Part shown: one piece after another, positions 1 to 64,000 of the stretch
How the letters are laid out: the number at the start of each line of letters is the position of its first letter
How positions within the stretch are numbered: position 1 is the first letter of the stretch
Assembly (NCBI RefSeq): GCF_015354345.1
Contig: NZ_JADKYS010000007.1
Coordinates: 1 to 64,000, forward strand
Direction of reading: 5' to 3'
DNA from: Methylophilus sp. 14
GTDB lineage: Bacteria > Pseudomonadota > Gammaproteobacteria > Burkholderiales > Methylophilaceae
Length of the DNA: 64,000 bases
The notes under the pieces: generated by a model
What the model was told of the DNA's origin: nothing
Databases searched by the model: none
Seen by the model: only the letters and a program-made list of their open reading frames with translations
Made by a program: the position numbers and the translations under genes

Positions 1-50
1 AATCTGACCGCTTCTTGTTTGAATTCCTCAGTGAATCTTTTATTGCTCAT
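1..50 (-). CDS. IS3-family transposase OrfA, N-terminus only
   Basis: Sixteen codons are present, starting at the ATG at 50-48 and running off the window. They read MSNKRFTEEFKQEAVR, the characteristic beginning of the helix-turn-helix OrfA protein of IS3/IS911-like elements, which binds the element ends and with OrfB forms the transposase by frameshifting. A Shine-Dalgarno-like AGGAG sits just upstream (around 57-62). Whether the element is intact cannot be judged. Confidence 0.65.
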   Translation of the reverse strand, partial: MSNKRFTEEFKQEAVR

Positions 51-113
51 TTAATACTCCTGTTAACCTCAATTATGAGGCTAAAAAGTATCTAATGCAG
101 CCGGGGCGATTCA
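1..113 (-). mobile_element. End of an IS3-family insertion sequence (partial)
   Basis: The first 113 bases look like the left part of an IS3-family element whose remainder lies outside the window. Read on the minus strand, the element would begin with TGAATCGCCCCGG at 113 (TG at the tip, as in IS3 ends), followed by a short leader with an AGGAG-type ribosome site and the start of orfA. The opposite end is not in the window, so the terminal inverted repeat and target duplication cannot be checked. Family assignment rests mainly on the orfA N-terminus. Confidence 0.6.
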
Positions 114-205
114 GTAAGTCCAGATGCAACATTTTAAGCCCATACACTAGTGACGCTGTAGTCAATCTGATTATCTGGGAGAGAAAACACAAAGCCCGAA
201 AAATT

Positions 206-235
206 AAAAAGCACCTCTTAACTTGAGGTGTTTTT
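206..235. terminator. Bidirectional rho-independent terminator
   Basis: The stem CACCTC / GAGGTG is flanked by a run of A on the left and of T on the right, so it can terminate in both directions. It lies just after the stop of the ArsR gene (minus strand) and insulates it from the insertion sequence. Confidence 0.75.
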
Positions 236-253
236 CAACAATAAATCATACCG

Positions 254-565
254 TTACGATTTATTAAGTGCAGTTAAAACCGACTGCAATACCCCAGGAA
301 ACTTCTGCTCAATCTCCGCAATTCTGAGCGCATTCATATGCTCAGTGCCTTCAATCAAGGTTTCCACTAATCCGGCTGCGCGCAGGATTTTAAAGTGATG
401 CGACATGCTGGATTTAGGGCGATTTAAATCCAGCTCACCGCAGGTGAGTTTGCGGCCAGCATTCGCCAAACGGCCAACAATCTCCAGGCGCGTCGGCTCA
501 GACAGGGCATACATGATGTCTGTCAGCTCTACTTGATCAATACTAGGATGCTTAATCTGGCGCAT
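254..565 (-). CDS. ArsR-family winged-helix transcriptional regulator
   Basis: A 103-residue protein with the ArsR-type winged helix: MYALSEPTRLEIVGRLA (helix before the HTH), the recognition region around KSSMSHHFKILRAAGLVE, and a short wing with EGTEHMNALR. It lacks the paired cysteines of metal-sensing ArsR/SmtB proteins, so the signal is probably not a thiophilic metal. It is divergent from an MFS exporter and an old yellow enzyme, with a 32 bp palindrome in the shared promoter region. That arrangement suggests a repressor of the exporter/reductase operon responding to an electrophile or drug; the ligand is inferred, not seen. Confidence 0.85.
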   Translation of the reverse strand: MRQIKHPSIDQVELTDIMYALSEPTRLEIVGRLANAGRKLTCGELDLNRPKSSMSHHFKILRAAGLVETLIEGTEHMNALRIAEIEQKFPGVLQSVLTALNKS

Positions 566-595
566 GGCATTATTTTATCATGCCACTTGATGTTA

Positions 596-627
596 TTCTA
601 TAATTCGATTATATTCGAACTATAGAA
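596..627. promoter_or_regulatory. Near-perfect 32 bp palindromic operator between arsR-like and MFS genes
   Basis: The sequence TTCTATAATTCGATTA reads on into TATTCGAACTATAGAA. Its reverse complement matches at all but four symmetric positions, leaving arms with TTCTATA, TTCGA and TATA cores. The centre lies at 611/612, 24 bp before the MFS start codon and about 46 bp before the regulator start. It fits an autoregulated ArsR operator covering both promoters. Confidence 0.65.
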
Positions 628-635
628 GTTAATTC

Positions 636-1841
636 ATGAGTAAAAGCGTTATGCAACAACAAGTGTCATCACAAGGTATCCCCCTCGCCTTATATGCATT
701 AATGGCCGGAGCATTCGGCATAGGCACCACAGAATTTGTGATTATGGGCTTGCTGCCCGAGGTCAGCCGCGACTTACAGGTCACTATTCCCATGGCGGGG
801 TTATTAATCAGTGGCTATGCCTTGGGCGTGGCGCTTGGCGCGCCGATGATGTCTATCTTAATGGCCAAGTTTTCGCGCAAAAAGTCTTTGCTGTGGTTGA
901 TGGGCATATTTACGCTGGGCAACCTGATCTGCGCCATCGCGCCGGATTACACCACACTGATGATCGCGAGAGTGGTGACTTCATTTGCGCATGGGACGTT
1001 TTTTGGCATAGGCGCTGTGGTGGCGACCAGCCTGGTGCCCAAAGACAAGCGTGCACTGGCGATTGCATTGATGTTTACAGGCCTCACAGTGGCCAACGTG
1101 GTTGGCGTGCCTGCGGGCACCTGGTTAGGCCAACTCTTAGGTTGGCGATCAACCTTTTGGGCAGTGACCATGATAGGCCCGTTGGCATTGGCAGCGATCT
1201 ACTTTCTGGTGCCCAGTGACCATCATGCAGAAAAAGTGGCGGTTAAGTCTGAGATCAATGCCTTGTTGCAACCGCAGGTGATTGCTGGATTATTGCTAAC
1301 CATTATTGCAGACACTGGCTTGTTCGCCATCCTCACTTATGTGGCGCCGATTTTGACCGATGTGGCCCATTTTTCACCCGCGGCCATCTCCCCGGTATTT
1401 TTGTTATTTGGCGTAGGCATGGTGATTGGCAACATTATTGGCGCCAAGCTTGCAGACATCAACCTCGATAAAACACTCATCGGTGCGTTGATGCTCATCA
1501 TCGCCACCTTGGCCTCTTTCTCGCTGTTTTCGCATAACCAGATCGCGGTCGTCAGCCTGGTTGGCTTACTCGGCATTGCGGGCTTTGCGATGGTGCCTTC
1601 ATTACAGATAAAAATCCTCGAAAAAGCCAGCGGCGCCCCTACCCTGGCCTCTGCCATGAACATCGGTGCCTTCAATGTGGGTAATGCGGCCGGTGCCTGG
1701 GTCGGTGGGCTGGTGATTTCCTCAGGATTAGGGCTCACCTCGATAGGCTGGATTGCTGCCTGCATCGTATTTGTCGGACTCGTATTGGCGGTAGTCGAAC
1801 TGCGACTGGTTGCAAGCCGCCCTCATTCAACACCTGCGTAA
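636..1841 (+). CDS. MFS efflux transporter (DHA1 / AraJ-like)
   Basis: A 401-residue inner-membrane protein with about 12 hydrophobic helices. The N-terminal signature GIGTTEFVIMGLLPEVSRDL is typical of the AraJ/NepI/YdhP branch of drug:proton antiporters, and a loop-2 type motif is seen near ILMAKFSRKKSLL. The start at ATG 636 follows an AGAAG ribosome site. It is the first gene after the palindromic operator and is followed 27 nt later by a flavin reductase, probably in one operon. Likely role is export of small organic compounds; the substrate is unknown. Confidence 0.85.
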   Translation: MSKSVMQQQVSSQGIPLALYALMAGAFGIGTTEFVIMGLLPEVSRDLQVTIPMAGLLISGYALGVALGAPMMSILMAKFSRKKSLLWLMGIFTLGNLICAIAPDYTTLMIARVVTSFAHGTFFGIGAVVATSLVPKDKRALAIALMFTGLTVANVVGVPAGTWLGQLLGWRSTFWAVTMIGPLALAAIYFLVPSDHHAEKVAVKSEINALLQPQVIAGLLLTIIADTGLFAILTYVAPILTDVAHFSPAAISPVFLLFGVGMVIGNIIGAKLADINLDKTLIGALMLIIATLASFSLFSHNQIAVVSLVGLLGIAGFAMVPSLQIKILEKASGAPTLASAMNIGAFNVGNAAGAWVGGLVISSGLGLTSIGWIAACIVFVGLVLAVVELRLVASRPHSTPA

Positions 1842-1868
1842 ACACGCTTTCATCATCAAAGGACCATC

Positions 1869-2975
1869 ATGGCTGACTTATTTTCAAGCTACCAATTAAA
1901 AGACATCACTCTCAGAAACCGCATCGCGATTCCACCTATGTGCCAATATATGGCCGAAGATGGCGTGGTGAATGACTGGCACCTGGCGCATTACACCTCG
2001 CTTGCCCGTGGCGGCAGCGGTTTGGTGATTGTAGAAGCGACTGGCGTCGCACCAGAAGGCCGCATCACACCGGGCTGCCTGGGCATATGGAATGATGCAC
2101 AAGCTGAAAAGCTGCGTGAAATTGCGGCAGCCATCAAAGCGGCTGGTGCAGTGCCCGGCATCCAGATTGCGCATGCAGGCCGCAAAGCAAGCGCTAATAA
2201 ACCATGGGAAGGCGATGACCATATCAAAGAAGGTGATGCGCGTGCCTGGCAACCTATTGCCCCCTCAGCCATTGCGTTTGGTGGCGACTTGCCACGTGTA
2301 CCAAAAGCAATGACGATTGATGATATTCAACGCGTAAAAAATGATTTTGTAGCCGCGGCCAAACGTGCGCTGGATGCAGGTTTCGAGTGGCTGGAAATCC
2401 ACTTTGCGCATGGCTACCTCGGGCAAAGTTTTACCTCTGCACATTCCAACCACCGCACCGATAGTTACGGCGGCAGCTTTGAGAACCGTTCGCGCTTTAC
2501 CATTGAAACCCTGGAAGCTATCCGCGAGGTCTGGCCGGAGAACTTGCCACTCACGGCGCGATTCGGCGTGATTGAATATGATGGCAAAGATGAAGAAACA
2601 TTGAGTGAGTCAATTCAACTGGTGAAAGCCTGGAAACAACGTGGCCTGGATATGCTCAGTGTCAGCGTAGGGTTTACCATTCCGGAAACCAATATTCCTT
2701 GGGGCCCAGCGTTTCTGGCCCCGATTGCCCAACGCGTACGTAATGAGGCAGGCATTCCCGTCTCATCCGCCTGGGGCTTTGGCGCACCGAATCTGGCAGA
2801 TAACGCGATTCGTAAACAGGAGTTGGACCTAGCCATGATAGGCCGTGCCCACCTGGAAAACCCGCATTGGCCCTATTTCGCTGCCAAGCAACTCGGCAAA
2901 GAAAACGCTGCCTGGGTGCTGCCTGCGCCTTATGCGCACTGGCTGGCGAGATATCACAGCCCAACCCAAGACTAA
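1869..2975 (+). CDS. NADH:flavin oxidoreductase, old yellow enzyme family (YqjM-like)
   Basis: A 368-residue TIM-barrel FMN enzyme. It begins LFSSYQLKDITLRNRIAIPPMCQY, where the cysteine of MCQY is the residue that tunes flavin potential in YqjM-type enzymes. Substrate-binding residues are recognisable in QIAHAGRKA (His/Gly pair) and the HFAHGYLGQSF segment, and the late phosphate-binding part of the barrel includes AMIGRAHLENPHW. Old yellow enzymes reduce activated C=C bonds with NAD(P)H. Co-transcription with an exporter under an ArsR regulator suggests electrophile or xenobiotic detoxification, which is inference. Confidence 0.9.
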   Translation: MADLFSSYQLKDITLRNRIAIPPMCQYMAEDGVVNDWHLAHYTSLARGGSGLVIVEATGVAPEGRITPGCLGIWNDAQAEKLREIAAAIKAAGAVPGIQIAHAGRKASANKPWEGDDHIKEGDARAWQPIAPSAIAFGGDLPRVPKAMTIDDIQRVKNDFVAAAKRALDAGFEWLEIHFAHGYLGQSFTSAHSNHRTDSYGGSFENRSRFTIETLEAIREVWPENLPLTARFGVIEYDGKDEETLSESIQLVKAWKQRGLDMLSVSVGFTIPETNIPWGPAFLAPIAQRVRNEAGIPVSSAWGFGAPNLADNAIRKQELDLAMIGRAHLENPHWPYFAAKQLGKENAAWVLPAPYAHWLARYHSPTQD

Positions 2976-2994
2976 GGCGGCGCGTTTCACGCAT

Positions 2995-3024
2995 AAAAAA
3001 GCCTGCCCTCTGGCAGGTTTTTTT
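2995..3024 (+). terminator. Rho-independent terminator after the OYE gene
   Basis: The stem GCCTGCC / GGCAGGTT with a 4 nt loop is preceded by A6 and followed by T7, 20 nt after the stop codon at 2975. It is also symmetrical enough to work on the other strand, although no minus-strand gene reads into it. Confidence 0.85.
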
Positions 3025-3064
3025 ATCGGCCTGATATCGTTTTAAGGCTCACAGAAAGCTAAAC

Positions 3065-3086
3065 GCTGTCAGCGCCCACTGACAGC
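3065..3086. promoter_or_regulatory. Perfect 8 bp inverted repeat upstream of an EF-hand/BON gene
   Basis: GCTGTCAG and CTGACAGC are separated by 6 nt, about 110 bp before the start of the EF-hand/BON gene. There is no T-run, so it is more likely a protein-binding dyad than a terminator. Related GTC/GAC dyads occur near other envelope-stress genes at 12.8, 14.7 and 16.4 kb. Confidence 0.4.
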
Positions 3087-3198
3087 TGAATCAGCATCAC
3101 GAGGATGTTTTGACTGAACATGTCAACTTAGTATGGGTAGTAACAAAACAAATTTATAAAGCAATGTTTTGTGCCTTCATCAACTAAGGAAAAATATC

Positions 3199-3708
3199 AT
3201 GAAAACATCTATTAAAACCAACGTGTTAGCAGCGACTTTCATTTGTATTACCTCAACCCATGCGATGGCTTTCGATACCGATGAAATCAAAGACAATCAA
3301 GCGCCGTTGTCTACTGAATTTAATCAACTTGATAAATCAGGGGATGGATTACTTTCTTTTACCGAAGCCTCAGAAGACAAGCTTTTCACCAAAAAGCGCT
3401 TTGCCAAAGCGGACGTGGATAAAGATGGCACCTTAGACCAAGACGAGTATTCCACTTATAAATCTAAAGCGGTCAACAAAAATGTGTCTCGCGTGGTCGA
3501 TGATAGTGTGATTACCACTAAGGCGAAGGAAGAGTTGTTAAGAGCTAAAGATATCAAGAGCTTGCAGATCAGTGTAGAAACTTATAAAGGGGAAGTGATC
3601 TTGAGTGGTTTTGTTGAAAGCGCCGCGATGAAAGCAAAAGCAGAGAAGATTGTGGCGAAAATTGAAGGTGTGAAAGCGGTGAAGAACAGTTTAGAAGTTA
3701 AAAGCTAA
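3199..3708 (+). CDS. Periplasmic EF-hand and BON domain protein
   Basis: A 169-residue exported protein; the start at ATG 3199 follows AAGGAAAAA and gives a signal peptide ending near THAMA. Residues about 40-90 hold two canonical EF-hand calcium loops (DKSGDGLLSFTE and DVDKDGTLDQDE). Residues about 100-169 form a BON domain (VITTKAKEELLRAKD ... VETYKGEVILSGFV), a fold that binds phospholipid surfaces and stabilises the envelope under osmotic stress in OsmY-like proteins. A close paralogue lies at 14.15-14.67 kb on the other strand. The combination suggests a calcium-responsive envelope protein; function is inferred. Confidence 0.8.
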   Translation: MKTSIKTNVLAATFICITSTHAMAFDTDEIKDNQAPLSTEFNQLDKSGDGLLSFTEASEDKLFTKKRFAKADVDKDGTLDQDEYSTYKSKAVNKNVSRVVDDSVITTKAKEELLRAKDIKSLQISVETYKGEVILSGFVESAAMKAKAEKIVAKIEGVKAVKNSLEVKS

Positions 3709-3726
3709 CTGCATCCGCCAGAAAAC

Positions 3727-3755
3727 ACAACGGCCTCCAAATTGGAGGCCGTTGT
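3727..3755. terminator. Intergenic hairpin between converging genes
   Basis: ACAACGGCCTCCAA pairs perfectly with TTGGAGGCCGTTGT, giving a very stable stem 19 nt after the EF-hand/BON stop and about 45 nt past the amtB stop on the other strand. There is only a weak T-run, but the position between convergent genes fits a shared terminator. Confidence 0.65.
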
Positions 3756-3798
3756 CTATGGAATGCGATAATGGTGAATCGAGGTCTTGAGATCAGAT

Positions 3799-4989
3799 TT
3801 AATCACCAGACACTGACGGAATTTTATGAATACTTAAATCTGCGCCGTCAAACTCTGACTCGGCATCCAAGCGAATACCGACCATTTTCTTGATCAAGCC
3901 ATAAACAATGACACCGCCGACCAGGGCAATGGTCACGCCGACCAGCGTGCCAATGATCTGGCTGATCACACTGACGCCACCCATGCCGCCTAATGCTGAG
4001 CAGCCGAAAATACCAGCGGCAATGCCACCCCAGGCGCCACACAAGCCGTGCAGTGGCCATACGCCAAGTACGTCATCAATTTTTAAGCGGTTTTGAGTGA
4101 CGGTAAACGCCCATACAAACAGCGAGCCTGCCACGGCACCGGTGACTAAGGCACCTAGCGGGTGCATGACGTCAGATCCTGCGCAGACGGCGACCAGGCC
4201 CGCCAAAGGACCGTTGTGGACAAAACCCGGGTCATTTTTACCGAGCACCAGTGCGGCCAGGGTGCCGCCGACCAGTGCCATCAGGGAGTTAACAGCGACC
4301 AGGCCGGAGATATTCTGAATCGCTTGTGCCGACATGACGTTAAAGCCAAACCAGCCGACCGTGAGTATCCAGGCTCCCAACGCCAGGAAAGGAATATTGG
4401 ATGGTGGATAAGCGTGCAAACGGCCATCTTTGGTATAGCGGCCATTACGTGCACCCAGCAATACCACCGCCGCCAGCGCGATCCAGCCGCCCATGGCATG
4501 CACCACTACCGAACCAGCGAAATCATGAAAACCAGCGCCAAAACTGGTTTTCAACCAGTCCTGTAAACCGAAATGGTTGTTCCAGGCGATGCCTTCAAAA
4601 AACGGGTAGACAAAACCGACAATGAGAAAGGTTGCGGCCATTTGCGGATTAAACTTGGCACGCTCAGCAATGCCGCCGGACACAATCGCAGGGATAGCAG
4701 CAGCAAAGGTGAGTAGAAAAAAGAATTTGACCAGGTCATAGCCACTTTTCGCCGCTAATACATCCGCGCCGGTGAAAAAGTTGATGCCATAGGCAATGCT
4801 GTAACCAATGAAAAAATAGGCGATGGTGGAGACACAAAAATCCACCATAATTTTAACCAGGGCATTGACCTGGTTTTTTTGACGCACGGTGCCGACTTCC
4901 AAAAAGGCAAACCCGGCATGCATTGCCAGCACCATGATGGCTCCCAGCAATACAAACAAGACGTCATTCGCTGACACTAATGCTTCCAT
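3799..4989 (-). CDS. amtB: Ammonium transporter AmtB
   Basis: A 396-residue Amt/MEP/Rh channel with about 11 membrane helices. Family landmarks include GFAFLEVGTVRQKNQVN, the conserved aspartate region DFAGSVVVHAMGG, and the pore histidine region DDVLGVWPLHGLCGAWGG. The ATG at 4989 is chosen because it follows GGAG by 7 nt; an in-frame TTG at 5001 lacks a ribosome site. No signal peptide is seen, unlike E. coli AmtB. No glnK lies next to it. A sigma-54 type promoter and NtrC-like sites upstream suggest induction under nitrogen limitation. Confidence 0.93.
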   Translation of the reverse strand: MEALVSANDVLFVLLGAIMVLAMHAGFAFLEVGTVRQKNQVNALVKIMVDFCVSTIAYFFIGYSIAYGINFFTGADVLAAKSGYDLVKFFFLLTFAAAIPAIVSGGIAERAKFNPQMAATFLIVGFVYPFFEGIAWNNHFGLQDWLKTSFGAGFHDFAGSVVVHAMGGWIALAAVVLLGARNGRYTKDGRLHAYPPSNIPFLALGAWILTVGWFGFNVMSAQAIQNISGLVAVNSLMALVGGTLAALVLGKNDPGFVHNGPLAGLVAVCAGSDVMHPLGALVTGAVAGSLFVWAFTVTQNRLKIDDVLGVWPLHGLCGAWGGIAAGIFGCSALGGMGGVSVISQIIGTLVGVTIALVGGVIVYGLIKKMVGIRLDAESEFDGADLSIHKIPSVSGD

Positions 4990-5066
4990 TTCGCTCTCCA
5001 ACTATCGTTTTATACACATGGGCGTTTTGCCTTTAGGCACGCCTTATTTTTAATGCGCAGGTTGAA

Positions 5067-5082
5067 AGCAAATATCAGACCA
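5067..5082 (-). promoter_or_regulatory. Sigma-54 promoter of amtB
   Basis: On the minus strand the sequence TGGTCTGATATTTGCT has the GG-N10-GC spacing required by RpoN and matches the consensus TGGCAC-N5-TTGCW at the key bases. The -12 element lies about 80 bp before the amtB start codon, leaving a leader of roughly 65-70 nt. Confidence 0.6.
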
Positions 5083-5132
5083 TTTATATGTGGTTGATTT
5101 TAAAGGAAGTGCATTTTAGGTTATCGACAAAA

Positions 5133-5179
5133 TGCACCAAAAATGAACACACTAAAGTGCATTGCACATTTTAAGTGCA
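5133..5179. promoter_or_regulatory. NtrC-like enhancer sites upstream of amtB
   Basis: TGCAC-ATTTTAA-GTGCA at 5163-5179 is a perfect dyad with the GCAC-N7-GTGC layout of NtrC sites. A weaker copy, TGCAC-CAAAAAT-GAACA, lies at 5133-5149. They sit about 50-100 bp upstream of the sigma-54 element, the usual distance for NtrC enhancers. A further GTGCATTTT / AAAATGCAC inverted repeat overlaps 5109-5137. Confidence 0.55.
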
Positions 5180-5182
5180 TTT

Positions 5183-5857
5183 TTACATAATTTCTGGCGG
5201 TTGCAGTTGTTTGAGCATTTCCACCGCATCAGGATGCGCCGCCCAAAAATAGTAAAACTCACGCACGGCGTTTAAAAACAGGTGGCGGGTATTTTTGAGG
5301 TTAAACAAAGGCAAGGTCGCATCGGCAGTGATGCGAAACGCATTTTTTTCTGTCATCGGTGCTTCACGCAAACGTAGCAACATCAGCTTGGCCATGCGTG
5401 TGCGCAACTCGATGTCCATCTCCTGCTTGTGCTCCATAGACTTAAGCGCTTTGACATAGCCGTTGAGCGCCCATAACTCCGAGGTTTCAAACTTCTCTGA
5501 CTGCAAGGCTGGCCAGACGGACTGCAAGTCGATGACGGCCGGTTGCCAGCTAATCGGGTGCAACTCGAAACCAACGGTGTCCGCATATTGCATGACGGCT
5601 TTGACATCGCCACGCCAAAACGGATAAAACTCGCGGATAATGGTGAGCAATTCCGGCCAGCGTTGTGCCGGTTTATCGGCCAGGCAATCGTCAACCGCCT
5701 GGCGGTAGGCGGTGCTGGTACACTCCTGGTCTGCCAGTAAGGGGCTTAACTCCGCCAGCAAGGCATCACGCTGCGCCATAATGGCGTCATCCGCGCCCTT
5801 GCCATGCAATAAATTATAATAAGCTTGAATAGCGTCTGCTTCGCGACTTGAACTCAT
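5183..5857 (-). CDS. Hypothetical cytoplasmic protein
   Basis: About 224 residues from the ATG at 5857 (a GTG at 5905 would add 16 residues; neither start has a good ribosome site). The protein is mostly alpha-helical by composition, without signal peptide, membrane helix or recognisable catalytic motif. Conspicuous segments are AIQAYYNLLHGKGADD near the N-terminus and LNAVREFYYFWAAHPD near the C-terminus. It is divergent from the DUF3301-gluQ-hslO group. I do not recognise the family and assign no function. Confidence 0.6.
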   Translation of the reverse strand: MSSSREADAIQAYYNLLHGKGADDAIMAQRDALLAELSPLLADQECTSTAYRQAVDDCLADKPAQRWPELLTIIREFYPFWRGDVKAVMQYADTVGFELHPISWQPAVIDLQSVWPALQSEKFETSELWALNGYVKALKSMEHKQEMDIELRTRMAKLMLLRLREAPMTEKNAFRITADATLPLFNLKNTRHLFLNAVREFYYFWAAHPDAVEMLKQLQPPEIM

Positions 5858-5938
5858 GACAGGCTGCACTGATATAGAGGAATATGAACTTGAAACATCA
5901 TACACTGAAACATATGATCGCTTTACGGGAGAACAACA

Positions 5939-6247
5939 ATGGCTGAATGGGCTTTATTGGCCATTTTGATTGCTGGCGCATGGTTTTGGATGGACTCTGT
6001 CGCCAAACGCGAAGCGGCCTTAAAGATAGGCCGTCAACTGGCAGAGCGTTGCCATCTGCAATTTTTAGATGAAACCGTTGCCTGCTCGCGCGTCGGCTTT
6101 GCCCGCGATGGCAATGGCCGTATGCAATTGCAGCGCACGTATACCTTTGACGTCTCCAGCCAGGGCGTGGAGCGTATGGCCTGCCATTTGCAACTGCGCG
6201 GTGCGCAACTGGTGGCCTGGCATATTCCACCCTACGCCGCGCAATAA
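5939..6247 (+). CDS. DUF3301 family membrane-anchored protein
   Basis: 102 residues: an N-terminal hydrophobic segment (WALLAILIAGAWFWMDSV) followed by a compact domain with RVGFARDGNGRMQLQRTYTF and a conserved YTFDVSSQG...R pattern seen in DUF3301 proteins of beta- and gammaproteobacteria. The start follows GGGAGAACAAC. It is the first of three close genes (DUF3301, gluQ, hslO; gaps of 14 and 35 nt). The biochemical role of the family is unknown. Confidence 0.75.
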   Translation: MAEWALLAILIAGAWFWMDSVAKREAALKIGRQLAERCHLQFLDETVACSRVGFARDGNGRMQLQRTYTFDVSSQGVERMACHLQLRGAQLVAWHIPPYAAQ

Positions 6248-6261
6248 CACTCACGCAACAG

Positions 6262-7134
6262 ATGGTCATCGGCCGCTTCGCCCCCTCGCCCACCGGGCCA
6301 TTACACTTTGGCTCACTGGTCGCCGCCGTTGCCAGCTACTGCGATGCCAAAAGTCGCGGTGGACAATGGCTGCTGCGCATTGAGGATGTGGATCAAACCC
6401 GATATGTCGCGGGCGCCAGCGAAGAGATTATTCATACCCTGCAACGCTACGGCTTTGCGTGGGATGATGACATTGTTTACCAAAGCCAGCGCGGCGCTCA
6501 CTACCAAACCGCCTTAGCGCAACTGCACCAGCGCGGCCTGGCCTACCCCTGTACCTGCTCACGCAAAGAGATTGCTGACTCCAGCACATTGCTTGGTATA
6601 GAAGGTGCCATTTATCCTGGCACCTGTTTGCAACATGCCACCAAACCCGGCGCCGCGGCTGCCTGGCGCATTAAAACAGATGCGCAAACCATCCGCTTTG
6701 CAGATCAGATTCAAGGCCAGCAGCAACACCAGATGGCCAGCGACATTGGTGACTTTGTCGTAAAACGTGCCGATGGGCTGTTCAGCTACCAACTGGCGGT
6801 GGTGGTAGATGACACCTTGCAAGGCGTCACGCATGTGGTGCGCGGGGCTGATTTGCTCAACTCCACCACGCGGCAAATTTACCTGCAACAATTACTGGGC
6901 TACCCCACGCCGGTTTACGCCCATATCCCGCTGGTGCTCAATGCCGACGGCCAAAAACTAAGCAAACAGACCTTGGCCACTGCGTTACCAGACGATAATG
7001 TTGTCGAGACACTGGTCGCAGCCCTCACTTTTCTGCAACAACCATTACCGGATAATGCCCTGTCATTGCCACTGGCAAACGTGTGGCAATGGGCCATCGC
7101 ACACTGGCAACTGCCGAAAGTTACCAGCGATTAA
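6262..7134 (+). CDS. gluQ: Glutamyl-Q tRNA(Asp) synthetase
   Basis: A 290-residue truncated relative of GluRS that activates glutamate and attaches it to the queuosine base at position 34 of tRNA(Asp). Class I signatures are present: FAPSPTGPLHFGSLVAA (HIGH-like) and KLSKQ (KMSKS-like). The zinc cysteines are in YPCTCSRKEI plus a downstream YPGTC. As expected for GluQ/YadB, the C-terminal anticodon-binding domain is missing. Start at ATG 6262. Confidence 0.93.
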   Translation: MVIGRFAPSPTGPLHFGSLVAAVASYCDAKSRGGQWLLRIEDVDQTRYVAGASEEIIHTLQRYGFAWDDDIVYQSQRGAHYQTALAQLHQRGLAYPCTCSRKEIADSSTLLGIEGAIYPGTCLQHATKPGAAAAWRIKTDAQTIRFADQIQGQQQHQMASDIGDFVVKRADGLFSYQLAVVVDDTLQGVTHVVRGADLLNSTTRQIYLQQLLGYPTPVYAHIPLVLNADGQKLSKQTLATALPDDNVVETLVAALTFLQQPLPDNALSLPLANVWQWAIAHWQLPKVTSD

Positions 7135-7169
7135 CAATTAGGGCGCCATCCAAATGGTAAAATAGCGGC

Positions 7170-8042
7170 ATGAACCAAGATCGCAACCAAGACCAATTAC
7201 ACCCGTTTATTTTTGAGCAGTCTGCCGTGCGTGGCAACTGTGTCCAATTAGACCAAAGCCTGTCGACCGCGCTTGAGCACCAGACATTGCCACCGGTGCT
7301 AAAAAAAGCCATCGGCGAGTTTACCGCCGCCAGCGTGCTGCTGACCGCCACCCTCAAAATGCAGGGCAAGCTGATTTTGCAGTTGCAAAGCCAGGGTGCG
7401 CTGCAACTATTGGTGGTGGAATGTACCTCCGGGCTGAATATCCGCGCCACGGCAAAAGTCAGCGGTGAATTGCATGGCGATCACCTCACAGCCTGGCTCA
7501 AACAAGGGCAATTAGTGATTACCTTAATGCCTGAAGAAGGCGAGCCCTATCAAGGTATTGTGCCGCTAGAAGGCGACAGTATTGCCAGCATGCTAGAAAA
7601 CTACATGCTGCGCTCGCAACAAATTGATACGCGTTTGTGGTTAGCCTCTGATGGCGAGCGCGCCTCAGGCTTGCTGCTGCAAAAGTTGCCGCAACAACAA
7701 GAAAGTGACCTCGATTGCTGGAATCGCGTGCAACATCTGGCAGGTACGGTCACCGATCAGGAATTGTTAAACCTGGACACCGTTACCCTGCTACAACGCC
7801 TGTTTGTAGAAGAAGATGTGCGCTTGTTCAGCGGCCGTGACGTGCAGGCATTTTGTAGCTGCTCACAAACCAGCGTCACCAATATGCTGCAAATGCTGGG
7901 CATGGCCGAAGTACGCAGCATCATTGAAGAACAAGGCAGTGTGCAGATTCAATGTGACTTCTGCAACAAACACTATGTGGTCGACGAGCAAGAAGCGCTG
8001 GCGCTATTTGACGAAGATGATGACCATGAGGTCACGCACTAA
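7170..8042 (+). CDS. hslO: Redox-regulated chaperone Hsp33
   Basis: A 290-residue holdase chaperone activated by oxidation. The N-terminal domain begins FIFEQSAVRGNCVQLDQSL. The C-terminal redox switch is complete, with CSCSQ (CxC) and, about 30 residues later, CDFC (CxxC), four cysteines that bind zinc when reduced. Full family length. It follows gluQ by 35 nt and converges with the TrmH-family gene. Confidence 0.95.
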   Translation: MNQDRNQDQLHPFIFEQSAVRGNCVQLDQSLSTALEHQTLPPVLKKAIGEFTAASVLLTATLKMQGKLILQLQSQGALQLLVVECTSGLNIRATAKVSGELHGDHLTAWLKQGQLVITLMPEEGEPYQGIVPLEGDSIASMLENYMLRSQQIDTRLWLASDGERASGLLLQKLPQQQESDLDCWNRVQHLAGTVTDQELLNLDTVTLLQRLFVEEDVRLFSGRDVQAFCSCSQTSVTNMLQMLGMAEVRSIIEEQGSVQIQCDFCNKHYVVDEQEALALFDEDDDHEVTH

Positions 8043-8048
8043 AAGCAG

Positions 8049-8843
8049 TTAATCCGCCAACAAGCGTTGGCGCTGACACTCAAATAGCGCCACCGCCGTG
8101 GCCGCTGCTGCATTCAGTGACTCCAGCGCCAAGGTCCCCTGATGCGCCATCGGAATAGTAATGCAAGTACTCACGGCAGATTGCAAGGCGGCTGAAATGC
8201 CCGCGCCTTCATTACCCACCGCAAACAGCACCGGTTCACGCAGAGCTTGCTGATACAAGCTCTCACCCTGCATGGTCAAGGCCAGGGTGTTTCCGGCAAA
8301 CGCATTAACGACCTCTACCGCATCCACCCCTTCAACCACAGGCAACACAAACTGTGCGCCCTGCCCACCGCGCAAAGCCTTGGGTGACCAGGCATCGGTA
8401 CAGCCCTTGCTCAAATAAGCCACCTGCACACCAGCCGCCGCAGCGGTACGTAACATACTGCCCAAATTACCCGGGTCCTGAATATCTTCAATCAGCAAGG
8501 CAAAATCCACGTTCTCAGGCAAGGCTGGCTCAGGAATATCCACCAGCGCCATCACGCCACTGCTAGACGCTACCGGTGCCAGCTCGGCAAACATCAACGT
8601 TGGCAGCAACATGGTGTCTACATCAGACAACTGCTGAATCAGCCCTGTCGCCTCTACCGTGCTATGCCCTTCGGGAATAATCAGCAAACGTGGCTCACCA
8701 TAGGTTTGGCAATATGCCTCGATTAAATGCACGCCTTCAAGCAGCGTTGACGATGTTTTTTTACGCTCACGCGACTGATCGAGCAGTTTGCGTAGCTGTT
8801 TAAAAACGGGATTATCGCGGGAAGTGATGTGTTTGAAGGCCAT
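8049..8843 (-). CDS. TrmH/SpoU-family RNA 2'-O-methyltransferase
   Basis: A 264-residue SPOUT methyltransferase. An N-terminal substrate-binding domain starts HITSRDNPVFKQLRKLL. The knotted catalytic domain has the three family motifs: DIQDPGNLGSMLRTA, FAVGNEGAGIS, and the C-terminal IPMAHQGTLALESLNAAAA. Such proteins methylate rRNA or tRNA riboses. The motif-3 sequence is slightly divergent from the usual IPM-SLNVS form. The exact target cannot be told from sequence. Confidence 0.88.
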   Translation of the reverse strand: MAFKHITSRDNPVFKQLRKLLDQSRERKKTSSTLLEGVHLIEAYCQTYGEPRLLIIPEGHSTVEATGLIQQLSDVDTMLLPTLMFAELAPVASSSGVMALVDIPEPALPENVDFALLIEDIQDPGNLGSMLRTAAAAGVQVAYLSKGCTDAWSPKALRGGQGAQFVLPVVEGVDAVEVVNAFAGNTLALTMQGESLYQQALREPVLFAVGNEGAGISAALQSAVSTCITIPMAHQGTLALESLNAAAATAVALFECQRQRLLAD

Positions 8844-8940
8844 GGCGGGATTATACGTGAATTGGTTAGGTGGCTGATTTTGGGATTATGAAGAAACATC
8901 ATTTTCCTCAATTTTTACTTCGGTGGGCTCATGTGACTTA

Positions 8941-9490
8941 CTTTTTCGCCTTTCGGCGAGTCACTTTCTGGTGCTTGTCCCCCAGAAAGTAACCAAAGAG
9001 GACGACACCCAGCCATCACGGCCTGACGGCTCCCTTGCGTTGCTCAACAAAATAAGCCGGTCACGAAACTCGCCCTAGCAGCTTGCACACGACGCAAGCT
9101 GCCGCGGAGCTCAGACAGTCGCTCCCTCTACTCTTATTTTGTTTCCGCTACTCAGCGTGATGGGATGGGATTATTCTCATTTAAGCAGCAGCGTAGAAGT
9201 TGGGACAATTCAAAAGAATTCTTTTCTTATAACCATCGAGAGTTGCAGTCGCATGGTGTTCGGGGTCCCCATCTGACGCGCCGAGCAACGCAGGATTGGC
9301 GGGGGATTTCGGCAATCAACTGTTTGAGCCCCGCAACAAGCCACGTTCTGTGTGGCTTGTCAGGACGAGTTTTTGATTGACGCCCGGCAAGCCGAGTAGC
9401 ACAGGATAAAAGCGGAAGCTGGGGTGCATTTCTTTTGGTTACTTGTTCTTTGTGCAAGCAAAGAAAAGTAACTCGCCGAAAAGGCGAAAA
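8941..9490. repeat. Non-coding ~550 bp element with long imperfect terminal inverted repeats
   Basis: The 769 bp between the TrmH gene and the pseudouridine synthase gene holds no convincing gene. Its left end, beginning CTTTTTCGCCTTTCGGCGAG and continuing to AGTAACCAAAGAG near 9000, is repeated in inverted orientation at 9429-9490 (TTTTGGTTACTTG ... CTCGCCGAAAAGGCG), about 60 bp with scattered mismatches. Each end carries a small internal hairpin (CGCCTTTCGGCG). The interior has a CAAGCTGC-type hairpin and short meaningless ORFs. The same kind of sequence is familiar as an extended intergenic repeat in beta/gammaproteobacteria, often mis-annotated as small hypothetical proteins. Probably a non-autonomous mobile or structural repeat. 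Confidence 0.6.
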
Positions 9491-9612
9491 GCATCTCAAC
9501 GACATAATCCATACGCTCCTCAGCATGCCATCCGACATAAGAATGACTTTCTAGCACATCAAAAAAACCAGTCTCACCAAAGCCTCCATCCAATTCACGT
9601 ATAATCTTATTC

Positions 9613-10329
9613 ATGGCAAAAACATTAGATTTAGAACGTATCCTGCACCGTCAGGGTTTTGGTACACGCAAAATGTGCCGCATTTTAATCGTCAACGAAG
9701 AGGTCACCGTCAACGGTGAAATGTGCGATGACCCGGACGCCAAGTTCGCGTTAGACGACACACTGCATTTCACTGTGAGTGGCGAGGCCTGGCAATATCG
9801 CGAACATAGCTATCTGCTGATGCACAAGCCTGCGCATTATGAATGCACGCATAAAACCCAGTTCCACCCGACCATTTACACGCTGTTACCTGAGCCACTG
9901 GTGGAGCGCGGCATTCAATGCATAGGCCGTCTGGACGAAGATACGACTGGTTTGATTTTACTGTCGGATGATGGACAGTTTATCCATAAAGTCAGCTCGC
10001 CCAAGCACCATGTGCCCAAGGTATATGAGGTGACTTGCAAACACGCCTTGAGTGCGGCTGACCTTGAGCATTTGCTGTCTGGTGTCAAACTGATTGACGA
10101 AGAGGAAACCATTGCGGCACTGGCGGTGACCAGCGTGTCGGCAACGGTGATACACATGACGCTGGCGGAAGGAAAATACCACCAGGTCAAACGCATGATT
10201 GCGGCGATTGGCAACCGTGTTGACGCGTTGAAACGCATTCAAATTGGCCAACTGACCCTGCCTGAATCGTTGGCGGCAGGCGAATGGCGCTGGCTGACCG
10301 CTGAAGATTTAATTGCTGTGCAGTCTTAA
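9613..10329 (+). CDS. rsuA: 16S rRNA pseudouridine synthase, RsuA family
   Basis: A 238-residue protein with an N-terminal S4 RNA-binding domain (LERILHRQGFGTRKMCRILI) and an RsuA-type catalytic domain. The catalytic aspartate is in GRLDEDTTGLILLSDDG, and GKYHQVKRMIAAIGNRV is the conserved late motif. RsuA makes pseudouridine at U516 of 16S rRNA. It is slightly closer to the RsuA than the RluE/F type in length and motif order. The start at ATG 9613 lies just beyond the repeat element. Confidence 0.85.
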   Translation: MAKTLDLERILHRQGFGTRKMCRILIVNEEVTVNGEMCDDPDAKFALDDTLHFTVSGEAWQYREHSYLLMHKPAHYECTHKTQFHPTIYTLLPEPLVERGIQCIGRLDEDTTGLILLSDDGQFIHKVSSPKHHVPKVYEVTCKHALSAADLEHLLSGVKLIDEEETIAALAVTSVSATVIHMTLAEGKYHQVKRMIAAIGNRVDALKRIQIGQLTLPESLAAGEWRWLTAEDLIAVQS

Positions 10330-10367
10330 TGTGCGCTTTGTAATCACATCACTCACAAGGAAACTCT

Positions 10368-10691
10368 ATGACGTGGATAACCCTGGTAATTGCTGGCTTG
10401 TTTGAAACGGCCTGGGCCATAGGCTTGAAATATACGGATGGATTCACCCGCTTCTGGCCATCATTCTGGACCATTCTGGCGATGGTCATCAGCGTCTGGT
10501 TATTGGGTCTGTGCGTCAAGTCTTTGCCCGTAGGCACGGCTTATGCGGTGTGGGTGGGCATAGGCGCTGTTGGTACGGTGATTGGTGGTATCTGGCTATT
10601 TAACGAACCGGTCTCTGCACTACGCATCATTAGTTTGTGCTTGATTATGGCAGGGATTATCGGTCTTAAACTCGCCACCTTGCAGTCTTAA
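10368..10691 (+). CDS. sugE: SMR-family guanidinium exporter SugE/Gdx
   Basis: 107 residues with four membrane helices. The essential helix-1 glutamate is in [19 protein letters not shown], and the sequence after it ([12 protein letters not shown]) is the signature of the SugE/Gdx branch, which exports guanidinium, rather than EmrE-type drug exporters. The start follows AAGGAAACTCT. No guanidine riboswitch could be recognised in the 38 nt leader. Confidence 0.88.
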
Positions 10692-10824
10692 TCACGCAAA
10701 CTTAATCACTCGGCCTTCAAGCAAAGACCGTCAACACAGACGGAGGAAACAAGTGTATTTTTTTGTCTCCGTACGCAAAAAAGCGGTATGATCATGACAC
10801 CATCGTTTGACTGGAGCGAGTATT

Positions 10825-11814
10825 TTGCAACCTCCCGCCATCCCGGCCAATGAAATAGAGCGCCTGCATGTCTTACATGCACTGGCCATTCTCGACACCC
10901 AGGCAGAAGAACGTTTTGACCGCCTGACCAGGATTGCAACGCGCATGTTCGATGTGCCGATTGCGCTGGTCAGCCTGGTGGACACCAACCGCCAGTGGTT
11001 CAAATCATGCATGGGTTTGCCTGTGCTGGAAACGCCCAGAGACATTTCCTTCTGCGGTCATGCCATTTTGGGCAATGACACTTTTGTCATCAATGATGCC
11101 TCAAAAGATCCGCGTTTTATGGACAATCCACTGGTGACGGCTGCACCGCATATCCGCTTTTATGCAGGCAGGCCGATACGCACGATGCGTGGTTTTAAAA
11201 TTGGCACCTTATGCCTGATAGACACCAAGCCACGCGCCTTTGACGCCGAATATCTCGCAGACCTGAACGATCTGGCCGTGATGGTGGAAAATGAGCTGGC
11301 GGCGATTGAAATGGCGACCATGGATGAACTGACCGATTTAAGTAATCGGCGTGGATTCATCATGCTCACCGAGAAATACCTGAACTACTTCACCCGCCAC
11401 CACGTGTTTGCCACGCTGGTCTTTCTGGACCTGAATGGATTTAAACCGATTAATGACACTTATGGCCATGATGAAGGCGACCGGGCCTTGCAGGCGTTTG
11501 GCAAAGGGTTGAAACTGGTGGGCCGCAGCTCAGATATTTTTGCCCGGCTGGGTGGAGATGAGTTTGTCATCTTGCTAGCGAACGCCCGCCAGCACGAAGC
11601 ACACATTTATGTAGACCGCTTAACGACGTACCTGGATACGGTCAGACAGCAGCAACGTCAACCATACCAACTCTCGTTTGCCCAAGGCATCGTCGAGTTC
11701 GACCCACAACTGCCAAAATCCGTTGAGCAACTGCTGGTGGAAGGCGATGCACTGATGTATCAACGCAAAAAATCTACCGCGTTGTTACACCAGCCGCACC
11801 CCGCCATCAAATGA
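10825..11814 (+). CDS. GAF-domain diguanylate cyclase
   Basis: About 329 residues: a GAF sensor (residues about 25-160, with VSLVDTNRQWFKSCMGLP and ISFCGHAILG) followed by a GGDEF domain (about 170-325). The catalytic motif is intact (FARLGGDEFVILL), so it should make cyclic di-GMP. No membrane segment, so it is a cytoplasmic sensor of an unknown small ligand or redox state. The TTG at 10825 is preferred as start because GGAG lies 8 nt upstream; a TTG at 10807 has no such site. Confidence 0.88.
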   Translation: MQPPAIPANEIERLHVLHALAILDTQAEERFDRLTRIATRMFDVPIALVSLVDTNRQWFKSCMGLPVLETPRDISFCGHAILGNDTFVINDASKDPRFMDNPLVTAAPHIRFYAGRPIRTMRGFKIGTLCLIDTKPRAFDAEYLADLNDLAVMVENELAAIEMATMDELTDLSNRRGFIMLTEKYLNYFTRHHVFATLVFLDLNGFKPINDTYGHDEGDRALQAFGKGLKLVGRSSDIFARLGGDEFVILLANARQHEAHIYVDRLTTYLDTVRQQQRQPYQLSFAQGIVEFDPQLPKSVEQLLVEGDALMYQRKKSTALLHQPHPAIK

Positions 11815-11835
11815 CTTGAATGGACGGGGACCGGC

Positions 11836-12276
11836 TTAACTACCCAACAATTTTTGCGCTTTGGCCGTGGCGTTATTGGCCGACCGTTTTTTAGCGCTGA
11901 CCGCATGGTGATTTTTTCCGGATCCGGCCTGTTGTGCCACACAGGCACCACCTGCACTGCCCAGTCCAGCGCCAATCACCGCCAGTAAACGGCCGCCACC
12001 CAAGCCGCGGCCGAGAATCGCACCGCCAGCACCGCCGACTGCCCCACCCAGCATGGTATGAGGCTGTGTCTTGCCACCACTGGCAACCACGCTACCAACG
12101 GCACCACCGACTGCCCCGCCCAATACCTCACCGGCAGGACCCAGCATGACTGCACCAATCGCCGAACCAGCCAAGCCACCGACACCACTGGCGCCGACGG
12201 CCTGATTATTGCAACTTTGCGCCTGCGCAACATGGCTCATGCATAACAGGCTGACAGATAATATCCAGATTCTCAT
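11836..12276 (-). CDS. Glycine-zipper exported protein
   Basis: 146 residues with a cleavable signal peptide (cut near HVAQAQ) and then a long glycine-rich stretch of repeated GGAVGGAVG-type motifs, as in Gly-zipper outer-membrane or periplasmic proteins of the SlyB/YMGG type. The C-terminus is basic (SAKKRSANNATAKAQKLL). The start follows GGAGGATCTGT. A related gene lies 42 nt upstream on the same strand. Role unknown; such proteins often associate with membranes. Confidence 0.7.
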   Translation of the reverse strand: MRIWILSVSLLCMSHVAQAQSCNNQAVGASGVGGLAGSAIGAVMLGPAGEVLGGAVGGAVGSVVASGGKTQPHTMLGGAVGGAGGAILGRGLGGGRLLAVIGAGLGSAGGACVAQQAGSGKNHHAVSAKKRSANNATAKAQKLLGS

Positions 12277-12318
12277 ACAGATCCTCCAGGCTCAATGCCC
12301 ATGCTTGATGATTGGGAG

Positions 12319-12765
12319 TTAATCATGGTCATGATGACCACGGCCATGATGGTGGCCATGTTTTTTACCTTTTTTACCACGATAACTTCTCTGGTATGGA
12401 TCAGGTTCGTCAATCACCTTACCAACCACTGCGCCGCCAGCACCACCGACCCCTGCGCCGACCACAGCACCAGTCGTGGTTCCGCTCACTTTACGACCAA
12501 CAATCGCACCGGTTGCGCCGCCTGCGGCACCACCCAGAATAGCGCCTGTACGGCCTGAACGGCCAGTTGTCGCGGCGCCACCCAGGCCACCGCCTACCGC
12601 GCCACCAATCACTTCACCTGTGCTACCACCGAGTACACTACCTACCGCAGTGCCTGCAGCGGCACCTACGCCACCGCCCAGCCCGGTTTCCAGATTATCC
12701 GCCATGGCGGTTGTCGATAACAACGCCAACACACCCCATACCTTGCACATATTTAAAAATTTCAT
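12319..12765 (-). CDS. Glycine-zipper exported protein with histidine-rich tail
   Basis: 148 residues: signal peptide (LLSTTAMA), glycine-zipper repeats (GGAVGGGLGGAATTG, GGAAGGATGAIVG), and a C-terminal tail KKGKKHGHHHGRGHHDHD with nine histidines, which could bind divalent metal. It is the upstream member of a tandem pair with the gene at 11.84-12.28 kb; both look like duplicates with divergent tails. Function is not known. Confidence 0.7.
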   Translation of the reverse strand: MKFLNMCKVWGVLALLSTTAMADNLETGLGGGVGAAAGTAVGSVLGGSTGEVIGGAVGGGLGGAATTGRSGRTGAILGGAAGGATGAIVGRKVSGTTTGAVVGAGVGGAGGAVVGKVIDEPDPYQRSYRGKKGKKHGHHHGRGHHDHD

Positions 12766-12843
12766 ATCTTCCCTTATTTGAATAACTGCTTGCTTGAATG
12801 TTGAGTTGATTAATTTTATGGTTTGAATTTATGTTATTTTAAA

Positions 12844-12859
12844 CTGTCCTCTTAGACAG
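12844..12859. promoter_or_regulatory. GTC/GAC dyad upstream of the lipocalin gene
   Basis: CTGTC-CTCTTA-GACAG is a 5 bp inverted repeat about 50 bp before the lipocalin start. It begins AACTGTCC, as does the dyad upstream of the yqjD-like gene at 16.48 kb. Weak evidence alone. Confidence 0.25.
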
Positions 12860-12909
12860 CATTGCTTTTAATATCTTGGTTTTTACTATCCCCCAACCGA
12901 CTTACTGAC

Positions 12910-13512
12910 ATGATGCCAGCTACCCGTTTATCACGACTGTTTTATCCTTTGATTGCGTTAACCTTAACCGCCTGCTCGGCCCCGTTACCACCACAAGCAG
13001 AACAGGCTGTTATAAAACGTTTTGACCCGACCCAATATGTGGGCACCTGGTATGAAATCGCCAGATTGGACAACACATTTGAAAAGGGGCTGGAACAGGT
13101 GACTGCCAACTACAGCATTAAGCCGGATGGCACACTCAAAGTGGTTAACCGTGGATTTAGTCCGGAGAAAAACGACTGGAGTGAAGCCATAGGCAAAGCC
13201 AAGTTTGTTGACCCGGCCAATGCAGACGGTAGTCGCACAGGCCGCCTTAAAGTGTCTTTCTTCGGGCCGTTTTATGGCGATTACAATATTCTCGAAGTAG
13301 ACCAGCCCTATTACAACTATGCTCTGGTAAGCAGCGGTCGTGACTATTTATGGATATTGTCACGGACGCCGCAACTCACCTACCCGATCAAACAACACCT
13401 GATGGCCAAAGCCAAAGAGCTGGGATTCGCCACCGACCAGTTATTGTTCATCCGCCAGTCCAACCAGGTTGAGTACGAATCCGGTCGACATGTGATGCCC
13501 CAGCATCACTAA
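12910..13512 (+). CDS. blc: Outer-membrane lipoprotein lipocalin (Blc)
   Basis: About 200 residues with a lipoprotein signal peptide (ALTLTACS, lipidated Cys near residue 19). The bacterial lipocalin fold follows, marked by YVGTWYEIARLDNTFEKGLEQV, YNILEVDQPYYNYALV and a final LSRTPQL segment. Blc proteins bind lysophospholipids and are made under envelope stress. The start is ATG 12910 or the adjacent ATG 12913. Flanked by other envelope genes (glycine-zipper and BON proteins). Confidence 0.9.
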   Translation: MMPATRLSRLFYPLIALTLTACSAPLPPQAEQAVIKRFDPTQYVGTWYEIARLDNTFEKGLEQVTANYSIKPDGTLKVVNRGFSPEKNDWSEAIGKAKFVDPANADGSRTGRLKVSFFGPFYGDYNILEVDQPYYNYALVSSGRDYLWILSRTPQLTYPIKQHLMAKAKELGFATDQLLFIRQSNQVEYESGRHVMPQHH

Positions 13513-13545
13513 TTCCTGCCGCGTCAACCCACTGGAGATCAACGC

Positions 13546-13567
13546 GCGGGAGGGCTGCCCCTCCCGC
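13546..13567. terminator. Strong GC hairpin between convergent genes
   Basis: GCGGGAGGG and CCCTCCCGC form a perfect 9 bp stem with a 4 nt loop between the lipocalin stop (13512) and the BON gene stop (13573). No T-run follows, so intrinsic termination would rely on stem strength. Confidence 0.5.
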
Positions 13568-13572
13568 TCTGT

Positions 13573-14004
13573 TCATTGCGCGTCTATCTGTTGTGGCTGC
13601 TCGCTTTCAGGGCCTGCCGCGGGCGCATCCATCACAGAATCCAACCCTGCAGGCACAGGCGCTGGCACGACTTCACCCGTGCTGTAGCGCAATGCACCTA
13701 ATACCGCATACACGCCATCAGCCTGCTTGGCCAGTGTGGTGACCGTTTCCACATCCTGTTTGGAGGCCACTTCACCGCTCAACTGCACCACACCTTGCGC
13801 ATCGGCATCGACCTGAATATTGGACACATCCACACCATTGGTTTGCAAGGTGTTTTTCACATTATCAACCACGGTGTCACTAGGCAGAAAATTGTACATG
13901 GGCTCGGCTTTGGCTAGCACACCCGCAGCCAGTGCATTGGCACTACCACCCATTAATAATGCAATCATCGTACTCATTGCCAGATATCGGTTCATCTTAT
14001 TCAT
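13573..14004 (-). CDS. Exported BON-domain protein
   Basis: 143 residues; the ATG at 14004 is chosen because it follows AAAGGAAACATC and starts a clean signal peptide (IALLMGGSANALAAG). A single BON domain follows (VVDNVKNTLQTNGVDVSN ... GVVQLSGEVASKQDVE), then a proline/acid-rich tail (APVPAGLD, GPESEQPQQID). Likely periplasmic, binding the membrane surface. The neighbour upstream is an EF-hand/BON protein in the same orientation. Confidence 0.78.
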   Translation of the reverse strand: MNKMNRYLAMSTMIALLMGGSANALAAGVLAKAEPMYNFLPSDTVVDNVKNTLQTNGVDVSNIQVDADAQGVVQLSGEVASKQDVETVTTLAKQADGVYAVLGALRYSTGEVVPAPVPAGLDSVMDAPAAGPESEQPQQIDAQ

Positions 14005-14095
14005 GATGTTTCCTTTCTGTTGCATAAGGTGGCGAGTTGTTCAAGTTGTACAGAGGATGAATCAGTCAACACATGAAAGAACAACCCGCCGCAAG

Positions 14096-14137
14096 AAAAA
14101 AGCAAGCTACGCACTTGGGAGAGGATATGTAGCTTGC
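14096..14137 (-). terminator. Rho-independent terminator of the EF-hand/BON gene
   Basis: On the minus strand GCAAGCTAC pairs with GTAGCTTGC around an 18 nt loop and is followed by a run of six T. It starts 14 nt after the stop codon at 14151. Confidence 0.75.
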
Positions 14138-14150
14138 GAGGGGGTGTTTA

Positions 14151-14666
14151 TTAGCCTTTTACCACGATGGCGTTTTTCACAGATTTCACGCCTTCAACGC
14201 TGGCCACCAGTTGCTCGGCCTTGGTTTTAAGGGCTGAGTCAGCAACAAAACCACTGATGAGCACTTCACCTTTGTGCGTTTCCACACTGATTTTGAGCGA
14301 CTTCAAAGATTCTTCTTCCAGCAAGCGCGCTTTCACTTTAGTGGTAATCCAGCTATCTGACATCGCGCCTTTAATCGCTTTTTGACCAGTCTGTGTTTTG
14401 AGCTCTGCATATTCTTCGTAGCTCAAACTGCCATCCTTGTCATGGTCATAGGCTTTAAAATCTGGTTGCTTAACGCCTTTGTCCTGTTGCACTTCAGACC
14501 AGGTCAATGCGTTATTGGCATTCTTGTCCAGGGTATTAAATTCTTCCAGGTAAGGTTTTTCACCATTCTGGACTTCCTGCAAATCGAATGCGAAAGCATT
14601 GAGTGTGATGGTTGTCGCCAACAGGCCGCCAAAGATTGTTGCTTGTGTGTATTTTGACATTAACAT
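14151..14666 (-). CDS. Periplasmic EF-hand and BON domain protein (paralogue)
   Basis: 171 residues from ATG 14666, which follows AAGGAGACGCTC. Signal peptide, two EF-hand loops, and a C-terminal BON domain with SLKISVETHKGEVLISGFV. It is closely similar along its length to the protein at 3.2-3.7 kb. The first EF loop here (DKNANNALTWSE) has lost the central glycine and an acidic ligand, while the second (DHDKDGSLSYEE) is intact, so it may bind one calcium rather than two. Probably envelope stress related. Confidence 0.8.
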   Translation of the reverse strand: MLMSKYTQATIFGGLLATTITLNAFAFDLQEVQNGEKPYLEEFNTLDKNANNALTWSEVQQDKGVKQPDFKAYDHDKDGSLSYEEYAELKTQTGQKAIKGAMSDSWITTKVKARLLEEESLKSLKISVETHKGEVLISGFVADSALKTKAEQLVASVEGVKSVKNAIVVKG

Positions 14667-14745
14667 GAGCGTCTCCTTTTTCACGCGTTACACAAAACAG
14701 TTCTGCTGTCTTGTGTGGCCATATTAATCAGGCACGCGTGTCAGG

Positions 14746-14764
14746 TCAGTCGTCCAACGACTGA
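14746..14764. promoter_or_regulatory. Perfect 8 bp dyad upstream of the EF-hand/BON gene
   Basis: TCAGTCGT-CCA-ACGACTGA lies about 80 bp upstream of the EF-hand/BON start and 42 bp beyond the kinase stop. A third TGTCAG copy lies nearby at 14771. It may be a regulator binding site; it could alternatively act as a hairpin at the end of the kinase gene, though no T-run is present. Confidence 0.35.
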
Positions 14765-14805
14765 AAGTCATGTCAGAATAAGACTACATTGAGGTTGATG
14801 CTGGC

Positions 14806-16236
14806 TCAGTCGATGGCAGAATCACTCTTGAGATAAGGCAACAGCACACGCGTGCTGGCACCTTGTTGCGGGGCGCTGGAGATTTCATAATGCCCACCAA
14901 TGGACTCCACACGGTTACACATCCCGCTGATGCCATGCGTGCTATTAGTGAGCTTTTCCGGGTCAAAGCCGATCCCGTTATCGATAATTTCCAACTTGAT
15001 ATGCTGCTCGTCATGCATTAAATGCACAGAGACCTCGGTCGCCTTGGCGTACTTGCTGCAGTTATTCAAACTCTCCTGCACCAGCCGGTAAACAATCAGG
15101 CTGACCGTCTCGTTAATCGCCATTTCCTGCTCGGGCATAATAATATCCATTTGCCACTGGTTACGTGTCCTGGCTTCATCAATCAGGTTTTGCAACGAGG
15201 CAATTAAGCCAAAACTCTTAATCATGGCCGGATGCAGGTTCTGCACGATTTCGCGTTTAAAGTTAATACTACGATCCAGGTACTGGTTAGTCTTTTTGAG
15301 CTTGTCGGTCACCTGCGGCAATTGATCTTTCACATGCTTGATGGCCCAGGAGATATCCATCTTGATCGCGGTCAGCAAAGACCCAAGCTCATCATGCAAC
15401 TCGCGGGATAGTTGATAACGCTCATGCTCAATATTAGTTTGCGCCTGCAATGCCTGGCGCTGCACGGTGGTGGTCAGACGCTGGATGTTGCGCTCATATT
15501 CGGCATTCTCATCGGTGAGGCGTACATATAAATTGGCCTTCTCCGCCAACTCACGTAACAAGCGGCGAATCACCAGCACCACCAATGAGACAAAAATCAG
15601 CGGGCAGGCCATGACAAACCAGCGCATCAGCTTACTGGTCATATCCCGCGTATCAGCCACTTCATCTCGGTAGTCCAGCACCAGCTTTTCAAACTGGCGG
15701 GACAACACCTCAATATTCCGGCTTTCCTTGACCCCTGAATCCAGCTTGACGACCGCCAATGCTTTATCAAACTGGCGCTTTTTGGCGAAATCAATGGTCA
15801 CATTCATTTCGGCGGACTTTTTAACAATACTGTTCACCAGCTCGCTCATGGTGTTTTGTATCACCGGATGCTTGACCAGGTTGGTATGGTTGAGCAACTT
15901 ATTAATATTGCGTAAATGCTGGCCCATTTGCTTGGTCGCATCATCATACGGCTGGAAATAATGCTCCGAACGCGTCAGCAGGTAACCGCGCTGCGCACTT
16001 TCGGCGATGGCCAGGTTAGACTGGGTTTTCGACGTTTCGAACAGCAACTGGTCTAGCATGGCTAACACATCAGTTTTTTCACGCGTGGTGACGATAAAAC
16101 GGTCATTCACCACCAGCATGGCGGCTGCCAGCATCAGACTCACCGTGAGCAAAGCCACCGTGTTACCGCCAAAGGTATCACTGATTTTCTCCAGTCGATC
16201 AAGCAGGGCGATAAGGGTGGTTCTGACTTTTTGCAT
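14806..16236 (-). CDS. CHASE3 sensor histidine kinase (NarX/DesK-type HisKA_3)
   Basis: About 476 residues (an ATG at 16296 would add 20). A first membrane helix (TVALLTVSLMLAAAMLVV) and a second (FVMACPLIFVSLVVLVI) enclose an extracytoplasmic CHASE3 domain. A coiled coil leads to a HisKA_3 domain with the phospho-acceptor in YQLSRELHDELGSLLTAIK. The ATPase domain has LVQESLNNCSKYAKA (N box) and DNGIGFD (G1). It is divergent from yqjD/yqjE-like genes and a NarL-type regulator at 17.5 kb, its likely partner. The sensed stimulus is unknown. Confidence 0.88.
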   Translation of the reverse strand: MQKVRTTLIALLDRLEKISDTFGGNTVALLTVSLMLAAAMLVVNDRFIVTTREKTDVLAMLDQLLFETSKTQSNLAIAESAQRGYLLTRSEHYFQPYDDATKQMGQHLRNINKLLNHTNLVKHPVIQNTMSELVNSIVKKSAEMNVTIDFAKKRQFDKALAVVKLDSGVKESRNIEVLSRQFEKLVLDYRDEVADTRDMTSKLMRWFVMACPLIFVSLVVLVIRRLLRELAEKANLYVRLTDENAEYERNIQRLTTTVQRQALQAQTNIEHERYQLSRELHDELGSLLTAIKMDISWAIKHVKDQLPQVTDKLKKTNQYLDRSINFKREIVQNLHPAMIKSFGLIASLQNLIDEARTRNQWQMDIIMPEQEMAINETVSLIVYRLVQESLNNCSKYAKATEVSVHLMHDEQHIKLEIIDNGIGFDPEKLTNSTHGISGMCNRVESIGGHYEISSAPQQGASTRVLLPYLKSDSAID

Positions 16237-16380
16237 GGCGGTTGAGTGAAAAGATTGAAAAATCAGGCAATCCGGCGTAACGTTTTTTGCATGCATTGTT
16301 CACAATGCATCAGTCGCATCATAGCGGTGTTGCGAGTTAACAGCAACGTAAAGATGTGTTGACCCACCAATTTATAGACT

Positions 16381-16495
16381 GTCAGAGAATTCTGACTTTG
16401 ATATCGGTGGCTGGCCGATAGGGAGATGACAGGCCGGTTGGGTAAGATAGCCACATGTTGAAAACACTTTTCGTTTAATCAACTGTCCAAACAGT
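16381..16495. promoter_or_regulatory. Two dyads in the divergent promoter region of kinase and yqjD-like gene
   Basis: GTCAGA-GAAT-TCTGAC (16381-16396) and ACTGT-CCAA-ACAGT (16482-16495) lie in the 275-335 bp region between the divergent kinase and yqjD-like genes. Both share GTC/GAC-type half sites with dyads near the EF-hand/BON genes. They are candidate binding sites for the NarL-type regulator encoded downstream. Confidence 0.35.
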
Positions 16496-16571
16496 CATCA
16501 CGGTTTATTGGTGATCTTGAAGACGACACTGTAATCAGTATTTAAACCACGATTTAAAAAGGAGTTTCAAA

Positions 16572-16988
16572 ATGTTTAATTTTTCAAAAGACAATGTTGA
16601 GAACACGACCGATCGTTTGGCCAAACACTCTGACCAGGCCATTGAGCAAATTGCTGCGCAGGTAAAATCGACTGCTAATGAGTTGCTGGATGCCGTCAAT
16701 GACACCGCGGACAATACACAGGACAAGGCAAAAGAACTGATTCATACCTTGAAAAGCAATATTGACCGTTTGACCAATGAAGAAAATGCTGCGGCACTGG
16801 CCTCTAACTTGAGTTCAAAAGCGAGCCGTGTCAAAGAGCAGGTGCAGCGCGAAGTCAGCGATACTTATCACTCCATCAAGGACAAGACGGCAGATACCGT
16901 GCAGGAACATCCATTGGGCACCGTGCTGGTAGCCGCTGGTGTCGGTTTGCTGATAGGATACCTGTTGGGCACCAAACGTCGTGAATAA
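16572..16988 (+). CDS. ElaB/YqjD/DUF883 ribosome-associated membrane-anchored protein
   Basis: 138 residues, mostly amphipathic helix (residues about 1-105), with a single C-terminal membrane helix (HPLGTVLVAAGVGLLIGYLLG) ending TKRRE. This is the layout of the tail-anchored YqjD/ElaB family, which in E. coli are stationary-phase proteins that tether ribosomes to the membrane. The start follows AAGGAG. The next gene, 12 nt on, is YqjE-like, as in the E. coli yqjCDE cluster. Confidence 0.85.
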   Translation: MFNFSKDNVENTTDRLAKHSDQAIEQIAAQVKSTANELLDAVNDTADNTQDKAKELIHTLKSNIDRLTNEENAAALASNLSSKASRVKEQVQREVSDTYHSIKDKTADTVQEHPLGTVLVAAGVGLLIGYLLGTKRRE

Positions 16989-17000
16989 GCAAGGAAAGCT

Positions 17001-17483
17001 ATGTGGGTAAACCTCTTGAAATTTGCCGCTGTTTTGTTTTTAAATCGCAAAGTGAGCGCATTGAAAGGTAGTTTTTTCAATCTGCGCCATCACGTAGCCG
17101 ATTACACGGAAGATCGTGCGCAACAATTAAAACAGGACTTTCTCGAGGAAACTGAACGCCTAGCCACCAGCATGGTCGGCATGCTGGTGGTGTTTAGCAT
17201 GTTCATTTTCACCGGTTTACTGGGCTTGATGTGGCTGTTTTCCCTCTTGTGGGAACATCCACACCGCTCCTTAATCCTTGGCCTAGCCATGCTGGTGCCA
17301 ACGATTATCGGGGTCATCGCCTTTATTTCTGTACGTGCCATCTGGCACAAAAAACCGCTGTTTGCTGACTCGCTGGCCATGATTAACCAGGACTGGCGGT
17401 TGTTTAGAAAAGAAATGGCACCCGCAGAACAAACAGACGCGGCTGCCGCGCCAGACAATGATGGCGCAAAACCTGCAAATTAA
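17001..17483 (+). CDS. YqjE-like phage-holin-superfamily membrane protein
   Basis: 160 residues with two hydrophobic helices (MLVVFSMFIFTGLLGLMWLF and LILGLAMLVPTIIGVIAFI) after an amphipathic N-terminal region, and an acidic, alanine-rich tail. Matches the YqjE / phage holin superfamily III arrangement. It belongs to an operon with the yqjD-like gene and, 36 nt later, a NarL-type response regulator. Confidence 0.8.
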   Translation: MWVNLLKFAAVLFLNRKVSALKGSFFNLRHHVADYTEDRAQQLKQDFLEETERLATSMVGMLVVFSMFIFTGLLGLMWLFSLLWEHPHRSLILGLAMLVPTIIGVIAFISVRAIWHKKPLFADSLAMINQDWRLFRKEMAPAEQTDAAAAPDNDGAKPAN

Positions 17484-17519
17484 ACCCTTAACCCTGACTA
17501 ATAAGTTTAAGAGAAGCGC

Positions 17520-18152
17520 ATGAAAAGAATTCTTTTGGTAGATGATCACAGCATTGTACGTGATGGTTTACGTAACCTGATCGAGCTGGAAACGGATCTG
17601 CAAGTGACGGGGGAAGCCTCGTCCGGGGCCGAGGCGATCCAGTTGGTACGCAAAAACGAATATGATGCCATGGTGCTTGATATTTCCATGCCGGACAAAA
17701 ACGGGGTGGATACCCTGCATGAATTGAAACATGTGGCGCCAAACCTACCCGTGCTGGTACTCAGTGGTTATGCCGAGGATCAATATGCCTTGAATTTAAT
17801 GCGTAATGGTTGCAAAGGCTATTTAACCAAAAATGCAGATTCGGATGAGATTATCCTGGCGATTCGCACTGTCTCTGCTGGCAAGCGCTATATTTCCGCC
17901 GAACTGGCCGAGCTGATGACCAACGAACTCAGCCACCCCTCAGAGAAGCAATTGCACGAGACCTTGTCTGACCGTGAGTTTCAGGTCTTTGTCAAACTGG
18001 CCACCGGCCAGACGCCCACCGCAATTGCAGATGAATTATTTATCAGTATTAAAACGGTAAGCACTTACCGTAGCCGCATCCTGGAAAAAATGGCCATGAA
18101 ATCGAATGCTGACTTGACCTACTATGCCATCAAATACGGTTTGCTTAATTAA
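17520..18152 (+). CDS. NarL/FixJ-family response regulator
   Basis: 210 residues. The receiver domain (about 1-120) has the acidic pair in LLVDDHSIVRDGL, the phospho-acceptor in AMVLDISMPDKNG, and the switch lysine in GYLTKNAD. A LuxR-type HTH follows at about 145-210 (LSDREFQVFVKLATGQTPTA ... ISIKTVSTYRSRILEKM). Probably paired with the CHASE3 kinase upstream, from which it is separated by the yqjD/yqjE-like genes. Start ATG 17521 region, after AAGAGAAGCGC. Confidence 0.92.
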   Translation: MKRILLVDDHSIVRDGLRNLIELETDLQVTGEASSGAEAIQLVRKNEYDAMVLDISMPDKNGVDTLHELKHVAPNLPVLVLSGYAEDQYALNLMRNGCKGYLTKNADSDEIILAIRTVSAGKRYISAELAELMTNELSHPSEKQLHETLSDREFQVFVKLATGQTPTAIADELFISIKTVSTYRSRILEKMAMKSNADLTYYAIKYGLLN

Positions 18153-18236
18153 GCCAATACGATTGAACGCATGAATATAACCGCCAAGCAGCCTGTGTTA
18201 ACCCTTTATTGGACATCAGTCACTGGTTAAACCGTC

Positions 18237-18617
18237 ATGTATAGATTATTGTTAGTTGAAGATTCCGCACTGATTCGTGATGTCATCGTCGAGATGTTGC
18301 ATGACTGTGACCAACTGGATGTCAGGGATATCGCCACCACCAGTGACGAAGCCATTGATTTGCTTAATGCAAGGCAATACGACATGATCGTGCTGGATAT
18401 TGAGTTAGCCAAAGGCACGGGCTTTGATGTGGTGCGCCACACCCGCCAGCAAGGCTATCCGTTTAAAGCGCCTGACATCGTCATGCTGACCAACCACGGC
18501 AACAGCTATTACCGCAACTTGGCGCATAATATGGGCGTTGAGTACTTTTTTGACAAATCCCTGCAATTTGATGAATGCATGGACGTGATCCAGCAACATG
18601 CAAATGCGTTGAACTAA
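18237..18617 (+). CDS. Stand-alone response-regulator receiver protein
   Basis: 126 residues forming a receiver domain only: LLLVEDSALIRDVIVEML (acidic pocket), MIVLDIELAKGTG (phospho-acceptor Asp), MLTNHG, and YFFDKSLQFDE (switch Lys). No output domain, so it would act by protein contact or as a phosphate sink. It follows the NarL-type regulator by 84 nt and precedes a small membrane protein by 25 nt, suggesting one signalling operon. Confidence 0.88.
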   Translation: MYRLLLVEDSALIRDVIVEMLHDCDQLDVRDIATTSDEAIDLLNARQYDMIVLDIELAKGTGFDVVRHTRQQGYPFKAPDIVMLTNHGNSYYRNLAHNMGVEYFFDKSLQFDECMDVIQQHANALN

Positions 18618-18642
18618 CCCTCACCTCCTCTCGCAAACCGAC

Positions 18643-19119
18643 ATGACCATCGCTACCTGGGAATTACTGAGCTATATCGTCACCGTCGTCGGTTTGCCAC
18701 TCGCCATTCTCACCTTTGTGCTGGAACAGCGTAAAGAACGCGAGAATGAAGATGAAGAAGTCTACCAATTGCTGGCAGATAACTATACGGACTTCCTTAA
18801 ACTGGTCATGGCCTATCCTGACCTGCAATTACGCTCACAAAGAGACCCCATGCCCATGACGGCAGACCAGGAAGAGCGCAAACTGGTGTTATTCGAAATC
18901 CTGATTTCGCTGTTTGAACGCGCCTATTTGCTCACTTATGACCCTGACATGCGCGGCAAACGCCTGCGGCGCTGGATGTCCTGGGAGGACTATATGCGCG
19001 AGTGGTGCCTGCGTGAAGATTTCCGCCAGCATTTACCGCGGTTACTGGTTGGTGAAGATGCAGATTTCGTCGCGCACATTACGCGCATTGCACAAGAGGC
19101 CAGCGCTCATCCCACGTAA
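18643..19119 (+). CDS. Hypothetical single-pass membrane protein
   Basis: 158 residues with one N-terminal membrane helix (LSYIVTVVGLPLAILTFVL) followed by a charged cytoplasmic helix (EQRKERENEDEEVYQLLADN) and a domain rich in Arg and Trp (RLRRWMSWEDYMREWCLRED). Proteins of this layout occur sporadically in proteobacteria without known function. It directly follows the receiver gene and may be part of that pathway. Confidence 0.65.
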   Translation: MTIATWELLSYIVTVVGLPLAILTFVLEQRKERENEDEEVYQLLADNYTDFLKLVMAYPDLQLRSQRDPMPMTADQEERKLVLFEILISLFERAYLLTYDPDMRGKRLRRWMSWEDYMREWCLREDFRQHLPRLLVGEDADFVAHITRIAQEASAHPT

Positions 19120-19141
19120 AGCCGTGGGGATTTAAACCGAC

Positions 19142-20020
19142 TTATTTCTTCAACGGTGTCAGTTTAAACCCGGCTTGTTTAAACGCTTGCAACAAGCCAT
19201 TTTGCCCGGCCAGATGGGCCGCGCCAACCGCAATAAACACCGGCCGCTGGCGGGCCTGGTCGATACTACGGGCGGCCATCACCACATTGCGCTCATCGAG
19301 CAACTTCACCCGCATACGCTGCCACAATGCCGCGGGCAAGATGCCGCGCGTCATGGCATCATCCATATTGGCAACCTGCTCGGCATCTCCGGCCAAGTAG
19401 GCCTTCATTAACCTTTCAAAATCACCTTCTTTTTGTTTCTGGCTACGCTTGAGCACCGCGCGCAACATCAGCAATTGCTCGTCCAGCGTCATGCCATCCA
19501 TGACGCCAAAATGCTCTTGTGCACTTTCCAGCCCCAGTACCTGTTTATCCAGTTCTTCCGCCTTGGCCTTGAGTAAAAAATCCTGCGCGAACGGTGTTTG
19601 CGGCTTGGGCAAATCAAACATCACCGCCAGCAACCACGGCTTCATTTTGAGGACCCGTTCCATCGGGATCACATGCATGTCGGCCAGACTGGCGACTTTA
19701 TCCAGCTCGGCTTCTGATAAATATTGTTTCAGGCTACCCTGTGGCAATTGCAACAAAGATGCTGGTGGTGCATCTGCCACTTCGAGCATAAACACATCCA
19801 CCTGTTTAAGTGCCTGCACGACCGCTGGGGAGAAATCAGTGACGCGATTATCGTCAGTATGCATGGTGCCAAACAGATAACTCACCTGCCCGGCTGGGGA
19901 CTCGAGCTGCCAGAACAGGCTTTTTTCAGCCGCACAGGCCTGCTGGCCCAGCCATAAAAACACCGCGGCACACAGCCATAGCCCGCGCGTCAGGCACTTC
20001 ATCGCTTTATTCATCCACAT
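19142..20020 (-). CDS. TraB/GumN family exported protein
   Basis: 292 residues with a signal peptide (LWLCAAVFLWLGQQACA) and the TraB/PrgY/GumN domain: LFGTMHTDDNRVTDFSP near the N-terminus, a conserved ESAQEHFGVMDGM in the middle, and the final FIAVGAAHLAGQNGLLQ. The paired GxxH motifs are those of the proposed metal-dependent peptidase site of the family (Tiki-like). Secreted or periplasmic. Converges with the operon to its left. Confidence 0.85.
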   Translation of the reverse strand: MWMNKAMKCLTRGLWLCAAVFLWLGQQACAAEKSLFWQLESPAGQVSYLFGTMHTDDNRVTDFSPAVVQALKQVDVFMLEVADAPPASLLQLPQGSLKQYLSEAELDKVASLADMHVIPMERVLKMKPWLLAVMFDLPKPQTPFAQDFLLKAKAEELDKQVLGLESAQEHFGVMDGMTLDEQLLMLRAVLKRSQKQKEGDFERLMKAYLAGDAEQVANMDDAMTRGILPAALWQRMRVKLLDERNVVMAARSIDQARQRPVFIAVGAAHLAGQNGLLQAFKQAGFKLTPLKK

Positions 20021-20186
20021 CAGCCAATATCCTTATTACTCATCAGCCGACATCCTCTCATAAATGACAACGCTCATGCCATTTTCACCTATCGGCGACA
20101 CATGACATCGACCAGGTGTTGTCACTTATTTGATACGGAGATACCATGTGTTAAATAATATCAACAAGATGCTCAGGGAGATTGCC

Positions 20187-22661
20187 ATGCACCCGACCGA
20201 CCAGGCAGCAGAAACCGACCCACATAAAACGCACTCTTTTGAAGCCGTACTGGATGCGGAAATGCGGGGTATGGCACATTTGCGCCAGGACATTCATCGT
20301 GAAAACCTGATTGGCCTGGCCTTTTCTGGTGGCGGTATCCGCAGTGCCACGCTCAACCTCGGCATCCTGCAAGGCCTGGCAAAAAAAGGCCTGCTCAACA
20401 AATTCGACTATCTTTCAACCGTCTCTGGCGGTGGATATATCGGCGCCTGGTTTTCCAGCCTGGTTAAACACAGCAACCATGTGAATACCGTGCAGGCCGA
20501 GCTGGTGCTCTCTACACAGCCACAAAACAGTGTCGCGCGCCAGCTGACAGCCACCGAACAAGCCATTCTCTGGTTGCGCAGTTATAGCAACTACCTGACG
20601 CCCAAAACCGGTTTATTCACCGGCGACACGCTAGCGGCCCTGGCACAATGGATGGCCAACACCCTGCTCAACCAGGTGCTGCTGCTCTGCGTGCTCATCG
20701 TCTTGATGATGTCTGTGATCTTTTTCAGCCACTCAGACATACAAGGCACCTTGCTACCCGCATTCACACTGGATAGCGATCTGTTAAAGCAACTGTTTGC
20801 AAATACCGCACAAACGGTCACGGGCAAAACAGGCATCATCCTGGCATTAATCAGCCTGGCCAGCTCATTCTACTTCAGTCGCCGCAACTGCCTCAGCAGC
20901 GCCCATGCTCTTTACCCGGTGGCGGCATTTCTGTGTGGGGTGGCAGGCTTTAGCCTGCTGCTGTGGGCCATCCCACCATCCAGCTGGCAACAGCTATTCA
21001 CCACCTATGCGGTCGATGACGAGGCAAATCAACTCCAGCCAAACTACTGGATAGGCTTGGGCGTGCCGGTGATTTCACTGCTGATTTCTGCCGGGCTGGT
21101 CGCCATCATGGGGCTCAGTGGACGCCTGTTAGACGTCAGTACGCGTGAATGGTGGCATCGTATCGGCGGCATTAATATTGGGTTTTGTGTCATCTGGCTA
21201 GCGCTGTTCGCTTGTGCACTTTATATTCCAGTGCTCATCCATCACTGGCTGGGTAGCCTGGGGACCACGGAAAAAAGCCTGACCGGCGTAGGCTCATGGT
21301 TGCTGGCTTTTTTCACCGCCAGACTAGGGAAAAGCCGCACGACGGGAGCGGAGTCACCCAACAGCCTGAAAGGCAAATTCACCACAGCCCTGCCCTATCT
21401 CGTGGTCGCACTCATTCTGCTGGTCTCTGGCTACCTGAGTTTCAGCCTGTATCTTTCGCCGCATCGCAGCCTGTGGTTTGCCGCTGCTTTGTTGATCGTC
21501 GTGCTCGGCAGCTGGCGCATTGATATCAACGTGTTTTCATTGCACAATTTTTACCGCAACCGCCTGACGCGTTGCTATCTGGGTGCCACCAACAATCACC
21601 GTAAACCCAACAGTTTTACCGGCTTTGATAATAATGATGATGTCACCATGTCCTCCCTGCGTGGGCAACGTCCTACGCATATTGTGAACACGGCGGTCAA
21701 TATCAGCGATGGCTCGCAACTGGCCTGGCAACAACGTCAGGCGGCCTCGTTTATGTTTAGCCCCTATTACTGCGGCTTTAAATTACCTGATAACGAAGTC
21801 TGGTATGACACCCATCACTATACTGGCGAAGGCGGCCCGGAGCTGGGTAGCCTGGTATCCACCAGCGGTGCAGCAGCCAGCCCTAATATGGGGTATCACA
21901 CCAACCCGGTCATGGGTTTTATCATGACCATTTTTAATGCGCGCCTGGGGCGCTGGTTTGGCAACCCGCTGCATGAGAATTACTTTAACCGGCTGCTGAT
22001 GCGATTGAACTGCAAACTGCGGCTGCGCAACCCGCCACAACGACAATCACCGTTCTGGAACCTGTTCTACCTGATCAAAGAGCTGATCACCAACACCGGC
22101 TCGACCTCGGGCTATTTATACTTGTCGGATGGCGGCCATTTTGAAAACCTGGGAATTTATGAACTGGTGCGCCGCAGGTGCAAGCTGATTGTCGCCGTGG
22201 ATGCTGGGGCTGATGGCTGCTATGAATTTGAAGACCTGGGTAATGCCATCCGTAAATGCAAAGTGGATTTCGGCATCACCATCAAACTGGATATCAATCC
22301 CTTATTGCCAGTCAACGAATGCAAATATGGCTTGTTTAAATGTGGCAGCCGTCATTTTGCCATCGGCAGCATTGACTACATGGGCGACGGCGATCCGGCA
22401 CATATGGGTTACCTGGTGTATATTAAAAGCTCACTGACGGGCGATGAGCCCAGCGACCTGATTAATTTTAAATTACAGGAACCGAGTTTTCCGCACCACA
22501 GTACCGTAGACCAGTTTTTTAGCGAATCCCAGTTTGAAAGCTATCGCAGATTAGGCGAACATATTGCGCAAAACCTTAAACTGCCAGCCAATCATCCAGA
22601 TAAAATAGTCGCCGAGCAGATACAAGCACTACTCCCAGGCCTGCTGGAGAGCGTGACTTAA
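20187..22661 (+). CDS. Patatin-like phospholipase with internal membrane domain
   Basis: 824 residues. The ATG at 20187 is chosen because AGGGAG lies 6 nt upstream. The patatin domain is split: the oxyanion and nucleophile motifs are N-terminal (FSGGGIRSATLNLGILQGL, then STVSGGGYIGAW with Ser in SGGG), and the catalytic DGG is in YLSDGGHFENLGIYEL near residue 650. Between them, residues about 160-470 contain some eight hydrophobic helices. It should hydrolyse lipid acyl esters at the inner membrane. A PhoD-like phosphatase starts 25 nt downstream, suggesting joint lipid or phosphodiester processing. Confidence 0.85.
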   Translation: MHPTDQAAETDPHKTHSFEAVLDAEMRGMAHLRQDIHRENLIGLAFSGGGIRSATLNLGILQGLAKKGLLNKFDYLSTVSGGGYIGAWFSSLVKHSNHVNTVQAELVLSTQPQNSVARQLTATEQAILWLRSYSNYLTPKTGLFTGDTLAALAQWMANTLLNQVLLLCVLIVLMMSVIFFSHSDIQGTLLPAFTLDSDLLKQLFANTAQTVTGKTGIILALISLASSFYFSRRNCLSSAHALYPVAAFLCGVAGFSLLLWAIPPSSWQQLFTTYAVDDEANQLQPNYWIGLGVPVISLLISAGLVAIMGLSGRLLDVSTREWWHRIGGINIGFCVIWLALFACALYIPVLIHHWLGSLGTTEKSLTGVGSWLLAFFTARLGKSRTTGAESPNSLKGKFTTALPYLVVALILLVSGYLSFSLYLSPHRSLWFAAALLIVVLGSWRIDINVFSLHNFYRNRLTRCYLGATNNHRKPNSFTGFDNNDDVTMSSLRGQRPTHIVNTAVNISDGSQLAWQQRQAASFMFSPYYCGFKLPDNEVWYDTHHYTGEGGPELGSLVSTSGAAASPNMGYHTNPVMGFIMTIFNARLGRWFGNPLHENYFNRLLMRLNCKLRLRNPPQRQSPFWNLFYLIKELITNTGSTSGYLYLSDGGHFENLGIYELVRRRCKLIVAVDAGADGCYEFEDLGNAIRKCKVDFGITIKLDINPLLPVNECKYGLFKCGSRHFAIGSIDYMGDGDPAHMGYLVYIKSSLTGDEPSDLINFKLQEPSFPHHSTVDQFFSESQFESYRRLGEHIAQNLKLPANHPDKIVAEQIQALLPGLLESVT

Positions 22662-22686
22662 GCCATCACCGACACACGGAGCACGC

Positions 22687-24348
22687 ATGTCATCACACAA
22701 TATTGTCTTAGGTCCCTTGCTGGGGCTGGAGGGTGAACACGAGAACGCCACCCTCTACAGCGTTTGCTTTCTCTCTGAAAACGACGTCGACGCCGCCACC
22801 CTGGCCTATCGCATAGGCAAGCAAAACTTGCGTAGCGAATTCAGTTTGATCAGCAGCCTGAGCCGCGGCAAGTTCTGGCGTGCCGAAATCGCCATTCCGC
22901 TGACAACGCTAGACCAGGTCTGTCATTACCAGATTTTGATTGATGCACAACCCGCCAGTTACGCACCCACGCGTAATACCCTGCTTGCTGACTGGTCATT
23001 TTTCTGCCCGGCGGCCAAGCAGCGGGTACAACTGGCATTCGCGTCCTGCAATGGATTTTCATCCGACAAACTGCGCGCGCAACACCCGGCGCCTATTGAT
23101 TACCTGTGGCAACGTATGCAGCAGCAACAGGCTGCGCATATGGCGAATGTGGATTATACGGAAGTGGTCGATGCGCCTTATGCGGCGCTGATGATGGGCG
23201 GCGACCAGATTTATGCAGATGCGATTTTCAATGAAAAACAGCCTTTGTATGCCTGGTCGCAAAAACCGCTCAAAGAACAATTATCAGCGCCAGTCTCTGA
23301 CACGCTCAGGCAGCGTATCGATCAGTTTTATCTCGATACTTATATCAGAAGCTGGACGCAATCTGCGGCGTTACGCTACTGCCTGGCCAGCATTCCCAGC
23401 ATCATGATGTGGGATGACCACGACATTATCGACGGCTGGGGTTCACAGCCCTACCGCCTGGAAACCAGTCCGGCTTACCGAGCTATGTTTGATAGTGCAA
23501 AAAGGTATTTCACGCTGCTTCAGGTGCGGGGAATCAACAACCGTGCTTTGCAGCAACGCAACACGGCACCCGCGCATTTTGGCATGACTGTGCGTTTTCG
23601 CGATTATGGGCTGCTGGTGATGGATAACCGCAGCCAGCGTACCTTGCACAACATTATGGGCAGCGGCAAACCAGACTTCATTCAGGGCCTGGCAGAACTA
23701 CAGGCAGGCTGGCAAGCCGGACAGAAGTTGCTTGTCCTGAGTGGCGTGCCTTTTCTTTACCGGCATTTTTCTGAAAGCGAAAACAACATCCGCCTCAGCA
23801 TCCAGTTTGACGCCTATGACGATATGGCGGACCACTGGCGATTCAGCACACATTACGATGAAATGTGCAGTGTTTTGCAACGCTTGCTGCAGTTTCAAGC
23901 CGCCTTGCAAGCCAACACACCCACCAAAGTTTTTATCATTTCCGGGGATGTGCATGTGGCGGCCAGCGGTACCTATCGCGAGCAGGCTGATACAGGAAAT
24001 CCATCTAGCACTGGGAATATAGTACAACTGATTTCTTCAGGCATTGTGCACCCGCCACCACTGAGCATGGAACAATCCGTGATCCGGCTGGCTTCCAGCG
24101 TCACACAGCCGGATATAGATCTCGGCGGAGGCTGTGTTTTATCCACCACGCTACGCAAAGACGCGTCTGGCAATCGTTTTTTATTCCACCGCAACTATGC
24201 CTGCATGCATGAAGGCAGCGACCACAAAGTGTGGGTCAACTGGCATTATGAAACCATTGATTTCCCGCATGCGAATGACCTGGCGGTCGGCGCGCAAAAG
24301 CTGCTTGGCCCAACACTCGGCTATCAAGTGCTGGGCTTGCCTTATTAA
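22687..24348 (+). CDS. PhoD-like metallophosphoesterase
   Basis: 553 residues without signal peptide, so presumably cytoplasmic, unlike classical Tat-exported PhoD. Metal-binding motifs are in [15 protein letters not shown] (Asp), [16 protein letters not shown] (Asp-His) and [13 protein letters not shown] (Asp-x-His). PhoD relatives cleave phosphodiesters, including phospholipids and teichoic acids. It follows the membrane patatin and probably forms an operon with it. Its last four bases overlap the end of the convergent YgiQ gene. Confidence 0.85.
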
Positions 24349-26582
24349 CGGCCTGCGCCAGGTTTTCTGGCTTTATGCTTGTAAGCAGGATTTTTGGTCT
24401 GGTTAAAGCCTTTAGGCATGGGCTTGGTCTGGAAGCGGCTGCCATCCGACTGCACAATTTGCTGTAATACCGCAGGCTGATACGCAGGCACCAGATGCTT
24501 TTTACCGTTGCCAATTAAATCGGCTCGGCCCATTTTCTTGAGCGCTTCACGCAGCATGGGCCAGTTTTGTGGATCATGGTAGCGGATAAACGCTTTTTGC
24601 AATTTGCGGATGGTGCCAGTTTTAGCGACGGGCACGTTTTCGGAGTCTGGGGTGACTTTGCGCAAAGGGTTTTTACCACTGTGATACATGGCGGTCGCCA
24701 TCGCCATCGGTGTCGGCGTGAAGGTCTGCACCTGGTCAAGGCGGAAATCATTACGCTTGAGCCACAGTGCCAGGTTGATCATGTCCTCATCTGTCGTGCC
24801 AGGGTGCGCAGCAATAAAGTATGGAATCAAATACTGTTTTTTGCCTGCTTCGGCACTGAATTTTTCAAACATGCGCTTGAATTCATCATAAGCGCCCATG
24901 CCCGGTTTCATCATTTTGCTGAGCACGTTTTCTTCTGAGTGCTCAGGGGCAATTTTCAGATATCCGCCCACATGATGCTGCACCAGCTCTTTGACATAAT
25001 CTGGCGATTTGACGGCCAGGTCATAGCGCAAGCCTGAACCAATGAGGATCTTTTTCACGCCACGCAGGTTACGTGCCTTGCGGTATAGCTGAATCAACGA
25101 CGAATGGTCTGTGTTGAGGTTTTCGCACACGCCTGGATACACGCAAGACAGTTTGCGGCAGTTTTTCTCGATTTCTTCAGACTTGCAAGACAGGCGATAC
25201 ATATTGGCTGTAGGCCCTCCAAGGTCAGAAATCACGCCGGTAAAGCCATCTACCTTGTCGCGGATTTCTTCAATCTCACGCAGAATGGAGTCTTCGGAAC
25301 GGCTCTGGATAATACGGCCTTCATGCTCGGTAATTGAGCAGAAGGTACAGCCACCAAAACAGCCCCGCATGATATTGACCGAGAAGCGGATCATTTCCCA
25401 GGCCGGGATATTGGCGCCGTTATAAGACGGATGCGGTTTGCGCGCGTACGGCAAATCGTAGACGTAATCCATCTCTTTAGTCGTCAGCGGAATCGGTGGC
25501 GCATTCAGCCAGACCTCGCGGTTGCCGTGTCTTTGTACCAGCGCCCGCGCGTTGCCGGGGTTGGCTTCCAGGTGCAGCACGCGTGAGGCGTGGGCATACA
25601 TCACCGGGTCGCTCACCACCTCTTCATAAGACGGCATGCGGATGACCTGGCGGTCACGCGGCACCTTGCTGGCTTTAAGCGGCAATGGCAGGCTGATGGT
25701 AGGCGCCGCGGCACCATTCGCACCGCTAGCCTCACTGCCTTTGTCATCTGTCGCGCAACTGGCATCGCCCTTGCCCATTTTCATGGCATACGGGTCTTCA
25801 TGTTTGTCGATCACGCCTGGCCTGTCCAGCCGGGTTGAAGGCACCTCGAGGAACTCTTCCGGCACCTGTTTGCGGATAAATGCCGTGCCACGAATATCCT
25901 GAATGTCGTGCACAGCCTCACCGCGCGCAATACGATGCGACAGCTCTACAATGGCGCGCTCCGCATTACCATACAGCAGAATATCGGCTTTGGAGTCGAT
26001 CAGGATAGAACGACGCACTTTGTCTGACCAGTAATCGTAGTGTGCAATGCGGCGCAGGCTGGCTTCGATACTGCCAATGACCAGCGGCACGTCTGAATAG
26101 GCTTCTTTACAGCGTTGTGAATACACCAAAACAGCCCGGTCCGGGCGTTTGTTGGCTTCAGCATTGGGCGTATAAGCATCGTCAGAACGGATTTTGCGGT
26201 CTGCAGTGTAGCGGTTGACCATGCTATCCATATTGCCAGCGGTGACGCCAAAATAAAGGTTGGGTTTGCCCAACACTTTAAAGGCGGCGGCAGATTGCCA
26301 ATCCGGCTGCGCAATAATGCCGACACGAAACCCTTGTGCTTCCAGCAAGCGGCCGATGAGCGCCACGCCAAAACTGGGGTGGTCGATATAAGCATCCCCA
26401 CTCACCAAAATAATGTCGCAACTATCCCAGCCCAGTGCATCCATTTCGGCGCGGCTCATCGGCAGCATAGGCGCAGTACCGAAACGCTTGGCCCAATAAG
26501 GACGATAGCTGTTAACAGGTTTGGCAATAAGGGAGGTGTAGATTTCCACGCGGGTGACCAGCAATGCTTGAGAGTTGCGCAT
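24345..26582 (-). CDS. YgiQ-family radical SAM protein
   Basis: 745 residues. The N-terminal region ([20 protein letters not shown]) is the YgiQ-specific domain; the radical SAM core carries the cluster-binding [16 protein letters not shown] (CxxxCxxC). The C-terminal DUF3362 region ends in a basic tail ([10 protein letters not shown]). Widespread family with no firmly assigned reaction. Full family length. It overlaps the PhoD-like gene tail-to-tail by 4 bp. Confidence 0.9.
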
Positions 26583-26848
26583 TTTACGCGTTAATTGATT
26601 GATTTGAAATCATTTTTCTTAAAAAAATGAGGTGTTTTACCGTCACAAGCACACGGATGACAGAATCCAGCCTCGTACAAAGAAAAGCCCCCACGCAAAA
26701 TAAACTGTGTGCTGAATCAGACGCTCAGCGCGAAAAGACAGGCAATCGCCGTTAACAGATGTATTTATGATTGCGGCAGTTGTTAAAGCCCTGTATAACC
26801 GTGATCAAGAGTGGGGTATTTTTTTACATAATAATTATTAAATTAACA

Positions 26849-29635
26849 ATGAAGCATTACACGCTATTTAAAAAGATTCTATTACCCTTGGCAGCCTTTG
26901 GCCTGCTCATCGGGTTCATTTCATTTGCCTTTATTTTCAATCATCACCTGAATAATATTGAAACCAAGGCCAACGAGGAAACACAAAAGCTCGCCAACCT
27001 GCTAGTCACCGCCAGAACACTGGTCAGTGAACATGTGCTTTCCAGCATGGCATTGCTGAAACAATATGCCTCGGTTGAAGGCCAGCCCAATATTCACGGT
27101 GTCACCGATATGCTGGGGACACAGGTGCCTAACCTGCGCTTTGGCGACAGCCCGCAAACCGGCAGGACCATCCTGGTCGACTCTGTTACCCGCATCGGCA
27201 GTGGCACGGCCACCATTTTTGTCAAACGCGGCCAGCAGTTTTTACGTATTGCCACCAATGTAAAAAAAGCCGATGGCAGCAATGCCTTTGGCACCGAACT
27301 AAACCCCTATGGCAAGGTGATTGAAAAGCTGCAAAAGAACGAAACGTTCTACGGCGTGGTGGATATCCTGGGCGAGGCCTATCTGTCACGTTATGAACCC
27401 ATGCACGACGATCATGGTCGTTTGATTGGCGCCTGGTATGTCGGCTATAAACTCGATTTCAACGCCATTGACCAGGCGATCCGCCAATGGGGATTTTTAG
27501 AAAAAGGCTTCGTTGCCATTACCGATGGCCATGGCAAGATTCGTTTCCTCACCGGTGGCATCAGCAAGCAGCAGGCGCTAGACGCCATGGAAGACAAGCA
27601 GCAACGCTGGAAAAAAGTCAGCAAAGAAGTGCCGGAATGGGACTTCCAGATCAACATCCTGTACCCCATCAATGAAGCTTACTGGTCCGCGCTAGGCGCG
27701 CTGTCACCAGTCATGATCATTGCACTGATCCTGACGCTAGTGGTGTTAATGGCCGTCATCAGCGGCTTGCAGCGCTTTGTTTTGAATCCTCTGGGTGGCG
27801 AACCGGAAACAGCAAAACTGCTGCTGATGCGCATTGAAAGTGGCGATTTTGCTGAAGACCATATTACGGCCACGCCGGACACCCTGATCGCCAACATGGT
27901 CAAAATGCGGCGCCGCCTGCGTGAAATGGTGAGCCAGATACAAGCCAGTGCCAACCGGCTCAAAGTCTCTGCGAGTGTGTTTGACCATGCCCATGATGCC
28001 ATTTTTATTACCGATGAACATGGCCTGATTGTGCAATGTAACCCCTCTTTCAGTGTCGTCACCGGCTATACGCAGGCAGAGGCAATTGGGCAATCCCCGA
28101 CCGCCCTGGGCATCGCCTGCCAGCAACCGGATTTCTTTCAAACCTTGTATGAAGGCGCGCAGGCCTTTCAAGAATGGCAAGGCGAAGTGTGGAACCGCCA
28201 TCACCAGGGGCATGATTACCTGGTGGAGCTGGAACTGTCGCCAGTCATGAACCAGGCGGGCGAGTTCCAGCACTATGTTGGCTTATTCTCGGACATCACC
28301 CGCGCCAAAGAACAGCAGAACATGCTGGAACACCTGGCTTATCATGATGTATTAACGCAGTTGCCTAACCGCGTGCTCTTTTCCAGCCGTTTGCAACAAG
28401 CCCTGCTGGAAGCCGAGCGCCAGCAGTCACTAGTCGCCATCTGCTATATAGACCTCGACGATTTTAAAATTGTGAATGACCAGTATGGTCACGAGTTTGG
28501 TGACAAGCTACTCATGCAACTGGCCAACCGTCTGAACAGCATTCTTAAACCGCAGGATACGCTGGCCCGCCTGGGTGGCGATGAGTTTGCCATGTTATTG
28601 TGCGGCGGCCGGACACAAACCGAATACACGCGCTTACTCAAAAAACTGTTGGCGGCGATTGAAAAGCCATTTACGATTGATAAATTCAAGTTCTCGATTT
28701 CCGCCAGCATCGGCTACACGCTTTACCCGATTGACCACAATCCGCCCGACACCCTGCTGCGCCATGCCGACCATGCGATGTATCATGCCAAAACACATGG
28801 CGGGCACCAGTTCCACCTGTTTGACCTGGCCTCTGCACAACAGTCGCAACAACAGCAACTGCTGTTGCGCGATTTGCTCAATGGCATCCAGAACAGCCAT
28901 ATCAAACTGGTTTACCAGCCGCAAGTATGCATGCAATCAGGCAAACTGTTTTGCTTTGAGGCCTTGTTGCGCTGGCAACACCCCTTGCGTGGCCTGCTTT
29001 ACCCGAATGACTTTCTCAACGCCGTTGAACATACCAGCCTGATTATCGACATTGGCAACTGGGTGATTGAAGAAAGCCTGCGACAACTCACGGAATGGCA
29101 GGCGCATGGCTTGCACACGCAAATTTCAGTGAATATTGCCGCACAACATTTAATGCATAAACAGTTCAGCGAACATTTGGCCAGCCTGTTTAAAAAATAT
29201 CCCAATATCAAACCACAACAACTGCATATTGAGATCACAGAAAGCGCCGCCATCAGTGACTTTGCCCGCGTCAACCGTGTCATTCAACAATGCCAGTCGC
29301 TGGGCGTGGCGTTTTCTATTGATGATTTTGGCTCGGGTTATTCGTCACTGATTTATTTACGTCGCCTGCCGGTCGATATCATCAAAATTGACCAGTCCTT
29401 TATACACAATATGCTGAGCAACCAGGAAGACCTGGCGGTGATTCGAGGCGTAGTTATGCTTTGTCGCGAGTTTGGCCGCAAGGTAGTCGCAGAAGGCGTA
29501 GAAAAAGCAGAGCAGGCGCAGCTACTGGCGGAATTAGGCTGCGATTATGCACAAGGCTTTGGTATTTCGCGTGGCATGCCTGGCAACAAGGTTATAGAAT
29601 GGGCAAGCAAGCACGACCCCTACCAATTTAACTGA
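26849..29635 (+). CDS. Membrane-bound Cache-PAS-GGDEF-EAL cyclic-di-GMP enzyme
   Basis: About 928 residues from ATG 26849. An N-terminal membrane helix (ILLPLAAFGLLIGFISFAFI), a periplasmic Cache-type sensor (about 40-290), and a second helix (SPVMIIALILTLVVLMAVI). Then a PAS domain (DHAHDAIFITDEHGLIVQCN), GGDEF (LARLGGDEFAMLL) and EAL (FCFEALLRWQHPLRG; DDFGSGYSSLIYL). Both catalytic motifs are intact, so it could make or break cyclic di-GMP according to the periplasmic signal. The 266 bp before it, shared with the divergent YgiQ gene, holds no further gene. Confidence 0.92.
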   Translation: MKHYTLFKKILLPLAAFGLLIGFISFAFIFNHHLNNIETKANEETQKLANLLVTARTLVSEHVLSSMALLKQYASVEGQPNIHGVTDMLGTQVPNLRFGDSPQTGRTILVDSVTRIGSGTATIFVKRGQQFLRIATNVKKADGSNAFGTELNPYGKVIEKLQKNETFYGVVDILGEAYLSRYEPMHDDHGRLIGAWYVGYKLDFNAIDQAIRQWGFLEKGFVAITDGHGKIRFLTGGISKQQALDAMEDKQQRWKKVSKEVPEWDFQINILYPINEAYWSALGALSPVMIIALILTLVVLMAVISGLQRFVLNPLGGEPETAKLLLMRIESGDFAEDHITATPDTLIANMVKMRRRLREMVSQIQASANRLKVSASVFDHAHDAIFITDEHGLIVQCNPSFSVVTGYTQAEAIGQSPTALGIACQQPDFFQTLYEGAQAFQEWQGEVWNRHHQGHDYLVELELSPVMNQAGEFQHYVGLFSDITRAKEQQNMLEHLAYHDVLTQLPNRVLFSSRLQQALLEAERQQSLVAICYIDLDDFKIVNDQYGHEFGDKLLMQLANRLNSILKPQDTLARLGGDEFAMLLCGGRTQTEYTRLLKKLLAAIEKPFTIDKFKFSISASIGYTLYPIDHNPPDTLLRHADHAMYHAKTHGGHQFHLFDLASAQQSQQQQLLLRDLLNGIQNSHIKLVYQPQVCMQSGKLFCFEALLRWQHPLRGLLYPNDFLNAVEHTSLIIDIGNWVIEESLRQLTEWQAHGLHTQISVNIAAQHLMHKQFSEHLASLFKKYPNIKPQQLHIEITESAAISDFARVNRVIQQCQSLGVAFSIDDFGSGYSSLIYLRRLPVDIIKIDQSFIHNMLSNQEDLAVIRGVVMLCREFGRKVVAEGVEKAEQAQLLAELGCDYAQGFGISRGMPGNKVIEWASKHDPYQFN

Positions 29636-29640
29636 CGTTT

Positions 29641-30339
29641 ATGCACGAACACTACTACCCGCTGCCGGGCGGGCCAGTACTCATTCTGGACACAAAAACG
29701 CCTTTTCCGCCATTGCAGCAGGCATTGACCGAGCCCAATGGGCTCATTGCCATTGGTGGCGACTTGACCGCAGACAGGTTACTGACCGCTTACCGGCAAG
29801 GGATATTCCCATGGTTCAGCCCGGGGGAGCCTATCTTGTGGTGGAGCCCTGACCCACGCATGGTTTTGTTTCCGCCAGCCTTGAATATCAGCCGCTCATT
29901 GCGCAAAGTCATCCAGCAACAACCGTTCGAAATCCGCTTTAATACGGCCTTCAATAGCGTCATCAGCGCCTGCGCAGCGACACCACGGCCCGGGCAACCC
30001 GGCACCTGGATCTCAGACGACATGATTGCCGCCTACCAGCGCTTGCACGCGCTGGGCTATGCACATAGTGCAGAAGCCTGGCAGCATGGCCAATTGGTAG
30101 GTGGCTGCTATGGCGTGAAAATTGGCCGCATGTTTTATGGTGAAAGCATGTTTCATCATGTCAGCAATGCGTCTAAAGTGGCGTTTGCCCATCTGGTGCA
30201 ATGGTTAAACGCGCAACAAGTCGGTATGATTGACTGTCAGATGCATACGCCATTGCTGGCAAGCTTTGGCGCGTATGAAATCCCCCGAGACCGGTTTATC
30301 GCGCAATTGAACGATTTGGTGCAATATGACGTTACCTAA
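29641..30339 (+). CDS. aat: Leucyl/phenylalanyl-tRNA-protein transferase
   Basis: 232 residues with the family signatures FPPLQQALTEPNGLIAIGGDL, YRQGIFPWFSPGEPILWWSP and VGGCYGVKIGRMFYGESMFH. Transfers Leu or Phe from tRNA to N-terminal Lys/Arg of proteins, marking them for ClpS-ClpAP. It starts 5 nt after the cyclic-di-GMP gene and overlaps bpt by 14 nt. Confidence 0.95.
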   Translation: MHEHYYPLPGGPVLILDTKTPFPPLQQALTEPNGLIAIGGDLTADRLLTAYRQGIFPWFSPGEPILWWSPDPRMVLFPPALNISRSLRKVIQQQPFEIRFNTAFNSVISACAATPRPGQPGTWISDDMIAAYQRLHALGYAHSAEAWQHGQLVGGCYGVKIGRMFYGESMFHHVSNASKVAFAHLVQWLNAQQVGMIDCQMHTPLLASFGAYEIPRDRFIAQLNDLVQYDVT

Positions 30340-31066
30340 TGATGCTCCGCTGCAAAAACTGCAGTTTTATGTCACCACGGCCTATCCGTGTGGCTACCTG
30401 CCCAAAAAGCTGGCGCAAAGCCTGATTGCCACCCCACAAAACCTGGTCGACGGCCCGGTCTATAGTGGCCTGATCCAGCAAGGATTCAGACGCAGCGGTA
30501 AATTTGCCTACCGCCCGCACTGCGAACACTGCAACGCCTGCATCTCAGTGCGTTTGCCAGTCAATGACTTTCAAATCACGCGTAGCCAGCAACGCGCCTT
30601 TAAAAAACATGTTGACCTGCAAGTGACGATTGTTGAAGCCAACTATGATGCTGAGCATTTCGCGCTTTACCAGGCTTACCAGCAACAGCGCCACCACCAC
30701 GGCCCAGACCATATTGCAGACCAGGAAGACGAAGCTGCGCAGTATCAGCAGTTTTTGTGTCAAAGCAATGTGGAGAGCATCATGGTGGAGTTTCGCGATG
30801 CCTACGGCGCACTCAAAATGGTCAGTGTGATCGACATCGTGATGGATGGTTTGTCTGCGGTCTACACCTTTTACGACACGACCGATAAAGCCAGCTATGG
30901 CACTTATAGCATCCTGTGGCAAGTCGCCTGGGCCAAACAGCTGGGGCTCCCCTATTTGTATCTAGGCTACTGGATCGCCGACAGCCAGAAAATGGCCTAT
31001 AAACAGCAGTTCCAACCACAAGAAAAATTGGTGGATGGCGAATGGGTCGCCAGCCTGCAGCCATAG
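30326..31066 (+). CDS. bpt: Aspartate/glutamate leucyltransferase
   Basis: 246 residues of the bacterial arginyltransferase-like (ATE) family: YVTTAYPCGYLPKKLAQSL, FAYRPHCEHCNACISVRLPV (conserved cysteines), and LYLGYWIADSQKMAYKQQFQP near the end. Bpt adds Leu to N-terminal Asp/Glu. Translationally coupled to aat, giving a complete bacterial N-degron tagging unit. Confidence 0.95.
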   Translation: MTLPNDAPLQKLQFYVTTAYPCGYLPKKLAQSLIATPQNLVDGPVYSGLIQQGFRRSGKFAYRPHCEHCNACISVRLPVNDFQITRSQQRAFKKHVDLQVTIVEANYDAEHFALYQAYQQQRHHHGPDHIADQEDEAAQYQQFLCQSNVESIMVEFRDAYGALKMVSVIDIVMDGLSAVYTFYDTTDKASYGTYSILWQVAWAKQLGLPYLYLGYWIADSQKMAYKQQFQPQEKLVDGEWVASLQP

Positions 31067-31067
31067 C

Positions 31068-31562
31068 ATGAAACACACCCCGCAATCGCTCGCCAGGCAG
31101 TTTTGCCTGGGGGCATATGTCAATGCCGTGGATGCCAAGCTCTGGCATGACACCTTTGACTACATGGCCAACCTCAAAGACGACAGCGTGTTTCAAAAAA
31201 AGCAGATTGCAAGCCTATGGGCGCAATACGGGGGCGACCTGCGGGCAAAAGTGAAAAACGATGCCCTGGTGCTAAAAGTACTTAAACGCGCAATGCCCGG
31301 CACAAATGGCGATGGCTACACCGTGTACCGTGGCGAAAGCTGGTTTTTATTTGATAATGACCAGATCGGTTTTTGCTGGACAGCCTCTGAAGACATTGCC
31401 ACCACTTATGCCAAAGGCCTGAATGCAGTAGAGTCTGGTGGCGTGCTGCTCAAGTGCTATGCGCCAGCGGAATCCATTCTGGCCATAGAAAACAATGTGT
31501 TTATATGCGACCCCACACACTTATTGCGTTTGAGCACACTGGCGTTGTTTCCCAAGTTATAG
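31068..31562 (+). CDS. Putative ADP-ribosyltransferase-fold protein
   Basis: 164 residues, starting one base after the bpt stop codon. The C-terminal half resembles the R-S/T-E type ART fold: YTVYRGESWFLF (candidate NAD-binding Arg), GFCWTASEDIATTYAKG (S/T-x-S/T-like strand), and VLLKCYAPAESILAIENNVFICDP (possible catalytic Glu region). Position of the final glutamate is uncertain because the usual ExE is not clear. No signal peptide or membrane helix. Coupling to N-degron transferases is unusual. The fold call is inference from motif order only. Confidence 0.45.
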   Translation: MKHTPQSLARQFCLGAYVNAVDAKLWHDTFDYMANLKDDSVFQKKQIASLWAQYGGDLRAKVKNDALVLKVLKRAMPGTNGDGYTVYRGESWFLFDNDQIGFCWTASEDIATTYAKGLNAVESGGVLLKCYAPAESILAIENNVFICDPTHLLRLSTLALFPKL

Positions 31563-31575
31563 TTTTTGCAGTTGA

Positions 31576-31842
31576 TCACTTGCGCACCAAATAACCAACC
31601 ATACCCCCTGCCGCAGCCGATAATATAGACATCGCCCACTTTTGCGCCTCGGCATCAGCAGACTTGCTTATCAAAGTATAAAAGCAAAACCAGACTAGCA
31701 AACCTACAAAAACAATGGCCATCAAAAATAACACAACATCTTTGAACAAACGTACATTTCGCTCAGGAATAGACTCTTCACGCTCGACCGAAACCTTATA
31801 TTGATGATTCGGTGGTGGTGTATTGAGGTCTATTTTGCTCAT
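31576..31842 (-). CDS. Small two-helix membrane protein
   Basis: 88 residues: a hydrophilic N-terminus (MSKIDLNTPPPNHQYKVSVE), a strong membrane helix (VVLFLMAIVFVGLLVWFCFY) and a second glycine-rich helix at the C-terminus (ILSAAAGGMVGYLVRK). Its start overlaps the stop of the RHH gene by 4 bp, so the two are translationally coupled. Function unknown. Confidence 0.6.
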   Translation of the reverse strand: MSKIDLNTPPPNHQYKVSVEREESIPERNVRLFKDVVLFLMAIVFVGLLVWFCFYTLISKSADAEAQKWAMSILSAAAGGMVGYLVRK

Positions 31843-32048
31843 AAGCCGATAATTTCTGTTTGTAACTGCCTACTTTGAGGATCAACCAAGCCCAGCTTTA
31901 ACCCTTGTTGCTTTCCCTCCTGCGCTGCTAGAAACAACTGTAACGCCTTACGAAATATCTCGCTCTTGTTACTTTCGGAACGCTCAGCCAATTGGTCAAT
32001 TTCACGATTCAAATCATCAGACAAAATCACATTAAAACGGACACTCAT
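31839..32048 (-). CDS. Ribbon-helix-helix (CopG-like) DNA-binding protein
   Basis: 69 residues from ATG 32048, chosen because GGAGG lies 5 nt upstream. The ribbon-helix-helix is clear: MSVRFNVILSDDLNREID (beta strand and helix 1), SNKSEIFRKALQLFLAAQ (turn and helix 2). A short tail follows. Repeated ATACAC half-sites in its promoter suggest autoregulation. It forms a two-gene unit with a small membrane protein, an arrangement like a toxin-antitoxin or membrane-stress module but with no proven function. Confidence 0.75.
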   Translation of the reverse strand: MSVRFNVILSDDLNREIDQLAERSESNKSEIFRKALQLFLAAQEGKQQGLKLGLVDPQSRQLQTEIIGL

Positions 32049-32072
32049 AAAAACCTCCAATACACTATAAAT

Positions 32073-32098
32073 GTGTATTTTATACACCTTTTATACAC
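32073..32098. promoter_or_regulatory. Operator with ATACAC repeats upstream of the RHH gene
   Basis: GTGTAT-TTT-ATACAC (32073-32087) is a perfect dyad, and a further ATACAC lies 11 bp on at 32093-32098. Half-sites spaced by about one helical turn are typical of ribbon-helix-helix operators. The cluster lies 25-50 bp upstream of the RHH start codon. Confidence 0.55.
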
Positions 32099-32122
32099 AT
32101 CATGCAATACTCCAACCCCCAG

Positions 32123-32761
32123 CTACCCCCACTGGCCATAGCCCTTAAACTGGGCGTGCACCTCACGCATCTGCTCAGGCGTTAACAACGCAGGCTCGCC
32201 AAGTTGCAATAAGCGCCAATACTGCTCGCACAAATTCTCCACCTCAACCGCGATAGCCAGCGCCTGCGGCAAGTTTTTACCTAAAGCGATCATGCCATGG
32301 TGCGCCAGCAAACAGGCTTTGCGATCTTGCAACGCACTTACCGCCACCTCAGAGAGGGCCTGCGTACCAAACAAGGCATAAGGCGCGCAGCGGATGTTGT
32401 CGCCACCCACAGTGGCAATCATATAATGAAACGGCGGCACATCACGCGCCATACAGGCAATGGTGGTGGCAAACATGCTATGGCAATGCACTACGGCATT
32501 CACCTCAGGACGCGCCTGCAAAATATCACGGTGAAAATACCACTCACTAGAAGGTTTTTTACCGGCCTCCGCCTGCCCTGCCCAGTCCATATACACCATG
32601 CTTTGTGTGCTCAGTTGTTCGGCAGGCACACCTGAGGGGGTGATCAAAAAACCATCGTCCAGGCGAATGCTGGCATTGCCAGAGGTGCCCTTATTGAGTC
32701 CTACCTGTACCATCTGTTGTGCTGCGTGTAACAACTGTTGTGCGGGGGTAGGCGTGCTCAT
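32123..32761 (-). CDS. Class II aldolase (probable 5-deoxyribulose / methylthioribulose-1-phosphate aldolase)
   Basis: 212 residues of the class II aldolase/adducin family: GTSGNASIRLDDGFLITPSG, zinc histidines in AVVHCHSMFAT and ACLLAHHGMIALG, and a catalytic Glu in the PSSEWYFHRDIL region. It starts one base after the mtnA stop codon. In organisms using the DHAP shunt, the MtnA product is cleaved by such an aldolase (Ald2) to dihydroxyacetone phosphate and an aldehyde. MtnB dehydratases are in the same superfamily, so MtnB is the main alternative; no mtnC/D/E genes are near. Confidence 0.75.
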   Translation of the reverse strand: MSTPTPAQQLLHAAQQMVQVGLNKGTSGNASIRLDDGFLITPSGVPAEQLSTQSMVYMDWAGQAEAGKKPSSEWYFHRDILQARPEVNAVVHCHSMFATTIACMARDVPPFHYMIATVGGDNIRCAPYALFGTQALSEVAVSALQDRKACLLAHHGMIALGKNLPQALAIAVEVENLCEQYWRLLQLGEPALLTPEQMREVHAQFKGYGQWG

Positions 32762-32762
32762 A

Positions 32763-33830
32763 TCATGGCTCCAAACTTTCTAGCTGTTCAGGCGTAAACA
32801 CGCCGCGTTCAGTAATAATGCCAGTGACCAGCCGGGCAGGCGTGACATCAAACGCCGGATTCAGCGCTGTGCTCTCTTGCGGAATCACGCGGATGCGCTG
32901 TACCTGCCCACCCGCGCCCTGCCCTTGCATATACGCCACTTCATCTGCGTCGCGCATTTCAATTTCAATATCCGCACCACGTGCCAGATGCCAATCTATC
33001 GTAGGCGTAGGCACGGCGGCATAAAAAGGCACGTTCTGGTCAAACGCCGCTAGCGCTTTTAAATAAGTGCCTATCTTGTTACACACGTCCCCGCCACGTG
33101 TCACGCGATCAGCGCCCACAATCACCATATCCACTTGCCCGTGCTGCATTAAATGCCCACCGGCATTATCGGCAATCACCGTGTGCGGCACACCATGCTG
33201 TGCCAACTCCCAGGCAGTTAAACTCGCGCCCTGGTTACGTGGACGCGTTTCGTCCACCCACACATGCACCTTAAGGCCTGCATCATGAGCCGCATAAATC
33301 GGCGCCAGTGCCGTGCCGCCGTCTACGGTCGCCAGCCAACCTGCATTGCAATGGGTGAGGATATTCACTACCTGCTGTGGATTGACCGTGCCTTTGGCCG
33401 CGATGAGCGCCTTGCCATGCTGACCCAAGGCCAGGTTCTGCGTCACATCTTCGTCAGCAATGGCCTGCGCAAGCGCCCAGACTGCTGCTGCGCGTGCAGA
33501 TTCTGGTAAAACCAGCAACTCCTGCTGCATACGCTGCGCTGCCCACGCCAGATTCACAGCCGTTGGCCGGGTAGCGACTAATTGCTTGACCACAGAGGCC
33601 AGCGCCTCATCACTGGCTGCCACCTGCATCCCCAAAGCGACGCCGTAAGCGGCCGCAGCGCCAATCAAAGGCGCTCCCCGCACTTGCATGCTGCGAATGG
33701 CATGACACATCTGAGCCAGGGTCGTCACTTCAACCGTCACAAACTCAAACGGCAACCGGGTTTGATCAATCAGCCAAACGGCATTGGCTTGCTGCCAGAT
33801 CGTACGAAAATGTTGTTGCTTAACACGCAT
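32763..33830 (-). CDS. mtnA: S-methyl-5-thioribose-1-phosphate isomerase
   Basis: 355 residues of the eIF2B-like isomerase family: MQVRGAPLIGAAAAYGVALG, LTHCNAGWLATVDGGTALAP (catalytic Cys), VDETRPRNQGASLTAWEL, and IVGADRVTRGGDVCNKIGTY (catalytic Asp). Isomerises methylthioribose-1-phosphate, or 5-deoxyribose-1-phosphate, to the ribulose form. Cotranscribed with a class II aldolase. Confidence 0.93.
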   Translation of the reverse strand: MRVKQQHFRTIWQQANAVWLIDQTRLPFEFVTVEVTTLAQMCHAIRSMQVRGAPLIGAAAAYGVALGMQVAASDEALASVVKQLVATRPTAVNLAWAAQRMQQELLVLPESARAAAVWALAQAIADEDVTQNLALGQHGKALIAAKGTVNPQQVVNILTHCNAGWLATVDGGTALAPIYAAHDAGLKVHVWVDETRPRNQGASLTAWELAQHGVPHTVIADNAGGHLMQHGQVDMVIVGADRVTRGGDVCNKIGTYLKALAAFDQNVPFYAAVPTPTIDWHLARGADIEIEMRDADEVAYMQGQGAGGQVQRIRVIPQESTALNPAFDVTPARLVTGIITERGVFTPEQLESLEP

Positions 33831-33916
33831 AAAAAGAGCTCTGCTGACGAGTGATCAATAATTGTAAAAGTTGTAAAATTGCTTGCTTTTCCTGTAGGAC
33901 AAACACCGTATTTTTC

Positions 33917-33950
33917 CATCCACAAAATCTGTGGATAACTTTGTGGATTG
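33917..33950. promoter_or_regulatory. Cluster of DnaA-box-like sequences
   Basis: The 270 bp without a gene between mtnA and tatD contains one perfect DnaA box, TGTGGATAA (33930-33938), a near copy TGTGGATTG at 33942-33950, and an inverted near copy CCATCCACA at 33917-33925. An AT-rich tract with long T-runs follows at 33970-34060. dnaA itself is not in the window, so this could be a DnaA-binding regulatory or titration site rather than the origin. Confidence 0.4.
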
Positions 33951-34074
33951 CTGTGTCTTAATTCCGTAACTTACCAATTTAAAAGGACTTTTTCCAAAAG
34001 TTCATTTTTTAATCTATTTTTTTATTCAATAAAATCAATAACTTACAATGCATCACTATAATTGAAACACTTTC

Positions 34075-34093
34075 GACACATTCTTAATGTGTC
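34075..34093. terminator. Hairpin downstream of tatD
   Basis: GACACATT-CTT-AATGTGTC is a perfect 8 bp stem with a 3 nt loop, 9 nt past the tatD stop codon on the minus strand. No T-run follows, so termination is uncertain. Confidence 0.4.
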
Positions 34094-34101
34094 ACTTTAA
34101 G

Positions 34102-34902
34102 TCATGTGCATAAATGGGCTAATTTCGGCAAAACTTGCGTAGAATTTTTGCCTATCATTTCAATGAGTTGCGAAGTTTCCAAGCCACGAATTAAGGCCAT
34201 TTCTTCCGCTATTCTTTTTAATTGCGCCGGGCTATTGCGCCCCTGGTGGCCGACCCAGACAGGTGGAATATCAGGCGCATCGGTCTCTAATACCAGCTGC
34301 TCCAGCGGCAATTCTGCGGCCAGTTGGCGGATTTTTAATGCACGCGGCCAGGTCATCGCGCCACCAAAACCCAACTTGAATCCTAACTGCTCAAAAACCG
34401 CCGCTTGCTGCATGCTGCCATTAAACGCATGGGCTATGCCGCCATGCACACGATGCTTGCGCAGGTATTTAAGGATGCTGTCTATCGCGCTACGCACATG
34501 CAGGATCACAGGTAACTCGAATTGTTTGGCAATCTGCAGTTGCCCTTCAAACAAAGCGATTTGTTTGGCTTCATTGTCACGCGTCAGGTAAAAATCGAGG
34601 CCGATTTCACCAATCGCCAGTAATTGATGCGCCTGCGGCCCGGCCAGTACCGTTGCGACGGTCTCCTGCAACTCCTGCAAAGCATCCTCTGGCGCTTGCG
34701 CGACATACATGGGATGCCAGCCTAGCGCAAAGCCTGCCTGCGGGTGTTGTGCGCACCACTGCATAATGGGTTGAAAAGTCGTTTGCGTCACGGCTGGAAT
34801 CACCACGGCACGGATGCCCTGCGCCAGTGCCTCTCGCCACACTTGGTCGCGATCTGCATCGAATTCGCTGGCATCAAGATGGCAATGCGTGTCTATCAGC
34901 AT
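34102..34902 (-). CDS. TatD-family metal-dependent hydrolase
   Basis: 266 residues, a TIM-barrel hydrolase with metal ligands in IDTHCHLDASEFD, AIGEIGLDFYLTRDN, PVILHVRSAID, IAHAFNGS and LVLETDAPDIPP. TatD/YcfH proteins have DNase or D-aminoacyl-tRNA-related activities. It follows ribD by 6 nt on the same strand. Confidence 0.9.
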   Translation of the reverse strand: MLIDTHCHLDASEFDADRDQVWREALAQGIRAVVIPAVTQTTFQPIMQWCAQHPQAGFALGWHPMYVAQAPEDALQELQETVATVLAGPQAHQLLAIGEIGLDFYLTRDNEAKQIALFEGQLQIAKQFELPVILHVRSAIDSILKYLRKHRVHGGIAHAFNGSMQQAAVFEQLGFKLGFGGAMTWPRALKIRQLAAELPLEQLVLETDAPDIPPVWVGHQGRNSPAQLKRIAEEMALIRGLETSQLIEMIGKNSTQVLPKLAHLCT

Positions 34903-34908
34903 AGAAAA

Positions 34909-36000
34909 TCAAGGTTGCAATTTAGCCTGGATACGCAGATCCTGGCCAAACTGGCGCACATCAAGCATATTCAAATCACGCACCGCTGACATTTGCGTAA
35001 GCTCAGGCAAGGCAAACATGCCACGGGCAGTGTGGCCCATCAATTTAGGCGCGTAATACAGTAATAACTCATCAACGTAGCGGCTCTGCAGAAATGCACC
35101 ATTTAAAGTAGCGCCTGCTTCAATCAGCACCTCATTGCATGGCAATGCCGTCAGTGCCTGCATCAACGCAGCAAGATCAACCTGACCTTGCGCATTCGGC
35201 GCCTGCAAGGTGCGCACGCCCATCACCTGTAATATTTCCAACTTGGCAGCGTCACCTTGTGCATAAGCCACCAGCGCATTGCCATCCTGCAACACCTTGG
35301 CATCAATCGGGATACGCAACTGGCTATCCACAATCACCCGCAACGGTTGCCTCGGGGTATTCACGTCGCGCACCGTCAACGAGGAATCGTCTTGCAGGAT
35401 GCTGGCAATGCCGGTGACAATGGCACAACTTTGCGCGCGCCAGTGATGCACATCTTTGCGCGCAGCGGCCGAGGTAATCCATTGGCTATGGCCATTGGCT
35501 AACGCCGTACGGCCATCCAGGCTGGCGGCCACTTTGAGGCGCACATAAGGCCGCTGCTGGGTCATGCGCTGGATAAAGCCAGGGTTGAGAGCACGCGCCT
35601 GTGCCTCACACACGCCCACCGTGACCGCAATGCCCTGCGCCTGCAAACGCGCAATGCCATTGCCTGCCACCAGCGGATTCGGGTCCTGCATGGCGACCAC
35701 GACACGGCTCACACCTGCATTCACCAGCGCATCGGCACAAGGCGGCGTGCGGCCAAAATGACTGCATGGCTCAAGCGTCACATAGGCAGTGGCGCCACGT
35801 GCCTGCTCAGCCGCCGCACGTAAGGCATGCACCTCGGCATGCGGCTCACCGGCTTTGAGATGTGCGCCCTCGCCGACCACCTGACCATTGCTAACAATCA
35901 CGCAGCCCACACGCGGGTTGGGCGTCGTGGTATATAGTCCGCGCGCGCCCAGTCGCAGCGCGCGCGTCATCCATTCAATATCTTGTGAGGTCACTTGCAT
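34909..36000 (-). CDS. ribD: Riboflavin biosynthesis deaminase/reductase RibD
   Basis: 363 residues from ATG 36000 (a GTG at 36030 is also possible). The deaminase half has HAEVHALRAA and PCSHFGRTPPCADAL (zinc and catalytic residues); the reductase half has VRLKVAASLDGRTALANGHSQWI. Carries out two successive steps of riboflavin synthesis. In many betaproteobacteria ribD directly follows glyA-nrdR; here a 3.9 kb block separates them. Confidence 0.93.
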   Translation of the reverse strand: MQVTSQDIEWMTRALRLGARGLYTTTPNPRVGCVIVSNGQVVGEGAHLKAGEPHAEVHALRAAAEQARGATAYVTLEPCSHFGRTPPCADALVNAGVSRVVVAMQDPNPLVAGNGIARLQAQGIAVTVGVCEAQARALNPGFIQRMTQQRPYVRLKVAASLDGRTALANGHSQWITSAAARKDVHHWRAQSCAIVTGIASILQDDSSLTVRDVNTPRQPLRVIVDSQLRIPIDAKVLQDGNALVAYAQGDAAKLEILQVMGVRTLQAPNAQGQVDLAALMQALTALPCNEVLIEAGATLNGAFLQSRYVDELLLYYAPKLMGHTARGMFALPELTQMSAVRDLNMLDVRQFGQDLRIQAKLQP

Positions 36001-36179
36001 AGACTGCAATGATACAAAAAAACACGGCACTGCGGTTTTTTGTCGTTGCCTTGCGCGCCATAACCCACCAACGTGCCCGACAAACCCTGCCTTACCCTCA
36101 CCGCTTAACTGTTGAATACCGTGGTATTTGCCAGTTTTTTTGCCGCTAACCTTCGCGCGCGATAGCGCTACACTGAGGC

Positions 36180-38327
36180 ATGATTTATATTGCTGACCCT
36201 AATCCATGGCTGGCGCTGTATGCACAACCGCTACAGGCGCGCACCACCCCGCCCACTGCTGATTTGCAAGACTTTTTGTCTGACTATGCCAGATCGCAAG
36301 ACTTAGCCAACCCGGTGACTATAGACACTCATGCCGAGTGGCAAGCCATGCTCGCGCAAGCGTTGGCCAGCCTGCCGGACAGCTTGCTGAACATCCTCGG
36401 CAAGTCTGTGCTGGGCATCTTTTTTGCACGCGGCATCGGCGCCTCCGGCCTGACAGACATGGTCGCTCTGGGCGATGGCAGCACAAATATCGGGTTTGTC
36501 GTGGTGATTGACAGCGATGCTTTCCAGCATGCCTCGGCCAACCACTGGGCCAGCTGGAAAGAACAGTCAGCGTTTGCCGCGCATCCAGGCGTGCAGATTG
36601 ATGTCAAGATTGCCGACCCCGCTAATGATCAACGCCTGCAAGCCTTGCGCTTTTTGCTCCTGCACGAGTTTGGCCATGTATTAGCAACAATGACGGATAT
36701 CTGTCCTAAAGAATGGTCATTCCCGCTACCCAAACTGGCAGGCCATTTCAGCAAGCTCAGCTGGCAAACCACGGGTGACAAGCTGATTCGGCCAGAGCAG
36801 AATTTTCCGCATCGTGAAAAAATTTCGTTTTACCGCCAACCAGCCATTCACGCCAGCCAGGCAATCGATCTTTACCGCGACCTGGCAAGAACGGCGTTTC
36901 CGACGCTGTATGCCAGCATGGATGTGCAGGAAGACTTTGCAGAGTGCTTTGCTACCTATGTACACACCCAATTACTGGGTCAGCCATATACCGTGCAACT
37001 CAGCGTCGACAATCAACTGGTATTGACCAGCGACGACTTCTGGGCCTCGCCCCGTGCCAGCGAAAAACGTCGCTATATGTACAATCTATTGCAGTCCCTG
37101 GAACACAATAATGCAGGGCACACCTTTCAGGGTCTTGCGCCTTTCCTGCGCATGAGCCTGAATGGCGCAGACTTGCGATCACATGGGCAATCGTTACTAG
37201 TACAGGCGAACCAGGATCAAGACAACGCGATTTTGTGGATGAACCTGGCGACAGTATTTTTATGCCTGAAAATGCGTGACATGGGATTAGCCATACAGGA
37301 GCAAGCCTTATCGCTGCAACGCCTGTATATCAGACCGGCAAACTGTAGACCGCCAAAATTCCGCCTGCTGATGATCATGACCCCGGGCGATTTGTCTGAA
37401 AACACCCCCATTGATTGTCTGCTGGAAAACAGCCCGGTCGAGCTGCTGTATTACTATGCGTCAGTCGAGCAGCCATTGCCATCGCCCATGCCTGAACACG
37501 ATGCGGTGATGGTCGCACTCTCAGATAGCCAGGCCAACCGCGCCTTGCTGCTGGCGGTACAAGCCAGCCTGCTTGACCACGCACGGCCGGTGATTAATCC
37601 ACCACACCTGTTGCCGAATGTGAATCGTGACCAGCTCAGTGAGTTGCTACAAGGCATCGCCGGGCTGGATATGCCACGCACACACCGATTAACCCGCAGC
37701 CAGGTCGTCACGCGCCTGAGCATGCAGCGCCCCACAGAAACAACTGAGCAGGATGCATTGCCTACCCTACCCTTGATTATCCGTCCGGTCGGCTCGCAAG
37801 CCGGTAACGATTTGGCCAGGATCACCCAGGCAACTGAACTGGCAGACTATTTGAAACAGGTCCAAAGTACATCTTTCTTTGTATCGCGCTTTGTCGATTA
37901 CAGCAGCCAGGATGGCCAGTTCCGTAAATACCGCATCGCCATGCTACGCGGCCAGCCGTTTATCTGCCATATGGCGATTTCGAGTGACTGGATGGTGCAT
38001 TACGTCAATGCCGGTATGTATGACTCTGCCGACAAACGGGCAGAAGAAGGCGCGTTTATGCAGAATTTTGCCAGTTTTGCCACGCGCCACCAGGCAGCGC
38101 TGGCCGCGATTTACCAGCGTTTGCAGCTCGACTATTTGTGCATCGATTGTGCAGAGACTAAAGACGGCAAATTACTGGTATTTGAAATCGACCACATCAT
38201 GGCCGTGCATGCCATGGACTCTGCCAGCCTGTTCCCGTTTAAAGCCGGGCAAATCGGCAAGTTACAGCAAGCCTTTGAGCAGTATTTATACGCATTACAG
38301 CCGCAACCTTTATTGGAGAGCGCATGA
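36180..38327 (+). CDS. Peptidase-like / TPR / ATP-grasp fusion protein
   Basis: 715 residues in three parts. Residues about 1-300 resemble a zinc peptidase: LLLHEFGHVLATM near residue 162 (HExxH) and EDFAECFATYVHT near 250 (possible third ligand). Residues about 310-400 are TPR-like (NAILWMNLATVFLCLKMRDMG). Residues about 470-710 are an ATP-grasp domain: LIIRPVGSQAG, FFVSRFVDYSSQDGQFRKYR, LDYLCIDCAETKDGKLLVFEID. Similar TPR/ATP-grasp proteins exist in other proteobacteria; the N-terminal peptidase part is less familiar. The ribosome site is poor (GAGG only one base before ATG). Overlaps serC by 4 bp. Cytoplasmic. Substrate unknown. Confidence 0.7.
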   Translation: MIYIADPNPWLALYAQPLQARTTPPTADLQDFLSDYARSQDLANPVTIDTHAEWQAMLAQALASLPDSLLNILGKSVLGIFFARGIGASGLTDMVALGDGSTNIGFVVVIDSDAFQHASANHWASWKEQSAFAAHPGVQIDVKIADPANDQRLQALRFLLLHEFGHVLATMTDICPKEWSFPLPKLAGHFSKLSWQTTGDKLIRPEQNFPHREKISFYRQPAIHASQAIDLYRDLARTAFPTLYASMDVQEDFAECFATYVHTQLLGQPYTVQLSVDNQLVLTSDDFWASPRASEKRRYMYNLLQSLEHNNAGHTFQGLAPFLRMSLNGADLRSHGQSLLVQANQDQDNAILWMNLATVFLCLKMRDMGLAIQEQALSLQRLYIRPANCRPPKFRLLMIMTPGDLSENTPIDCLLENSPVELLYYYASVEQPLPSPMPEHDAVMVALSDSQANRALLLAVQASLLDHARPVINPPHLLPNVNRDQLSELLQGIAGLDMPRTHRLTRSQVVTRLSMQRPTETTEQDALPTLPLIIRPVGSQAGNDLARITQATELADYLKQVQSTSFFVSRFVDYSSQDGQFRKYRIAMLRGQPFICHMAISSDWMVHYVNAGMYDSADKRAEEGAFMQNFASFATRHQAALAAIYQRLQLDYLCIDCAETKDGKLLVFEIDHIMAVHAMDSASLFPFKAGQIGKLQQAFEQYLYALQPQPLLESA

Positions 38328-39463
38328 TGAAACTAAGTGCCAATCAACTGAATTTTTCTGGCGGTCCGGGTGCATTGCCCGAGAGCGTATTGCAACAACT
38401 GCATACCGCCATGCTCTGTGTGCCAGACGTCGGCTTGTCCATTTTAGGCATCAGCCATCGCTCTGAGTGGTTTGCGCAAGTGGTGCATGAACTGGAAGAC
38501 AATGTCCGCCATTTGATGGGTTTGCCACCAACCACGCGCGTGCTCATGATGCAAGGCGGTGCCACGCAACAGTTTTCCATGCTGCCAATGAATCTGCTAC
38601 GCAACGGACAGTCGGCAGACTATATCCATAGCGGCTACTGGAGTGGCAAGGCGATTCATGAAGCGGAGAAATCCGGCCAACTGCACTTGGCCTGGAGCGG
38701 TAAAGCGGACCAGTTTGGCCGCTTGCCTACAGATGCTGAGTTACAGCTCTCTAAAGATGCGGCCTATTTTCACTATATATCGAATGAGACGGTAGAAGGG
38801 TTGCAGTTCCATCGCGTGCCTGGCCGCGACGACGTACCGCGTATCTGTGATATGTCCTCAGACCTGTTATCGGCGCCAGGGGACTTTAATCGCTACGCCA
38901 TGATCTACGCCCATGCGCAAAAAAATATCGGCCCGGCTGGCGTCACACTGGTGATTCTGCGTGATGACTTCATGCGCACCCTGCCCGATGATTTGCCAGG
39001 CTTTATCAATTATCACGCGCAAGCCGATGCGCACTCCATTTACAACACACCACCGGTATTTGCGATTTATAGTGTGTTGCTGGTCACGCGCTGGTTACGC
39101 CACGACATGGGCGGCTTGCACAATATGGCCAAACGCAACCAGGCCAAGGCAGACTGTTTATATCAGGTGCTGGATGACCATGCCGACTTTTACCGTGGCC
39201 GTGCGGCAGTGGCTGACCGCTCCAAGATGAATGTGGTATTTAATTTGCCGAACGCCGAGATCGAGCAAGCATTTTTTCAGCAAGCACAACTGGCAGGGTT
39301 TTCAGGCTTGAATGGCCACCGTAGCATAGGCGGCATCCGCGCGTCGATTTATAACGGCTTAGAGCTGGCAGCCGCTGAACAACTGGCCGACTTTATGCAA
39401 ACATTTCGCCAGGGTTATAAAGTAACATCCGCAACCACGGCTTTGTCGCCTGCCTACGCTTAA
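38324..39463 (+). CDS. serC: Phosphoserine aminotransferase SerC-like
   Basis: 379 residues of the class V aminotransferase fold: NQLNFSGGPGALPESVLQQL, ISHRSEWFAQV, a PLP lysine in YAHAQKNIGPAGVTLVI, and a C-terminal GLNGHRSIGGIRASIYNGL. It fits SerC, converting 3-phosphohydroxypyruvate with glutamate to phosphoserine (and possibly the PdxC step of B6 synthesis). It starts within the stop of the ATP-grasp fusion gene, so the two are coupled. Whether it is the only serC in the genome cannot be known here. Confidence 0.88.
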   Translation: MMKLSANQLNFSGGPGALPESVLQQLHTAMLCVPDVGLSILGISHRSEWFAQVVHELEDNVRHLMGLPPTTRVLMMQGGATQQFSMLPMNLLRNGQSADYIHSGYWSGKAIHEAEKSGQLHLAWSGKADQFGRLPTDAELQLSKDAAYFHYISNETVEGLQFHRVPGRDDVPRICDMSSDLLSAPGDFNRYAMIYAHAQKNIGPAGVTLVILRDDFMRTLPDDLPGFINYHAQADAHSIYNTPPVFAIYSVLLVTRWLRHDMGGLHNMAKRNQAKADCLYQVLDDHADFYRGRAAVADRSKMNVVFNLPNAEIEQAFFQQAQLAGFSGLNGHRSIGGIRASIYNGLELAAAEQLADFMQTFRQGYKVTSATTALSPAYA

Positions 39464-39475
39464 CCGACCAAAGGT

Positions 39476-39853
39476 TTAGTGCGAAGAAATCTGGCTATGG
39501 GTTAAACGCCCATCCTGGTCAAAATAAATGCGCAGGGCGTGATAGACATGCATGCACTTACCAAGGTCATACTCTAGCGCGTTGGCATCTTCCAGGCTAG
39601 GACGGCCCAGCAAGGCCATGACGGCTTCTTTTTTAGCGCCACGGATAAGGATGTGATTTTTCAGGTCGTAGGCCATGTCACCGCGGCGACATTCTTTTTG
39701 CACCGTATTGGCAAGTTCCATCCAGCGTGTCTGCTCAAACTTGTCACTGCCAAACACCGCCTGGTCTTTAAATGCCCACCAGGTAAAAAACACGATGGTG
39801 AGGATGACAGTGAATACCGCTAACGCAATTGCAGACAACTTGATCAGTTTCAT
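39476..39853 (-). CDS. Hypothetical membrane-anchored protein (BamE-like domain possible)
   Basis: 125 residues: one N-terminal membrane helix (LSAIALAVFTVILTIVFFTWWAF) and a small domain with KKEAVMALLGRPSLEDANALEYDL and IYFDQDGRLTH. The last two segments resemble the SmpA/BamE fold (LLG.P, then strands ending in FD..G.L). It follows nrdR by 20 nt. Role unknown. Confidence 0.6.
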   Translation of the reverse strand: MKLIKLSAIALAVFTVILTIVFFTWWAFKDQAVFGSDKFEQTRWMELANTVQKECRRGDMAYDLKNHILIRGAKKEAVMALLGRPSLEDANALEYDLGKCMHVYHALRIYFDQDGRLTHSQISSH

Positions 39854-39873
39854 GCCCCCCGCCGCCTTTCGGA

Positions 39874-40338
39874 TTATGTATCGCTATCGGTCACATCCAG
39901 GTCACGGATAGCGTTATGGAAATCATCCACATCCGAAAAGCTTCTATACACCGAAGCAAAGCGGATATACGCCACCTGATCCATTTGTTTTAATTCTTGC
40001 ATCACGGTTTCACCCAGCAGGCGCGCAGGCACTTCGCGCACACCCAAACCGAGCACTTTTTGAATAATGCGGTCCATGGCCTTATCCACATATTCGGTCG
40101 GCACTGGGCGCTTATGCAGCGCGCGCGTAAATGACACGCGCAATTTTTCGCGCTTGAACTCTTCGCGGTTGCCGTTTTGCTTGACCACTTGCGGCAGATG
40201 CAACTCTGCCGTTTCATAGGTGGTAAAGCGCTTATCGCAGACCTGGCAACGACGACGCCTGCGGATGGAATTTCCTTCCTCATTGAGTCGGGAATCCACC
40301 ACCTGCGTATCATCAGCACCGCAAAAAGGACATTTCAT
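39874..40338 (-). CDS. nrdR: Ribonucleotide reductase regulator NrdR
   Basis: 154 residues: N-terminal zinc ribbon ([17 protein letters not shown] and [12 protein letters not shown]) then an ATP-cone domain ([16 protein letters not shown]). Represses nrd genes according to ATP/dATP. 21 nt after glyA on the same strand, the usual glyA-nrdR arrangement. Confidence 0.96.
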
Positions 40339-40359
40339 GGCTAAAAACGGCCGTAGAAA

Positions 40360-41607
40360 TTACTTGCCGTATACCGGGAATTTGTCAGTCAAGGCGTGTA
40401 CTTTGGCTTTCACCGTTGCAATCACTTCTGCATTTTCCGGGTTGTCCAGCACGTCAGCAATCAGGTTAGCCACTTGCTCGGCTTCCGCCTCTTTAAAGCC
40501 ACGCGTCGTAATCGCTGGCGAACCGATACGGATACCCGAAGTCACGAATGGGCTCTCAGGATCGTTAGGAATCGCGTTTTTGTTCACGGTAATGTGCGCC
40601 TGGCCGAGGAAAGCGTCAGCTGCTTTACCGGTCAAGCCTTTAGGACGCAGGTCTACCAAAAACACGTGTGACTCAGTACGGCCAGAGATAATGCGCAAAC
40701 CGCGTGCCGCCAGGGTTTTGGCCATCACGCTGGCGTTTTTCAACACTTGTTCTTGATACACCTTGAACTCAGGTTGTGCTGCCTCAAGGAAAGCGGTCGC
40801 TTTACCGGCGATGACATGCATCAACGGGCCACCTTGCAAGCTTGGGAACACGTTGGAGTTGATGGATTTTTCAAACTCGGCTTTGGCCATGATGATACCG
40901 CCACGTGGGCCGCGCAAAGTCTTGTGCGTGGTAGAAGTGACGAAGTCAGCATGTGGCACCGGGTTAGGGTAAACACCAGCGGCGATCAGGCCTGAGTAGT
41001 GCGCCATGTCGACCATGAAATAAGCACCGACTTTTTTAGCGATTTCGGCCATCCGTGCCCAGTCAAAACGCAAGGCGTAAGCAGACGCGCCACCAATCAG
41101 CAACTTTGGTTTGCACTCGATGGCAATACGCTCCATCTCGTCGTAGTCGATTTCTTCTTTGTCGTTCAGGCCGTAAGGCACAATGTTGAACAACTTGCCG
41201 GACAAGTTGGCCGGGGAACCATGCGTCAAGTGACCGCCGTGGCCCAGGTTCATGCCCATGACAGTATCACCTGGTTTCAGGATGGAGAAATACACCGCCT
41301 GGTTGGCTTGTGAACCGGAGTGTGGCTGCACGTTGGCATACTCAGCGCCATAGAGCGCTTTCAGGCGGTCAATCGCCAGCTGCTCGACTTGGTCAACAAA
41401 CTCACAGCCGCCATAGAAACGCTTGCCTGGATAACCTTCTGCATACTTGTTAGTCAGTTGCGAGCCTTGTGCTTCCATCACCGCTGGGCTGGTATAGTTT
41501 TCTGAAGCAATCAGCTCGATATGCTGATGCTGACGCTCTACTTCAGAAGAAATCATTGTGGCCAACGCCGGGTCTGCAACGCTTAAGTTTCTTGAAAAGC
41601 TAAACAT
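40360..41607 (-). CDS. glyA: Serine hydroxymethyltransferase
   Basis: 415 residues from ATG 41607. Signature segments are [20 protein letters not shown], the PLP lysine in [16 protein letters not shown], and [15 protein letters not shown] near the C-terminus. Interconverts serine and glycine with tetrahydrofolate, an important one-carbon junction in methylotrophs. A longer frame to 41670 lacks a start with a ribosome site. No glycine riboswitch is recognised upstream. Confidence 0.96.
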
Positions 41608-41782
41608 GACGATCAAGTTTCCGTATTCACAAAAATAAAGCGTGATTTTACCATGAGGCGACCCCTGCATGCATCTTTAGCATCACACCGGCAAAGACGC
41701 CCCGGTTTTGTGCTCTAAAAGCGCATCATCAAGTCACAAGATAGTGGATGCAATCATTCAGTGCGCTAATCAGGCCACAGAC

Positions 41783-41900
41783 GCACCAAATAAGTGCACA
41801 CAATCCAACAGTTGCTGAACTGGCAGCAGACCTAAAAAACACAAAAACAAACTATCTATATGATTTAAATAGGATTATTAAACTTGGCATAACTTATGCT
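41783..41900 (+). promoter_or_regulatory. NtrC-like enhancer and sigma-54 promoter of a predicted small RNA
   Basis: The 383 bp between glyA and the AsmA gene holds, on the plus strand, TTGGCATAACTTATGCT (41885-41900) with exact GG-N10-GC spacing and strong agreement with the RpoN consensus. About 90 bp upstream is GCAC-CAAATAA-GTGC (41783-41797), an NtrC-type site identical in layout to the one upstream of amtB in this window. No plus-strand gene follows; a terminator appears 50 bp downstream. Confidence 0.6.
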
Positions 41901-41910
41901 AATTAATAAC

Positions 41911-41970
41911 CGTAAGCGTATATCTCCAAAATCGCTCCCTAAACCCAACTTCGGTTGGGTTCTTTTTTTG
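41911..41970 (+). ncRNA. Predicted nitrogen-regulated small RNA (about 60 nt)
   Basis: Start is predicted 12 bp downstream of the sigma-54 -12 element and the end at a canonical terminator (stem AACCCAAC / GTTGGGTT with TTCG loop, then T7). The transcript has no ATG and no reading frame. Its unpaired 5' part contains pyrimidine-rich ATCTCC and GCTCCCT motifs that could pair with Shine-Dalgarno sequences. Layout recalls NrsZ of Pseudomonas (NtrC/RpoN-dependent), though no homology is claimed. Prediction only. Confidence 0.5.
41942..41970 (+). terminator. Rho-independent terminator (UUCG tetraloop)
   Basis: Perfect 8 bp stem closed by a TTCG tetraloop and followed by C then T7 on the plus strand. 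The opposite strand has no T-run, so it does not serve the minus-strand AsmA gene, whose stop lies 21 nt further right. Confidence 0.85.
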
Positions 41971-41990
41971 TCATCGCCCACCATAGGCCT

Positions 41991-44024
41991 TTAATGCTTG
42001 CGCGCTTTCAGTTGTTGCAGCGTTTTCTGGCAACCTTCATCTGCCGTATCTGACGCACTGCCAGAATCAAGAAAAGGCAGGATCACCGCAAATGGGTTAA
42101 TCAACGCCAACAGCACGCCGCCTGCGACACGCGCGGCAATCGGCCCGGGGCTCAGCGATACCTTAGGGTCTACAAACGGCCCGGTGACCAGAATGGGCGA
42201 GCGCACCGTTAATGGTGAAAAGTTTTTCGGGCTGGCTTGCAGCTTGAGGTTAAGCTGCTCCTGCCCCAAATTAACATCACCGAGTACGTTCACGGTGGTC
42301 ACCGGCGTATCGATGATGGCAGCCTCCGGCGTCAGCACGCCCTGCTTGGCATGCCAGCCCATGGCCGCACATTGCATGGGCAAGGGTTGGTCGCCTTTCA
42401 TCAGCACGCCCACGGCTTGCGCAATATCCAGGCCTGCGGCTTCCACCACCAGGTGTGAAATCTCGCCTTCGCGCACCATGAGTGCCAGCTGACCATCCAG
42501 CGACTTAAGCAAAGCCGCCGTGGAGCGGCCACGCCCTTGCAAGCTGGCCTTGCCATTTAACTTACCCGAGATATACGCCGGTGCTGCATTGACTGGCGGT
42601 TGCTGAGCAGAGGATTGTTTACCTGATGACTTTTTGGCGTCAGGCGTCACTTTTAGCCATTGCTCCAGACGGATATCGCGCACTGCCAACTGGATATCCC
42701 ACTCGGGCGCAGGCGGTGGTGATAGGTCCGTATTGCTGGCGTCATGTGCATCGATACTCAGCGCACCTGTGAGTATGCCTTGCGCGGTACTGGCTTCGAG
42801 TTCGGCCAGGCTTAATTTGTGTTTAAGCAACGTCAGGCGCAACTTCAAGGGTGAAATCCGCTGTTTAAAGGCATTGCCTAAATCCACCGCATCCAGGTGT
42901 ACATCAATATCTGCATTCATGCGGCCATAAGTACTGAAATCCAGCGACTCGTCTGGAAAAAGCTTACCTGGATGCGCTTTATCCTGCGTTGCGCCAAACG
43001 CGGGCGCTAAATCCGCCAGCATGAGTAGTGCGCCTTGCAATTTGCCCCGCAGCATGGGTGTTTCAGGCGCAAAGTCATACACAAACTGCCCGGATAATCG
43101 GCTACGCCCAATATGCGCAGAAGGGATATTCACTTGCCATTGATCCGTGCCCTTTTCAATATCGGCGCTGACTTTAAAGGCGGCGGTACGCGGGAATGTC
43201 AGGTCGAGCAGATCGCCCACATCGGCCAGCGAGCCCCCCTTGACCTCCACTTTGCCTTTCACGCGCTGCGTGCCGAACAAATCATACACCGCCCCCCGAA
43301 ATTGCGCGTTGACTGCGCCATACTTCAACCAGCCTTGAGAGTTAATCGGCGGAGACTGGCTGCCCTGGGTCGCCACTGGCAAAAAGCCTTGGGTCACGAG
43401 CTCACCCTGTATCGGTAACTTGCGAAACTGGCCATTGATTTTCACGCGGGATTCCGGCGTGGCGAGATGTTCACCTTCTTCGGTAAAAAATGTCACAGCC
43501 AGCTCGGCATCGGTCACGGCGTCAGCTACTTTTGCCTGCCCCTGATTCACTGCCAGTTGCTCAATCAGCGGAAAAGGCCGTGGCGGGCCGCTATCATCCA
43601 GCTCAAACGCCCAACTCGCATGCCGGTCTGCGCGGCGCAGCAAGTAGGTATTGAGTTGATCCGCACGAATCGCTGCAATGCGGTAAGGATCGGTGTCTTT
43701 GAGCGACCACAGATCGCGATAACGCAACGCCAGGTCCAGGCCATGCGCATCGACAAAATAAGGGGCGTCAAAACCTTCTGGCGCCGACAGTTTTAATCCA
43801 CCCACCTGCAGGCGAATGCCACCTAGCAACTGCAAGCGAAACGGACGTTCAATCACGACTGAACGGTGCAATTTATCTTGCAGCAATTGTTGTAAGGGCT
43901 GACGCAGAAACGGCCAGCCGGCGATTTCACTGGCAATCACGGCCAGCACCAACACCAGCAAGATCCCGGCAATCCAGTTGCTGATAGGCGCAGATTTTTT
44001 TGTTGTTATGTCAGTCTCATTCAT
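41991..44024 (-). CDS. AsmA-family envelope protein
   Basis: 677 residues with one N-terminal membrane helix (WIAGILLVLVLAVIASEIAGW) and a long periplasmic part. The N-terminal AsmA region includes RSVVIERPFRLQLLGGIRLQVG; the C-terminal part has GEISHLVVEAAGLDIAQAVGV and the ILVTGPFVDPKVSLSPGPI segment typical of the AsmA C-terminus. AsmA-like proteins belong to the bridge-like lipid transfer group in the envelope. Specific role not known. Confidence 0.88.
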   Translation of the reverse strand: MNETDITTKKSAPISNWIAGILLVLVLAVIASEIAGWPFLRQPLQQLLQDKLHRSVVIERPFRLQLLGGIRLQVGGLKLSAPEGFDAPYFVDAHGLDLALRYRDLWSLKDTDPYRIAAIRADQLNTYLLRRADRHASWAFELDDSGPPRPFPLIEQLAVNQGQAKVADAVTDAELAVTFFTEEGEHLATPESRVKINGQFRKLPIQGELVTQGFLPVATQGSQSPPINSQGWLKYGAVNAQFRGAVYDLFGTQRVKGKVEVKGGSLADVGDLLDLTFPRTAAFKVSADIEKGTDQWQVNIPSAHIGRSRLSGQFVYDFAPETPMLRGKLQGALLMLADLAPAFGATQDKAHPGKLFPDESLDFSTYGRMNADIDVHLDAVDLGNAFKQRISPLKLRLTLLKHKLSLAELEASTAQGILTGALSIDAHDASNTDLSPPPAPEWDIQLAVRDIRLEQWLKVTPDAKKSSGKQSSAQQPPVNAAPAYISGKLNGKASLQGRGRSTAALLKSLDGQLALMVREGEISHLVVEAAGLDIAQAVGVLMKGDQPLPMQCAAMGWHAKQGVLTPEAAIIDTPVTTVNVLGDVNLGQEQLNLKLQASPKNFSPLTVRSPILVTGPFVDPKVSLSPGPIAARVAGGVLLALINPFAVILPFLDSGSASDTADEGCQKTLQQLKARKH

Positions 44025-44166
44025 AGCTGGTCATGATGACAATGATCCGTCAGCATGGCTAGTCCGCCGTGGCTGACACACGTGTAGGCCGATTCTGTCA
44101 AAGCGATTGCTGCTGTCAGTTATAATAAGGGCATCAACACACACTTAAATACTGGAGCCGATTGTA

Positions 44167-44361
44167 ATGAAATGGACCGATAGCCAGCGTATCGCTGAAG
44201 ACCTGTATGACAAATTCCCCGAGGTGGACCCAAAAACCATCCGCTTTACCGACCTGATGCAATGGGTACTTGAATTGGACGGTTTTAACGACGATCCTGC
44301 CCATTGTGGCGAAAAAATCCTCGAGGCGATTCAACTGGCCTGGATTGAGGAAGCCGAGTAA
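44167..44361 (+). CDS. iscX: Fe-S assembly protein IscX
   Basis: 64 residues: MKWTDSQRIAEDLYDKFPEV, then FTDLMQWVLELDGFNDDP and a final EAIQLAWIEE, the full IscX/YfhJ sequence pattern. It binds IscS and iron and modulates cluster assembly. Here it is detached from any isc operon and lies directly (0 nt gap) before a phosphohexomutase gene. Confidence 0.93.
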   Translation: MKWTDSQRIAEDLYDKFPEVDPKTIRFTDLMQWVLELDGFNDDPAHCGEKILEAIQLAWIEEAE

Positions 44362-45768
44362 ATGACCACTTTCCTGCCAGCGTCGATTTTCAAAGCCTAC
44401 GATATCCGCGGCATCGTCGGCGAGACGCTGACAGAAGACATTGTGCGCCAGATCGGGCTGGCTGTAGGCAGCCTGGCGCTGGAACGTGGCGAACACAGCC
44501 TGTGTGTCGGCTACGATGGCCGCTTATCCAGCCCCACCCTGGCCGCCGCCCTTACAACAGGCCTCGTAGAAACGGGGATCAATGTCATTGCCTTAGGCAT
44601 GGTCACCACCCCCATGCTGTATTTTGCGGCGCACTATTTAACGCAAACCAGCAGTGGCGTCATGATCACCGGCAGCCACAATCCGCCAGCCTACAACGGC
44701 CTCAAAATGGTGGTTGCGGGCGAAACCCTCAGTAGCGAAGCCATACAAGCACTTAAGCAATCGATTATCCAGCAGCAGTTCACACACTCATCCCAGCCAG
44801 GCAAGCAATCGTTTCACGATATTCTTCCGGCCTATCAAGAAGCCATTGTGTCAGACATCCAGCTCGCACGCCCCATGCACGTAGTAATTGACTGCGGCAA
44901 TGGCGTGGCTGGCGCTTATGCACCTGCCTTGTTTAAAGCCCTGGGCTGCGAAGTTGAAACCTTGTTTTGCGAGGTGGATGGCTACTTTCCCAACCATCAC
45001 CCGGACCCGGTTGAAGCCAAGAACCTGCAAGATGTGATACACACTTTACAGGCTGGCGCGGCCGAAATCGGCATAGCCTTTGATGGCGATGGCGACCGCC
45101 TGGGCGTAGTCACCAAGTCCGGCCAGATTATCCGCAGCGATCGTCAACTCATGTTGTTTGTTGAAGACGTGCTGCAACAACAGCCTGGCAGCAAAGTCGT
45201 GTTCGATGTGAAATCCACGCGTCATTTATCGCCTTTTATACGCGAGCACGGTGGAAAACCGGTGATCTGGAAAACCGGCCACTCGCTGATGAAAGCCAAA
45301 ATCAAGGAAACCGGCGCCGCCATTGGCGGCGAGCTCTCCGGCCACCTGTTTTTTAACGATGCCAGACAAGGCAAACCTCGCTGGTTTGGCTTTGATGACG
45401 GCCTGTATAGTGCCGCCAGGCTGCTGGAAATCATCAGCCGCAGCCCCGATGCCAGCGCCATGCTCGAAGCCCTGCCTGATAGCGTCAACACCCCAGAACT
45501 GCAAATTGCCATGCAAGAAGGCGAACCGCACGCCTTGATTGCCACGCTGCAACAATCGGCGCAATTTGCGGATGCCATTGAAATCATCACCATTGATGGC
45601 CTACGTGTGGAATACGCCGATGGCTTTGGCCTGGTGCGCGCCTCCAATACCACGCCAGTCCTCACGCTACGTTTTGAAGCGGATAGCGAAGCCGCATTAA
45701 CCCGCATTCAACAAGCGTTTAAACAAGTCATCAGCCTCGCCGACCCAGACTTGAAAATTCCGTTTTAA
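44362..45768 (+). CDS. Phosphomannomutase/phosphoglucomutase (AlgC-type)
   Basis: 468 residues of the alpha-D-phosphohexomutase family: FKAYDIRGIVGETLTED, active-site serine in MITGSHNPPAYNGLKMV, metal loop in IAFDGDGDRLGVV, sugar-binding GGELSGHLFF and phosphate-binding RASNTTPVLTLRFEA. Makes mannose-1-P or glucose-1-P for polysaccharide synthesis. Translationally adjacent to iscX. A different hexomutase gene lies at 48.8-50.5 kb. Confidence 0.92.
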   Translation: MTTFLPASIFKAYDIRGIVGETLTEDIVRQIGLAVGSLALERGEHSLCVGYDGRLSSPTLAAALTTGLVETGINVIALGMVTTPMLYFAAHYLTQTSSGVMITGSHNPPAYNGLKMVVAGETLSSEAIQALKQSIIQQQFTHSSQPGKQSFHDILPAYQEAIVSDIQLARPMHVVIDCGNGVAGAYAPALFKALGCEVETLFCEVDGYFPNHHPDPVEAKNLQDVIHTLQAGAAEIGIAFDGDGDRLGVVTKSGQIIRSDRQLMLFVEDVLQQQPGSKVVFDVKSTRHLSPFIREHGGKPVIWKTGHSLMKAKIKETGAAIGGELSGHLFFNDARQGKPRWFGFDDGLYSAARLLEIISRSPDASAMLEALPDSVNTPELQIAMQEGEPHALIATLQQSAQFADAIEIITIDGLRVEYADGFGLVRASNTTPVLTLRFEADSEAALTRIQQAFKQVISLADPDLKIPF

Positions 45769-45779
45769 GCCACCATTGA

Positions 45780-46286
45780 ATGAGCATGCGATATGCCACA
45801 CAACGACTCTACTCTCGCGGGCGCAGCCTGCTCTACACCCTGATCTGGCTGGGCCTTGCCACGTTGGTCTGGTTTTTAGTCGACCGCGTGCAACACCCGA
45901 ATACCCTGGAACAGATTGGCCAGCAACAAGTCGTCAGCCTCAAACGCGGCCCCGACGGCCATTACAGCGCCGAAGCCCTGATTAACGGCGAACGTGTGCG
46001 CGTGCTGGTCGACACTGGTGCTACTGGTGTCGCTATTTCGCAAAGCGTCGCGGACCGTTTGGGCCTGGTCAGCCGCGATGCCATTAACACGCACACAGCC
46101 AACGGCAATGCGGTGTCTTACCTGGTGCGCTTGAAAACTGTGCAACTAGGTGGTGTGGTTGCGCATGATGTCGCCGCGACCATTTCGCCAGGGCTGGAAG
46201 GTGATGCCCTGCTTGGCATGAGCTTTTTAGGCAGGATGGACGTGAGGTTGTATCGTGGGGTGATGACGATACGGGATGGTGAGTAG
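45780..46286 (+). CDS. Retropepsin-like aspartic protease (TIGR02281 type)
   Basis: 168 residues with an N-terminal membrane helix (LLYTLIWLGLATLVWFLVD) and a clan AA protease domain: VLVDTGATGVAISQSVADRLGL (DTG active site) and GDALLGMSFLGRMDVRLY. Such single-domain proteins would act as dimers in the periplasm. 11 nt after the phosphohexomutase stop. Confidence 0.85.
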   Translation: MSMRYATQRLYSRGRSLLYTLIWLGLATLVWFLVDRVQHPNTLEQIGQQQVVSLKRGPDGHYSAEALINGERVRVLVDTGATGVAISQSVADRLGLVSRDAINTHTANGNAVSYLVRLKTVQLGGVVAHDVAATISPGLEGDALLGMSFLGRMDVRLYRGVMTIRDGE

Positions 46287-46322
46287 TACGCGTGAGCACA
46301 CGGGTTGCCCACGCGCCAGCGA

Positions 46323-46766
46323 TTATGGTGCCTCAGCTGGTAATGGTTTACCTTGCTTGACAATGGCCACCGCCTGAGCAAACCGTTTATGGAACGTCGT
46401 TTCAGTTAAGGTTGTGGCGACATTCACCGTGACACGGCGTTTGGTCACGACAGTGACCTTGGTGTCGTCATCTTTCATTGGCTCTACCCAGGCACCCATG
46501 ACCGCGCCCCATGACACCAAGTTAACGCCACTGCTGGTGAGCATATAGTGCTGGTCTCTATGCTCCTCAATCGCATCCGCACCTTCCCATCTGAAGACGG
46601 TTTTTGCAATTTCCCAGGCTTGCGCTTCTGTCACAGCATAGTTCTTGGTAGTGCCTTCGGCACCGCTTTGTTTCACTTTGACCACATCTTGCATGGTTGA
46701 GCAACCAGCCGCAGTCATCGCTAACGCCACTAACAGGGCGCTTGCAACTCTTCTTTTGATATTCAT
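46323..46766 (-). CDS. Lipoprotein of unknown function
   Basis: 147 residues with a lipobox (ALAMTAAGCST) and a mature domain with ITEA-type alternation: KNYAVTEAQAWEIAKTVFRW, HYMLTSSGVNLVSWGAVMGA, TVVTKRRVTVNVATTLTE. Predicted to be outer- or inner-membrane anchored. Convergent with the retropepsin gene. Function not recognised. Confidence 0.7.
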   Translation of the reverse strand: MNIKRRVASALLVALAMTAAGCSTMQDVVKVKQSGAEGTTKNYAVTEAQAWEIAKTVFRWEGADAIEEHRDQHYMLTSSGVNLVSWGAVMGAWVEPMKDDDTKVTVVTKRRVTVNVATTLTETTFHKRFAQAVAIVKQGKPLPAEAP

Positions 46767-46860
46767 TCTTATTCTTTCAAATTATTAAGTAAAGATTGGT
46801 TAATCCAATCCGGCGCCACATTAGCAGATTTTGCGTGGCAAAGCCATGCGTTGCACACTG

Positions 46861-47223
46861 CTAGCGCCTGACGCCATACTCCAGCACAAACCATTGCGGA
46901 TTCAATCCCACCAGCGGCGCACGCAATGTCGCCAACTCAGCCTCAGGCCCATGCACCTCAATGCGAACCAGCGTAGACACCTCGCCCATTTCATGCAAAA
47001 TCGGGCGCAGGTTTTCAAGATGGGCTAACAAGGCCGCCGCATTCTCAAAGCCTTCGCGGCAATGCGCGAGGTCGCCATCAAAACTAAAGCCATAATACAA
47101 ACAGCCGGGTTCGCGCGCTGACCACGCCACATACTTCTCGCAGATGGCGCGAAAAGCAGCGGCTTTGCCAGGATGAATCTCAAAGTAAGGGGAAACAGAA
47201 CAGCAGGTATCTAATGTGGCCAT
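46861..47223 (-). CDS. Antibiotic biosynthesis monooxygenase (ABM)-like protein
   Basis: 120 residues with a ferredoxin-like ABM/quinol monooxygenase pattern: ISPYFEIHPGKAAAFRAICEKYV, EPGCLYYGFSFDGDLAHCREGFENAAALLAHLEN and a C-terminal strand. These small dimeric proteins oxidise quinol-like substrates or only bind them. It lies 24 nt after the M48 protease gene. Assignment is by pattern, not a diagnostic residue. Confidence 0.65.
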   Translation of the reverse strand: MATLDTCCSVSPYFEIHPGKAAAFRAICEKYVAWSAREPGCLYYGFSFDGDLAHCREGFENAAALLAHLENLRPILHEMGEVSTLVRIEVHGPEAELATLRAPLVGLNPQWFVLEYGVRR

Positions 47224-47247
47224 TGCTAACTATCTTTGTTTAATCAA

Positions 47248-48807
47248 TTACTTTGCCAGCTCGGCACCTTCAACCACCACACGGAAGAATTGCAATGCCG
47301 CCTGGTCCTGGATACGCACGCCAGTCGCCACAGAGCCGCGTTTGCCCGGTGCGATACCGCCCGTAATCAGCATGGATCGGGTCTGGTCGACCAACCGCCC
47401 GCGGTTATCATATTGCAACATACGCACCTGCACGCGGCCAACCTGCACGCTACTATTGTTCTGCACAGCGGCATACACCATGCCGGTGTTATCTGCCAAA
47501 GGGCCAGAAGGCAGGTAGCGCGCGGGGTTGCGTGGTAAATCGATGCGCATGGCGCGACCAGCGGCTTCTTTACCGATTTCAGAATCCGAACTGGCAGCCA
47601 GTTGATAATGCTGTAAGGCCAGTGAAGTTTCACCGCGGCCTTCGGCAATCTGGCCTAGCAAGGCATAACCAGGCGCCGTTGGCAGCAAGGCATTGGCTTT
47701 TTTCAGGAAAGGCTCAGCCTGCTCTTTTTTGCCATCATTAAATAAGGCAATCCCGCTTTGCACATAAGGCTTGAAGTAGTCAGGCTGCATTTGAATCGCC
47801 TTGTCGTAAAACGCCAGCGCCTCTGTGGTGTTTTTCTTGGTCAAGGCAATATCGCCTAACAATTCCTGAAAACGCGCTTCGTGCGGCTCGATACTGATGG
47901 CTTTTTTGGCCAGGGTTTTGGCTTTTTCGGCATCGCCTTTTTGCAAGGCTTCCTTGCCTTCGTCGTAGGCTTTATAAGCCTCGCGCGTCGCCATCAGTTT
48001 GGCCACTTTTTGCGCATAAACATCTTTGCCCATCTCGCCGCCAGCGCCTAATTCTGCCAGCGTTTTCCTGTTATCATCCACACGCTCTTGTGACGGCGGG
48101 TGGCTGGCAAACAGGCCGGAAATAAAATCTTGCCGTTTGCCTTCGCTCAGGCGTACAAACGTTTCTTGCAAGGTGACCGCTGCAGCCGGGTCATACCCAG
48201 CCAGTTTCATATACTTCATGCCATAGTGGTCAGACTCAGACTCAGCATCCCGGCCATATTTGCTGGTGATTAACTGCCCGCCCAGCTGCGCGCCACCGAC
48301 CACCAGGTTGGCATAGTTAGAATCACGCGTCGCCAGCCCCACGGCCAGCATGGCGCCTTGCATAAACATGCCACGCTCCATACCCTTGGCACCGTGACGC
48401 GCCGCCGCATGCACAATTTCATGGCCTAGCACGGCAGCTAACTCAGCCTCACTATGCAACTCGTAAAGCAAGCCACGGTTAAAAGCGATTTTGCCGCCCG
48501 GCATCGCCCAGGCATTAGGCACCGAGTCATTCAGCACCACAAACTCATACGGTAAATCCGGGCGGTCAGACACCGCCGCCAGCTTTTGTCCGACTTGTTG
48601 CACATAGCGCGTCAGCTCTGCATCCAAGGTGTAATCACCGCCTTGCGACTGGCGCGCCGGGCTATAGTTTTGCTGGCCCAGTTGGATCTCCTTGTCTTGC
48701 GAGACAAACTGGAACTCGCGTTCTTTTGTCACCGGGTTGACGCCGCAGGCCAGCAAGCCTGCGGACAATAACACCGGGCAAAGAATACTTTTTTTTATCA
48801 TGTTCAT
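47248..48807 (-). CDS. M48 metalloprotease lipoprotein with TPR domain (BepA-like)
   Basis: 519 residues. Lipobox SAGLLAC (Cys 21), M48 catalytic motif LGHEIVHAAARHGA (HExxH at 129-133) and the third ligand in the ESESDHYGMKYMKLAGYDP segment. TPR repeats occupy about 270-420. E. coli BepA, the closest type, degrades misassembled outer-membrane proteins such as LptD. A C-terminal region of about 100 residues extends beyond the TPRs. Periplasmic. Confidence 0.9.
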   Translation of the reverse strand: MNMIKKSILCPVLLSAGLLACGVNPVTKEREFQFVSQDKEIQLGQQNYSPARQSQGGDYTLDAELTRYVQQVGQKLAAVSDRPDLPYEFVVLNDSVPNAWAMPGGKIAFNRGLLYELHSEAELAAVLGHEIVHAAARHGAKGMERGMFMQGAMLAVGLATRDSNYANLVVGGAQLGGQLITSKYGRDAESESDHYGMKYMKLAGYDPAAAVTLQETFVRLSEGKRQDFISGLFASHPPSQERVDDNRKTLAELGAGGEMGKDVYAQKVAKLMATREAYKAYDEGKEALQKGDAEKAKTLAKKAISIEPHEARFQELLGDIALTKKNTTEALAFYDKAIQMQPDYFKPYVQSGIALFNDGKKEQAEPFLKKANALLPTAPGYALLGQIAEGRGETSLALQHYQLAASSDSEIGKEAAGRAMRIDLPRNPARYLPSGPLADNTGMVYAAVQNNSSVQVGRVQVRMLQYDNRGRLVDQTRSMLITGGIAPGKRGSVATGVRIQDQAALQFFRVVVEGAELAK

Positions 48808-48837
48808 GCAGCCATTTCCCCGCGGCTATTCTATTTT

Positions 48838-50532
<1,695 letters not shown>

Positions 50533-50562
50533 TTATGTGATGGTTGGTCAAACATGCATGGT

Positions 50563-51222
50563 TTATCGGGCCCGATGGCCAATACCGAAATACAACACCG
50601 ATAAGCCGACGAGATGACACACCGGCCACCATAAGGCGTTAAATTGCTGCTGCATAAACGCATAAGCGCCTAGCACGCCGCCAGTCACAAAACCGCCAAT
50701 CAGGATTAAGTAAAGCGTTAGCCGCCTTTTATCGACGGCTTGACCACGCAAGCGCAGGCCGAAAGCGATGCCAATATCCGTAAACAATCCAGACACATGC
50801 GTCGTGCGCACCACCGCCCCGCTAAAGGTACTGGTCATCGCATTTTGCAATCCACAGGCGGCAGAAGCCAGCCACTGGCCGCTGAGCCAGCCCTGATTAA
50901 GCAATACCACCGCCGCTGTGAGCAAGCCTGCTTCTATCCATAATGCCAGGTGATATTGTCTGCCCAGCTTGAGTGCCTCGTGGCCGATGACCATGCCACT
51001 GATGATGGCGCCCAGCACAAAAAAGAGCATCACACAGAGCAAATGCAGCACTTGCAAGACATCCCCTTGCATGATTTCAATCGAGAAAAAAGTAGAAATG
51101 CCGGTCAGGTGCGACACGGCCTGATGACGGAACCCCAGCACGCCAACGGCATTCACGAAGCCAGCATTCATGGCCAGTAAATATCCGCCCAACTCTACCC
51201 AGCGCGGCAAACGCTGCATCAT
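50563..51222 (-). CDS. YoaK/DUF1275 family membrane protein
   Basis: 219 residues from the ATG at 51222, preceded by GAGGG. Six or so hydrophobic helices with the family segments NAGFVNAVGVLGFRHQAVSHLTG and TGISTFFSI. Inner-membrane protein of unknown activity. The gap of 208 bp before the plus-strand pqqA holds that gene's promoter. Confidence 0.8.
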   Translation of the reverse strand: MMQRLPRWVELGGYLLAMNAGFVNAVGVLGFRHQAVSHLTGISTFFSIEIMQGDVLQVLHLLCVMLFFVLGAIISGMVIGHEALKLGRQYHLALWIEAGLLTAAVVLLNQGWLSGQWLASAACGLQNAMTSTFSGAVVRTTHVSGLFTDIGIAFGLRLRGQAVDKRRLTLYLILIGGFVTGGVLGAYAFMQQQFNALWWPVCHLVGLSVLYFGIGHRAR

Positions 51223-51430
51223 GTCACACCCTCGTTTTCCGACTTGTTGTGTCACTACATTTTACGCTGCCGACGCACAACGACAACAAAATCACGCCGC
51301 TAAAACTACGTAAAATCATGAGCCGCTTTTAAGGATTCGCTTCAGGGTGGTTTTGAAACACGTGCGTATAGTGTGAGTCATACCAGTACATCAAGCACGA
51401 TGTGCTCACCAACAACCAAAGGAGACACTC

Positions 51431-51502
51431 ATGTGGACTAAACCAGCTGCGACTGAAATGCGTTTTGGCTTTGAAGTGACTATGTACGTCATGAACAAAT
51501 AA
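51431..51502 (+). CDS. pqqA: PQQ precursor peptide PqqA (copy 1)
   Basis: A 23-residue peptide that begins [13 protein letters not shown] and ends [10 protein letters not shown]. The Glu and Tyr of EVTMY are the two residues joined by PqqE to form pyrroloquinoline quinone, cofactor of methanol dehydrogenase. Preceded by AAAGGAGACACTC and followed by its own terminator. No pqqBCDE genes are near, so it is an orphan supply gene. A second copy with identical protein lies at 53.16-53.23 kb. Confidence 0.95.
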
Positions 51503-51531
51503 TCAACCTTATCTATTTAGATAGATTGAAT

Positions 51532-51560
51532 AAAAAACCGCCGGAATACGGCGGTTTTTT
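51532..51560 (+). terminator. Rho-independent terminator of pqqA copy 1
   Basis: AAAAAACCGCCG pairs with CGGCGGTTTTTT around a 5 nt loop, 29 nt after the pqqA stop codon. The A/T flanks allow action in both directions, so it may also serve the minus-strand TauE gene. Confidence 0.88.
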
Positions 51561-51579
51561 ATTGCCTGTCACACTGTGC

Positions 51580-52395
51580 TTAAGCCAGCTGAGACCACAG
51601 CAAGTTAATGCTCACGCCCATCAAAAAGACGGCAAAAATACGCTTCAATACCTTGACCGGCAAACGTTTGGTCAGCGCCACGCCTGCCGGGGCAAATAAC
51701 ACACTGAGCGGGGTGATCAGCATAATGGCAGGCAAATAGAGCAAACCGAACGAATCTGGTGCATGTGCCGTTTGGCGCACGGCATCTTGCAGATAACTCA
51801 CCGTGCTCGCTAACGCAATTGGGAAACCCAATACAGCTGACGTCCCGATCGCCTGTTTCACCGACACATTGCGCATGGCAAGGTAAGGCACAGTCAATGT
51901 ACCGCCACCGATAGACACCAGCGCAGAGATCACACCAATCAACAACGACACCAGGCTGATTTCCACCTTACCAGGCACTTTGTGCTGAGTCGGCTTGCGG
52001 TCCAAAAACAACTGTATCGCGGCAAAAAAAGTAAATGTGGCAAAAAACAGCGTCAAATAAAAGGCATCGAGGTGAATCGCCACCAAGGTCGCCAATAGCG
52101 AACCAATAAACGCCATCGGCACCATGGCCCACACATAGGGCCAGACGATATTCTGGTTTTTATGATGCGCGAGTATGCTGGACAGTGAGGTAAAGACGAT
52201 GCATGCCATTGAGGTTGCCAGCGCCATATGAAAAGCCGCATCGGCCGAAAACCCTTTAGCCACCAGCATGGCATGCAGCATAGGCACCAGCACAATGCCA
52301 CCGCCTATGCCCAGCAAGCCAGACAGCACACCGACCACCACGCCTATCAGGCAAAACAACGCATACTGCTCAAAAAATAGTTGTATCCAGTCCAT
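51580..52395 (-). CDS. TauE/SafE (DUF81) family anion exporter
   Basis: 271 residues with about eight membrane helices and the family motifs GVLSGLLGIGGGIVLVPML and SALVSIGGGTLTVPYL. Members export sulfite, sulfoacetate or related organosulfur anions. It lies between the two pqqA copies. Substrate not determined. Confidence 0.85.
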   Translation of the reverse strand: MDWIQLFFEQYALFCLIGVVVGVLSGLLGIGGGIVLVPMLHAMLVAKGFSADAAFHMALATSMACIVFTSLSSILAHHKNQNIVWPYVWAMVPMAFIGSLLATLVAIHLDAFYLTLFFATFTFFAAIQLFLDRKPTQHKVPGKVEISLVSLLIGVISALVSIGGGTLTVPYLAMRNVSVKQAIGTSAVLGFPIALASTVSYLQDAVRQTAHAPDSFGLLYLPAIMLITPLSVLFAPAGVALTKRLPVKVLKRIFAVFLMGVSINLLWSQLA

Positions 52396-52489
52396 GCGAC
52401 ACCCATCGGTTGAAAGCGCAACAGTATACCTGCTGAATGATGATCTTTTCTTTGCTTTTTCTATTGATGATTTTTGTTACAATAATCAA

Positions 52490-53098
52490 ATGAACGACTC
52501 TCAAGAGAAAAAAGCAGGCGGCAAACGGTTGGGCGCAGGGCGCAAACCGGGCTCTGGTTTATATCAGGAAGCCACTACCGTCATGCGCGTGCCTGCCAGC
52601 CAAAAAGCGCTGCTAAGCGACTTGCTGGTCAGCTATGCCCAGCAGCGGAAAAACCTGGACAGTCCGGACGCCTTCGAGCTTCCTGAGCAGACAACACGCC
52701 CTATCGCATTGCCGCTCTATCAATCAAAAGTACCTGCAGGCTTTCCCTCCCCGGCCGATGATCACATAGAAACACGCCTGGATCCGAGCACCTATTTGAT
52801 AGACCAGGCAGATTCAACGTTTTTTGTCACCATACAAGGTGAGTCGATGATAGAAGTGGGCTTAATGCCTGGGGATAAAGCGGTGGTAGATAGAGGAAAA
52901 TCACCAGTGATCGGTGATATTGTGCTGGCGATGATAGATGGCGAATTCACCATCAAAACACTGGCCAAGCAAGCAGATGGCACACCAAAGTTATTACCCG
53001 CAAACGCGTCTGGTCGCTATGCGCCACTCCTGATTCAGCCTCCCATGCAGTTTGAAGTATGGGGCGTGGTGATAGGCTCGTTCAGGCGCTTCAGATAA
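52490..53098 (+). CDS. umuD: UmuD-like S24 autoprotease
   Basis: 202 residues from ATG 52490. The first 50 residues are basic with a GGKRLGAGRKPGSG motif, longer than E. coli UmuD (139 residues). The S24 domain has an Ala-Gly cleavage site in VPAGFPSPADD, the catalytic Ser in QGESMIEVGLMPGD and the Lys in DGEFTIKTLAKQ. RecA-stimulated self-cleavage would give UmuD' for polymerase V. umuC follows, but a pqqA gene sits between them on the other strand. Confidence 0.88.
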   Translation: MNDSQEKKAGGKRLGAGRKPGSGLYQEATTVMRVPASQKALLSDLLVSYAQQRKNLDSPDAFELPEQTTRPIALPLYQSKVPAGFPSPADDHIETRLDPSTYLIDQADSTFFVTIQGESMIEVGLMPGDKAVVDRGKSPVIGDIVLAMIDGEFTIKTLAKQADGTPKLLPANASGRYAPLLIQPPMQFEVWGVVIGSFRRFR

Positions 53099-53100
53099 AC

Positions 53101-53138
53101 AAAAACCCGGCGCCCATTGAGCATGGACAACCGGGCTT
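53101..53138 (-). terminator. Terminator of pqqA copy 2
   Basis: On the minus strand a stem of CCCGG / CCGGG with an inner CCAT / ATGG pairing is followed by five T, 17 nt after the stop of the minus-strand pqqA. It also lies just past the umuD stop. Confidence 0.6.
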
Positions 53139-53154
53139 GCTGAACGCAGATGAA

Positions 53155-53226
53155 TTATTTGTTCATCACGTACATGGTTACTTCAAAGCCGAAACGCATT
53201 TCGGTAGCAGCTGGTTTAGTCCACAT
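53155..53226 (-). CDS. pqqA: PQQ precursor peptide PqqA (copy 2)
   Basis: The 23-residue product is identical to copy 1, including EVTMY, while the DNA differs at six synonymous positions, showing selection on the peptide. Ribosome site AAAGGAG is 8 nt upstream and a terminator follows. It is oriented against umuD and umuC and lies in the gap between them. Again no other pqq gene is adjacent. Confidence 0.93.
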   Translation of the reverse strand: MWTKPAATEMRFGFEVTMYVMNK

Positions 53227-53359
53227 AATGATCTCCTTTTTTGATTTCCCGAACCGACCCCATGTCTGGCTCGTGTGAAAGTATTATCGGCCCATGCCCC
53301 CATAATCCTGCTATTGCGGATCATGAACAGGGTTTAGGGAATTTCATGAAACAGCCCTC

Positions 53360-54676
53360 ATGCAAATGAATATGCCAACATTCAATCCATCAGCCACCAG
53401 GGCAATTGCACTGGTCGATGTGAATAATTTTTACGTCAGCTGTGAGCGGGTGTTCAACCCCAAACTGCGCGGGCGCCCAGTGGTGGTGCTGAGTAATAAC
53501 GACGGCTGCATTATCTCGCGCAGTGCAGAAGCCAAGGCACTGGATATCGCCATGGGTGCGCCGTGGTTCAAAGTGCGCAAGTATGCCGAGCAAGAGGGGG
53601 TGATTGCCTACTCATCGAACTATGCTTTATATGCGGACATGAGCAACCGTGTGATGTCGGTGTTGCGGCAATTTAGCCCGTCACAAGAGGTGTACTCGAT
53701 TGACGAGTCGTTTCTCGACTTCACCGATTTTCCCAGACGCGACCTGAGCGCCTATGCACAACAACTCAGGCAAACAGTGCTGCAAGCCACAGGATTACCA
53801 GTCTGCGTCGGGATTGCCCGCAGCAAAACCCTGGCAAAACTGGCGAATCATTGCGCCAAACAACAAGCTACCCTCAATGGCGTTTGTCATTTCAATAACC
53901 TCGCGCCAACAGTCTTAGACGACACTTTGCGCAACATCGACGTCAGCCATGTCTGGGGCATAGGCCGCAATTTGAACAAGCACTTGCATGAGGTAGGCAT
54001 TCATAGCGCCTATGACCTCAAGATGAGCGATGCAGCGACCATGCGCCAGACATTTAACGTGGTGATGGAGAAAACCGTGCGCGAACTCAATGGCACCTCC
54101 TGCCTGGCACTGGAACAGGTACGTGGACCACAACAGCAGATATTGAGCACGCGCAGCTTTGGCCGGGCAGTGCGTGACCTGCAAAGCCTGGAAGAGGCCG
54201 TCACATTGTATACAACACGCGCAGGCGAAAAGCTGCGCCAGCGCAAGCTATACGCAGGCAGTGTCTACGTCTATATCCGTACCAGCCCGTTTCGCGATGC
54301 TCAACAGCAATACGACAACAACTTGCGGCTGCCGCTCCACACTGCGACGAATGACACCTTGCAACTGGTGCAAGCCGCCCTGGCAGCGTTGCGGCAGATT
54401 TACCGTCCTGGTTACGACTATATGAAAGCAGGTGTTTCACTCGGTGAGCTGGTCACGGCGGAGGCACAGCAACAAGACTTGTTCCAATCTACCGCCACCC
54501 ACGAGAAAGCAGGCCGCTTGATGCATGCGTTGGACACCATCAACCAGAAAATGGGCCGTGCCACGCTAAGACTGGCCAGCGAAGGCGTACAACACCACCA
54601 ACCCTGGCGTATGAAACAGGAACTGAAAAGCCCGGCATATACCACCTGCTGGGATGAGTTATTAGCAGTGGAATAA
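53360..54676 (+). CDS. umuC: DNA polymerase V subunit UmuC
   Basis: 438 residues of the Y-family polymerases: [19 protein letters not shown] (first catalytic Asp), [19 protein letters not shown], and [14 protein letters not shown] (Asp-Glu). Little-finger domain and a C-terminal region are present. Error-prone translesion synthesis with UmuD'. No clear LexA box is seen in the 120 bp upstream, and it is separated from umuD by 261 bp containing pqqA, so it may have its own promoter. Confidence 0.95.
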
Positions 54677-54689
54677 CCCCGGCTTGGCC

Positions 54690-55556
54690 TTAAACCTTTT
54701 TGGGGAGTGACACCGAGCTAAACGTCACGGCACTGATCACCAGCACGGCACCGAGTAACTGCGCATGATTAGGCGGCACATGCTCGAATGCCGCAATCAC
54801 CATGGTCGTCACTGGCACCAGGTTCATAAAGATCGCCGCTTTTGATGGCCCCAGGTTGGAGATGCTTGCGTTCCAAAACAGATAAGCCAGCACCCCGCCG
54901 CCTAGCGACATCATCAATAAGGCTGACCCGGCATGGATGGTCGGCATCACAACATGATCACCATGCCAGCATGCAGCGATGCTTAACGCGATTGCACCAA
55001 CAGTCATAATGCCCGCCGTATTGGCGATACCACTCACATTTTTCGGCATCATTTTTTTGACCAGCACGTTATATAGCGCCCAATTCAGTGACGCAATCAG
55101 GATGTAGATATCGCCCATTGCAATGGTGAGTTGCGCGCCCGCGCCCAACACGACGATAGACACACCGGCAATGCCAACCGGGAAGGCCACCAGCTGTTGT
55201 GTGCTTGGCCTGTCGCGCAGGATCACATAGCCCAGCACGGCCGTCAGCAAGGGATTCAAGGCCATAATTAACGCACCATTAATAGCAGAAGAGGTTTCCA
55301 TGCCCAGAAAGAAAAACAGGTTAAAGCCAAACACGCCGACCACCCCCAACGTCAGATACGCTTTCCAATGCTGGAGGGGCATGGTCTCTTTTCTCACTTG
55401 CGCAATCAAGACCATCACGGCGGCGGCCAGCACGTAACGACTCGCCCCAGCCACATAAGGGCCCATTTCGGCAATGACCGGGCGTGCCAGGTTAAAATTG
55501 GCGCCCCAAAAAATGGCCGCCATGGTGGCCATCACATAGGTTTTAAAGTAATTCAT
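54690..55556 (-). CDS. EamA/DMT-family transporter
   Basis: 288 residues with ten predicted helices in two EamA repeats (AIFWGANFNLARPVIAEM and YILIASLNWALYNVLVKK). Inner-membrane drug/metabolite exporter; substrate unknown. Third gene on the minus strand after the DJ-1-like and DUF1330 genes. The start follows AAGGCAG. Confidence 0.85.
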   Translation of the reverse strand: MNYFKTYVMATMAAIFWGANFNLARPVIAEMGPYVAGASRYVLAAAVMVLIAQVRKETMPLQHWKAYLTLGVVGVFGFNLFFFLGMETSSAINGALIMALNPLLTAVLGYVILRDRPSTQQLVAFPVGIAGVSIVVLGAGAQLTIAMGDIYILIASLNWALYNVLVKKMMPKNVSGIANTAGIMTVGAIALSIAACWHGDHVVMPTIHAGSALLMMSLGGGVLAYLFWNASISNLGPSKAAIFMNLVPVTTMVIAAFEHVPPNHAQLLGAVLVISAVTFSSVSLPKKV

Positions 55557-55621
55557 CTGCCTTCTCTATGACTGCTTAATCTATCAAGTGACTCAACCAC
55601 CCGTTATAGCCTGTCGCCGCT

Positions 55622-55915
55622 TCAGCCGTCAATCCCTTCGACAATAAACACCCGGTATTGCGCACCACGGTGCCGATGTTGCATCGCCTGCTGATATTGC
55701 GGACTGTGGTACCAGGCTTCGGCTTCTTCAACGCTAGCAAATTGGTGAATGAGGCATCCTTCAAAGGCCGGGCCTTCGAGGATAGTGAGTGCACCATATT
55801 TTACCAGGGGTGTCACGGCACGCCCCTCCCGGGCGAGAGGGGCCAGACTGGCATAAGTCGCCATTTCCGCTTGATCCGTGGTCCGCTCACGCATCATGAC
55901 CACATAGGCACTCAT
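55622..55915 (-). CDS. DUF1330 family protein
   Basis: 97 residues with the DUF1330 ferredoxin-like pattern: MSAYVVMMRERTTDQAEMAT, a middle LTILEGPAFEGCLIHQFASVEEAEAWYHSPQYQ, and the C-terminal RVFIVEGI. Starts 2 nt after the stop of the DJ-1-like gene. Function of the family is not established. Confidence 0.8.
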   Translation of the reverse strand: MSAYVVMMRERTTDQAEMATYASLAPLAREGRAVTPLVKYGALTILEGPAFEGCLIHQFASVEEAEAWYHSPQYQQAMQHRHRGAQYRVFIVEGIDG

Positions 55916-55917
55916 GA

Positions 55918-56604
55918 TTAGCGCGCCCCTTGCAGACGCTGTACAAGTGCCTGTGCGGCTAATGCAGACGACGCTGGATTTTGCCCGGTAATCAACAAGC
56001 CATCCTCGACCACATAAGGTTGCCAGTCAGCACCTTTTGAGTATTGTCCCCCATGCTGAATCAGCATATCCTCAACCAGAAAAGGCACGACATTGGTCAA
56101 GCCAACCGCCTCTTCTTCAGAGTTAGTAAAGCCTGTGACTTTTTTACCAGCCACCAGCGGGCGGCCATCCGGCTGTTTGGTGTGGCGCAACACGCCGGGC
56201 GCATGACACACCAGCGCAACAGGTTTACCCGCATTCAGTGTCGACTCAATCAAGCTAATGGAGTCGCTATCCTCTGCCAGGTCCCACAATGGCCCGTGCC
56301 CACCTGGATAAAAGACTGCATCAAACTGCTTATGTGACACCGCGCTTAAGGGCACGGTATGCACCAGCGCTTTACCGGCTTCTGCATCGGTTTCAAACCG
56401 TTTTGTGTCTGCCGTTTGAAAAGCAGGGTCATTACTTTTTGGATCCAATGGCGGTTGCCCGCCTTTGGGCGACGCCAGCGTTAACTGTGCACCGGCGGCT
56501 TTAAACGCGTAATAAGGTGCCGCCAGTTCTTCCAGCCAAAAACCGGTCTTGTGGCCAGTGTTGCCCAGGGTGTCATGCGAGGTCAGTACCATCAGAATAT
56601 GCAT
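55918..56604 (-). CDS. DJ-1/PfpI family protein (Hsp31-like)
   Basis: 228 residues: HILMVLTSHDTLGNTGHKTGFWLEEL, VFYPGGHGPLWDL and the nucleophile cysteine in ALVCHAPGVLR. The length and the GHKTGFWLEE start resemble glyoxalase III / Hsp31-type deglycases. Methylglyoxal or formaldehyde-related detoxification is plausible. Divergent from a LysR regulator. Confidence 0.87.
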   Translation of the reverse strand: MHILMVLTSHDTLGNTGHKTGFWLEELAAPYYAFKAAGAQLTLASPKGGQPPLDPKSNDPAFQTADTKRFETDAEAGKALVHTVPLSAVSHKQFDAVFYPGGHGPLWDLAEDSDSISLIESTLNAGKPVALVCHAPGVLRHTKQPDGRPLVAGKKVTGFTNSEEEAVGLTNVVPFLVEDMLIQHGGQYSKGADWQPYVVEDGLLITGQNPASSALAAQALVQRLQGAR

Positions 56605-56675
56605 TTCAACGCTCCTTCAGAATTAAGTGATTTGGTGTAGCCATCATGAACGTTTTGATTCCATTTTTGAAATTT

Positions 56676-56704
56676 ATTATGTATATTTTAGTTATTCACA
56701 TAAT
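56676..56704. promoter_or_regulatory. LysR-type binding site candidate
   Basis: ATTATGT and ACATAAT arms are separated by 15 nt and end 10 bp before the LysR start codon, in the intergenic region shared with the DJ-1-like gene. Both arms carry the T-N11-A type layout expected for LysR boxes. Confidence 0.45.
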
Positions 56705-56714
56705 GAATAGTTAA

Positions 56715-57611
56715 ATGCGCTACGACCTGAATCTGTTAAGAGTATTTATTGCGCTGATGGAAGAGCGCAGCGTGACCCGCGCGGCTGACCGGCTGGGCAT
56801 CACACAGCCCGCACTGTCGAATGCATTGAACCGCTTGCGAGATATCCTGCAAGACCCATTATTCATTCGTGAACGTTATGGCATGCAGCCGACACAAAAA
56901 GCGGAAGAAGTGGCCCCCGTCATTATGGAGGCAATCGGCCAGCTGGATAGTATTGTGCTGGAACAGCAGACCTTCGACCCGGCGAATGCCAACCTGCTGT
57001 TCACCATTGCGCCCAATAGTTATGTCGAATATGTGCTGATTCCGGCAGTGGTTGCTAGGTTGCGTACCTTAGCGCCGGGGATCAAGCTGCGCATCATCCC
57101 TTATGGCAATGATTTGGCCGAAACTGGCGTCATTTCCGGTAGTACGGCACTGGTCATGGGGCGTTTTGTCGACCCGCCAGATAACCTGATTGTGCAGCAC
57201 CTGATGGATGATCGCCTGGCTTGTGTGGTGCGCGCCGATCATCCGACCATCGGTGATGAGATCAGCAAGGCGCAATATGAACAACTGAAACATGTGAATG
57301 TATTGCCGCCAGGGCGTATGCGCGCAGGCCTGTTTCAGGCGCTGGACCGACAGGGCTTAAAACGTGAAGTGGCGGTCTCGGTCACACACTTCCTCTCGGT
57401 GCCAGAAGTGATCTCTGTCACCGATTATTGCACTACCCTGCCGATTCAGATTTGCCGCCGCCTGGCCCATGATACGCGCCTGAAAATTTTGCCTACGCCA
57501 GTCGACCTGGGCACGTTTCCCGTGGATATGGCCTGGCATGTAAGATACCGGCATGACCCGGCACACCGCTGGTTACGGTCATTGATTGAAGAAGTGGCGC
57601 GTACGCTCTAA
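56715..57611 (+). CDS. LysR-family transcriptional regulator
   Basis: 298 residues: N-terminal winged HTH (LRVFIALMEERSVTRAADRLGITQPALSNALNRLRDIL) and a PBP2-type effector domain similar to NodD/PcpR-like regulators (MAWHVRYRHDPAHRWLRSLI). Divergent from and likely controlling the DJ-1/DUF1330/EamA group. Confidence 0.88.
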   Translation: MRYDLNLLRVFIALMEERSVTRAADRLGITQPALSNALNRLRDILQDPLFIRERYGMQPTQKAEEVAPVIMEAIGQLDSIVLEQQTFDPANANLLFTIAPNSYVEYVLIPAVVARLRTLAPGIKLRIIPYGNDLAETGVISGSTALVMGRFVDPPDNLIVQHLMDDRLACVVRADHPTIGDEISKAQYEQLKHVNVLPPGRMRAGLFQALDRQGLKREVAVSVTHFLSVPEVISVTDYCTTLPIQICRRLAHDTRLKILPTPVDLGTFPVDMAWHVRYRHDPAHRWLRSLIEEVARTL

Positions 57612-57617
57612 GCACGT

Positions 57618-58256
57618 CTAGGCAGCATCAATCAGGCCATGCTTCATGGCCAGCCGCACCATTTCCACCGGACTGTTGACCGAGAGTTTCTGCTTGATCA
57701 GGGTGTAATAGTTAGCCACGGTCTTCTGACTGATTTTAAGCATATCCGCCACCTCTTCCACGCGCTTGCCTTCGGCCAGCAGCCTAAACACCTCGAACTC
57801 ACGCGAAGTGAGTTGCTGCAGTGGATTACTGTCGCCGATCAGTGTTTGCAAAGCGACTTTCTGCGCCACATCCTGGCTCAAAAAGGTGCGTCCTTTAGCC
57901 ACATCCAACACGGCCTGCACTAAATCCTCTGCTACACCGGTTTTAGTCACATAGCCCTTCACACCTGTTTTAAGTGCCTGCGCGGCAAACGACACCGCCT
58001 CGTGCATGGAGAAAATCACGATTCTGGCTTGCGGATAGCGTTGCAAGATACGTTTGGCGGCTTCCAGGCCGCCCATACCCGGCATGGAAATATCCATCAG
58101 CATGACATCGGGCAGAATCTCGCCGTACACCTGGTATGCCGACTCCCCGGTATCTGCCTCGGCCACGATTTCAATCGATTTATGGCTTTCGAGCAAACGA
58201 CGCAACCCTGAACGCACCACGCTGTGGTCATCCACCAACACTACTTTAACTGTCAT
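57618..58256 (-). CDS. NarL-family response regulator (MxaB-like)
   Basis: 212 residues: receiver domain with VVLVDDHSVVRSGLRRLL, phospho-Asp in VMLMDISMPGMGG and KGYVTKTG, then a LuxR HTH (LTSREFEVFRLLAEGKRVEEV ... ISQKTVANYYTLIKQKL). Overlaps the histidine kinase gene by 4 bp. Position downstream of the mxa operon fits MxaB, the regulator needed for methanol dehydrogenase synthesis, but sequence alone does not prove it. Confidence 0.85.
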   Translation of the reverse strand: MTVKVVLVDDHSVVRSGLRRLLESHKSIEIVAEADTGESAYQVYGEILPDVMLMDISMPGMGGLEAAKRILQRYPQARIVIFSMHEAVSFAAQALKTGVKGYVTKTGVAEDLVQAVLDVAKGRTFLSQDVAQKVALQTLIGDSNPLQQLTSREFEVFRLLAEGKRVEEVADMLKISQKTVANYYTLIKQKLSVNSPVEMVRLAMKHGLIDAA

Positions 58257-59632
58257 GTCACTGCTTCCTGAAAACCTTCTGTTGTGTGAAAATGCACTTC
58301 GATACGCGTGCCATGCCCCGGCGCACTCGTAATGTTCATACTACCCATCAAGCCCTCTACCCGCTCCTGCATCCCCGCCAGACCATAGCCGCGACTTTGC
58401 ACACTGGTATCAAACCCGCGTCCGTCATCCTCTACCAGCAGATACAGGCCCTGGTCACTTTCCGTCACCTCTATCGTCACACGCGTCGCAGCTGCATGCT
58501 TGCTGATATTGGTCAGGCATTCCTGCAAAATGCGGTATACCGTCACCGACACCGACTCATCATGTTGGCTCAGGTGGTTGGAAATCGCATTCACCACCAT
58601 GATGCCGCGGTTACGGTCATGCCAGTGATGAATCAGCTCGGCCAGTGCCAGGCTCAGCCCTAACTCATCCAGCACCCGCGGGCGCAAGCGCGCCAGGATA
58701 TCCTGTATGGTGACCATCATTTGCCGCGTAATCTGTGCAATCGCCTGCGCACTTTCGCGCGCCACACTGAGCTTTTTGGCCGCTACCAGCGCACTGGCAT
58801 CCACATGCACAGCCGTCAGGTATTGCCCGATTTCATCATGCAGGTCTCGCGCCAGCTTTTTACGTTCTTCTTCCTGCAGGTGAATAATCTGCTGCGTTAA
58901 ACGGTGGTTGTTACGTATGCTTTGCTCCAGCGTACTGGCCATGCTGTTGAATTTATCGCTGATTTCACTCAACTCAACCTGCTCAAACCCGGGCAAGCGG
59001 CTTTGATATTCCCCGCGTTCAATCTGGTTCAGGCCATGAATAATCTGTTTCACCGGTTTAAACGTCGCGCGTACCGTCCAATAAACAAACAGCAACACGC
59101 TCAAGCCGAACAGGCCGACAATCGCCAGCAAACCAGAGGTGTCATCCCAAATCTCGCGCAACTCAAAACTCGGGTCAGGCGTAATCACCAGCTCGCCGAT
59201 AAAGCGCCCGTTCAGAATGATATTCTTGCGCTTGGGCTCATTGAGCACGCTGGAAATATCCAGCAATCGTACAAACCACGCGGGTGGCTCTTCACCGGTA
59301 TGTACTAACCGTGTCGAGCGGTTGGACTCACGCAGTCGGCCGGTCATATCAAAGAAATCCACCTTCAAATGGCGGATATTGGTCAGTTCATCCAGGCGAA
59401 ATAAATTGGTTTGACCATTTTCACTGTTATTCAGCCAGCCAAAATCGGTCATGTAATGCGCGATTTCCGCATCCAGCAAATGCATCACTAGGTTGGTGCT
59501 TGAATCCACCTCTGCCAATACGTCTTCGCGTGCATTTTTCACCACCGATACGGCCCAAGTCAGTAGCAAGCCGAGCAATAACAAGGTAATGATCAGGTTA
59601 AGTTTAAACTGAAGGCTGAGTGATTTCATCAT
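58253..59632 (-). CDS. NarX-type sensor histidine kinase next to mxa genes
   Basis: 459 residues: first helix LNLIITLLLLGLLLTWAVSV, a periplasmic region of about 150 residues, second helix LLAIVGLFGLSVLLFVYWTV, a HAMP domain, HisKA_3 with LARDLHDEIGQYLTAVHVD, and ATPase motifs LQECLTNISKHAA and DDGRGFD. Partner of the overlapping response regulator. Likely senses a methanol-related or redox signal, an inference from location. Confidence 0.9.
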   Translation of the reverse strand: MMKSLSLQFKLNLIITLLLLGLLLTWAVSVVKNAREDVLAEVDSSTNLVMHLLDAEIAHYMTDFGWLNNSENGQTNLFRLDELTNIRHLKVDFFDMTGRLRESNRSTRLVHTGEEPPAWFVRLLDISSVLNEPKRKNIILNGRFIGELVITPDPSFELREIWDDTSGLLAIVGLFGLSVLLFVYWTVRATFKPVKQIIHGLNQIERGEYQSRLPGFEQVELSEISDKFNSMASTLEQSIRNNHRLTQQIIHLQEEERKKLARDLHDEIGQYLTAVHVDASALVAAKKLSVARESAQAIAQITRQMMVTIQDILARLRPRVLDELGLSLALAELIHHWHDRNRGIMVVNAISNHLSQHDESVSVTVYRILQECLTNISKHAAATRVTIEVTESDQGLYLLVEDDGRGFDTSVQSRGYGLAGMQERVEGLMGSMNITSAPGHGTRIEVHFHTTEGFQEAVT

Positions 59633-59769
59633 GCTGTGTGGATTTTAAAGTCGATCGCCCAAAAACTTTCGGGAATTTTTCCCGATTCATCTCCCTGACA
59701 TGCAGGGACACCACACATTATAGAAGCACACTGTTGAAACGCCACCAGACGATAGTAGACGCTTCCTGA

Positions 59770-59961
59770 TTAACGAATCACCACACCCCAGGGCAAGGTG
59801 CCGACCGGGATATCCTTTAAGCGAAGGTTGGTTTGCGTATCGATCACTGATACCGTGCCATCTTTTTCATTGGGCACATAGGCGAAAGGTTGTCAGAAAA
59901 CAGATAAAGAGGTGCTGACCAACGCGACCGTGAATAGAAGCTGTTGCAGGATGTGTTGCAT
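59770..59961 (-). pseudogene. Remnant of a secreted YVTN beta-propeller gene
   Basis: On the minus strand an AAGGGA site precedes ATG 59961 and 22 codons of a signal peptide (LLFTVALVSTSLSVF), then a TGA stop. In the same frame after the stop comes QPFAYVPNEKDGTVSVIDTQ, continuing as one YVTN blade with IPVGTLPWGVV, and a TAA at 59770. That is the start of a YVTN protein of the kind linked to PQQ-dependent alcohol oxidation, with a nonsense codon and the remaining blades deleted. The 482 bp gap between the kinase and the intact YVTN gene contains nothing else coding. Confidence 0.7.
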
Positions 59962-59973
59962 AGAGTGTCCCTT

Positions 59974-60006
59974 AAAAAAATCGACCAGTTGCTGCAACAA
60001 CTGGTC
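59974..60006 (-). terminator. Terminator of the mxa operon
   Basis: On the minus strand GACCAGTTG-TTGCAG-CAACTGGTC (9 bp stem) is followed by GA and T7. It lies about 110 nt beyond the YVTN gene stop and just before the YVTN remnant, so it probably closes the mxa transcript. Confidence 0.85.
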
Positions 60007-60114
60007 TGAACATGGAGATATACTTTATGCAAATCAATTAAATTAAGTCATTTAAATTGATAACTGCATATTAAGCATGCTGTGGCTGTGCCAATAGCGG
60101 CAGCCTTCCCGATT

Positions 60115-60564
60115 TCACCGGGATTCATTCCCGACAAACTGACCAAATGCCCGAGGTTGCGCGCCGACCGCAATACGAGTACGCTCTTTATGAACACGGA
60201 TATCAATCACGCTCACATCATTGCTATCACGATTAGCCACATACGAGATAGTGTCATCGCGTCCCAACTGTAGCCCGCCGGGCGCATGGCCGACATGTAT
60301 CTGCGCCATGACCCGCCCGCTCTCAGCCGCGACCACCAGCACGTGATCGTGATACCAGTCAGCCACATACAAGCGATCACCGCGCTGGTTCACCGTGAGG
60401 CCAACAGGCGCAATAGGCAGCATGATCGTGCGTATCACTGCCTGCTGCTGCATATCAATCACCGATACCGTGTGTTCGCCCTGATTGGTGAGGTAGGCAA
60501 AGTCCGCCGCCTGCGCCCAGAGACAGGCACTGACGCCCAATAAGCCATACAGCATCTTCATCAT
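60115..60564 (-). CDS. Short YVTN beta-propeller protein
   Basis: About 149 residues from ATG 60564 (a GTG at 60600 is also possible) with a signal peptide (LYGLLGVSACLWAQA). Three YVTN-type repeats: FAYLTNQGEHTVSVIDMQQQ, YVADWYHDHVLVV and ISYVANRDSNDVSVIDIR, and a C-terminus RIAVGAQPRAFGQF typical of these proteins. Usual family members have about 300 residues and seven blades, so this is a short version. Periplasmic; YVTN proteins are often found with PQQ-dependent alcohol dehydrogenases. Confidence 0.75.
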   Translation of the reverse strand: MMKMLYGLLGVSACLWAQAADFAYLTNQGEHTVSVIDMQQQAVIRTIMLPIAPVGLTVNQRGDRLYVADWYHDHVLVVAAESGRVMAQIHVGHAPGGLQLGRDDTISYVANRDSNDVSVIDIRVHKERTRIAVGAQPRAFGQFVGNESR

Positions 60565-60697
60565 GTGCAAGACTGGCTGACGCATTCTTCTGTTGCCCAC
60601 ACTATAAGACGGACGCGAGTCTGCGGACCGCGCGCGGGCAGAGATTTTTCACCGATACTTCGGGTATTGATACACGCAACCATGTGATTGCAGGGGT

Positions 60698-61096
60698 TCA
60701 GGCAGAAGCGGATGTTTGTGTGAAGTGCGCGTCAATCGCCGTCATGTCCAACGCTTGCCACATCGCAAGGTGGTGTTGCAGCTCGTGGGGGTGCATGGCG
60801 CCAGTGACCATATCAATGACAACGCGCTGACGAATGACCATCAAGGCCGGGACCTGCGCCACCTGGAAATTGCTTGCCAGGTCAGTCGCCACATCGATAT
60901 CCGCTACGGCAAACAAGGCTTGCGGTGCCTGTGCCGCCACCTCGGCAAAGTTCGGGTAAAAGGTCTGGCAAGGCGCGCACCACTTGGCCGTGAACAGCAC
61001 GACGATAAAGTCATGGCTGGCCACGGTTTGATTAAACTGCTGCTGACTGTCTATGGTCACCGGCAGATGAGGGGCAGATGGGGTACTCATGGTCAT
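60698..61096 (-). CDS. Thioredoxin-like protein in the mxa operon
   Basis: 132 residues with a thioredoxin fold and active site TAKWCAPCQTFYPNF (CxxC), cis-Pro region QVPALMVIRQ. No signal peptide or membrane helix is visible, so it would be cytoplasmic. Overlaps the preceding small exported protein by 4 bp. A link to disulfide handling of methanol dehydrogenase parts is inferred. Confidence 0.8.
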   Translation of the reverse strand: MTMSTPSAPHLPVTIDSQQQFNQTVASHDFIVVLFTAKWCAPCQTFYPNFAEVAAQAPQALFAVADIDVATDLASNFQVAQVPALMVIRQRVVIDMVTGAMHPHELQHHLAMWQALDMTAIDAHFTQTSASA

Positions 61097-61458
61097 TCCT
61101 TGGATAATGGCGCGCCTGCCACTGGCAGGCGTTTAATACTATAAATAGTCCAATGTTGCGGCCCGGCAATGCTGTGTGAACAACCCAGCTCTTTTTCCGG
61201 TGCGTCCGGGGTAAGGATATGCCTGGTGTGGTCAGCCGTTTGCACCTGCATAAACCAGCGGTCCACCCACACCTCTACCGCACCCGCAGCAGCATCTGTC
61301 AACTGTAATGACACCATATTGCCGCCATGCGCCAGGCACAGGGAATCATCAGTCTCAATAAGCCTGGACAGCGCATCGTCTACGGTTTCCGCCTGAATGC
61401 ACGGACTCAGCGCCAACAGCAGGGCAAAAAATAAACGGCGACTCACACGCATACACAT
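61093..61458 (-). CDS. Small exported protein in the mxa operon (mxaE position)
   Basis: 121 residues with signal peptide (LFFALLLALSPCIQAE) and a compact mature part with two cysteines (DDSLCLAHGGN and KELGCSHSIAG). It occupies the place of mxaE downstream of mxaD in other methylotrophs, but MxaE/MxaH have no diagnostic motif that I can check, so the symbol is not assigned. Confidence 0.65.
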   Translation of the reverse strand: MCMRVSRRLFFALLLALSPCIQAETVDDALSRLIETDDSLCLAHGGNMVSLQLTDAAAGAVEVWVDRWFMQVQTADHTRHILTPDAPEKELGCSHSIAGPQHWTIYSIKRLPVAGAPLSKE

Positions 61459-61477
61459 CCACTAAACATGCATGTGC

Positions 61478-62074
61478 TTAGGCACACACAGATAAGCCCA
61501 GGCTTTTAAACACCGGGCGCATGGCCAGGCACACTTTTTTGCGCCAGCCACTTTGATTGGCAGCCGCATTCTGGCGACCGTCTTTCAACCCTTGCAGACC
61601 CTCTTTCACAAAAGCATCTACCGCAGTCTTGGCTGACTCATCATCCTGCCCGGCAGGTGGCTCATTACCGGTAAATGCGCGGTAATAACGTGCAGTCCAG
61701 ACAACCTTGCTCTTCGCTCCCTCAGCCACGACCTTGATCTTGCCATTGAGTGAGCTGACCGGCAGCGCCTCCAGGTCTATGTCACCGGACAAGCGATAGG
61801 CCACCGTCATATCTGCCGCTGAGACTTCGTCTATCTCCTGCAGCAATTGCTTGCCATTTTTAAGCGTGATTTTCTGTTGCTTGTCATTGACGGCTTCACA
61901 GGCCGTCACTTGCGGATGCCATTGCGCTAGGCCACAAGGGGCACTGACACGCTTCCAAACGACCTCGGCAGCAGCGTTGATCTGGGTGGATTCATCGGTT
62001 TTTTGCGGTGTAGGGCCATGTGCCCACACCTGCGCGCTCAACAATAATCCAGCCAGTAATAAAGACCACTTCAT
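61478..62074 (-). CDS. mxaD: MxaD, SRPBCC-fold methanol oxidation protein
   Basis: 198 residues with signal peptide (LLLAGLLLSAQVWAHG) and an SRPBCC/polyketide-cyclase-like domain: INAAAEVVWKRVSAPCGLAQWHP and KSKVVWTARYYRAFTG. MxaD is periplasmic and helps electron transfer from methanol dehydrogenase to cytochrome cL in Methylobacterium. The C-terminus has CLAMRPVFKSLGLSVCA. Lies between mxaL and the small exported gene. Confidence 0.85.
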   Translation of the reverse strand: MKWSLLLAGLLLSAQVWAHGPTPQKTDESTQINAAAEVVWKRVSAPCGLAQWHPQVTACEAVNDKQQKITLKNGKQLLQEIDEVSAADMTVAYRLSGDIDLEALPVSSLNGKIKVVAEGAKSKVVWTARYYRAFTGNEPPAGQDDESAKTAVDAFVKEGLQGLKDGRQNAAANQSGWRKKVCLAMRPVFKSLGLSVCA

Positions 62075-62105
62075 GTTTACTCCTTCTCGATAAAATCTAT
62101 ACGGT

Positions 62106-63203
62106 TCACTTGCCTGGGCGGGTTATACCACCTATACGCCGCTTCACACTGCGTGCCCACGCCACCAGGCCAGGACCAGCGGCGAATGTCAGCCACAGGT
62201 AACCCAGCCAGGCCGCACACGCTGCCCAGCCCAACCAGGGCCTGAGATCGGTATCGGCCCAACGCCAGGCAGTCATGCCCAGGCCTGTCGCCCAGTGGCT
62301 GCTATCCGCAGTCGCGTCCAGGCGCACATAATGCAAGCCGGTGATCGTTGCCAGGCGTTGCAGATTCTGCGCATCCAGGGCCGACAAATGTGCGTTTTCC
62401 AGCAAGTTATTGCCCGGCCCATGCCCGGCGTTACGGTCATGCTGCCCCTGCTCCATCGCCAGCACAGACAAGGTTTCCGCCATGCCAAAATTGCCAAAGC
62501 GCTGTACCTCTTCCTGCTCCCAATAGCCGGCCACCGCATTCTTTTCATCCAGCTTGGGAATCTTGCTCGGTGTGCGTTGGCCCATACCTACCAGATAGCC
62601 TTGCACATCGCCTGGCTTGCCCGCATAACTAGGCATATATTTAGGATTGGCGGGCGGTGCCTGCTGGCCGTCGGTAAAAAACATCACGCGCATCTGCTTG
62701 CCCAGTTGCGGCGCTTGCTCCAGCGCGTGATACACGCCATGCGAGATAAAAGAATCGGCTGCCCAGGCCATGCGCCAGTCCATGCTGGCTACGGTTTGGT
62801 CCAACGCAGCGAAATGGCTGCATACTTCCACCGGCTCCACCACATTCACCACATTACGCTCGGTAAACATGCCCAAGGCCACTTGTGAGCCGCAAGGCAG
62901 CGCCGACAAGGTCTTGCGTATGCTTTGCTTGGCCATCTGCAAACGGCTCATGCTTTTGCCCGCGACCTGATAGTCAGGCACATTCATACTCTGTGTGATA
63001 TCCACGACGAAATACCAGTCATAGACACGGTTGGGCAAATACCAGTGCGGTTTGAACAACACCAGGGTTAACAGCAGCAATATCCCTATCAGGCAACTCT
63101 TGCGCCAGGTTGCCTGGGCATTACCCGCGACTGACCAGACGGCTTCTGACCAACCTGAAGGCAGGCGTTTGCCCCAGGACTTCACAACACCACGCCACAT
63201 CAA
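62106..63203 (-). CDS. mxaL: MxaL, von Willebrand factor A protein
   Basis: 365 residues: membrane helix (CLIGILLLLTLVLF), VWA domain with a MIDAS-like DWYFVVDITQSMNVPDY and VMFFTDGQQAPP, and a C-terminal helix near WLGYLWLTFAAGPGLVAW. MxaA, C, K and L are needed to insert calcium into methanol dehydrogenase. Overlaps mxaK by 4 bp. Confidence 0.9.
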   Translation of the reverse strand: MMWRGVVKSWGKRLPSGWSEAVWSVAGNAQATWRKSCLIGILLLLTLVLFKPHWYLPNRVYDWYFVVDITQSMNVPDYQVAGKSMSRLQMAKQSIRKTLSALPCGSQVALGMFTERNVVNVVEPVEVCSHFAALDQTVASMDWRMAWAADSFISHGVYHALEQAPQLGKQMRVMFFTDGQQAPPANPKYMPSYAGKPGDVQGYLVGMGQRTPSKIPKLDEKNAVAGYWEQEEVQRFGNFGMAETLSVLAMEQGQHDRNAGHGPGNNLLENAHLSALDAQNLQRLATITGLHYVRLDATADSSHWATGLGMTAWRWADTDLRPWLGWAACAAWLGYLWLTFAAGPGLVAWARSVKRRIGGITRPGK

Positions 63204-63802
63204 GGCATGCCTCTAGGATTACCCGGCATCGCAGGCCAGCCGCTAGGCTCTTCTTCTGCCTTGATTTGCTCATCCTCATATTGCTGCGGCCCAGACATGC
63301 CATGCGTTGTCGGTGCCAGGCGCAACGCCAGATGGTAGTTATATTTCACTTCAGACCAGCCAGGCTCAATGCGCAAGGCTTTCTGGTAACTTTCTTTGGC
63401 CAGCGCCACCAGCGGCCCGGCTTCATCCCAGGCGGGCAAGCCTCGCTGCTCCAGCAAGCGGGTCGCCGTACGCATATAAATATTGCCAGAGTTGAAATAG
63501 GCCTGTTTGCGCAAAGGATCATCCGCACTCACCTTGCTCACCAAGGCTGCATATTGTGCTAACGCCTGCTCCGGCTTTAACTGGTTGTCATAAAACACGG
63601 CATTGGCAAACAAGGCCTGCGGCGTCTGGTCGGCCCCCAGCAAAGGCTGCCCAATCAGCACATGCGGTTCCAGGCTATTGCGATATACCGCCGCCTGATA
63701 GATTTCAATCAACTGTCTGCCCAGCATGACCACCGCAATCAACACCATCACGCTTGCCCACAGCACGCCGCGCCGCAGCATGCTGACTCGTTTTTCATTC
63801 AT
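63200..63802 (-). CDS. mxaK: MxaK
   Basis: 200 residues from ATG 63802, overlapping the mxaC stop by 4 bp (ATGA). N-terminal membrane anchor (GVLWASVMVLIAVVMLG) and a TPR-like domain (ALFANAVFYDNQLKPEQALAQYAAL, YQKALRIEPGWSEVKYNYHLAL). Sits between mxaC and mxaL as in other methylotroph mxa clusters. Confidence 0.88.
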   Translation of the reverse strand: MNEKRVSMLRRGVLWASVMVLIAVVMLGRQLIEIYQAAVYRNSLEPHVLIGQPLLGADQTPQALFANAVFYDNQLKPEQALAQYAALVSKVSADDPLRKQAYFNSGNIYMRTATRLLEQRGLPAWDEAGPLVALAKESYQKALRIEPGWSEVKYNYHLALRLAPTTHGMSGPQQYEDEQIKAEEEPSGWPAMPGNPRGMP

Positions 63803-64000
63803 GACTGCCACCGTTTTAACTCCAATCCAAACATTACAGCCAGCAATACCGCCGCCAGCCAGGCCAGGCCATAGGCGTATTGACTCAAGTCTTGCCGAGA
63901 GACAGGTTCCAGGTAACGGGTAGGTTTATTCTTCAACCTGGCAATATCACGCACAGCCGCCATCACCGCCTCCGGGTTTTCTGCCTCATAGACGCGATAA
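63799..64000 (-). CDS. mxaC: MxaC, C-terminal part (runs off the window)
   Basis: The last 66 codons read YRVYEAENPEAVMAAVRDI ... then a C-terminal membrane helix (YGLAWLAAVLLAVMFGLEL) and a stop shared with the mxaK start. This matches the end of the VWA protein MxaC. The VWA domain itself lies outside. Confidence 0.75.
   Translation of the reverse strand, partial: YRVYEAENPEAVMAAVRDIARLKNKPTRYLEPVSRQDLSQYAYGLAWLAAVLLAVMFGLELKRWQS

Follow-up and report, generated by a model that had tools for sequence, protein, structure and literature searches.

A predicted NtrC/sigma-54-controlled small RNA gene beside glyA in Methylophilus and related Methylophilaceae

Known small RNAs and the layout of the glyA-side locus

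In the passages cited here, NrsZ of Pseudomonas aeruginosa is an intergenic small RNA induced by NtrB/C together with RpoN under nitrogen limitation; it is 226 nt long, processed, encoded next to ntrC, carries ACAGGCAG and activates rhlA (PMC9308961). The enterobacterial RNA GlnZ belongs to the NtrC/sigma-54 regulon and, as its source describes, represses the carbon-side gene sucA in nitrogen limitation (PMC9731577). Among the Betaproteobacteria, the Burkholderia double-hairpin RNAs are described as very short, with CU-rich unpaired parts complementary to ribosome-binding sites and with targets that are partly predicted (PMC5688073), and Bordetella S17 as a CU-rich short RNA with a sigma-A promoter, the short form of which is processed (PMC11722255). 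NcS25 of Burkholderia cenocepacia (RF02869) pairs with the Shine-Dalgarno sequence of a porin mRNA, and in the passages cited it does not respond to nitrogen depletion and has no upstream sigma-54-like motif (PMC10117139). Among the matches listed from the open-access literature, no small RNA of the Methylophilaceae was described in titles or abstracts.

We analysed a 64,000-nt stretch of the Methylophilus sp. 14 genome (the window), which is part of contig C13 of a 3.0-Mb genome. A previous inspection of the letters alone (the sequence-only reading) had proposed an NtrC/RpoN-controlled small RNA upstream of glyA, and the comparisons below support this as a prediction. The elements it had named, GCAC-N7-GTGC at 41783, GG-N10-GC at 41885-41900 and a UUCG-loop terminator with seven T residues, are all present, at the positions given in Table 1. 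An RNA start at about 41911 is expected 12 nt past the GC of the -24/-12 element, and this start and the terminator together would give an RNA of about 59 nt, close to the 60 nt that had been proposed. The pair of anti-Shine-Dalgarno-like pyrimidine motifs attributed to the RNA was likewise found in it. The reported absence of a reading frame is true for the RNA, in which the sole start codon is a TTG, whose frame runs without a stop through 5 codons up to the RNA end. A mechanically called ATG frame of 52 aa (41748-41906) spans the promoter region and stops before the RNA; since the distance from the NtrC site to the sigma-54 element shifts by single bases among relatives, this frame is not expected to be conserved. 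Frames of at least 8 codons are absent from loci L001-L020, and 10 of the 18 other loci have one, running off the end (the prefixes L, G and g denote loci, genomes and genera).

Table 1. Positions of the glyA-side features, their neighbours and the related features elsewhere
Feature	Position	Strand	Detail or basis
NtrC-like palindrome CGCACCAAATAAGTGCA	41782..41798	.	about 103 nt upstream of GG; GCAC-N7-GTGC at 41783-41797, plus strand, by direct read
Sigma-54 -24/-12 element	41885..41901	+	GG-N10-GC at 41886-41899, inside TTGGCATAACTTATGCT
Predicted small RNA, about 59 nt	41911..41969	+	from promoter, terminator and comparison
Predicted hairpin 1, AGCG/CGCU stem	41915..41936	+	predicted fold; UCUCC (41923-41927) in loop
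Two anti-Shine-Dalgarno-like motifs, AUCUCC and GCUCCC	41922..41939	+	ATCTCC at 41922-41927, GCTCCC at 41934-41939
Intrinsic terminator, UUCG loop, T7	41942..41969	+	terminator scan and stem-pair changes; AACCCAAC-TTCG-GTTGGGTT at 41942-41961, then C, then T7 at 41963-41969
glyA (serine hydroxymethyltransferase), divergent neighbour	40360..41607	-	PF00464, E 9.6e-165
AsmA-family gene, convergent downstream neighbour	41991..44024	-	PF05170
amtB promoter	5067..5083	-	weak GG-N10-GC (9/13) and two NtrC-like sites
Second sigma-54-type double-hairpin RNA (predicted)	G000:C9:38861-38950; L060 1462-1551	-; -	between glgA and orn
xoxF site TTTGGAGA in six genomes with the glyA-side RNA	L256, L231, L284, L280, L287, L235, L269, L295		xoxF site comparison
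Porin gene near ntrC, convergent with ntrC	L266 (G000:C10), L290, L285		G000, G007, G011; TTTGGAGATTC before start

Judged within the window by itself, the motifs are close to chance level. Random sequences of equal composition contain a mean of 48 sigma-54-like sites scoring at least 10/13 per 64 kb, and a mean of 5.3 that also have an NtrC-like site of at least 10 upstream. The glyA-side sigma-54 site is one of 11 window sites that score 11, with none higher; among the window sites scoring at least 10 it alone has an NtrC-like palindrome of at least 11 upstream. As the scan is near chance, it was not taken as proof. The amtB promoter had been put forward as an internal control, and there the same plan of elements is found, but with a weak -24/-12 element. 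The amtB gene itself (3799-5001, minus strand) matches TIGR00836 with E 3.7e-93 and 312.6 bits, under the curated cut-off of 343.3; its GG-N10-GC lies about 80 nt upstream of the gene, with NtrC-like palindromes (10/14 each) at -98 and -68 from the GG. The glyA-side locus is judged real by its conservation among relatives, not by its motif score.

Conservation, predicted promoter control and predicted fold

A DNA search of 61 relatives recovered the glyA-side locus in 20 of the 22 genomes of the genus, the first 20 loci being retrieved by a 291-base BLAST query. Covariance models added a diverged copy next to glyA in G015, bringing the count to 21 of 22; the sole genus genome in which neither DNA search nor models found the locus is G006, which is in 430 contigs. 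Orthologues of the glyA-side RNA (type 1) also occur in three other Methylophilaceae genera, with strong matches located in g1, g7, g46 and g10. The RNA is adjoined by glyA at 19 of the 20 BLAST loci, the remaining locus starting at a contig end, and at 17 of the 18 type-1 loci from the model search, the exception being L068. On the other side, the AsmA-family gene lies downstream within the fetched stretch at just 13 of 20 loci and is therefore not part of the RNA unit.

Among 19 genus loci (for segments whose coordinates sit one base low), mean pairwise identity peaks at 0.92 in the 5′ part of the RNA, followed by the -24/-12 element (0.85), the terminator (0.83) and the NtrC box (0.72); it falls to 0.53 in the spacer between element and start, to 0.47 in the linker and to 0.36-0.38 in the flanks. 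The comparison thus yields a conservation mosaic in which the promoter parts, the predicted RNA and the terminator stand out. All 38 aligned type-1 loci have an exact GG-N10-GC, a count that is not independent because all loci bar the window's own were retrieved with promoter-containing queries. AGCG is present in 33 of the 38, its first base lying 1-5 nt beyond the GC-predicted start. Moreover, the distance to glyA ranges from 195 to 328 nt, whilst the internal spacing is nearly fixed.

The NtrC consensus is TGCACCA-N3-TGGTGCA. Of 37 usable type-1 loci, 27 carry a palindrome scoring at least 11/14 between positions -130 and -40 relative to the GG, whereas about 0.1 is expected from shuffling the same stretches. 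These palindromes lie mostly at -98 to -111 in the genus and at -70 and -80 in some g7 loci, and no clear palindrome was found between -130 and -40 in L052, L053, L067, L068 and L078. Within the RNA, UCUCC is invariant (33/33 aligned sequences) and the second motif, GCUCCC, varies outside the genus. The sequence-only reading had expected conservation across the Methylophilaceae: the -24/-12 element, TCTCC and the terminator bear this out, the NtrC palindrome mostly does, and GCTCCC does so in part outside the genus. The same genome as the glyA-side RNA encodes RpoN (E 7.0e-68) and NtrC (E 1.2e-215), such that the features of an NtrC/sigma-54-dependent gene, namely a -24/-12 element, an upstream NtrC palindrome and both proteins, are found together. 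Taken together, the comparison suggests that the glyA-side stretch is almost certainly a real transcribed gene; its promoter is very probably sigma-54-dependent, and control of that promoter by NtrC is likely.

A glyA-anchored check covered 80 named glyA loci from many families, a set from which records of the window's genome or its closest kin may have been excluded, with no Methylophilus record among them. The strict pattern was present upstream of glyA in 7 of these and in none of 240 control stretches. On the same loci, 10 matches to model R2 were obtained at E<=1, of which the best eight (E<=0.0045) are in the expected place: L082, L084, L088, L089, L092 (titled Methylotenera sp.), L095, L087 (Pseudomethylobacillus aquaticus) and L094. 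Among 13 loci titled Methylotenera, 5 match R2 at E<=0.0045 and 8 do not. Over the printed stretch, the RNA regions of L084, L088 and L082 are identical to those of L055, L057 and L053 from g7, and therefore g7 includes Methylotenera. Across the family, R2 matches 93 of 187 genomes at E<=0.001, partly through cross-matches to a second RNA described below. R2 kept just 4 base pairs, all in the promoter motif, and is therefore in effect a sequence profile; R1 contains the same 4 spurious pairs. As R1, R2 and R3 cross-match both RNA types, raw model tallies mix the two.

The RNA folds better than all 200 of its shuffles; the predicted fold is a double hairpin whose first loop displays UCUCC, and the tail has CUCCC. 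Both-side changes are seen in 4 of the 8 pairs of the terminator stem, with 99.4% of cells paired. The covariation score over the two helices combined is 0.173 versus 0.074 in shuffles; none of 500 shuffles scored as high, and the score exceeds those of all slid control versions. The number of further pair types is unremarkable, being reached by 361 of 500 shuffles for both helices. The stem of hairpin 1 is almost unchanged across 20 sequences, so that covariation speaks neither for nor against that hairpin.

A second related RNA and candidate targets

The same genomes contain a second, related RNA gene, predicted by model search, in which TTGGCAC...TGC is followed by AAGCUUCUCCAAAGCUAACUUCUCCUCCCU and a terminator. 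At each of the three loci examined it sits between glgA and orn; being outside the window, it was invisible to the sequence-only reading. This RNA is predicted to form a double hairpin; UCUCCUCCCU is invariant in it and UCUCCAAA is common to both RNAs. At E<=0.1 the model built for this RNA has matches in 130 of 187 family genomes, spread over 22 of 24 genera, a few of them being cross-matches to the glyA RNA; at E<=1.5e-4 it has matches in 20 of the 24 genera. Among 300 order genomes, which include some of the family, a single weak partial match fell outside the family (G271, E 0.0016). Upstream of the ten second-RNA loci scored, no NtrC palindrome was clearly above chance.

Nothing but weak matches to the second RNA came from g14 and g16, two genera with small genomes that mostly keep rpoN and ntrC and in which neither RNA was clearly found. 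Carrying rpoN or ntrC thus does not predict the RNA, since most reduced genomes retain both genes and show no clear RNA. Two R1 matches, L074 1485-1586 (+) and L075 1500-1607 (-) in G029 and G032, are sigma-54-like RNA candidates that fit neither type clearly and are not next to glyA. Weak R1 matches also lie directly 3′ of an xoxF match in two reduced genomes (G061:C1:148803-148877 and G064:C1:171122-171196), and perhaps these are merely the xoxF terminator.

Judged by complementarity, the candidate target mRNAs are probably those with a UUUGGAGA ribosome-binding site before the start codon, which is one kind among NNNGGAGA sites. In five genomes, TTTGGAGA-N3-9-ATG and its reversed pattern occur at 23:3, 21:3, 22:5, 18:5 and 10:5, counts that include a G200 hit antisense to the second RNA and a G142 site entered twice. 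The reversed pattern, which is no Shine-Dalgarno sequence, controls for base composition only; some of the TTTGGAGA excess therefore reflects ordinary ribosome-binding sites. In G000, 18 of the 23 hits have an open frame of at least 60 codons and 5 have only tiny frames.

Genes for xoxF-type methanol dehydrogenase (TIGR03075), picked after the list of site hits was seen, carry the site in all five genomes, with two genes each in G011 and G200. A follow-up in 22 other genomes gave an xoxF match at the cut-off in 20. In G096, a genome with the RNA, xoxF has TTTGGAGA. The xoxF site reads TATGGAG or TACGGAG in 15 of 17 readable genomes without detected type-1 RNA, and TTTGGAGA in G028 and G132, from genera without detected type-1 RNA; here 'not detected' is soft because the models miss diverged copies, and diverged glyA-side matches exist (L087, L094, L095). 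This pattern fits co-evolution of the xoxF site with the RNA, but one event in one clade could also explain it.

The porin gene near ntrC (PF13609) has TTTGGAGA in 6 of 6 genomes of g1 and g46, in 0 of 4 genomes of g7 and g10, and in 1 of 14 readable genomes without the RNA. For hps (TIGR03128) the site was seen in just four g1 genomes and in 0 of 6 genomes of the other type-1 genera. With the site not conserved, hps and porin were rejected as targets common to all type-1 genera. Porin has the lowest type-1 duplex energy of the named candidates; ranked against 64 window gene starts, a crude background that leaves the ranking uninformative for most candidates, it stands 4th, xoxF 6th and hps 39th. 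The type-1 duplex energy to xoxF, hps and porin, three genes chosen for the seed, averages -16.5 versus -8.3 for shuffled RNA, and shuffled RNA reached the three-target mean in 1 of 300 cases for the glyA RNA and 5 of 300 for the second RNA. A single long target for the 20-nt conserved stretch was also rejected, there being no close partner in the 22 genus genomes: besides the RNA locus, a 2-mismatch site occurs in G002 and 3-mismatch sites in G000, G009, G018, G015 and G006. Site and duplex data together make xoxF a fair candidate, porin a lineage-specific one and hps a weak one. The target evidence is mixed and partly post hoc. By sequence comparison xoxF is the best candidate, but that it is a real target seems doubtful. 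As a separate observation, L258 127-1776 (+) has a single 550-aa frame that combines a MoxJ-like solute-binding domain with ankyrin repeats.

Proposed action and comparison with known RNAs

We consider it probable that the glyA-side locus is an autonomous NtrC/sigma-54 small-RNA gene whose product represses selected mRNAs by anti-Shine-Dalgarno pairing. When nitrogen is short, phosphorylated NtrC would bind the upstream palindrome and activate sigma-54 polymerase at the -24/-12 element, as we infer from the conserved sites and from both proteins being encoded in the genome. Comparison suggests that a 59-nt RNA would then be made, its most conserved part first, ending at the terminator. UCUCCAAA in the first hairpin loop, and CUCCC after it, could pair with Shine-Dalgarno regions and block translation; this step draws on the complementarity and on the experimentally studied CU-rich betaproteobacterial small RNAs. 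Given UCUCC in the first loop and the CUCCC tail, an anti-Shine-Dalgarno repressor is the best mechanism, and by analogy the balance leans somewhat towards it. Repression of xoxF would, tentatively, couple nitrogen status to methanol oxidation.

Two other readings keep the RNA and its control and differ in how it acts. The RNA might titrate a protein or another RNA, or pair inside coding regions, as could be suggested by the 20-nt stretch, which lacks a close partner and has few sites with 2-3 mismatches in the 22 genus genomes, and by the patchy conservation of the porin and hps sites. Yet the invariant UCUCC of the glyA RNA and UCUCCUCCCU of the second RNA are Shine-Dalgarno complements, and for the CU-rich betaproteobacterial small RNAs the passages cited give ribosome-binding sites as the actual or predicted place of action (PMC11722255, PMC5688073); we regard another mode of action as unlikely. 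Alternatively, the RNA could dampen translation generally in nitrogen-starved cells without dedicated targets: its UCUCC and CUCCC fit Shine-Dalgarno sequences that are common, and conservation of single targets is patchy. The near invariance of the RNA 5′ part in the genus, which seems to go beyond what a generic anti-Shine-Dalgarno sequence needs, tells against this, and we give such a dampener little credence.

Readings that dispense with a free small RNA fare worse. A leader with an attenuator would also be short and end in a terminator, but glyA and the AsmA-family gene are both on the opposite strand and the downstream neighbour is not constant, making an attenuator very improbable. That the motifs arose by chance, in a region kept for regulation of glyA on the minus strand, draws on the near-chance motif scores of the window alone; against it stand the variable distance to glyA beside the nearly fixed internal spacing, the poorly kept linker between conserved elements and the plus-strand terminator with covariation, and we find this account hardly credible. 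Thus the preferred reading remains a small-RNA gene acting by anti-Shine-Dalgarno repression. A wider and speculative version, which we think rather unlikely to hold as a whole, is a two-member sigma-54 RNA regulon, with an NtrC-controlled RNA at glyA and a more widespread glgA/orn RNA under another enhancer-binding protein, both showing UCUCCAAA in a hairpin loop; the xoxF site would have turned complementary in lineages with the NtrC member, such that nitrogen shortage would throttle xoxF-type methanol oxidation. Should the preferred reading hold, the nitrogen response of betaproteobacterial methylotrophs would gain an RNA arm, methanol oxidation would be tied in a concrete way to nitrogen status, and two RNA families with recognisable promoters would be new.

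Rfam 15 gave 0 matches at gathering score within the window, and with no gathering score reached the glyA-side RNA is filed as a new RNA family. RF00519 (suhB/MmgR; gathering score 41) scored 11.8 bits for the glyA-side RNA and, for the second RNA, 22.5 bits in L072 and 12.6 in L060. RF02869, the NcS25 family, was not among the matches listed for the glyA-side RNA; with the second RNA it reached 14 bits, against 46. NcS25 resembles the glyA-side RNA in being a betaproteobacterial small RNA with Shine-Dalgarno pairing, as proposed here, and differs, as far as its description goes, in control. GlnZ is described as an RNase E product cut from the 3′ untranslated region of the glnA mRNA (PMC9731577), whereas the glyA-side RNA would have its own intergenic promoter.

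The sequence-only reading had likened the RNA to NrsZ, and the likeness holds for the control circuit; in sequence, size and probable mechanism the RNA is nearer the short CU-rich betaproteobacterial small RNAs. Set against NrsZ as described in the passages cited, the glyA-side RNA is 59 nt long, lies by glyA, has anti-Shine-Dalgarno-like motifs and lacks ACAGGCAG; it is controlled like NrsZ and is not a member of the NrsZ family. The double-hairpin RNAs and S17 share with it short length, hairpins and CU-rich unpaired regions, although sigma-54 control is not among the features described for them in the cited passages (PMC5688073, PMC11722255). RF02278 (Betaproteobacteria toxic small RNA) scored 18.4 bits with the glyA-side RNA (E 0.13; gathering score 50) and was absent from the matches listed for the L072 and L060 copies of the second RNA; the two hairpins with CU-rich unpaired regions that characterise it are present in the predicted folds. 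By analogy, the glyA-side RNA probably combines NrsZ-like control with a mechanism like that of the CU-rich repressors.
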